Positions 1-26,960 of a stretch of 26,960 nucleotides of DNA are shown in pieces. The notes under the pieces are model-generated. The model was not told the DNA's origin, did no database searches, and saw only the letters and a list, made by a program, of their open reading frames with translations. Source of the DNA: a virus. The position numbers and the translations under genes are program-made. The stretch's first letter is position 1, and the number at the start of each line of letters is the position of its first letter. Where the stretch lies: positions 1 to 26,960 of the IMG/VR virus record IMGVR_UViG_3300037961_001652. One strand, written 5' to 3'.

Positions 1-133
1 ATTGAAGTTCTGGAGTGACAGCATCGTATTTTGCTTTCGTTTCTTCGTACAGCATTTTCCACTCTTCATTTTCAGCTAACTGTGCTTGTCTATCTTCCTC
101 CAACTTCTTCTCAAGTTCTGCAACACGAGATTC
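1..133. repeat. Left copy of terminal direct overlap (circle junction)
   Basis: This stretch recurs at 26828-26960 in the same orientation, 128 of 133 bases identical. The differences are at 79, 80, 95, 98 and 103. All five fall at synonymous positions of the scaffold gene that spans the junction. The overlap makes the contig circular, with a unit of about 26,827 bp. A physical terminal repeat of one virion should be identical at both ends, so the mismatches point to two co-existing strain variants at the assembly ends. Confidence 0.9.
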
Positions 134-265
134 TGCTTTTTGCAATCGTTCTTTCTTCTGCATTACTTCTCGCAGTAAATCACTATCTTGATTGCTAGAT
201 GGTGATTCATTCTGGCTTTCAGTAGCCACCTCTTGTACGCTATCTTGTACTGTTTCTTTGCTCAT
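1..265 (-). CDS. Capsid scaffold protein, N-terminal part (continues at 26827)
   Basis: The start is the ATG at 265-263, preceded by GGGAGG seven bases upstream. The frame is open to base 1 and continues in frame at 26827 to a stop at 26547, giving 181 residues on the closed circle. The N-terminus is Ser/Gln/Glu-rich and looks disordered. It is followed by a strongly charged Glu/Lys coiled coil (about residues 30-75, with VAELEKKLEEDRQAQL). A short helical protein placed directly before the major capsid protein, after portal and morphogenesis genes, is the usual place and form of a scaffold. No protease motif is visible. The function is inferred from position and composition. Confidence 0.8.
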   Translation of the reverse strand, partial: MSKETVQDSVQEVATESQNESPSSNQDSDLLREVMQKKERLQKAESRVAELEKKLEEDRQAQLAENEEWKMLYEETKAKYDAVTPELQ

Positions 266-277
266 GTCCGAGCCTCC

Positions 278-802
278 CTATTTACCTATTTTAAGGTTGA
301 TTGGCTTTTTAGTAGCCTCCCTAGCATTCTTATTGATATGCTTATCAACCTCGTTCAAAATAAATTTTTCAACGTGTTTGGGTACTGGTCTTACATTACT
401 AGTTACTGTTCTACCCATATCATCATTCCATTGAATCTTTTGTGCATTTGCACCTGACCAACCAATTACCACTTTATCTTTTGTAAATCCTCTGGTTTGT
501 AGATTTCTCATCATATCACCAGTTAGTTGTAAATCAACCTTTGTTGAGGTAGATGATTGTCTCTTAAAAGAGTTAGATGCTTTTCGTGTTGCATAATCTT
601 GTGCATATATTTTGATCTTCTTATTGTTTACTGTTTTTGTAAACCAGAATGGCTCATGTCTTTTATATGGTGTAAACTTCTTTCCAAATACATCCTTACC
701 ACCTTTCGTAGTATGCACCCGTATTCGGTCTGCTGACTCATCGCCAACAAACTTCCAGAATTGCTTGGTGAAGGTTGGTATATCTTGTAGTTCTTTAGCC
801 AT
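278..802 (-). CDS. Mu gpG-like virion morphogenesis / tail completion protein
   Basis: This 174-residue protein resembles the phage virion morphogenesis family (Mu gpG / P2 gpS type). It has an early Gly-Lys-Lys-Phe-x-Pro-Tyr segment (about residues 40-48) and a central LQLTGDMMRNL motif (about 91-101). After these come a region where a conserved aromatic and Gly alternate, VRPVPKHVEKFI, and a C-terminal helix. Members act in joining head and tail. The ATG at 802 overlaps the end of the Mu F-like gene. A 12-base gap separates its stop from the scaffold start. The family call rests on motif pattern only. Confidence 0.6.
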   Translation of the reverse strand: MAKELQDIPTFTKQFWKFVGDESADRIRVHTTKGGKDVFGKKFTPYKRHEPFWFTKTVNNKKIKIYAQDYATRKASNSFKRQSSTSTKVDLQLTGDMMRNLQTRGFTKDKVVIGWSGANAQKIQWNDDMGRTVTSNVRPVPKHVEKFILNEVDKHINKNAREATKKPINLKIGK

Positions 803-1583
803 TTAATTTTTGTTGAGGTGTTAATGGTTCTGGTCTTGGAGATAATCCCTTCGCTCTTCTTTCTTCTGCTTTAGTTTGTATAAATCTTTGTGCCTCATCT
901 GGATCGGTTAATTTCTTTGATACTGATGTCTCCCTTGCCCATCTATGTCTACAGTTGAATCCACCACCATCTACAAATGCACCGGGATACTGTGAATCAA
1001 TCTCATCTCTTGTCATACTTCCACTTGCCATCATCTTTAAACATATATCTCTGGTCTTTTCATCTATCGGGCCTTGATAGACATAAGTAGCATCTTCTGG
1101 ATCAAAGGCTGTCATTTGTGAGGTTACATTACGCTCAAATGTATTCAATGCTGTATTAGCTAATGTTTCAGCTTCATATTGTTCAAATCCTACACTAATC
1201 ATACTTTGTGCAATCTCTCTTTCGGTCTTACCACCTATAACACCTTTTACAGCCTCATCAATGACCTTCTCACCCATCGTACTAATTTGCTTTCTAAATG
1301 TTGCCTCATCTAATCGCACCAATGCTTGTAGTGTTTCTTCTGTTACTTGCCCGGTTGCCTCCATTCCAAGTAATACACCTTCATACGATGCGATGTATTT
1401 ATTTAGATCATTCTGCATACCAATCTGATTAAAGATATAATCATCAACATCAAGCGTGGAAATGAGAGAGATAAACTCATCTCGTGTTAGAGATTGCTTG
1501 AGATCAAGTATATCTTCTACCATTTGTGCTTGGGCTTTCTGCAAAGCCTGTGCGAATTGCTGTGCTATTTGAACTTTATCCAC
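795..1583 (-). CDS. Head morphogenesis protein (Mu F / SPP1 gp7-like minor capsid)
   Basis: This 262-residue protein starts at GTG 1583, overlapping the portal stop. The first 130 residues are helical. The C-terminal domain (about 140-225) has the family signature: NTALNTFERNVT, then DEKTRDICLKMMASG, then GGGFNCRHRWARET, with the conserved Cys and the NCRHRW end. In SPP1 and Mu this protein binds the portal and a few copies enter the procapsid. The position right after the portal supports this. The C-terminal tail (PRPEPLTPQQKLNG) looks disordered. Confidence 0.85.
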   Translation of the reverse strand: MDKVQIAQQFAQALQKAQAQMVEDILDLKQSLTRDEFISLISTLDVDDYIFNQIGMQNDLNKYIASYEGVLLGMEATGQVTEETLQALVRLDEATFRKQISTMGEKVIDEAVKGVIGGKTEREIAQSMISVGFEQYEAETLANTALNTFERNVTSQMTAFDPEDATYVYQGPIDEKTRDICLKMMASGSMTRDEIDSQYPGAFVDGGGFNCRHRWARETSVSKKLTDPDEAQRFIQTKAEERRAKGLSPRPEPLTPQQKLNG

Positions 1584-2910
1584 GCTGTAATGCTGACACT
1601 AATGGAGATACAGGTGCTTGTGGCTCCTCTACCTCCGGTTCTAATTCTTCTAATCTTTGTTCTATCTCAATATCGGTCATATCTTTGTTAAACTCTCTGT
1701 ATAACTCTTTCTTGCTCATTAAGCCATTATCCAGCATAAACTGCAAACGATCCTTCTGAACATTCCATTCTTCTGGGTAATCTGATTCGGAAAAATCAAC
1801 TGCAAAGGATTCATCTAGCACTCTTCCTGTATGGACCTCAATCAATCTGCGATCAATCATGTATCGTTCTTTTTCAAAGTCTTGAAACATTGGAATATCT
1901 GATTGTCTAGATTCTAGGTTCTCCATATTTAGAATCTTTAATGCTTGTCCACTTGGTATTTGACCTTGCTCTCCCCATCGTATGGATAGAGCGTGATTTT
2001 GACCAGTAACATTCAATAACTCTTTTATACCAGCTATCATTTGATTAATGTTCGATGGAGGAGCAACGAAGGACATGGAACTACCTTCTGGTAGAGAAAT
2101 CAATCTATCTACTCCCCATTTTAAGTTAGGTACTTCTTGATCAATTCCGGTTATTACTGGTGATCCCATTTGATACCTTGTAGCCAACATCACTTCAGTA
2201 AATGCGATAGAAGAATGAAGAGCCGCCATAGTAACATCCATAGCATCATAAGGAAACATGATACGAGAGATAGGATTTAACTCATAAGGATTCACCATTT
2301 CAGAATTGCCATTTATCGGATATGTGCGACCATTAATATCGTATAAGAAGTGCATTCCCGGTTCGCCATCCCTAGCTTCACTCCAGAATACAAACTCCCT
2401 ATCACCTTTGGCATTTTTACCACGCTCATACGAATATCCATAAGGCTCCATCTCACCTTCGTAATAATACTCTCGTACATTGGGGAGGATGTGATATTCA
2501 ATCTTTTGCTTTCTTTCGTTCCATACTGATTTGATATGGATCGTACCTAATAACCAAGCTAACTCACTTGCGATGCGAGATGATGAGTTAATATGATGAG
2601 TATAAGTTAGATATTCCTCTGCTAACTCACCACCAACGAATCTTTTGGCTGGAGCCTTATACAACATCATCCTTGCTCTTGAAAACCTTGATACAATCTT
2701 ACCCAATGGCAATGGAGGTATCTGGCTCAATGATGTACCGGGAAAGTAGTCTTTCACATAATCTTCAATATCACGATTATAATAGAAATCTAATCCCATT
2801 TGCCTACGCTTGTATTCTTCTTTTAGTACAATATCTTCAGCATTCTTTATGCTCTCAAATACTGCCTTGCTCCCCAAGTCTGGTATCGTTACCATGTCAT
2901 AATATTTCAT
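1576..2910 (-). CDS. Portal protein
   Basis: This is a 444-residue portal. The ATG at 2910 is chosen over the in-frame GTG at 2916 because GGAG lies five bases before it and it overlaps the TerL stop as TAATG. It follows TerL and precedes the Mu F-like gene, the canonical order. The length and mixed alpha/beta core fit portals that form the dodecameric DNA gate. A long predicted helix near residues 280-310 and a charged Glu-rich C-terminus (EIEQRLEELEPEVEEP) are visible. It has no sharp motif, so the call combines context, size and composition. Confidence 0.85.
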   Translation of the reverse strand: MKYYDMVTIPDLGSKAVFESIKNAEDIVLKEEYKRRQMGLDFYYNRDIEDYVKDYFPGTSLSQIPPLPLGKIVSRFSRARMMLYKAPAKRFVGGELAEEYLTYTHHINSSSRIASELAWLLGTIHIKSVWNERKQKIEYHILPNVREYYYEGEMEPYGYSYERGKNAKGDREFVFWSEARDGEPGMHFLYDINGRTYPINGNSEMVNPYELNPISRIMFPYDAMDVTMAALHSSIAFTEVMLATRYQMGSPVITGIDQEVPNLKWGVDRLISLPEGSSMSFVAPPSNINQMIAGIKELLNVTGQNHALSIRWGEQGQIPSGQALKILNMENLESRQSDIPMFQDFEKERYMIDRRLIEVHTGRVLDESFAVDFSESDYPEEWNVQKDRLQFMLDNGLMSKKELYREFNKDMTDIEIEQRLEELEPEVEEPQAPVSPLVSALQRG

Positions 2911-4109
2911 TACCACTCCACCGATGTTGGGATTCTGCTAATAATAGGATATTTGTAACTAATGTAATAGCTACAAGCATCTAAAAAATGTGATAAGGAT
3001 TCATCTCTTTTATCAATTCTATTATCATTTGTTCTTTGTGTTTGTTCTAAATCTTTAATCAAGTTTATACAGCTTGGATCAATGGTCATCTTCACTTTAC
3101 CATCGGCTGACCTTAAAAGCCTATTCAAAGAATTGAGCCTATCTGTAACTGGAGGATTCGCTTTCTTTGATATTACATGGAATCCATGATCTTTTAATAT
3201 TTGATGATCTGATCTATGTGATGTGGTTGATCTGGCTGATCCTGTTGCATCTGGGTATACAGGGATATGTGGTGCAATCTTTTTCATTTCCATTGCCATT
3301 AATTCTGTATTTGAATTTGGTATTCTAATCTCTTTGAAGAAATGAGTTGTATCATCAGAGTAAGTACATCCAAGAACTGCTGATCCAAGTATGTTGAAAT
3401 CCATTCCCCAGAATAGATTTTTTGATAGTTGCTCTGCTTTCTTCACATGGATGTTGCGATCAAAGTTGTAGGCGGCTCTGTTTCCTGTTGTTTCAAAGGA
3501 TGCAAGGAACTCTGTTTTAAATGCCCTCTCATCCATCATGCTCTTGGCCTTCTCTATCTCTTCTTGTGGTACATAGCCACCATCTACTGTTGTATACTGC
3601 CAACTCATCCAATCTTCATCCTTACCTTGTCCTCTTAAAAAAGCATCATAGAGATGATCATATCCATTTGGTGTACCAATAAAGAAAGCCTCACCATCAG
3701 TAGTAGTCAACATAGGATAGATGATTTCATCCCATACATGAGGTTTGATATAAGAATATTCTTCCATAACAACCATATCTAATCCAGCACCTCGTAGATT
3801 GTTTTCTTGTTCTGCACCTCTAATAGCAATCTCTGATTCATTTGGTAGTTTAATAGTAAGTTCTGATTCATTGATCTGGCAGTCATATTCTCTAAACAGT
3901 TGCCTCATTAACTTCCAAGTGGTAGCCTTTCCTTGCCTGTAAGTTGGTGTAATTATCCATCGCCTTTCTCCAGATTTGATTTCTTTTGTTAACAACCAAA
4001 TCAAAGATAGATGAGATTTCCCAAACCTTCTTCCAGCTACCAAAACCTTTCGCTTGGCTGGATGATTGATTATCTCTCTTCGTTTTGAATCTATATTCCA
4101 ATTATCCAA
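2910..4109 (-). CDS. terL: Terminase large subunit
   Basis: This is the packaging motor ATPase and headful nuclease, 399 residues. Motifs in order are Walker A GRRFGKS (26-32), Walker B LDMVVMEE (110-117) with the catalytic Glu, and the coupling motif GTPNG (145-149). The RNase H-like nuclease acids are Asp237 (WGMDFN), Asp287 (YPDATG) and Asp377 (HFLDACSY). The start is TTG at 4109, overlapping the stop of the preceding small gene, with AAAAGAG just upstream. The next ATG lies well past Walker A, so TTG must be used. All key residues are present and the length is slightly short but complete. Confidence 0.97.
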   Translation of the reverse strand: MDNWNIDSKRREIINHPAKRKVLVAGRRFGKSHLSLIWLLTKEIKSGERRWIITPTYRQGKATTWKLMRQLFREYDCQINESELTIKLPNESEIAIRGAEQENNLRGAGLDMVVMEEYSYIKPHVWDEIIYPMLTTTDGEAFFIGTPNGYDHLYDAFLRGQGKDEDWMSWQYTTVDGGYVPQEEIEKAKSMMDERAFKTEFLASFETTGNRAAYNFDRNIHVKKAEQLSKNLFWGMDFNILGSAVLGCTYSDDTTHFFKEIRIPNSNTELMAMEMKKIAPHIPVYPDATGSARSTTSHRSDHQILKDHGFHVISKKANPPVTDRLNSLNRLLRSADGKVKMTIDPSCINLIKDLEQTQRTNDNRIDKRDESLSHFLDACSYYISYKYPIISRIPTSVEW

Positions 4110-4278
4110 ATACTCTTTTCATCAAACTTTTGGGAACCTTCTTACCAGCTTTGTACAACCTTTGCATCCTTGCCAAATCCCTACCTCTTTGTGATCGTTT
4201 GCTCCCTTTAACGCCAGATAGGTATTTCTTTGGTACACTCTTAAATCTTTTATCTTTTGCAGTTCTACGAACCTTCAT
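4102..4278 (-). CDS. Small basic protein, 58 aa
   Basis: A 58-residue protein starts at ATG 4278, whose bases overlap the stop of the 57-aa gene. Its own stop overlaps the TerL TTG start. It is extremely rich in Lys and Arg (KDKRFKSVPKKYLSGVKGSK, then MQRLYKAGKKVPKSLMKR). Small phage proteins with a KYLSGxKGSKR...LYKAGKKxP pattern are familiar next to packaging genes, but I cannot assign a function. Nucleic-acid binding is likely from its charge. The four-base overlaps on both sides make it a credible gene despite its size. Confidence 0.7.
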   Translation of the reverse strand: MKVRRTAKDKRFKSVPKKYLSGVKGSKRSQRGRDLARMQRLYKAGKKVPKSLMKRVFG

Positions 4279-4448
4279 ACACCAACCTTTTTCATAGCGA
4301 TCCTATGAGAACTTGTAAAGGTACTTCCCTTTCTCATTGCTGTAACCATCGCTCTTAAATGCTTTCTTGTATGATGTGTTGAATGTCTTTTCATCGCAGA
4401 TATTTGTCTTTTAGTTAGACCAGTAACACTTACACCTTTTACCTTCAT
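4275..4448 (-). CDS. Small basic protein, 57 aa
   Basis: A 57-residue protein starts at ATG 4448, inside the end of the 85-aa gene, and ends in an ATGA-type overlap with the next small gene. It is rich in Lys, Arg, His and Met (LTKRQISAMKRHSTHHTRKH, then MVTAMRKGSTFTSSHRIAMK). This looks like a short pair of helices with a repeated AM-K pattern at about residues 18, 37 and 51. Similar mini-proteins occur in other phages, but I know no function. Charge and position suggest a DNA-associated packaging accessory, which is inference only. Confidence 0.7.
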   Translation of the reverse strand: MKVKGVSVTGLTKRQISAMKRHSTHHTRKHLRAMVTAMRKGSTFTSSHRIAMKKVGV

Positions 4449-4702
4449 CGCCTTCTACGCTTTCTTTCCATTCTTGCTAAATCAGCATCATGTTTAATTC
4501 TTTTTCTACCTTTGGCAATCTTAATGAATGAATTAACTCTTGCACTTGCCCAACTAGATGGTGTCATTCCCGGTCTTGTACCACTACTAACAGCGGCTCC
4601 CAATCCTCTTCTGTAAACTTTCACAAGTGATGATGGTAGTATCTTATTTTTTCTTGCTAATGCTCCGAGTCTTTTCCTAGTTGCTACTGTTATCTTTGCC
4701 AT
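4445..4702 (-). CDS. Basic DUF5824-like protein, 85 aa
   Basis: An 85-residue, strongly basic protein starts at ATG 4702 in a TAATG overlap with the TerS candidate. The centre, RRGLGAAVSSGTRPGMTPSS followed by WASARVNSFI, matches the pattern of phage DUF5824-type proteins (a Gly-x-Arg-Pro-Gly turn, then a Trp-Ala-x-Ala-Arg-Val-Asn helix). The C-terminus is a run of Lys and Arg. The family function is unknown to me. It may assist packaging, since it sits between the TerS and TerL genes. Confidence 0.75.
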   Translation of the reverse strand: MAKITVATRKRLGALARKNKILPSSLVKVYRRGLGAAVSSGTRPGMTPSSWASARVNSFIKIAKGRKRIKHDADLARMERKRRRR

Positions 4703-5070
4703 TAATCAATGCTTAAAATTTTAATAGGTTCGGTCTTATAACTGACCTCTCTACGCTCCCTACTCTTGCCCTCTGTTCTATCTGCTAATTCTTTGGCGGC
4801 CTGTACATTGCCTTTCATGGCGGCACTTATCTGGCCAACAATCACAGCATGGCGAAATGATCTGTCAGCCTCTAAATTGAATCTCTTAATCTTACCACTT
4901 CCAGTTGTCATTGTAATATCTATTGCACTTGAATCTAGTAGTTCATTGGCTACATCTGCCCATGCTTCGCCTTTCTTTGGTCTACCTTTAGGGTTGCCAG
5001 ATTGACCTTTCTTAAATGGCTTACCAAATACCCTCTTGCTGTTTCCTTGCTGTTTATCAGCCTTCGACAC
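4702..5070 (-). CDS. DUF5681-type protein, terminase small subunit candidate
   Basis: This is a 122-residue protein. I place the start at GTG 5070 because AAAGGG lies six bases upstream. The alternative TTG at 5076 abuts that site. Residues 18-36 hold the FKKGQSGNPKGRPKKG signature of DUF5681 proteins. The C-terminal half has HAVIVGQISAAMKGNVQAAK, a helical repeat seen in small terminase-like proteins. It overlaps the 3' end of the methyltransferase fusion. Its position upstream of TerL makes DNA recognition for packaging the best guess. A direct TerS homology is not evident. Confidence 0.7.
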   Translation of the reverse strand: MSKADKQQGNSKRVFGKPFKKGQSGNPKGRPKKGEAWADVANELLDSSAIDITMTTGSGKIKRFNLEADRSFRHAVIVGQISAAMKGNVQAAKELADRTEGKSRERREVSYKTEPIKILSID

Positions 5071-6244
5071 GCTCAACCCTTTCTGCTTTCTTACCAGTAA
5101 ACTCTTCCCATCTTTTAACTATTACATCACAGTAATGCGGATCAAGTTCCATGCCATAGCATTTTCGATTAGTTTTCTCACAGGCTATAAGTGTTGAACC
5201 AGAACCAAGAAAAGGATCAATGCATATGTTTCCTAAATCTGATGAGTTATCAATAGCATTGACCATCATTTGTGTAGGTTTTTGAGCATTGTGCTTTCTA
5301 TCTTTAGTCGCTCTGTTATGTCTCCATATATTTGGTTTTCCATTTATAGTTCTTTCACCCTTTCCTGTTTTTTTAACACCATGAGTTTTTGTAGCTATTG
5401 GAGAATTTGCAAAAAACCAAACCATCTCATAACATTGTTGATACATTGCACCAACACCTCCATCTCCTTTATCCCAAATACATAAATTTTTAGCTGTTAG
5501 CTTTGATTCTCTTGCAGATGATTCTAAAGAAAATGCACTATGCCAATCACAACAAACATAGATATGAGAATATAATTTTGTATTATTTCTACATAAATTA
5601 AAAACATCACGAAAAAAAGGCTTTACCATTTTATCATCTGTTATTCCAGCAACTCCTGTTGAGTTACCAAATAAAGCATAAGGGGGATCAGTAAATACCA
5701 TATCAGCTTTGTTTCCATCCATTAATAAATCAACATCTTCTTTCTTGGTTGCATCTCCACATAATAAGCGATGATCTCCTAATATCCATAAATCACCTTG
5801 CTTTGTTATGGCTTCTTCTACTTCTGGAATCTCATCATCATCTATTAACCCTTGCTCTGGTTCATCTTCATAAAATTGTAATTCATCATCTGTGAATCCC
5901 CAATCCATTAACTCATCTACATCAAAGTAATTAGCTAATGAATCATAATCCCATTCACCAACATTCTTATTAAGCCTTATATTTAATTCTTTTTCTTGGT
6001 CTATAGATAAATCAACTTCAACACATGGAACTTTTTTGATTCCTAGTTCCTTTGCGATCCTTAATCTTTGATGACCTCCAACAAGTATATTATCTCTATC
6101 TTTATTTTTATTTACAATCAAGGGATCTACTAGGCCAAATCTTTGTATAGAGTCTTTTAGTTGAGCGTGTTGCTCTTTAGTGAGTTGGCGAGGATTATAC
6201 TCTGCCATTATCAGATCATTTGGTTTGTAGTTTTGTACTTTCAT
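5057..6244 (-). CDS. ParB-like nuclease domain fused to DNA methyltransferase
   Basis: A 395-residue two-domain protein. Residues 1-95 are a ParB N-terminal-like domain, with NPRQLTKEQHAQLKDSI and then ILVGGHQRLRIAKELG. A Glu/Asp-rich linker (about 115-145) follows. Residues 150-385 are a beta-class amino-methyltransferase (N6-adenine or N4-cytosine): catalytic DPPY at 186-189, the HNAQKP form of the HPTQKP motif at 318-323, and the SAM-binding DPFLGSGS at 343-350. All key motifs are intact. Such fusions are common in phages and likely mark phage DNA against host restriction. The ATG at 6244 has no clear ribosome site and follows a 178-base non-coding stretch. Confidence 0.93.
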   Translation of the reverse strand: MKVQNYKPNDLIMAEYNPRQLTKEQHAQLKDSIQRFGLVDPLIVNKNKDRDNILVGGHQRLRIAKELGIKKVPCVEVDLSIDQEKELNIRLNKNVGEWDYDSLANYFDVDELMDWGFTDDELQFYEDEPEQGLIDDDEIPEVEEAITKQGDLWILGDHRLLCGDATKKEDVDLLMDGNKADMVFTDPPYALFGNSTGVAGITDDKMVKPFFRDVFNLCRNNTKLYSHIYVCCDWHSAFSLESSARESKLTAKNLCIWDKGDGGVGAMYQQCYEMVWFFANSPIATKTHGVKKTGKGERTINGKPNIWRHNRATKDRKHNAQKPTQMMVNAIDNSSDLGNICIDPFLGSGSTLIACEKTNRKCYGMELDPHYCDVIVKRWEEFTGKKAERVERVEG

Positions 6245-6422
6245 ATTTATTTAGTTGCCCGGACAACAAGTTCAATTCCTGTCTATCGCCTTAATTCCAA
6301 TCTATAATCTGTCGTTTTCTCTGCGAGTGAGGCTTGAACGTGCCTCTATAAATACAAGGATTACACTACAAAATCAGAGTTTATTGTTTTATAAGTGATT
6401 AATTATATTGAATATGTATGTA
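6245..6422 (-). other. Non-coding gap with short inverted repeats and tRNA-like fragments
   Basis: This is the longest gene-free stretch in the window. On the minus strand it holds a perfect TATAAT (6402-6407). It also holds a segment (6379-6319) closed by CTCTG/CAGAG that contains the stem-loop GAGGC-ACGTTCAA-GCCTC, and a GTTG-TCCGGG-CAAC mini-hairpin just before the ATG at 6244. Fragments such as GTTCAA resemble tRNA T-loops, but no full cloverleaf can be drawn on either strand. A structured leader for the ParB-methyltransferase transcript is the simplest reading. Confidence 0.4.
6402..6407 (-). promoter_or_regulatory. Possible -10 box for the packaging/head operon
   Basis: A perfect TATAAT on the minus strand lies in the only long gene-free gap, about 160 bases before the ParB-methyltransferase start. 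Upstream there is no good -35 (only TTTGTA at 16 bases). This sequence is AT-rich, so a chance match is possible. If real, it would start the head-gene transcript near 6395. Confidence 0.3.
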
Positions 6423-6935
6423 CTACAAATTTTTAGACATTGGATTTAGCATATCGTTATCTATCTCATATAAATCTGATTTTACTTTGATTGCTGTTCC
6501 ATCTCTTCTAATTCGTATTGATCCTTGTTTGTGGAATACTCTGCGATTCTTAAACTGCTCTTGTGTTACCCATCCACAGATGGTAAGTATTGAATCGGTC
6601 TTGTTTATTGAGCAGAATAGATAAATATCTGTATTGTATCCATCTTGAGCGGCTAGAAAGTTATTGGTGTATCCAGTTCTTACTTTACCTTTCCTTCCCA
6701 TTGTCTTAACATCTATTCTTTTTCCTTTGAGGCAAAGATCGACTCCACCATCAAAGCCATCTTCTCCACTAGCCATAGGTTGACCATAATAATCACAGAT
6801 AACATTTTGACCAAGTATTCCAGTATATTGTTCCTCTTGATTTCCATCTGCATATCCTCTTTTGCCAAAGTTGTATTTTTTAACTTCATTCCATGATTTG
6901 ATTTTTATCCAATGCTTGATTGGAATATCTATCAT
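6423..6935 (-). CDS. PD-(D/E)XK-like nuclease
   Basis: A 170-residue protein starts at ATG 6935 in an ATGA overlap with the preceding HTH gene. The core GFDGGVDLCLKGKRIDVKTM (about residues 59-78) has the order expected of the PD-(D/E)XK fold: an acidic residue in GxD, a short strand, then Asp-Val-Lys. A helix with ILGQNVICDYYG before it could supply the first acidic residue. Similar phage proteins act as restriction-like endonucleases or Holliday junction resolvases. Which of these applies here is open. It is the last gene before the non-coding gap. Confidence 0.6.
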   Translation of the reverse strand: MIDIPIKHWIKIKSWNEVKKYNFGKRGYADGNQEEQYTGILGQNVICDYYGQPMASGEDGFDGGVDLCLKGKRIDVKTMGRKGKVRTGYTNNFLAAQDGYNTDIYLFCSINKTDSILTICGWVTQEQFKNRRVFHKQGSIRIRRDGTAIKVKSDLYEIDNDMLNPMSKNL

Positions 6936-7222
6936 AATTCAAATTCCATTTCTAGAAGTTTATCCATTGCCCGGTCATAGTACGTTTCTACTGAATATGC
7001 TTTGATTCCAAAATTGTCCGCTATTTGTTGAAAGTCTCGTATCCCCAGATCATAGTAAGCATCGAATACTTCATTTTCTCTTTTGCTAAAATTATGTACT
7101 GATCTTCTACCTACTAGAAATGCGATCATCTCTCGTTTTTTTATTTCTTTCTCTGTTCGCTTTCTCTCGTACTCATCCTCATTCTTTCCGCACATTTCAC
7201 AAGGCTTGGTATGTGGTTGCAT
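6932..7222 (-). CDS. Sigma-70 region 4-like helix-turn-helix protein
   Basis: A 96-residue protein with ATG 7222 preceded by AGGGG six bases upstream. The N-terminus has a CEMCG pair and a very charged helix (residues 14-32). The C-terminal half, FSKRENEVFDAYYDLGIRDF followed by QQIADNFGIKAYSVETYYDR, has the layout of sigma region 4 or LuxR-type helix-turn-helix units: a helix, 'IADxxGI', then a recognition helix and an RAxxKL end. It could be a late-gene transcription factor. This phage has no other obvious regulator. There is no region 2, so it is not a full sigma factor. Confidence 0.6.
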   Translation of the reverse strand: MQPHTKPCEMCGKNEDEYERKRTEKEIKKREMIAFLVGRRSVHNFSKRENEVFDAYYDLGIRDFQQIADNFGIKAYSVETYYDRAMDKLLEMEFEL

Positions 7223-7234
7223 ATTATTCCCCTA

Positions 7235-7546
7235 TTATTTGTTACTATTATATCTTTTTAAGTTTTCCGATACTTCTATCGGTCTTTTTTTGTCGTATAA
7301 TATTTCATCAACTCTATAGCTTGACCTGTAGTCCCAATGCCCTTCGTTATTAGTTGTAGAATACTCCCTGTCTGCTAGTTTTCTATTCCTATCATATTCT
7401 TTTTGTAGATGAAATTGTATTTCTTCAATAATCCTACATTTTTCATCAGGTTCTAATTTTTCAAAGTCTTTATAATATTTAATAAAGAATTGATCTTTAG
7501 GAAAATAGGCTTGTTTGTCAAAAACTGCCCTAAACAAACCTTTCAT
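7235..7546 (-). CDS. Hypothetical protein, 103 aa
   Basis: A 103-residue, charged, Tyr-rich protein starts at ATG 7546 in an ATGA overlap with the small membrane protein. I recognise no domain. The first half is predicted helical (FFIKYYKDFEKLEPDEKCRI, then IEEIQFHLQKEYDRNRKLAD). The second half has an SSYRVDEILYDKKRP stretch and an Asn-rich end. The overlap and typical base composition support it as a gene. The function is unknown. Confidence 0.7.
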   Translation of the reverse strand: MKGLFRAVFDKQAYFPKDQFFIKYYKDFEKLEPDEKCRIIEEIQFHLQKEYDRNRKLADREYSTTNNEGHWDYRSSYRVDEILYDKKRPIEVSENLKRYNSNK

Positions 7547-7674
7547 TCTTTAACCTTCTCGATCAGTTCTGTGATTATTAAAAAACTCATTCCGATAGCA
7601 AGTACCCAAAAGAATACTCCGATACCCAGTATTAGTACATTTGCTACCCATTCAGCTATATCGAACATTATCAT
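7543..7674 (-). CDS. Small single-pass membrane protein, 43 aa
   Basis: The start is ATG 7674, since AAGGGAG lies five bases before it. A longer frame beginning at 7725 has no such site. The 43 residues contain one hydrophobic segment of about 27 residues (WVANVLILGIGVFFWVLAIG and on), followed by a charged tail (ELIEKVKE). The stop overlaps the next ATG. The function is unknown. Small early membrane proteins of this kind are common in phages. Confidence 0.6.
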   Translation of the reverse strand: MIMFDIAEWVANVLILGIGVFFWVLAIGMSFLIITELIEKVKE

Positions 7675-7688
7675 ATACACTCCCTTAT

Positions 7689-7760
7689 TTAAAAATTTTG
7701 CCTCACTTGGTAGCCAACCATACAATCTCTACCTTGCGGATCATCGAGCATTGCTTTCAT
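7689..7760 (-). CDS. Possible mini-protein, 23 aa
   Basis: A 23-codon frame (MKAMLDDPQGRDCMVGYQVR and three more residues) fills the 76-base gap between the exonuclease and the membrane protein. GAAAGAGG sits directly before the first ATG, or nine bases before the second (MLDD...). It ends 15 bases before the next start. There are no homologues I recognise. It could equally be untranslated spacer. Confidence 0.3.
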   Translation of the reverse strand: MKAMLDDPQGRDCMVGYQVRQNF

Positions 7761-7801
7761 CCTCTTTCAATATAAATTTTATGAAAAAGGTTGTGAGGCA
7801 A

Positions 7802-8704
7802 TTATGGAACCATCCTGTAATTGTTTTGCAATCTATTCGAGTTCTTACGATCCCGGATACTAGCTGTTTTACAATTACCACATCTTAATATCGGATACTT
7901 ATATGCTGTTGTCATGTGTACTGATGATGTTGTTTCTAAATCAGTTGATGTACATACAGGGCATACATTATCATCTAATAGTATTCCAAGATTTGGATGA
8001 TTTCTAATAAATGGTCTTATTTCTATATATAACTGCTCTAATCCAATTACATCATGTTTGTTGTAACTCATCATCTTATCTAGTGCATCCGGGATTCCAG
8101 CCTCGCAATCTTCCCATAGCTTATGATTTGTTTCTAGCTTGTTTTGCAGTTTAAAGTATTTAGTTAAGAAATCTTGTTTGTATGATGGTGCAAAAAATGC
8201 CTTTCTACTTACCTTTAATGTATCAATTACTTTGAATGGTGTTGGCGGTGCTAGTCCTTGAGATTTGAATCTCCAGTTTAATTTTCTTAAATCAAACCTT
8301 TCTACATTATGACCAATTACAATTTCTGCTTGGTCTAATAGATTCCAGATTGATTTCAATATTCTGGTATCATCTCGATCTAATGATTCCTGTGGTGTAA
8401 CTATATCACCTTGAGTATTTTTATCATAGAGCCATTTGGCCGCCCAGCTTAAACAGTATTGATGTTTAGTGATTTGATGATGCCCTATATATTGCTTATA
8501 GGTTCCCCAGCCTACGAAATGATAAAAGCTAGTCTCTATATCCATTAATAATATCTTTGGGAAATCGCTGTATTCTTCTTCAAATCTAGCCTTGAATTGT
8601 TTTTTACATTGCCTACATACATATCTTTGAGCAACTGGCTTGTGTTTGGTATATGAGAATCCTTTTTTGGCTACTACTCCACTTCCGCAATGTGGGCATT
8701 CCAT
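7802..8704 (-). CDS. DEDD-family 3'-5' exonuclease with zinc ribbons at both ends
   Basis: A 300-residue protein starts at ATG 8704 in a TAATG overlap. Residues 1-40 form a CPHC...CRQC zinc ribbon (Cys3, 6, 30, 33) of the type seen in transposase InsA N-termini. The RNase H-like exonuclease core follows: motif I LLMDIET (Asp55, Glu57), motif II IGHNVERFD (Asp138), motif III YNKHD (His217, Asp218). A second zinc pair (CPVC at 248-251, CGNC at 275-278) lies near the end. All four acidic residues are present. It may process DNA in replication or recombination. No polymerase domain is attached. Confidence 0.88.
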   Translation of the reverse strand: MECPHCGSGVVAKKGFSYTKHKPVAQRYVCRQCKKQFKARFEEEYSDFPKILLMDIETSFYHFVGWGTYKQYIGHHQITKHQYCLSWAAKWLYDKNTQGDIVTPQESLDRDDTRILKSIWNLLDQAEIVIGHNVERFDLRKLNWRFKSQGLAPPTPFKVIDTLKVSRKAFFAPSYKQDFLTKYFKLQNKLETNHKLWEDCEAGIPDALDKMMSYNKHDVIGLEQLYIEIRPFIRNHPNLGILLDDNVCPVCTSTDLETTSSVHMTTAYKYPILRCGNCKTASIRDRKNSNRLQNNYRMVP

Positions 8705-8955
8705 TATTTACCTCCGCAACTTGGACATTGTTTTACTTGTTTACCATAAGAAGGGAAATCTTCATAATAAATATAAAGACTAAAAGTTCCTCTGGCTTTG
8801 TGGCTTTGATGTGCTTTTGTTCGATCCATCTCCCAGCATCTATTGCAATCACAGCAATATTTTATATTTTTATCAGCCTGTTTAGAATCACAGTTTGATT
8901 CAACTCTCTTCTTGTATTTATCTTCTCTAATATTACCCCATTCCCAAACGTCCAT
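8704..8955 (-). CDS. Zinc-binding hypothetical protein, 83 aa
   Basis: I choose ATG 8955, with GGAGGAG a few bases upstream, over a longer frame that would run into the replication gene. The 83 residues start MDVWEWGNIREDKY. They carry a CCDCNRC cluster (about residues 34-40) and a C-terminal CPSCGGK, which together could bind one zinc. The TAA overlaps the ATG of the exonuclease, and the GGAGGTAA that encodes the last residues is also its ribosome site. The function is unknown. Confidence 0.7.
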   Translation of the reverse strand: MDVWEWGNIREDKYKKRVESNCDSKQADKNIKYCCDCNRCWEMDRTKAHQSHKARGTFSLYIYYEDFPSYGKQVKQCPSCGGK

Positions 8956-9760
8956 AAATCTCCTCCATGTTTTTGATTTCCTTACTATTATCAATCTTTG
9001 GATCATCCGGGAGTAACTCAACCCCACAACAATCACTTGATTGCCTTAACTGAAATTCATTAGGTAATAATTTACCACCACACTTCATACACCAAGCCTT
9101 GTACAATCCAGATGGTGTTTTTTGAAATACTTTCTTTGATGGCTTTGGTTTTGCTGGTTGCAAATCCTCAATCTCATCATTCCAACATTCTTGATTCAAC
9201 CATGTGGTAGGATGTTTGATATATGCTTTATCTCGCCCCTCCCATAACTTCTTTTGTTTGGTCAATGCTGACATGATGGTAGTATGATCTGTTTTCTTCA
9301 TTGCTGACCTATAAGAACTTTCTGCTTTTGAACGACTCACCTTCTTATCATATAGGTTCCAAAATTCTTCAAATTGATCTATATATATATTTATTGTATT
9401 TCTTTTGTTATTGTTTAGTGTTCGCTCGCTGTTCACTTTTTGATAGTCGCCCCAGTTAACTATTGATATTATGCGACATACGCTGTTCATTTGTTGTTCG
9501 ATTTGTGAGTCATTTTCAAACAGTTTTAATATCCTTTGAACCTTGCTTTCATTGATCTTTAATTCTTTTGAAATCTTCTTTCTACCAGTAATCAACTGAC
9601 CAGATGTTAATGTAACTTTCTTTGATCCTATTAATACTTGATAATCTTGATGGGTAGCATTAAGCAACAAGTACATCCAAACAGCTAGATGATCATTAGA
9701 TTTCATCACTACAGGATTATCTAATATTTTACGATGTAGCTTAATGTATCCGTTATTCAT
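8933..9760 (-). CDS. Replication initiator-like winged-helix protein
   Basis: A 275-residue protein starts at ATG 9760, overlapping the methyltransferase stop. The N-terminal 110 residues (GYIKLHRKILDNPVV, then LTSGQLITGRKKISKELKIN, then ISIVNWGDYQ) match the winged-helix domain of phage replication organisers (DnaD / phage O-like proteins). The middle, FWNLYDKKVSRSKAESSYRS, and the HPTTWLNQECWNDE segment also occur in phage replication proteins. The C-terminal quarter has a possible zinc site (CMKCGG, then DCCG). It most likely binds the origin and recruits the host helicase. Confidence 0.82.
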   Translation of the reverse strand: MNNGYIKLHRKILDNPVVMKSNDHLAVWMYLLLNATHQDYQVLIGSKKVTLTSGQLITGRKKISKELKINESKVQRILKLFENDSQIEQQMNSVCRIISIVNWGDYQKVNSERTLNNNKRNTINIYIDQFEEFWNLYDKKVSRSKAESSYRSAMKKTDHTTIMSALTKQKKLWEGRDKAYIKHPTTWLNQECWNDEIEDLQPAKPKPSKKVFQKTPSGLYKAWCMKCGGKLLPNEFQLRQSSDCCGVELLPDDPKIDNSKEIKNMEEIYGRLGMG

Positions 9761-10653
9761 TTGATTCTTTTCATTATTTCGTATGCAACTTGAGGAACGA
9801 TAGCATTTCCTAATCCTTTAAGTCTGTCCACCCTATTGGGAATCCCATTAGCCACTCTACCCAATTCGGGTTCAAACTTCCAGTAGTCTCTTGATTTTGA
9901 GTTGGAAACATATCTTTCATGTGTACCGCTTGGCTCAAGTTTACTGAATGCATTGAGCCTTCTTTCTGCTGACTGCTTTTTAGTTTGTCTGTGAATGTGT
10001 CTGCTACTGTCGGTGTTGGAAACATTCTTGGTTCTTTTAATAATCCTTTTTCTATCGCATTCAATTGATCGTTCAGATTTAATGGCATCCCTCTTTTGAT
10101 TCTGTTTTTCAACCCCTCGTAGGAATATTTCCCCCTGTTCATGTTCGCATCTGGAGTACGCCACAATCCAGATTCTTTTTCTTCTGTGCCAAGCACCAAC
10201 ATCGTCTGCTCCGATAATTTGCCATTCCGCATCATACCCGATTTGGGCAAGATCTGCAACAACTCTTGTTCCTCCCCGAATAGTGAGCATTGGTACATTT
10301 TCAATGATTGCGAATCTTGGTCGTATTTCGCTAATGATGCGGTGCATTTCTGACCAAAGACCGCTCCTAGTTCTTTTTCCTGTTTCTTCATCTATCAAAC
10401 CTTTACCCTTTCCAGCTACTGATATATCTTGGCATGGAAAACCTCCTGTAATTAAATCAATGTCTTTGAATTGAGTTCCATCCAATTTAGTAATATCTTG
10501 ATATATTGGAACATCGGGAAAATTCTTTTTTAATACTTTTTGAGCATATTCCTCTATCTCACAAAATCCGACTATATCTAATTCTTTTCCCCATCTATAT
10601 TGACCAGCTAAAGCAAAACCACCAATACCAGAGAATAAATCAAGCATTCTCAT
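9757..10653 (-). CDS. DNA (cytosine-5) methyltransferase
   Basis: This is a 298-residue enzyme that methylates cytosine C5 using SAM. Motifs in order are I DLFSGIGGF (5-13), IV GGFPCQ with catalytic Cys74, VI ENV (118-120), VIII RRKRIW (157-162), and IX-X RVANGIPNRVDRLKGLGNAI, with GNAIVP at 282-287. All are intact, so it should be active. The variable target-recognition part (165-255) is unusually rich in Arg, Lys, Gln and Ser. This is explained if that DNA also encodes a second protein in the +1 frame. The start overlaps the HNH gene and the stop overlaps the replication gene. Its role is probably protection from host restriction. Confidence 0.96.
   Translation of the reverse strand: MRMLDLFSGIGGFALAGQYRWGKELDIVGFCEIEEYAQKVLKKNFPDVPIYQDITKLDGTQFKDIDLITGGFPCQDISVAGKGKGLIDEETGKRTRSGLWSEMHRIISEIRPRFAIIENVPMLTIRGGTRVVADLAQIGYDAEWQIIGADDVGAWHRRKRIWIVAYSRCEHEQGEIFLRGVEKQNQKRDAIKSERSIECDRKRIIKRTKNVSNTDSSRHIHRQTKKQSAERRLNAFSKLEPSGTHERYVSNSKSRDYWKFEPELGRVANGIPNRVDRLKGLGNAIVPQVAYEIMKRIK
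9810..10391 (-). CDS. Overprinted ORF within the cytosine methyltransferase gene, 193 aa
   Basis: This ORF lies wholly inside the methyltransferase gene, in the +1 frame. Its ATG at 10391 directly follows an in-frame TAG, and AAAGG lies eight bases upstream. It encodes LPKSGMMRNGKLSEQ (about residues 48-62), SGLWRTPDANMNRGKY, FPTPTVADTF and, at the end, NPNWVEWLMGFPIGWTDL. These are hallmark stretches of stand-alone phage and prophage proteins often found near cytosine methyltransferases. The same bases encode methyltransferase motifs VI-X in the other frame. The function is unknown. No catalytic motif is visible. Sustained openness plus motif conservation argues for real translation or a shared ancestry. 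Confidence 0.6.
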   Translation of the reverse strand: MKKQEKELGAVFGQKCTASLAKYDQDSQSLKMYQCSLFGEEQELLQILPKSGMMRNGKLSEQTMLVLGTEEKESGLWRTPDANMNRGKYSYEGLKNRIKRGMPLNLNDQLNAIEKGLLKEPRMFPTPTVADTFTDKLKSSQQKEGSMHSVNLSQAVHMKDMFPTQNQETTGSLNPNWVEWLMGFPIGWTDLKD

Positions 10654-11023
10654 TTTCTAGCATCAATTTTAATTCATTATAAAAATCATCATTCAACATT
10701 CGTGATCGTTTTACAATTATATTTCTTCTTTGTGTTAGTTCTCTAAATTTTTTAGGGCCTAATCTTTCACGAATAAAATCCAAATGATCTGCTGGATTAC
10801 TACCCAGAAAGCGATGGCATCCATAACATAGAGCCACCGCATTATCTGGATCAAAGCGTACCGAATATCTACCTCTCCCATAATAATGTGAACAATGCAA
10901 TCCCATTCGCTTGTTAGGCTCATCCGGGTTGTAATATTTCTTGCATCTCTGACAAGTCCACTTATCCCTTGTTCTTATATATTCAGAGAATATCTTATCG
11001 TATTTAGTACGCTTAATAGCCAT
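10640..11023 (-). CDS. NinG-like HNH/zinc recombination nuclease
   Basis: A 127-residue protein starts at ATG 11023 in a TGATG overlap. A zinc pair CQRC (24-27) is followed by LHCSHYYGRG (42-51), VRFDPDNAVALC (55-66) and CYGCHRFLGSNPADH (66-80). The order of Cys pair, Cys-x-His and Cys-x-x-Cys-His matches lambda NinG (Rap) and related HNH proteins. NinG resolves or cleaves branched recombination intermediates. A general HNH endonuclease is the alternative. It lies between the putative ssDNA-binding gene and the methyltransferase. Confidence 0.8.
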   Translation of the reverse strand: MAIKRTKYDKIFSEYIRTRDKWTCQRCKKYYNPDEPNKRMGLHCSHYYGRGRYSVRFDPDNAVALCYGCHRFLGSNPADHLDFIRERLGPKKFRELTQRRNIIVKRSRMLNDDFYNELKLMLENENA

Positions 11024-11457
11024 CAGAATGGTAAATCGGCATCGCCATTGATGACATAATCAACCCATACACCAATTTCATCCATCGTTTGTTTGTTGAG
11101 TTCCTTACCCATCTTAAACGCCTCTACTGCGAATCCATGTCTTACCTTCCCAGCGGCTATGGCATCCCAATCTGGCTTATCTGATGTTGGTGTAGATACT
11201 GCACCATTTACAGGCTCAACATTGTACATAGATTTCTTACCCATATCTACATGAGAGATTTTTACTTTTGCACCTTTACTATAGTTGACCAATTTATCAT
11301 TGGCTACTTTAGATGCAAAAAATGATTTCTCTACACCATTATGATTAACACCATAAAGATACCATTCACCATTTGCATTGGTTCCTGTCTTTGGTTGATC
11401 AAAAGATAAAGTAACTATCTCACTATTACCTTTTGGTATGACTAGCTTATCATTCAT
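11023..11457 (-). CDS. Possible ssDNA-binding / OB-fold-like protein
   Basis: The start is ATG 11457, six bases after AAGGAG. The upstream in-frame extension to 11505 is rejected. The 144 residues have alternating strands in the first 70 (VIPKGNSEIVTLSF, then NGEWYLYGVNHNG, then KGAKVKISHVDMGKKSMYNV), compatible with one OB fold. The C-terminus (INGDADLPF) ends in an acidic-hydrophobic tip, like SSB tails that recruit partner proteins. The location among replication and recombination genes agrees. I cannot confirm the family from sequence alone. Confidence 0.5.
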   Translation of the reverse strand: MNDKLVIPKGNSEIVTLSFDQPKTGTNANGEWYLYGVNHNGVEKSFFASKVANDKLVNYSKGAKVKISHVDMGKKSMYNVEPVNGAVSTPTSDKPDWDAIAAGKVRHGFAVEAFKMGKELNKQTMDEIGVWVDYVINGDADLPF

Positions 11458-11576
11458 AATACGCTCCTTATTAGTTGAAAAATAACATTTAAACATAATG
11501 CCCAAATCAATATCATTCCATATTTTTCAATATAGAAAAACATTGTTCCGAGCCACAACTCTACTTTGTCAATCAT
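11454..11576 (-). CDS. Small membrane protein, 40 aa
   Basis: I place the start at the second of two tandem ATGs (11576), six bases after GGAG, overlapping the end of the 97-aa gene. The 40 residues start MIDKVELWLGTMFFYIEKYG and continue into a hydrophobic span (MILIWALCLNVIFQLI) that should cross the membrane once. The frame is open further upstream but has no ribosome site there. The stop overlaps the start region of the next gene. The function is unknown. Confidence 0.5.
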   Translation of the reverse strand: MIDKVELWLGTMFFYIEKYGMILIWALCLNVIFQLIRSVL

Positions 11577-11862
11577 CATAGACTCCATTGTTAAAATCTT
11601 CAATAAAAACTTTTGTAATATCCTCTTCATTATATACATCCTCCACATAAATGATTTGAGGGAGACGTTCTTTGACTCTGCGGAGTTCATTTCGAATATC
11701 TGTGGCTAGTGACAATGGAGAATCACCAGCACAACAGAGCATCCTAAAGGATACCTCTCCCTCATATTGAATTTCAGCATGATACCTCATATCGTGAGGT
11801 ACATAATTAGTCACAGATTCCGGGTTCGCTTGTTTCTGTGATGGCATATTGTTTTTTGACAT
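11569..11862 (-). CDS. Hypothetical protein, 97 aa
   Basis: A 97-residue protein starts at ATG 11862, with AAAGGA eight bases upstream, overlapping the previous gene by 56 bases in another frame. The N-terminal 20 residues are polar. From residue 28 there are strands and helices (AEIQYEGEVSFRMLCCAGDS, then SLATDIRNELRRVKER), ending in an acidic tail. I recognise no domain. The long overlap with the 62-aa gene is unusual, but both have good ribosome sites. Confidence 0.6.
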   Translation of the reverse strand: MSKNNMPSQKQANPESVTNYVPHDMRYHAEIQYEGEVSFRMLCCAGDSPLSLATDIRNELRRVKERLPQIIYVEDVYNEEDITKVFIEDFNNGVYDD

Positions 11863-11995
11863 CTTTTAAATCCTTTAATAATTCTTTAATATCTTCTTTC
11901 TTTTGCTCATTAGCACATATCTTTCCAAAGACATCAATGGCCTCAATTAAAAGATTGTACTCTTCTTTATTAACTGTTATGCGAATGTTGTCCAC
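11807..11995 (-). CDS. Hypothetical helical protein, 62 aa
   Basis: The start is GTG 11995, six bases after GGAGG. The 62 residues start MDNIRITVNKEEYNLLIEAI and are mostly helical and charged (KKEDIKELLKDLKDVKKQYA). Its opening resembles that of the 63-aa protein at 12305-12496 (NINKEEKRLLECLMEK), so the two may be distant paralogues. It overlaps both neighbours. The function is unknown. Confidence 0.6.
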   Translation of the reverse strand: MDNIRITVNKEEYNLLIEAIDVFGKICANEQKKEDIKELLKDLKDVKKQYAITETSEPGICD

Positions 11996-12305
11996 TCATA
12001 TCCTCCATACAGGTATTGCAATAATATGTTTTATCAGATTCACAACTTATACAAGTTTTATCTATTTTTGAATCTCTTTCAATCAATCTATTCATCTCAT
12101 TATAAGTGTAGCCAATTAAATCCTCTATCTTGCTTGATAAAGCCTTTAATTCGCCCAAAATCTCCTCTTTTCCTAGATCATCGAGGTTGAGTTCAGTATG
12201 TTGATAAAACGATTGAATTTGAACGTATATGTTTTTGAGAGCCACAGTTTCCTGTGACTCCCAACTCATACCACTAATTAACATTCTAGTTTTAAGGTCT
12301 TGCAT
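11970..12305 (-). CDS. Hypothetical protein with C-terminal zinc motif, 111 aa
   Basis: A 111-residue protein starts at ATG 12305, seven bases after AGGAGG. The first 75 residues are helical (LGKEEILGELKALSSKIEDL). The last 30 have CISCESDKTYYCNTC, a CxxC-x8-CxxC arrangement, plus HSH, enough ligands for one zinc. The first half could be a dimerising coiled coil. The gene ends inside the start of the 62-aa gene. The function is unknown; DNA or protein binding is possible. Confidence 0.65.
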   Translation of the reverse strand: MQDLKTRMLISGMSWESQETVALKNIYVQIQSFYQHTELNLDDLGKEEILGELKALSSKIEDLIGYTYNEMNRLIERDSKIDKTCISCESDKTYYCNTCMEDMSGQHSHNS

Positions 12306-12496
12306 TACTTACCTCCTTGTAAAGACCTTGCTGAACGTAGACTAATTAAGATATTTTCTCTTAATAATTTATTCTCCTTATCTTTTTTATTATCCCTAAC
12401 CTTTATAAGATTGTTACATATAGATATATGTTTTTCCATTAAACACTCAAGCAATCTTTTTTCTTCTTTATTTATATTAATGTTATATGTTTTCAT
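12305..12496 (-). CDS. Hypothetical protein, 63 aa
   Basis: A 63-residue helical, charged protein starts at ATG 12496, after AGGAGG. It begins MKTYNININKEEKRLLECLM. Its last codons (Gly-Gly-Lys-stop) double as the ribosome site of the next gene, whose ATG overlaps its TAA. No domain is recognised. It may be a paralogue of the 62-aa protein downstream, given the shared NKEE-xxLL start. Confidence 0.6.
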   Translation of the reverse strand: MKTYNININKEEKRLLECLMEKHISICNNLIKVRDNKKDKENKLLRENILISLRSARSLQGGK

Positions 12497-12497
12497 C

Positions 12498-12695
12498 TTA
12501 CTTACCTCCTAATTTTAGAATTTCTAGTCTCCAATCCTTGAAATCTTTATAACTCATAGTTCTTTTTTTAGTAGGAGCGTATCTATATATCGTTTCAATA
12601 TAAACTTTATTATCTTTACGAGTCATTATAGTTAAAGCTGTATCGTTCCAATTTTTTTGTTGTTTAGTTTGATTATTTTTTAAAGTAAGTATCAT
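12498..12695 (-). CDS. First gene of the early operon, 65 aa
   Basis: I prefer ATG 12695, because AAAAGGA lies seven bases before it and no such site precedes the in-frame ATG at 12806. The longer version (102 aa) would read through the paired leader described below. The 65 residues (MILTLKNNQTKQQKNWNDTA, then YRYAPTKKRTMSYKDFKDWR) are basic and probably form a small alpha/beta domain. No family is recognised. Being first after the strong promoter, it is probably made early and abundantly, perhaps as a host takeover protein (inference). Confidence 0.65.
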   Translation of the reverse strand: MILTLKNNQTKQQKNWNDTALTIMTRKDNKVYIETIYRYAPTKKRTMSYKDFKDWRLEILKLGGK

Positions 12696-12808
12696 TTTCT
12701 CATCCTTTTGTGATACAGAGGGAGCGAATTGGGATGAGACAATTTCGCCCGGAAGGGCTGATGCTCCCTCTATTGTATCAAAATGTTTGTTATTTAATTG
12801 TCTCATCG
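12693..12808 (-). promoter_or_regulatory. Structured 5' leader with crossing stems (pseudoknot / switch)
   Basis: On the transcript, arm A (12807-12796) pairs perfectly over 12 bp with A' (12744-12733). Arm B (12779-12763) pairs with B' (12725-12712) over 9+5 bp with a three-base bulge. The order A, B, A', B' makes the two stems cross. A GCCC-TTCC-GGGC hairpin (12758-12747) lies between B and A'. The GGATGAGA that overlaps the ribosome site of the first gene (12705-12698) repeats seven bases of arm A and can pair with the same A' over eight bp. Pairing was found by eye. I know no named riboswitch with this layout. Confidence 0.65.
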
Positions 12809-12813
12809 TTGTA

Positions 12814-12841
12814 AGTATAAACAATTATTTTGATATGTCAA
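12814..12841 (-). promoter_or_regulatory. Sigma-70 promoter of the early operon
   Basis: On the minus strand a perfect TTGACA (12841-12836) and a 16-base spacer precede TATACT (12819-12814). Transcription should begin near 12807, right at the first arm of the paired leader. It lies just past the tail-operon terminator. It is the best promoter in the window, so host RNA polymerase is likely to start the early genes here. Confidence 0.8.
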
Positions 12842-12842
12842 A

Positions 12843-12873
12843 GAAAAAAAGCCGATAAATAAATACCGGCTTT
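12843..12873 (-). terminator. Rho-independent terminator of the tail operon
   Basis: On the minus strand AAAGCCG and CGGCTTT (7 bp) enclose a loop of 12 bases and are followed by an unbroken T run. It lies 12 bases past the stop of the last tail gene and immediately before the early promoter, so it insulates late from early transcription. Confidence 0.85.
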
Positions 12874-12884
12874 GTAGACAGGAA

Positions 12885-13637
12885 TTATGAGAGTTGTTCT
12901 CTCAAGGTGAAGGATGCAGAATATCGTTCAAATGCTACTTCAGCAAATTGAATTGGGGAATCCAATCTCACATAGTGAAATGGCCCAGTAGTGGCATCCT
13001 CCGAATAGATGAATTTTTTATAATTTTGAACAGATTGCTCAAAGGTTTGTAGGTTGTTTTTGAAGGTTTGTGATATATTACTAAAGTTAAAAGAGAATGT
13101 AGATTTAGGCTCGTGTTTCTTTGTAGCGTACTCAACACCACCTATGGAAGTTTGAACATCTGCACCGAATATTTCTTGTTCACCGATCCCTACATCTGGT
13201 TGTACTTCAAAGGCTAATTTACTCCCTATAATAAATTCAGTAAAGTTTGCAATATCTCCACTTGTAGATGCTAAATGCCAATTTGTAGCAGAACCAGAGG
13301 CAAATTCTCCAACAGTCCAACCAGCAGAGAATGTACTAGTTAAGCCTTTCACAGCAGTATATGTGTTTGGTGTATCTTCTCTATATAATGATAGATTATC
13401 TGTTTCTGTTGCAGAAAAATAAACAGCTAAAAAATCAACAGTTTTAGCAGATGGGAATGTAATTTTTAAAGCATCAGCATTATTAAAATCAGATACTGCT
13501 GTTGCAATAGATTGATCCACTAATCTACCTTCATTTGTCATACTTGCGGAATCACTCCATGATGATCCAGAGAATGTACCATCATTGATTGTTGCCTCTA
13601 ATAATCCAACCGAATCATAATAAAATGTTTTAGCCAT
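12885..13637 (-). CDS. Tail tip protein, 250 aa
   Basis: A 250-residue protein starts at ATG 13637, with GAGG five bases upstream, and its start abuts the stop of the large tail protein. It is beta-rich, Ser/Thr/Asn-rich and low in Cys, with a lectin or carbohydrate-module-like first 130 residues (for example ALKITFPSAKTVDFLAVYFS). The C-terminal half (KKHEPKSTFSFNFSNISQTF) resembles segments of baseplate or distal tail proteins. As the last gene before the terminator it may take part in adsorption. No specific family can be named. Confidence 0.6.
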   Translation of the reverse strand: MAKTFYYDSVGLLEATINDGTFSGSSWSDSASMTNEGRLVDQSIATAVSDFNNADALKITFPSAKTVDFLAVYFSATETDNLSLYREDTPNTYTAVKGLTSTFSAGWTVGEFASGSATNWHLASTSGDIANFTEFIIGSKLAFEVQPDVGIGEQEIFGADVQTSIGGVEYATKKHEPKSTFSFNFSNISQTFKNNLQTFEQSVQNYKKFIYSEDATTGPFHYVRLDSPIQFAEVAFERYSASFTLREQLS

Positions 13638-16226
13638 TTATACCTCGTTCACTATTACTCCAATGGAGCCTAGTTTTCTATTAATTTGTGTTACGATAAA
13701 ATCTTTACCACTAAAAGAACTACCAAAAGGATTGGTTCCAACATCTCCAAATGCTACAAAATCACCAACATCTATATTGTAGAAATCTTGATTGACTATC
13801 GAAAATGATATAATCAACTTTTGAGAAAATATATTATCAAAGTATGTATAGTAATCATCATTAACATTACTTGATGGTGTGGCGGCTGGAGCAGATACCA
13901 AAGCATTCAATCGTACAGTTCTTTTCTTTTCATTAGTCTTGATATTATAATCAGATATATTAGTTGAATTGGTGGCCTCTACCTTACTTACATATCCTTT
14001 ATTCTTTACTGGATGTTTTTCATATTCAATATCCATTGAAGTTACCACATCATCAAATGGTGTTAATTGTATATCTAAATCAATAATATCATCTTTTGTA
14101 AATGTATGATCGGTAGTAATGCTATCCGGGATATATACATAAGTAAAGTTGCCTTGTCCATTATATCTTCCAATAAATCCACCATTCTGTTGTAATTCAA
14201 CTAGGCAATCATTCAACTGCTTTGGCTCGGTTATCCAATATCTCAATGCCCAATCCTTAACAGTAGATATATCTGTACCAGTATCCCAGTTGATCGGATC
14301 ATAAGCAGAATTGTATGGTACATTGTTTCCATCTGTAAAATTTCCAAATCTTTGCATCAAGTCTCTATGAGCATAAACAATATTTGTTATTAATGAATCA
14401 CCTCCCCAAGAATCAACATCATTTAATCCATCAGCACCACAGTATAGTTCATCAATATCATCTAATATCTTGTAACTATTTGATTTTTTATCTTGATCTG
14501 AATAATCTAGTTTTGATCTTACTTCAATTACAACATCAGCTAATCGCAAAAATCCACCAAGATTACCATCAAGATCACCAGATTGCTGTATGGCTTTCAT
14601 TGTTAGAATTATCTCTTCACCCCAACCATTACTACTAGCATTAAATTCAGTATCAGAATCATTACCATTGCTAAAATATGCAAATGATGAAGTATCTAGA
14701 GTTCCACCAAGAGTAACATTAAATGTCGTAACTGTTGATGAATCAGTAAGTGAGTAATATCCTAATATATCCGATGCTCCGAAAGATTCATCAATTAATT
14801 GTATTCTAACCTCACCACTTGTACCGGGATCTGGTGTAATCTTTACTGATCCAGAAAATACTAGATGGATACTAATAGCATCTGCAACTCCTGTTAATTG
14901 TGGCATTTTGAATTTTATAGATGCTGAATCATTATGTGTAAAATTTCCTTGTAATGCACACTGTGTATAAGTTGAGGTATCTATATAATCTTGGTCAAAA
15001 GCATTATCATTAGATGACCATAAAAAGTTAGTAGATGATCCAGATGATGTCCTTTCTAATGGCTTTACAAATTGACCTTTTAATAATGACTGATTATTCT
15101 TTACTGCATATTCTGTGCTACTGGAAGTAGGGAAAGGTTCATTATCAGCATCAACAGTTGAACTATTTGTTGGATGATTTGCGATAGGTATAAATGAATC
15201 AACTGATTTCTCGTAGAAATGAGGATAAGCATTTTGGCTTATTGATTTTAATCCTGTTAATGAAAATATCGTATCGCCTCTTCTTTGTTCCACCGGGATC
15301 GGATATAATGTTTTTCTTTTTCTGAACTCATCTATATTGGCTGTACTACCAAACGATAATGCTACGCTTTGAGAATTAGTAGCACTAGCATTCGCTCTAT
15401 AATCACCATAAGCGATTGGGAAATAATTGTTTTTATCTGTTTTAACTTGAGGCACTTCTATACCTTCAAAGGGATCATGTGCAACTATTTCCAAAGTAAT
15501 AGTATCTTGATTGTGACCAAAGTTAACTAGCCTACCAGAATATATCTGTAAACAGTTATGGAGATATTCATTATCATTAAGCTGAACAAATACCTTACAA
15601 ACTCTATTAATGTATTTTCTAGTACCTCCAAATATTTCTTCACTAAATGGAGTGCCATTATAATCAAAGTTGGCTATCTCTAATGATATATTAGATGTTT
15701 TACTCGTTGAATTTTTTAAATCTATTGATTCCCTTACACTTGGTTGAGATAAGATTGCACCATGCGAAAATCTATCATCTATGGTTGTATCTGAAAATGA
15801 TATAGGTGTAAAGCTATTATTGAAGAATCTTTCTGTTGTTGATGATGCCGCTGGTGAAGATGTAATGCCATTTACTGATCTTTGAACCTTTAGTGTATCT
15901 ATTCCTATTTCATCCCATAATCTATTTTCATTTTCATAATTATCAGTAATACTGTTCCAAGTATCATTTTCATCAACTACCTTTATTAATTCTCCTGTGG
16001 TAAATACTTCAGTACCAATCGTAGCCATTCTGTAATAGTTACCAATAGTAAATAAGGTTCCATCTTTTACGTTTATATCTGTTTCAGTAGTATCTAAATC
16101 TTCATTTAGTTGGTTTTCTGTACCAACCATATCAAATCCATCATCATACCCTAGACAAAATATCCAATTCTCATTGGTTGACGATCTTACGAATCCACTA
16201 TATCCGCTTGGAAATGTTAGGCTCAA
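13638..16226 (-). CDS. Large tail tip / baseplate hub protein, 862 aa
   Basis: The start is TTG 16226, overlapping the tape measure stop as TTGA, with GAGG five bases upstream. The 862 residues are the largest product here. The N-terminal 250 hold beta-rich repeats (SLEIANFDYNGTPFSEEIFG, then LEIVAHDPFEG). The C-terminal third (YNGQGNFTYVYIPDS, then VVTSMDIEYEKHP, then FYNIDVGDFVAFGD) resembles the hub-like domains of siphovirus tail proteins that follow the tape measure. The middle has a jelly-roll-like stretch. It probably forms the distal tail and contacts the host. Confidence 0.72.
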   Translation of the reverse strand: MSLTFPSGYSGFVRSSTNENWIFCLGYDDGFDMVGTENQLNEDLDTTETDINVKDGTLFTIGNYYRMATIGTEVFTTGELIKVVDENDTWNSITDNYENENRLWDEIGIDTLKVQRSVNGITSSPAASSTTERFFNNSFTPISFSDTTIDDRFSHGAILSQPSVRESIDLKNSTSKTSNISLEIANFDYNGTPFSEEIFGGTRKYINRVCKVFVQLNDNEYLHNCLQIYSGRLVNFGHNQDTITLEIVAHDPFEGIEVPQVKTDKNNYFPIAYGDYRANASATNSQSVALSFGSTANIDEFRKRKTLYPIPVEQRRGDTIFSLTGLKSISQNAYPHFYEKSVDSFIPIANHPTNSSTVDADNEPFPTSSSTEYAVKNNQSLLKGQFVKPLERTSSGSSTNFLWSSNDNAFDQDYIDTSTYTQCALQGNFTHNDSASIKFKMPQLTGVADAISIHLVFSGSVKITPDPGTSGEVRIQLIDESFGASDILGYYSLTDSSTVTTFNVTLGGTLDTSSFAYFSNGNDSDTEFNASSNGWGEEIILTMKAIQQSGDLDGNLGGFLRLADVVIEVRSKLDYSDQDKKSNSYKILDDIDELYCGADGLNDVDSWGGDSLITNIVYAHRDLMQRFGNFTDGNNVPYNSAYDPINWDTGTDISTVKDWALRYWITEPKQLNDCLVELQQNGGFIGRYNGQGNFTYVYIPDSITTDHTFTKDDIIDLDIQLTPFDDVVTSMDIEYEKHPVKNKGYVSKVEATNSTNISDYNIKTNEKKRTVRLNALVSAPAATPSSNVNDDYYTYFDNIFSQKLIISFSIVNQDFYNIDVGDFVAFGDVGTNPFGSSFSGKDFIVTQINRKLGSIGVIVNEV

Positions 16227-17869
16227 GAATACCTCACCGCTCTGGATATTTCTGGAACTAATGTATCTCGTACAAATTCTCTAGTACCTAATACATTACC
16301 CTGAATGTTTATTGTAATGCCCATACCATTTACTAAATTCTGTTGCTGTGCTTGATTCAAGATTACCTCACCGGGAGTAAGCATTGCTGGAACTGTATCT
16401 TGATTACCAACACCGGGAACAATACCACCTTCTGCAAATTTTAATTTTTTACCCTCTGCTAAAGCCTTATCAAGAGTAGATGTTGCTAATGCACCAGCAC
16501 CAGCCGCCAATGCTAGATTAACTGGGAATGGAATACTTGTCATTATGGATGACATCAATCCAGCAATCGCTTCCATAAGTTCCGCTCTCACTACTGATCT
16601 CATAGCTTGTTCAGCAGTTTGACCAGCTATAATAGCTGATCTTAAATCTTGCTGTATTCTTTTTTCTTTTTCTTGTCTTAATTCCTTTTCCGTTTTTTTA
16701 ACTAATCCAAGTTTTTCTGCAAGTTTTGGATATAATTGTATTAATCTAGCAATATTTGCTTGTTCTTGTTCTTGAGCAAATAAATTTTGTCTTTGAGTCT
16801 CTACGAAATTATTGAAATTTTCATCAAAGCCTTCAAAAATACTTGATTCTTGTTCCCTTAATTTTAAACCATCATCAATAGTAGCATTCATCTTGTCAGT
16901 ATGTTCTTTATTTGATTGAATTACCTCATTCAAGATAGTTAATTTTTGATTGATAACATCAGATGCAGAACCAGCATTGTCAATTATTCCTGTATAATCA
17001 ATAAAAACTTGTTTATTACCTTGTAATGATTCACCAAGTTTTATCAATTCATCTGTGCTTAATCCCTTAATGGTTTGTCTAAAATTTTTTATGGTTTCAT
17101 CTGCTATTTGAGTTTTGTCTAATAATACAGCATCTACCTCTTTACCAAAGTCTTTAAATCTATCAATAACAGAACCAACGCCTTCCGCTAGTGTTTTAAT
17201 CGCTCCAGCAGTTTTAATAACCATTGGTGATAATAATGATCCGATAGCTTCACTAGCATCACCAACTGCATTACTCATTTGCTCTAATGAACCAGCTAAT
17301 GTATCTGCTTGTTTAGTTGCTTGTCCTTTAAATAATTCACCAAGAACCTTAACAGCCTCACCAGCTTTCATTTCTTCAGTAGTTAAATCTCTTAATTGTG
17401 GTACTAATTCACCTAACTCACCAGCCAATCCAGAAAATGTTTTTGATGTGTTTCTAACTGCTGATTCTAACGAAATCCCTGTGGCGGCTGACAAATCAAG
17501 AGCAACAGGTATGATTTCTTTTATTTGATCTTCTGTAAATTTTAATGATGCTAAAAATGCTTGTTGTTCAATGATTGCCTCATCTCCAGCAGTAGTTACT
17601 TGCTGTAAGGATGATGCTTGTTTTAATAATGCAGTTGATGTTTTACCTAATGCAACTTCTAATGCTTTTTCTGCTTGTTCTTGCCTTGCAGATGCTTCAA
17701 TTACTGTTGAAAATGCACTAATTAAACCTTTTGCTCCAAAATAGGCGGCTGATGCAACACCAACAGCCTTTCCCATTTTAGATATAGCACCATTTAATCC
17801 AGATAATTCTTCTTTGCTTTTTTTAGCACCTCTAGTGCTTATGTCTATATTAACTTTTTGAGTTGCCAT
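16223..17869 (-). CDS. Tape measure protein
   Basis: A 548-residue protein starts at ATG 17869. It is mainly helical, with long Glu/Gln/Lys stretches (about 70-420). A hydrophobic segment near residues 440-470 (IPFPVNLALAAGAGALATST) follows. The end is typical: KFAEGGIVPGVGNQDTVPAM, then LTPGEVILNQAQQQ. It sets tail length and helps DNA ejection. By the usual rule of about 0.15 nm per residue the tail should be near 80 nm, rather short. It directly follows the chaperone genes, the standard siphovirus order. Confidence 0.93.
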   Translation of the reverse strand: MATQKVNIDISTRGAKKSKEELSGLNGAISKMGKAVGVASAAYFGAKGLISAFSTVIEASARQEQAEKALEVALGKTSTALLKQASSLQQVTTAGDEAIIEQQAFLASLKFTEDQIKEIIPVALDLSAATGISLESAVRNTSKTFSGLAGELGELVPQLRDLTTEEMKAGEAVKVLGELFKGQATKQADTLAGSLEQMSNAVGDASEAIGSLLSPMVIKTAGAIKTLAEGVGSVIDRFKDFGKEVDAVLLDKTQIADETIKNFRQTIKGLSTDELIKLGESLQGNKQVFIDYTGIIDNAGSASDVINQKLTILNEVIQSNKEHTDKMNATIDDGLKLREQESSIFEGFDENFNNFVETQRQNLFAQEQEQANIARLIQLYPKLAEKLGLVKKTEKELRQEKEKRIQQDLRSAIIAGQTAEQAMRSVVRAELMEAIAGLMSSIMTSIPFPVNLALAAGAGALATSTLDKALAEGKKLKFAEGGIVPGVGNQDTVPAMLTPGEVILNQAQQQNLVNGMGITINIQGNVLGTREFVRDTLVPEISRAVRYS

Positions 17870-18254
17870 TCTTCTCTGCTTTATGTTTTAAGGCTAATGC
17901 CATTTCAGTTTTAATAATATTAAACATTGATAATTTACGAGCATCTGTTTCATTTAAAGTCTTACCCAAAGGAATATTATATTCTGTGATGTAATGATAC
18001 TCATTGATTAATGTATAATATTCATTATTAATGATATAACTAGGATTAGCAAATAAGGGAACAAGATAATATAATTGCTGACCGATACTATATTTATGAT
18101 CTGATTTTGCAATCTCATGTATTTCTTCCCAGATGTCATCTACTGTATTAAAATCCCTAACTTTTTTCGAGATAGGGGATTGAGCCGAATAAGGGAGCGT
18201 ATATTGATTGTGAGGTTGAGTATCGAATACCCAACACCACAAAGTTAAACTCAA
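17850..18254 (-). CDS. Tail assembly chaperone, downstream (T-like) part
   Basis: This 134-codon frame begins at TTG 18254, overlapping the stop of the upstream chaperone, and has no convincing ribosome site. It lies in the -1 frame relative to that gene, and no stop interrupts the -1 frame from the slippery A-AAA-AAA at 18266-18272. Expression as a fusion, like lambda gpGT, is therefore the better model. The residues include DDIWEEIHEIAKSDHKYSIG and a helical basic tail. It ends inside the tape measure start. Its role would be binding tail tube and tape measure during assembly. Confidence 0.75.
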   Translation of the reverse strand: MSLTLWCWVFDTQPHNQYTLPYSAQSPISKKVRDFNTVDDIWEEIHEIAKSDHKYSIGQQLYYLVPLFANPSYIINNEYYTLINEYHYITEYNIPLGKTLNETDARKLSMFNIIKTEMALALKHKAEKNGNSKS

Positions 18255-18547
18255 TCCCCATCTACTTTTTTTGATTTATCAGATAGTTCAAGATAATCCA
18301 TCATACATTGAGTGAGAATATTTGTTTGCTCTGCCATATCATATTTACTTTTAAAATCCTTTTCTGGGTTTTGAAAAGCTATCTCTGATGTATGTGCAAG
18401 AAGATCATAAACATCTTGATGTTTGACACCTTTACCACCTTCTATTTCTGAATTAAATACATCTTGATAGTGGCCTAACAACCTCAAATAATCTCCATAT
18501 TTAATATCTCGAACTAATACCTCAAGATCATCAACTTTTACTTTCAT
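18251..18547 (-). CDS. Tail assembly chaperone, upstream (G-like) part
   Basis: A 98-residue protein starts at ATG 18547, with GGGAG six bases upstream. It is helical (YGDYLRLLGHYQDVF, then ILTQCMMDYLELSDKSKK) and sits between the tail tube and tape measure genes, where lambda G-type chaperones lie. Its last codons are TCA AAA AAA GTA, giving a slippery heptamer. A fraction of ribosomes would slip -1 and read into the next frame to make a longer product. The assignment rests on position, size and the slippery site. Confidence 0.8.
   Translation of the reverse strand: MKVKVDDLEVLVRDIKYGDYLRLLGHYQDVFNSEIEGGKGVKHQDVYDLLAHTSEIAFQNPEKDFKSKYDMAEQTNILTQCMMDYLELSDKSKKVDGD
18266..18272 (-). promoter_or_regulatory. 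Programmed -1 frameshift site A-AAA-AAA
   Basis: In the chaperone frame the codons are TCA AAA AAA GTA, so the heptamer A-AAA-AAA is in the register that favours -1 slippage. The -1 frame then runs KKSRWGLSLTLW and on through the 134-codon ORF without a stop. The zero frame ends 15 bases after the heptamer. This is the arrangement of G/GT tail chaperones in siphoviruses. Confidence 0.8.
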
Positions 18548-18565
18548 GCTACGCTCCCTATTTTA

Positions 18566-19588
18566 TTAACAACCTACTTCAATCAATGCTGTGCTTGATC
18601 CTTCACCAGCACCTAATGCCTTCACAGATACATCTAACATCATCAAATTTGCCTCATTAAATGATACATCTGTAATAATGCTACTAGCCATCTTGAATCC
18701 AAAGTTACCATCTGCGATAGTTGCACTTGGGTTCATTAAGGTTACACCTTGAGATGCTCCAGTAGTTTGATTGTTAAATGTTTCAAACAATCCTGTGAAG
18801 TTGTCATCATATAGAACTGTGAATGATGCTGTTGCACTAGCCTCACCGGCTCTAGTTGCTTGTTCAAATCCTGTTGATGTTAATCCTACGAATTGAACAT
18901 CGTTGATAAGTTCCAAGCTAAATGATGATAATACAGATTCAGCAATTCCAGCTATTGATCTATGAGTACCAGTTGCCCAACCACTCATAAAATAGTTATT
19001 CTGTGCTATTGCTGTATCAGTTGTTATTGATGAATTAGTTAAATCAGCAACAAGTGATCCTGTTTTAAAAGTTGCAGAGAATTTGACTCTACCACCTTCT
19101 GTATTTGCATCACCATTAAGCGTAAGATTGGTACAAAAGCAATCCTTGAACGCTAAATCTTTATTTGATGCTGGTGATTTGTAGACAATACTTAATAGTT
19201 GTTGTCCAGTTTGGTTAGTTGTTGAGGATGTTAATGTACTGGTTGATATATTACTTGCCATCTCATAGGGAACTGACGCATCCCCAGTTAGGTTTGAAAG
19301 TAATAAATCAAGTCCAGCAGTTGTTGCTGTTCCAGATACACTTATTTCTTTTATTGAGCCTTTGATGTCTTGAAAGAAATCAGTTGCTTGTAGAACTCTG
19401 CTACCAGAGCGAACATCTAATACTTGAGTAACACCCAAAGTAGGTGAACCAATCGAATCCACATCTAAAGCGATGTATGGATTGTCCGGTGAACCACTAC
19501 TATCTGGATTGAGTGTTCCCCAATCATCTTGTTCGGCTACAAGAAACTGAAACTCTTTTGGATCAAAAGCATTACCAGCTATTGCCAT
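18566..19588 (-). CDS. Major tail (tube) protein
   Basis: A 340-residue protein starts at ATG 19588 in a TAATG overlap. It is rich in Ser, Thr, Ala and Gly and beta-stranded. It has repeated segments of the tail tube type (DIKGSIKEISVSGTATTAGL, then LTLNGDANTEGGRVKFSATF). The 17-base gap after it contains a good ribosome site for the chaperone gene. Position before the chaperones and after the tail terminator, and composition, identify it as the tube subunit. The C-terminus ends GEGSSTALIEVGC. A later Ig-like domain is not evident. Confidence 0.88.
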   Translation of the reverse strand: MAIAGNAFDPKEFQFLVAEQDDWGTLNPDSSGSPDNPYIALDVDSIGSPTLGVTQVLDVRSGSRVLQATDFFQDIKGSIKEISVSGTATTAGLDLLLSNLTGDASVPYEMASNISTSTLTSSTTNQTGQQLLSIVYKSPASNKDLAFKDCFCTNLTLNGDANTEGGRVKFSATFKTGSLVADLTNSSITTDTAIAQNNYFMSGWATGTHRSIAGIAESVLSSFSLELINDVQFVGLTSTGFEQATRAGEASATASFTVLYDDNFTGLFETFNNQTTGASQGVTLMNPSATIADGNFGFKMASSIITDVSFNEANLMMLDVSVKALGAGEGSSTALIEVGC

Positions 19589-19770
19589 TAGTTATCTCCT
19601 TTGGGTTTTTTTACTTCACTCACCAATTCTTTTGCTGATGGATGTATTTTATCCACTTCAACACTTTTACCAGAATTGATTTCATCTATTAAAGTTTGAT
19701 CGTATCCGGTCTTTCTAAAACATAGACCAATGGGAACTTTAATTTTTTTATCTTTTAATTTTATCTTCAT
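19588..19770 (-). CDS. Hypothetical protein, 60 aa
   Basis: A 60-residue basic protein starts at ATG 19770 in an ATGA overlap with the tail terminator gene. It opens with MKIKLKDKKIKVPIGLCFRK, then a helix with DQTLIDEINSGKSVEVD. No domain is recognised. Small proteins between tail terminator and tail tube are frequent, with unclear roles. Confidence 0.65.
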   Translation of the reverse strand: MKIKLKDKKIKVPIGLCFRKTGYDQTLIDEINSGKSVEVDKIHPSAKELVSEVKKPKGDN

Positions 19771-20186
19771 GCCGCCTCGAATATGGTTACTGTTAAATTA
19801 ATGTTGGCTCTAAACTTCGCCTCTTCTTCATCCTTTTCATAAGTGATTGATTCTACTCTACCACCAAAGTAATCTGTGCCATCTCTATTATTATTATCTG
19901 GTGCAAATAGTCTTTTGATATGTTCAGCAATATTGGATACTTGTTTGAAATGTTTAGCATTCATCATACCACCAACATTCAATTCGTATTCTAGTAATAT
20001 ACTCACATCCCTTTGTTGACCATTTGCGAATATCTCAACCAATGTATCTTCAACCGGGATGATGACAATACTAGATGCACCTTTGTGATCATCTAAATAG
20101 ATAGGAACTTTTAATTCATTTCCTAATGTCTTTCGTAGGTTAGTGATAACCTTATCGTAGATATTATTTGTGTAATCAATGGGCAT
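19767..20186 (-). CDS. Tail terminator protein (gpU-like)
   Basis: A 139-residue protein starts at ATG 20186 in a TAATG overlap. The layout is typical of minor tail proteins that cap the tube: an N-terminal helix (YDKVITNLRKTLGNELKVPI), strands with IVIIPVEDTLVEIFANGQQR, a central helix (FKQVSNIAEHIKRL) and two final strands (RVESITYEK, then ANINLTVTIFEA). It lies between the head-tail adaptor and the tail tube gene, as gpU-like proteins do. It is expected to form the hexameric ring joining tail to head. Confidence 0.75.
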   Translation of the reverse strand: MPIDYTNNIYDKVITNLRKTLGNELKVPIYLDDHKGASSIVIIPVEDTLVEIFANGQQRDVSILLEYELNVGGMMNAKHFKQVSNIAEHIKRLFAPDNNNRDGTDYFGGRVESITYEKDEEEAKFRANINLTVTIFEAA

Positions 20187-21145
20187 TATAATCTTCCAAC
20201 AAATCCATATTTAACTGGTTGAACTCTTGTACTCACTTCTGGATTACATTCTAATTCAAATTCATCGTTTGTAGTATAGACACCTTCAGATGCTAATATC
20301 TCCATGCCATTCGATACAGAATCCCAATTCCCGGTAAGGAACTCACCATCTATATCTTTTACTAATTTTAAGCCTCTATCATCACCAGAGAATACATCAT
20401 AAGTAATCGTACTTTGTGATCCGTAGGTAAGTGTACCTCCGCTTGTTATCTTTATTTTTAAGCGATCCCATGAGAATGGCCTACCTCTCACATCCAATAT
20501 CCTTCCTGTTGAACTAGCATCTAAACTTATCTCTCTGATAATACCAGCAAGTTTTTGAGGTGTTTCATCTTGTTCTAATATATATTGACCAGAGCGAACC
20601 TTATCTAAATCTCCAGTTCCTTCATCATTCGTTACTCTTGCTTTTAATTCATTAGCCTTATTTATATCATAAGGTGCGATCAGATAATAACAAGCGAGTG
20701 TAGCTGTATTTAATACGATAATCTCTGGAAAAGCATTACCCATTGCTGAATCTTTTTGTTTGTAGATCGGAACTCCTACCATTGATCTTACCATATCACT
20801 TGCTCTTTTTATTGAATTACTAATATGTGTAGCGAAATCTGTACCACTCTCCAATATAGAACTATTGAGCGTATTTGCACTTCCACCTTGTTGGTATAGT
20901 TCTAGAAGATCAGTTGCACTTACATACCTATACTCGTTATTTGAATTTGGTTCATCAGTTACAACTGTCATTTCTTGTCCATCTAAAAATAGTTGATCTA
21001 CTGTTCCAGAATCATATAGATAAAATAGGTGCGATGTTCCAGATGCAACCCAATTTGAGTTTAATATTCTTTTACTATCGTATTGATCTATTTCTGGGAC
21101 CACAAATCGTAGATCATCTGCTTCACAATATTGAAATTCACTCAT
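20186..21145 (-). CDS. Head-tail adaptor protein
   Basis: A 319-residue protein starts at ATG 21145, overlapping the stop of the previous small gene. It opens with SEFQYCEADDLRFVVPEIDQ, like gp6/gp15-type adaptors that stack under the portal. It also has a helix with HISNSIKRASDMVRSMVGVP (about 106-125) and another with VLNTATLACYYLIAPYDINK. It is longer than simple adaptors (about 100-180 aa). The extra C-terminal part (220-319) is beta-rich and may be a connector-decorating domain. The call follows from position and these helices. Confidence 0.7.
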   Translation of the reverse strand: MSEFQYCEADDLRFVVPEIDQYDSKRILNSNWVASGTSHLFYLYDSGTVDQLFLDGQEMTVVTDEPNSNNEYRYVSATDLLELYQQGGSANTLNSSILESGTDFATHISNSIKRASDMVRSMVGVPIYKQKDSAMGNAFPEIIVLNTATLACYYLIAPYDINKANELKARVTNDEGTGDLDKVRSGQYILEQDETPQKLAGIIREISLDASSTGRILDVRGRPFSWDRLKIKITSGGTLTYGSQSTITYDVFSGDDRGLKLVKDIDGEFLTGNWDSVSNGMEILASEGVYTTNDEFELECNPEVSTRVQPVKYGFVGRL

Positions 21146-21359
21146 ACATAAAATCCTTGATGTTTATATCCAGAAGTTCAAATTCTGCATTCTGGAGCCT
21201 GTTAATTATTTCCGCAACCTTATTAATTGTTTTACCATTCGCATCAATCAAATCATAAATCTTAATGTCTTTGGCTAATTGTATTGATTTGTCAATGTTC
21301 TCAAATGATAAATCATTGGCGTATTCATTGTTCAATGCTTTCTCTAGTCTTGTTTTCAT
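21138..21359 (-). CDS. Hypothetical protein, 73 aa
   Basis: The start is ATG 21359, overlapping the stop of the Cys-rich gene. The longer frame from 21383 is rejected because it would have no role for that overlap. The 73 residues are charged and helical (MKTRLEKALNNEYANDLSFE, then INKVAEIINRLQNAEFELLD). No family is recognised. It links the lysis genes to the head-tail genes. Confidence 0.65.
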   Translation of the reverse strand: MKTRLEKALNNEYANDLSFENIDKSIQLAKDIKIYDLIDANGKTINKVAEIINRLQNAEFELLDINIKDFMYE

Positions 21360-21496
21360 CGTTTTCTCGGTTTGTATGGACACTTATTCATATTATCTAT
21401 AAAATTATCGTTCTTTGCAATACCGCACCTCAAATTACCTTTACATATACCACAAAAAGGACATTTCTTATCTTTGATTGGACAATATAAAAACAT
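21356..21496 (-). CDS. Cys-rich small protein, 46 aa
   Basis: A 46-residue protein starts at ATG 21496 in a TAATG overlap with the endolysin and ends in an ATGA overlap with the next gene. It has six Cys (FLYCPIKDKKCPFCGICKGN, then RCGIA, then NKCPYKPRKR), so it probably binds zinc or another metal. The C-terminus is basic. I know no family. Both overlaps argue that it is real. Confidence 0.65.
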   Translation of the reverse strand: MFLYCPIKDKKCPFCGICKGNLRCGIAKNDNFIDNMNKCPYKPRKR

Positions 21497-21912
21497 TAAT
21501 CAATCAACTCGAAATGGACCAAATCATCGAATCCATTATCTTTTGTGGTCCTTTGTTCTTTACCACTCATCACATCTTTATCGAGGCTTGGAGATGACCA
21601 ATCGCCACCCCATCGTACATTGACTCCCATTTGTGTTGCAATACCTAAAACAAAGCCACCTAGATAATGAAAATCATCCCTAGCATCCCAATCAATCGGA
21701 TATGGCGATATATCAACTGCTTTACCTTGTGTATGCTTACTATACTTGGCTTTGCTTAATCCTTTAGCAACCAGTTCATCTTGTCGTTCTTGAGATCTTA
21801 ATCCTTCAATAACAGTTATATCGTAATATTTAATCACCTCATTCAAGACATTAACCAGTTTAGAATCAACACCTTTTAATCGTTCTCTACTTCTTCTACC
21901 GAATTTTGGCAT
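21496..21912 (-). CDS. Endolysin, M15-family peptidase
   Basis: A 138-residue peptidase starts at ATG 21912. The metal-binding pattern is SKHTQGKAVDISP (His60, Asp67) and DLVHFEL (His133), as in the L-alanyl-D-glutamate endopeptidases of T5-like and similar phages (M15C). It should cut the peptide bridges of peptidoglycan at lysis. There is no signal peptide, so it needs a holin or pore to reach the wall. Membrane proteins encoded just upstream could provide this. The length is normal for a single catalytic domain. Confidence 0.93.
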   Translation of the reverse strand: MPKFGRRSRERLKGVDSKLVNVLNEVIKYYDITVIEGLRSQERQDELVAKGLSKAKYSKHTQGKAVDISPYPIDWDARDDFHYLGGFVLGIATQMGVNVRWGGDWSSPSLDKDVMSGKEQRTTKDNGFDDLVHFELID

Positions 21913-22220
21913 TATCCAAGCCTCCTAATTACAGATTCTGCCCATGTTCTACCGGGATTACCTCCCCATAAATCCCAAGCGATGGCGGCTCTACTATTAT
22001 TGTCATTCCTCCTGTTCCTTCTTTCGGCTGTTGTATCATGTCTAGCAAAGAATGATACCATCCTACGGATCGTTGCGATAGGTATGTTTTGACCATTACT
22101 TAATGATCTTGCCCTTGCAACACCAACACTCGTTCCACCTCTTCTTGATGGAGGTAGTTCCCTACGCCTTTCTAACGCTCTACGAGCCTTATTCTGGACA
22201 CTTTTAGGAGGAACTGGCAC
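21912..22220 (-). CDS. Conserved phage protein, 102 aa
   Basis: A 102-residue, Arg-rich protein starts at GTG 22220, directly after the stop of the 26-aa gene. It begins VPPKSVQNKARRALERRREL, then has SRRGGTSVGVARARSLSNGQ, IRRMVSFFARHD and IAWDLWGGNPGRTWAE. I recognise this pattern from many phage and prophage proteins, sometimes as the N-terminal part of larger head proteins, but the function is not known to me. The segment between residues 26 and 60 could be a helical DNA-binding unit. Confidence 0.75.
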   Translation of the reverse strand: MPVPPKSVQNKARRALERRRELPPSRRGGTSVGVARARSLSNGQNIPIATIRRMVSFFARHDTTAERRNRRNDNNSRAAIAWDLWGGNPGRTWAESVIRRLG

Positions 22221-22301
22221 TTACTTACGCCTCTTTGATTTCTTCATTGATTTCGGCTTTTTTAGTCCTTTCTTTTTTGTCTTTCCATAATGTTTTGGCA
22301 T
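22221..22301 (-). CDS. Small Lys-rich protein, 26 aa
   Basis: A 26-residue protein starts at ATG 22301 in a TAATG overlap with the gene before it. Half the residues are Lys or Arg (MPKHYGKTKKKGLKKPKSMK and on). The stop is followed at once by the next GTG. Very small basic proteins with the MPKxYGK start are common in phages. Their function is unknown; charge suggests DNA contact. Confidence 0.6.
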   Translation of the reverse strand: MPKHYGKTKKKGLKKPKSMKKSKRRK

Positions 22302-22477
22302 TATAAACCCAACCTTTTTAGCAATACGCCTTTGATTATTTTCCACAAAGCCTCTAGAATGGCTTTCTCTGTTTTCTCCGAGATGATAGGTATATCTATT
22401 GCAGAATTTAATTCAGCTATAATCTCATCTTTTGTTTTATCTGATAGTAATTCATCAGCTATCATTTTAATTAACAT
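22301..22477 (-). CDS. Hypothetical protein, 58 aa
   Basis: The start is ATG 22477 in a TAATG overlap, with GAGG upstream. The 58 residues are helical: an acidic first half (MLIKMIADELLSDKTKDEII) and an amphipathic or hydrophobic end (ILEALWKIIKGVLLKRLGL) that may associate with the membrane. It lies among the lysis genes, so it could modulate holin function. That is inference. Confidence 0.6.
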   Translation of the reverse strand: MLIKMIADELLSDKTKDEIIAELNSAIDIPIISEKTEKAILEALWKIIKGVLLKRLGL

Positions 22478-22689
22478 TACATTAACCTCATTACTGTATT
22501 CACGATTATTGGAAAAGTAATCAAAGCAACTCCACCCCATACTTGCATTTTTGCAATATCTGTTTCATGCTTATCAACTTTTCCATTCAATTTATCTAAA
22601 TGTTTTTCTATTCTACCTAATCCAGTATAGATATTCTTCAAACGCTCATCATGCTTTACAAGGATACCATATAACTCTTTATTGTCCAT
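22477..22689 (-). CDS. XhlA-like holin-associated membrane protein
   Basis: The start is ATG 22689, with GGGAG five bases upstream; a longer frame to 22725 is rejected. The 70 residues have a charged coiled-coil part (LVKHDERLKNIYTGLGRIEK, then LDKLNGKVDKHETDIAK) and one C-terminal membrane segment (VWGGVALITFPIIVNTVM). This is the layout of hemolysin XhlA-type proteins, which help holins in cell lysis. It overlaps the end of the MscS-like gene. Confidence 0.7.
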   Translation of the reverse strand: MDNKELYGILVKHDERLKNIYTGLGRIEKHLDKLNGKVDKHETDIAKMQVWGGVALITFPIIVNTVMRLM

Positions 22690-23047
22690 CTTCGCTCCCG
22701 GTAATGCTGTGAAATCTTCCACCATTTTTCGGTAATTGTTTTTTGATTACCATCGTTTTTAAACTTTCGTTTGGTACTGCCATTTTTATATTCCACCTTC
22801 CATCTTGATCTTTCATGTAAAATACTGTTTTTCTTATTCCCATCCTTACAATCCTAGCTGGTCTTTCATCTGGGCCAAGATAGACCACATCATCAGCATT
22901 GAGGTCATTACCAAGAAATACCATAAGACCTTCGTAGACATTAAGAATGAGTCCTTTAAAGATAGATATGCCCAAATATGCAAAAGCAACCCATACAGCT
23001 TTTCCGAATAATTGTTCTGCAATGTGTTGAAATTCATTATGATTCAT
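22679..23047 (-). CDS. MscS-like small membrane protein
   Basis: A 122-residue protein starts at ATG 23047. It has one membrane helix (about residues 16-45, AVWVAFAYLGISIF and LILNVYEGLMVFL). A short beta domain follows, with DDVVYLGPDERPARIVRMGI (52-71) and VPNESL (91-96). This matches the pore helix plus beta domain of MscS channels, including the FKGLILNVYEG segment in place of QGxLSNxxxG and the PN motif. It lacks the other MscS helices and the C-terminal cage. In a lysis cassette it might form a pore. Homology by eye only. Confidence 0.6.
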   Translation of the reverse strand: MNHNEFQHIAEQLFGKAVWVAFAYLGISIFKGLILNVYEGLMVFLGNDLNADDVVYLGPDERPARIVRMGIRKTVFYMKDQDGRWNIKMAVPNESLKTMVIKKQLPKNGGRFHSITGSEDGQ

Positions 23048-23373
23048 CTATTCTCTTTATTAAATAACTTCCAAGATAAGGGATTCACATTGATATTCAT
23101 TTTTTCTTCATAGAATGAAATTTTACTTTCCAATTCTGACCGCTTCCGCTGTTCCTCCACGCTGTGCTTATCAAATAAACTCCGAATCTGGCTATCTGCT
23201 TCCACCAATTCTGTTTCAAGGGTTGTAAGTCTAGACATAATATTATAGTACCCATACACAAGACCACCCACAAGAACACATAACTGCACCATCCATTTGA
23301 TGTTAAGGCTAACCACCATATTATCATCAACCAAAGAAGAACGATAACTCCTTGCAGTTTGGACATCACTCAT
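23044..23373 (-). CDS. Membrane protein with coiled coil, 109 aa
   Basis: A 109-residue protein starts at ATG 23373, overlapping the lipoprotein stop. One membrane segment (about residues 27-45, WMVQLCVLVGGLVYGYYNIM) is followed by a long charged coiled coil (LTTLETELVEADSQIRSLFD, then KRSELESKISFYEEKM). An inner-membrane helix plus a coiled coil is the form of an i-spanin. Together with the lipoprotein encoded just before, it could make a two-gene spanin pair, but membrane topology is not proven. Alternatives are a holin accessory. Confidence 0.6.
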   Translation of the reverse strand: MSDVQTARSYRSSLVDDNMVVSLNIKWMVQLCVLVGGLVYGYYNIMSRLTTLETELVEADSQIRSLFDKHSVEEQRKRSELESKISFYEEKMNINVNPLSWKLFNKENR

Positions 23374-23617
23374 GTGCTATATCTTCAAATTGATGATGCA
23401 ACCAACACCAATTAGATTTTGTATAAATCTTTCCATGATAGTAGTGCATATTAGAATCAGCATCCATTATCTCTATAAATACTGTATTTTGAACAGTATC
23501 CTGTGGAGTAAGAACAACACCTCCTACGCTCCAACCTTGTCCGCATCCTGTAACTGTTATAAGAAACAGGAATATCATAAGAAGTGTTAGTGGTCTCATA
23601 AATAACTTCAAAATCAT
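23366..23617 (-). CDS. Lipoprotein, o-spanin candidate
   Basis: An 83-residue protein with ATG 23617 (a second ATG seven codons in is possible). The N-terminal segment, MRPLTLLMIFLFLITVTGCG, is a lipoprotein signal with lipobox VTGC. The mature part has about 60 residues (WSVGGVVLTPQDTVQNTVFI and on) and many aromatic and His residues at the end. It is probably anchored in the outer membrane, which implies a Gram-negative host. Pairing with the next gene as a spanin complex is plausible but not shown. Confidence 0.65.
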   Translation of the reverse strand: MILKLFMRPLTLLMIFLFLITVTGCGQGWSVGGVVLTPQDTVQNTVFIEIMDADSNMHYYHGKIYTKSNWCWLHHQFEDIAHE

Positions 23618-23619
23618 AT

Positions 23620-23850
23620 CTATTTATTTTCTTGATTGTATTTTTCAATATGCTTATCTACTTTTGATTTGTAGTGTTTTAATCCACCATCTAATTGTCG
23701 GAGATTAAAAGCCATCTTATTTATTTTGTTATTCAAGTCTAAATATTGATTGAAATCATCAATCTCATAGTCATTGAAAAAACTTGTTTTGTATTTCTCA
23801 CCTTTATATTCAAAGGTTTGTTCTTGTGGTTTTTCTTTCTTTTTTGCCAC
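23620..23850 (-). CDS. Hypothetical protein, 76 aa
   Basis: A 76-residue, charged, helical protein starts at GTG 23850, seven bases after AAGGA. It opens MAKKKEKPQEQTFEYKGEKY and continues with YEIDDFNQYLDLNNKINKMA and KSKVDKHIEKYNQENK, the latter likely a coiled coil. No family is recognised. It lies between the decoration or fibre genes and the lysis cassette. Confidence 0.65.
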   Translation of the reverse strand: MAKKKEKPQEQTFEYKGEKYKTSFFNDYEIDDFNQYLDLNNKINKMAFNLRQLDGGLKHYKSKVDKHIEKYNQENK

Positions 23851-23872
23851 GCTTGAATCCTTGTTTAGTTAA

Positions 23873-24130
23873 TTATTCTGCTTCTCTTTCTTGGCGATTT
23901 TTATAATCGCTTCTTGCAACTATCAAAGCAATTAAATCATCCTCTTTAGCTGGTATAGATTCAACAGAACTATCTGCCATTAATTTTGGCAACCATTGAT
24001 TAATCATTCTTTTTTTACAACTTGCGACTTTTCCATTGATTGCTTCATTTACCCAAGATTCAATATCTAGCAAATCATTTTTCAATACTGATTCTTCTGT
24101 TGTAGTTAATGTTCTTTTTTTAATATCCAC
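23873..24130 (-). CDS. Hypothetical protein, 85 aa
   Basis: An 85-residue helical protein starts at GTG 24130, five bases after AAGGAGA. It opens MDIKKRTLTTTEESVLKNDL, then has DIESWVNEAINGKVASCKKR and a charged end (RSDYKNRQEREAE). The pattern is seen in small phage proteins near fibre genes. I do not know the function. Confidence 0.65.
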   Translation of the reverse strand: MDIKKRTLTTTEESVLKNDLLDIESWVNEAINGKVASCKKRMINQWLPKLMADSSVESIPAKEDDLIALIVARSDYKNRQEREAE

Positions 24131-24173
24131 TTTTATCTCCTTTATGTTTTTTTCACATAGTTTGTTTCAACGA

Positions 24174-25013
24174 TTATCCTAATAAATATCCAGCAAAAAA
24201 TGAGCTTGTTACTACATCTGCTTGAGCAGAACCACCAATTTGCCTGTATTGAACTTTTGCTGTATCATTTGCATCCATATCAGCCACAACAGTTACATCT
24301 AAATGCATTGTTGAATCAGCATCTAAACCACCTCCACCAATAGTTTGATAATCACGATTTGAAGTAACTATTTTATTGTATAGTAATGCATCACTTGCAT
24401 CAGCTTGTTGAAAAGCTAATTTTGAAATCAATAAATACTTTCCGGTTACAGGAGCAGTAAAAACATTACTTGCAAAATTACTTCCTTGATCAAATATTTC
24501 AGTATCAAAAGTCTTGTCAATATAAGCAGAACCAACTGCAATATTATTATGGTCTGCACTATTTTGAACATTAAAAGCTGGGTTTGCAGGTGAGGTAATA
24601 TTTCCATTACTATCTATTTCTAATTGTGTACTCTGGTTTCCACCATCACTTTCTAATCCAATAAATTTAAAACTTCCAACTGTTGAGGCATCAGCACCTC
24701 TACTCCAAAATCTTGTATCACTTCCAAAATAATCTATCAAAGCACCAGTAACACCAGATGAAGGAGCGGCTATATTTCCAGCTATGCGAATACCACCTCC
24801 ATGAACTTCAAACTTTTGTTCGGCAGTTGTCTGACCTACAATTAAATTACCTGTTACATTTATCTTATCTGTTGCTAATTGTAATGCAAAGGTAGTTCCA
24901 TTGTCTCCATCTTTTAAATCTACTAAAGTTGTTCCGTTTCCACCACCATCTCTATCAACATGAAGTAGTTGTTCGTATGATGATGCTACGGATTGCCCTG
25001 TTAAACTTGCCAT
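24174..25013 (-). CDS. Fibre / decoration protein with C1q-like C-terminal domain
   Basis: A 279-residue protein starts at ATG 25013 after AAAGGAG. The N-terminal 110 residues have beta-helical or trimeric-fibre features (KINVTGNLIVGQTTAEQKFE, then VHGGGIRIAGNI). The C-terminal 130 residues (NVQNSADHNNIAVGSAYIDK, then VFTAPVTGKYLLISKLAFQQ, then FFAGYLLG) match the C1q/TNF-like jelly roll that trimerises and often binds receptors. It lies two genes after the major capsid protein, not beside the tail tip genes. A head fibre or decoration is thus as likely as a tail fibre. Confidence 0.72.
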   Translation of the reverse strand: MASLTGQSVASSYEQLLHVDRDGGGNGTTLVDLKDGDNGTTFALQLATDKINVTGNLIVGQTTAEQKFEVHGGGIRIAGNIAAPSSGVTGALIDYFGSDTRFWSRGADASTVGSFKFIGLESDGGNQSTQLEIDSNGNITSPANPAFNVQNSADHNNIAVGSAYIDKTFDTEIFDQGSNFASNVFTAPVTGKYLLISKLAFQQADASDALLYNKIVTSNRDYQTIGGGGLDADSTMHLDVTVVADMDANDTAKVQYRQIGGSAQADVVTSSFFAGYLLG

Positions 25014-25062
25014 ATTTTATCTCCTTTCCATGAGATTTTGTTCACAGCTTTCTGTGAGGTTA

Positions 25063-25410
25063 TTAATCTATGAAGTTCCACTTTCGATCTTCATCTTCAA
25101 ATTTTGTAAGTATACCTTCCCAATTTATTTTGCCCATATACTCATCACCCATTGCATTTATACTAACACCTGTTTCACCTTCCATATCAGCAAATGCAAT
25201 TCTCAAAGCAGAGTTGATACTTGTTCCAGCACCTCCCTGACTATTTGCCCATTGTTTTAACATCTTGCCCAATGATCCAGAATATCCTAACTCTTCAAGA
25301 CCAGCACGAACCGAATCATTTAGACTTTTTGAACCAGATGCTATTCCAGCTATATCGCTAAAATATTCTCTCATTATTGAATTAAAACTTTTCTTTGTTC
25401 CTAATGCCAT
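25063..25410 (-). CDS. Hypothetical protein after the capsid gene, 115 aa
   Basis: A 115-residue protein starts at ATG 25410, with AAAGGA upstream. It is helical and Gly/Ser-rich (FNSIMREYFSDIAGIASGSK, then RAGLEELGYSGSLGKMLKQW, then ALRIAFADMEGETGVS). No family is recognised. Position right after the major capsid protein suggests a virion or assembly role. The 49-base gap to the fibre gene contains a 6-bp stem-loop (25042-25057). Confidence 0.7.
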   Translation of the reverse strand: MALGTKKSFNSIMREYFSDIAGIASGSKSLNDSVRAGLEELGYSGSLGKMLKQWANSQGGAGTSINSALRIAFADMEGETGVSINAMGDEYMGKINWEGILTKFEDEDRKWNFID

Positions 25411-25428
25411 TTATAATCCTTTAGAGTT

Positions 25429-25454
25429 GGGGAGGGAACCGAAATCCCCTCCCC
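25429..25454 (-). other. GC-rich stem-loop after the major capsid gene
   Basis: On the minus strand GGGGAGGG and CCCTCCCC pair over 8 bp around a 10-base loop, right after the capsid stop. No T run follows, so it is not a standard terminator. It may protect the 3' end of a capsid mRNA or partly attenuate transcription into the genes beyond. Confidence 0.6.
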
Positions 25455-25462
25455 TATTATCA

Positions 25463-26320
25463 TTAAGATACTTTCGTATGAACCTCTACACCATAACCAT
25501 CAATGATTTCTGTAACTCCCCAGAAACCAGAACCGATGATGTTATCTCGTAAGAATGAACCTTCACGATAGACTTCTACTCTCATCATGTCTCCAGCATA
25601 TCCCATGCCTAATGCACCAGATACAAAGACTCCACCTTTCACAGCATTAGATGATACTGTGAACTCTGGTGATGAATGTATGTCTATACCAGCTATTCTT
25701 GATACGAACCCACTTCTTGCACCTTCATCTTGTATCCCGGCACCAGCGAACTGTGCTTGAGTTACTAGATCATTGTGAACGCCATAGGTTCCCCAGATTT
25801 GTCTAGGATCAAGAACTGCATGAGGTTGCCCCATTGCAGAGTTTTGTTTGAGGTTTGAAAGAGCATCAAACAAGTTGTCTACTGATAAGGCGGCATCACT
25901 AGCACCAACAGAATTTGAGAATCCATCAAAAAGTGCATTCAACAAAGCATCAGCTTTAGATGCCAAAGCATTACCGATTAACTCACCAACGTTAGATGCA
26001 ATATTATCAGCATTTGATAGCTGTGCTTCATCATACATTGGAACCATTACAGAGTACATATCAAGAGTTGCAGTTTTCTTCTCTGTATCTAGTTGAGTTG
26101 ATGGTGTTACAGTACCTTCAGCAGTGGCGGCTACATCCGCACTTGTTAAGGTGTTACTTCCACTATTGTATGCAATGAAAGTTATTTGATCTGCCTTTGG
26201 CTCCCCTTTAAGAGTTACCAATGGCACAGTTACGTTTGCTTCAGAGAACTTAATTAATGCCTCGGATTCGATTACTTCAAGTAATCCACCGGCAAAGTTC
26301 CCGCTATCCCCAGCGGCCAT
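25463..26320 (-). CDS. Major capsid protein
   Basis: A 285-residue protein starts at ATG 26320 with AAAAGGA upstream. It fits the HK97 fold in length and order. It has an N-terminal helix (LLEVIESEALIKFSEANVTV), extended E-loop-like strands (VPLVTLKGEPKADQITFIAY), a helical P-domain (NIASNVGELIGNALASKADA) and A-domain strands (RIAGIDIHSSPEFTVS, then EVYREGSFLRDNIIGSGFWG). The lack of Cys and high Ala/Ser/Gly content are also usual. It follows the scaffold gene, the standard location. No clear prohead protease exists nearby, so cleavage is unlikely. Confidence 0.92.
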   Translation of the reverse strand: MAAGDSGNFAGGLLEVIESEALIKFSEANVTVPLVTLKGEPKADQITFIAYNSGSNTLTSADVAATAEGTVTPSTQLDTEKKTATLDMYSVMVPMYDEAQLSNADNIASNVGELIGNALASKADALLNALFDGFSNSVGASDAALSVDNLFDALSNLKQNSAMGQPHAVLDPRQIWGTYGVHNDLVTQAQFAGAGIQDEGARSGFVSRIAGIDIHSSPEFTVSSNAVKGGVFVSGALGMGYAGDMMRVEVYREGSFLRDNIIGSGFWGVTEIIDGYGVEVHTKVS

Positions 26321-26326
26321 GTTATT

Positions 26327-26587
26327 CTATCCTTTTTTCCCAAATATTGCATCCCATCTATCTTGCGGAATGTGAGTAAACGTACTCCTCAAGTCCTTGC
26401 AAAGAGGTGCTTTCTCTTGTCCAACACAAATCCTAAATCCATCTTCGTATGGTATTTGCTCACCATTTGAAACGTAGATATGCTCACCATCTTTCGATAT
26501 GGCAGATGCTACACTTCCAGTATCCATCCCGGTAGTAGGATTGTGATTAATTGAATCTAGAGCTAAACGCTTCTTTGATTTTGGCAT
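26327..26587 (-). CDS. Hypothetical protein between scaffold and capsid, 86 aa
   Basis: I choose ATG 26587 (MPKSKKRLALDSINHNPTTG). The frame is open to 26620, but the upstream part has no ribosome site. The gene overlaps the 3' end of the scaffold gene by 41 bases. The 86 residues have ISKDGEHIYVSNGEQIPYED, FRICVGQEKAPLC and a basic end. No domain is recognised. It may be a head protein, given its position between scaffold and major capsid protein. Confidence 0.6.
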   Translation of the reverse strand: MPKSKKRLALDSINHNPTTGMDTGSVASAISKDGEHIYVSNGEQIPYEDGFRICVGQEKAPLCKDLRSTFTHIPQDRWDAIFGKKG

Positions 26588-26960
26588 AACTTGATTTGTC
26601 CAATTTACCACTCGCAACATCTCTAGCGGCTTCAGTTAAGGAATTGTATCCTTGATAGCCAGAGGAAGTTGAGTTGTCAACACTTGGAACATTAGTTTGT
26701 TTATTAATTAATTTATTATGAACTACCTTCACTTGAGCGTAGTTCATCCCTTTAAAAGCATCCTTCTCTTCATCAGAAAAATCAGCTAACATCTTCTCGA
26801 TTTCTGCATTCTCTCTATCCTTATAGGATTGAAGTTCTGGAGTGACAGCATCGTATTTTGCTTTCGTTTCTTCGTACAGCATTTTCCACTCTTCATTTTC
26901 AGCTAGTTGTGCTTGTCTATCCTCTTCCAGCTTCTTCTCAAGTTCTGCAACACGAGATTC
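26547..26960 (-). CDS. Capsid scaffold protein, C-terminal part (rejoins at base 265 side)
   Basis: This is the rest of the scaffold gene. From 26960 the frame reads ESRVAELEKKLEEDRQAQLA, identical to the left-end copy, and ends at a stop at 26547. The unique part is SYKDRENAEIEKMLADFSDE, then YAQVKVVHNKLIN and a Ser/Thr-rich linker, ending KLDKSSYAKIKEAFSSRF. Scaffolds often bind coat through a basic C-terminal helix like this. The overlapping 133 bases carry five synonymous changes relative to the left end. Confidence 0.8.
   Translation of the reverse strand, partial: ESRVAELEKKLEEDRQAQLAENEEWKMLYEETKAKYDAVTPELQSYKDRENAEIEKMLADFSDEEKDAFKGMNYAQVKVVHNKLINKQTNVPSVDNSTSSGYQGYNSLTEAARDVASGKLDKSSYAKIKEAFSSRFN
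26828..26960. repeat. Right copy of terminal direct overlap
   Basis: This matches bases 1-133 with five mismatches, all in third or first codon positions that keep the amino acid (Leu, Glu, Glu, Gln, Leu). It is the second end of the circle. Confidence 0.9.

Follow-up and report, generated by a model that had tools for sequence, protein, structure and literature searches.

The virus record IMGVR_UViG_3300037961_001652 contains, in a window of 26,960 nucleotides (the whole stretch of DNA that was analysed, positions 1 to 26,960 of that record), a C5-cytosine methyltransferase gene with a second open reading frame of 193 codons in its +1 frame. This raises the question of whether the inner frame is a gene and, if so, what it contributes. 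The original prediction took it for an overprinted member of a second protein family. We confirmed that the inner ORF lies wholly inside the methyltransferase gene with all the motifs quoted for it, and that the overlap of two coding frames is real, on stronger evidence than had been claimed. The interpretation of the two frames is reversed over most of their length: the hidden frame is the DNA-reading half of the enzyme, and the visible frame is its shadow there. On the comparisons given below, we put a probability of about 0.85 on the locus encoding a two-subunit C5-cytosine DNA methyltransferase, made of alpha (motifs I-VIII and X, frame 0) and a nested beta (TRD and motif IX, +1 frame). 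Table 1 lists the features.

Table 1. Features of the alpha and beta reading frames, in window coordinates.
Feature	Position	Strand	Remarks
Alpha, C5-cytosine methyltransferase ORF	complement(9757..10653)	-	298 aa; motifs I-VIII and X
Alpha motif IV, GGFPCQ, catalytic Cys74	10429..10446	-	Cys invariant in 42 alphas
Shine-Dalgarno-like AAAGG	10400..10404	-	8 nt before the ATG of beta; made by the GKGKG codons of alpha; found by eye
In-frame stop TAG	10392..10394	-	directly before the ATG of beta
Beta, nested ORF, phrog_1008	complement(9810..10391)	-	ATG start, 193 aa; N-domain, target-recognition modules and motif IX
Beta N-domain, residues 1-73, AKYDxDxxSxK..Q, LPKSGMMRNGKL	10173..10391	-	overprinted on alpha motifs V-VIII; conserved in 47 betas
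Alpha motif VIII, HRRKRIWIVA	10159..10188	-	shared bases read the ESGLWRTPD region in beta
Beta target-recognition module 1, WRTPDANMNRG...LNLNDQLNAIEKGLL	10038..10163	-	in frame in one-piece L045
Alpha linker, residues 193-282	9808..10077	-	predicted disordered frame-0 reading of the beta coding sequence; last ~25 codons conserved
Beta target-recognition module 2, FPTPTVADTFTDKLKSSQQKEGSMHSVNLSQAV	9924..10022	-	same module with different neighbours in L059, L052 and L012
Beta motif IX, LNPNWVEWLMGFPIGWTDL	9819..9875	-	shared bases read EPELGRVANGIPNRVDRLK in alpha
Alpha motif X, GNAIVP	9793..9810	-	just beyond the end of beta

Alpha matches PF00145 (E 2.5e-45) and phrog_363 (E 1.7e-77) in profile searches. 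It has motifs I, IV (PCQ), VI (ENV) and VIII on a Rossmann-type catalytic domain, and the invariant residues are kept in 42 relatives. AlphaFold models this catalytic domain (residues 1-167) with confidence, and the model aligns with M.HhaI across ~170 columns (E 5.8e-15). The PF00145 match stops at residue 237. No recognisable copy of motif IX occurs in the frame of alpha, which passes from VIII to X (GLGNAIVPQ); the TRD and motif IX are found in the +1 frame rather than between VIII and X of the alpha polypeptide. The motif X helix is again confident (pLDDT ~88). Because residues 193-282 have pLDDT < 50 throughout, unlike the catalytic domain, the Lys/Arg/Gln-rich variable region of alpha is best read, on the model, as the frame-0 shadow of the beta coding sequence, serving as an open linker to motif X. 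The end of this linker (W..EP.LGRVA.G...RVDRLK), encoded by the same bases as motif IX, is conserved in alpha too, so this short stretch is dual-constrained.

Beta matches phrog_1008 ('DNA methyltransferase', E 4.2e-18), with residues 5-191 aligned to positions 58-281 of the 329 in the profile. No Pfam or NCBIfam model matched it in the profile search, a profile search of PDB sequences gave no match up to E 10, and beta alone folds poorly in silico (AlphaFold pLDDT 63). Motif IX of C5 methyltransferases follows the pattern L-x-P-x-x-x-x-x-L-x-G-F-P, and the copy missing from the frame of alpha is found in beta as LNPNWVEWLMGFPIGW. Some relatives carry the enzyme in one piece: in L045, a single frame reads motifs I-VIII, then the equivalent of beta residues 74-192 (37% identical, E 5e-27), and then motif X, and L255 and L267 have the same order. 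A comparison of the beta profile with that of the one-piece enzymes gives a probability of 99.2 and an E-value of 1e-19. By these comparisons, the C-terminal two thirds of beta and the TRD-IX segment of the one-piece enzymes are homologues. The two frames are thus not the two unrelated families that had been supposed: most of beta is the methyltransferase's own small domain, and for most of the length the novel frame is consequently the methyltransferase (alpha) frame and not the +1 frame. The profiles of beta and of canonical enzymes (KP15, Streptococcus phage), when compared directly, show no significant match (E 0.4-0.6), and the weak alignment of the canonical LSPRECFRLQGFPDSF opposite LNPNWVEWLMGFPIGW of beta (E 0.64) is suggestive only. 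Since one-piece and canonical profiles aligned only over motifs IV-VIII, the link of motif IX to the canonical enzymes rests on its position and on the LxPxxxxxLMGFP pattern.

The first 73 residues of beta have no counterpart in L045, L255 or L267, and an alignment of 47 betas shows the conserved motifs AKYDxDxxSxKTxQ and LPKSGMMRNGxL in them. This domain looks like the best candidate for one born by overprinting, on the ancient motifs V-VIII. Overprinting, originally proposed for the entire ORF, is a good account of these ~73 residues, which alone look truly overprinted, but not of the remainder. In many relatives, the open frame of beta extends further upstream, across the catalytic motif IV of alpha (SPVKT/SPARTS). 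Between the N-domain and motif IX, the 98 beta ORFs compared mostly have 1-6 modules headed by xPTP, usually 2-3, and the recognition region grows longer with the number of heads. One near-identical module, PTPTxxDTFTDKLKSSQQKEGSMHSVNLSQAV, is found in L012, L052 and L059 next to neighbours that appear unrelated, which suggests that recognition modules have been shuffled.

Selection on the two frames was assessed with stop codons and with substitutions. For the stop test, the amino acids of alpha were held fixed while its synonymous codons were permuted (5000 permutations). The +1 frame of this locus has 0 stops against 8.6 expected, a result matched by 0 of 5000 permutations, while the +2 control frame has 22 against 21.0. 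Across 109 related loci, we counted 2 stops against 541.8 expected in the +1 frame, and 1481 against 1482.2 in the +2 frame. The long open frame is therefore beyond chance as predicted, yet the chance of one in a million given for it was a naive figure; a Poisson estimate for one gene is about 2e-4. One of the two +1 stops, in L004, lies ahead of the beta start. The sole stop inside beta among the 109 loci (L034:3184-3186, at GMMHDGEL*ELAM, with alpha intact) may be a mutation, an error or an altered code.

Substitution rates by codon position were obtained from 17 independent pairs that are 70-98.5% identical. In the alpha-only N-terminus, change at alpha positions 1, 2 and 3 is 0.099, 0.054 and 0.224, as in a single coding frame read as alpha. 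Over motifs V-VIII, where the beta N-domain lies, all positions are slower, with the alpha third position at 0.091. The target-recognition stretch changes at rates of 0.203, 0.153 and 0.35 at the three beta positions, with the alpha third position slowest, and the motif IX stretch is slow in both frames. Four-fold degenerate sites of alpha follow the same boundaries: 0.188 are changed ahead of beta, 0.080 in the beta N-domain (p 1.5e-7 versus 0.188 outside), 0.054 in the TRD and 0.059 in motif IX (p 3.5e-7), returning to 0.25 past the end of beta. Change at these sites is about 2.3-3.5 times rarer within the beta ORF than outside, and the suppression begins and ends with beta. Both frames thus behave as translated sequence under selection, and the predicted dual coding of this DNA, with both frames conserved, is borne out by the stop and substitution tests. 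The target-recognition DNA evolves as a +1-frame gene, and the alpha frame there is essentially unconstrained and need only stay open. The Lys/Arg/Gln-rich composition had been attributed to constraint from the other frame; the +1-frame substitution pattern, together with the pLDDT below 50, speaks against that explanation.

Beta would probably be initiated internally, at the AAAGG...ATG site. The upstream TAG closes its frame, so translation of the beta N-domain must begin at the ATG or later. By eye, close relatives have AAGG or AAGGAG at the same place ahead of ATG, GTG or TTG; some relatives lack an obvious beta ATG and have TTG or GTG instead, which counts against the proposal. A general Shine-Dalgarno scan was positive for 126 of 159 betas and 85 of 159 control frames, a weak comparison because the beta frame has more candidate starts. 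A programmed ribosomal frameshift could instead yield one fused alpha-beta polypeptide, with I-VIII from frame 0 and TRD-IX from the +1 frame, and no separate beta. The resulting order of I-VIII, TRD, IX and X is that of one-piece enzymes, and a few loci (L038, L251) have an alpha start in frame with beta. We consider this improbable, since a return to frame 0 for motif X would take a second shift, the TAG closes the beta frame in this phage, and conservation and constraint extend to the beta N-domain, which lies upstream of any site where a shift would be useful. Selection on that domain argues for initiation upstream of it and not for a frameshift at motif VIII.

In the two-subunit enzyme that we favour, alpha would bind SAM and catalyse through motifs I-VIII, continue into a long disordered linker and end with motif X. 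Beta, translated from its own ATG inside alpha, would supply the small domain with its shuffled target-recognition modules and motif IX. The two polypeptides are expected to assemble into one active enzyme that methylates phage DNA, with beta selecting the target sequence, most likely as an escape from host restriction. Heterodimer formation, C5 methylation and the anti-restriction role are proposed here from sequence, and the in vivo function of both polypeptides from their families.

A second possibility, put forward in the original prediction, is that beta functions separately, for example as a regulator or anti-restriction factor, and is only overprinted on the methyltransferase. Its own start and its constrained N-domain, absent from one-piece enzymes, would suit such a protein. 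We regard this as very unlikely given that the C-terminal two thirds of beta is the small domain of a methyltransferase, that the frame of alpha has neither motif IX nor a folded TRD, and that no beta copy turned up apart from a methyltransferase gene. The supposed stand-alone phage family was looked for and not found: wherever the flanking DNA of a beta homologue was long enough, the homologue sat on a methyltransferase gene, whether nested, split or in frame within a single protein. All 80 loci fetched by beta carry an alpha-type match. Loci fetched by alpha, as a check for relatives with a broken +1 frame, carry beta in phase +1 and open. Altogether, 115 of 121 loci have beta in phase +1, and in two it is in frame, either within one protein or within a fragment of such a protein. 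The other four gave no beta match; they comprise one split pair, one one-piece enzyme and two further phage enzymes that had been fetched for comparison. That the +1 ORF is no gene at all, a by-product of alpha codon use raised to a protein family by ORF callers, has in its favour that alpha motifs partly determine some beta motifs (DLAQIGYDAEW for LPKSGMMRNG). Unless some unknown constraint acts on the DNA itself in one frame alone, this reading is already refuted: stops are depleted with alpha amino acids held fixed, alpha synonymous sites are suppressed only within beta, the TRD region has +1-frame rates, and one-piece enzymes contain this sequence in frame.

The nested layout is common in phages and prophages, with the inner gene usually unannotated. 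Using a motif IV pattern that is blind to beta (GGFPCQDI/M), we collected 104 distinct complete phage alphas, and 89 of these (about 86%) have an open +1 frame across 70% or more of the region that runs from motif IV to the end; the +2 control across this set has 1228 stops against 1209 expected. A motif IX pattern search of bacterial and archaeal species genomes produced 414 candidates, and among the best 80 of the 414, which were classified, 73 satisfy a strict definition of nesting and two are split. PHROGs files beta as a 'DNA methyltransferase' in its own right (phrog_1008), a family that probably consists of the nested ORF gathered from genomes, and phage records such as NC_028788 likewise list beta separately under that name. 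Several records have only alpha, or only a shortened beta, annotated.

Other layouts occur among the relatives. In mycobacteriophage Rebeuca, gp80 ends after motif VIII, and gp79, which carries the TRD, IX and X, overlaps gp80 by 50 bases in the same +1 phase; L052 has an AquI-like split in that phase as well. Inside the nested clade, the one-piece methyltransferase of L045 (L045:2751-3953, + strand) has an open +1 frame of 134 codons (2917-3318, + strand) that still encodes the beta N-domain, and looks like a re-fusion that left this domain behind. In L251 (complement 4473-5609) and L287 (complement 4074-4619), a single ORF begins as alpha, as far as motif IV, and goes on as sequence of the beta frame, which places the later alpha motifs in another frame; this may be a frameshift, an error or a further layout. 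In a tree of 75 catalytic domains, in which many inner branches are weak and no root was inferred, the canonical enzymes group together on a single starred side branch (95). The pair made of the Rebeuca split and the one-piece L255 diverges outside the nested rows, among which isolated splits and re-fusions (L043, L105, L045, L330) are dispersed. A single origin of nesting with later exits would fit this tree. We lean towards the view that many C5 methyltransferases of phages and prophages belong to one large clade whose default, probably single-origin and long-kept architecture is nesting, rather than nesting being a rarity as M.EcoHK31I is. In this clade the beta N-domain would have arisen by overprinting of the catalytic domain of its partner, and the alpha linker as the shadow of the recognition domain of beta, each thus invented in the frame of the other polypeptide.

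M.EcoHK31I, among the closest known systems, reportedly has a beta of 176 aa that is read in a different frame from within the gene for its 309-aa alpha, with both said to be required for activity; the phage beta ORF is likewise nested in the alpha ORF in another frame. M.EcoHK31I is a two-polypeptide C5 methyltransferase for YGGCCR (Lee, Kam & Shaw 1995, cited in PMC3404938). Its larger subunit contains motifs I-VIII and X together with a predicted TRD, and its smaller subunit contains motif IX (PMC3404938). The phage alpha and beta divide the motifs in the same way, and by analogy the enzyme of the window may work in a manner resembling M.EcoHK31I, although that enzyme belongs to a restriction-modification system and ours is a phage gene. 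Two-polypeptide C5 methyltransferases such as M.EcoHK31I and M.AquI are known; the apparent departure from the published description of M.EcoHK31I is that the recognition modules are in the frame of the phage beta and the corresponding alpha stretch is predicted to be disordered. The two polypeptides of M.AquI divide motifs I-VIII from IX (PMC3404938), a division found here in relatives (Rebeuca gp80/gp79, L043/L052/L105). Unlike M.AquI, where the smaller subunit carries both IX and X and alpha ends after VIII, the phage has X in alpha, and its beta is nested rather than end-overlapping and ends before X. The same layout as in the window is present in Paenibacillus phage Diva (NC_028788, AVV25_gp49/gp50), where a 'g49 internal gene' is recorded, both ORFs are annotated 'DNA methyltransferase' and the nested ORF is ~32% identical to beta; our literature search found no publication discussing this internal gene or the spread of the layout. 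In phage ShiLan, a methylase gene has an HNH endonuclease encoded out of frame (PMC11855218). Both phages thus carry a protein out of frame within a DNA methylase gene, but the ShiLan element is a patchily distributed homing insertion encoding a nuclease, whereas beta is no insertion and is part of the enzyme. We considered and rejected a direct link between the two. No profile matched beta to an HNH domain, and almost every relative carries beta.

Two further observations concern the methyltransferase gene and its surroundings. In 22 phage contigs, representing 14 lineages at 75% identity (L202, L203, L205-L208, L210-L221, L223, L226, L233 and L236; L010/L087, L012 and L035 are three of the 22), motif IV carries six extra bases, placed exactly after GGFP and ahead of the catalytic Cys (GGFP-stop-x-CQDI). 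The insert always opens with a stop codon (TAA, TGA or TAG, with all three found within one lineage), and no methyltransferase with a sense hexamer at this site was found. The frame is open and third-position-biased on both sides of the insertion. L203 carries it without beta, and L372 has a 9-base version that also starts with a stop. The insertion may represent recoding, a switch or recurrent inactivation. Just upstream of alpha in the window, an ORF at complement 10640-11023, overlapping the alpha start by 14 bases, looks by eye like an HNH protein (HCSHYYGRGRYSVRFDPDNAVALCYGCHRFLG).

If the two-subunit reading is true, many 'DNA methyltransferase' annotations in phages and prophages name half an enzyme, with the target-reading half often uncalled. 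Consequences would follow for predicting the methylome motifs of phages, for cloning, where alpha by itself should be inactive or lack specificity, and for family databases in which beta is called simply 'DNA methyltransferase'. The clade would also offer hundreds of deeply diverged, natural, long same-strand overlaps with both frames comparable, a rare resource on the origins of overprinted domains, and a modular target-recognition half that is its own subunit would be a starting point for studying how specificity changes by subunit swap.
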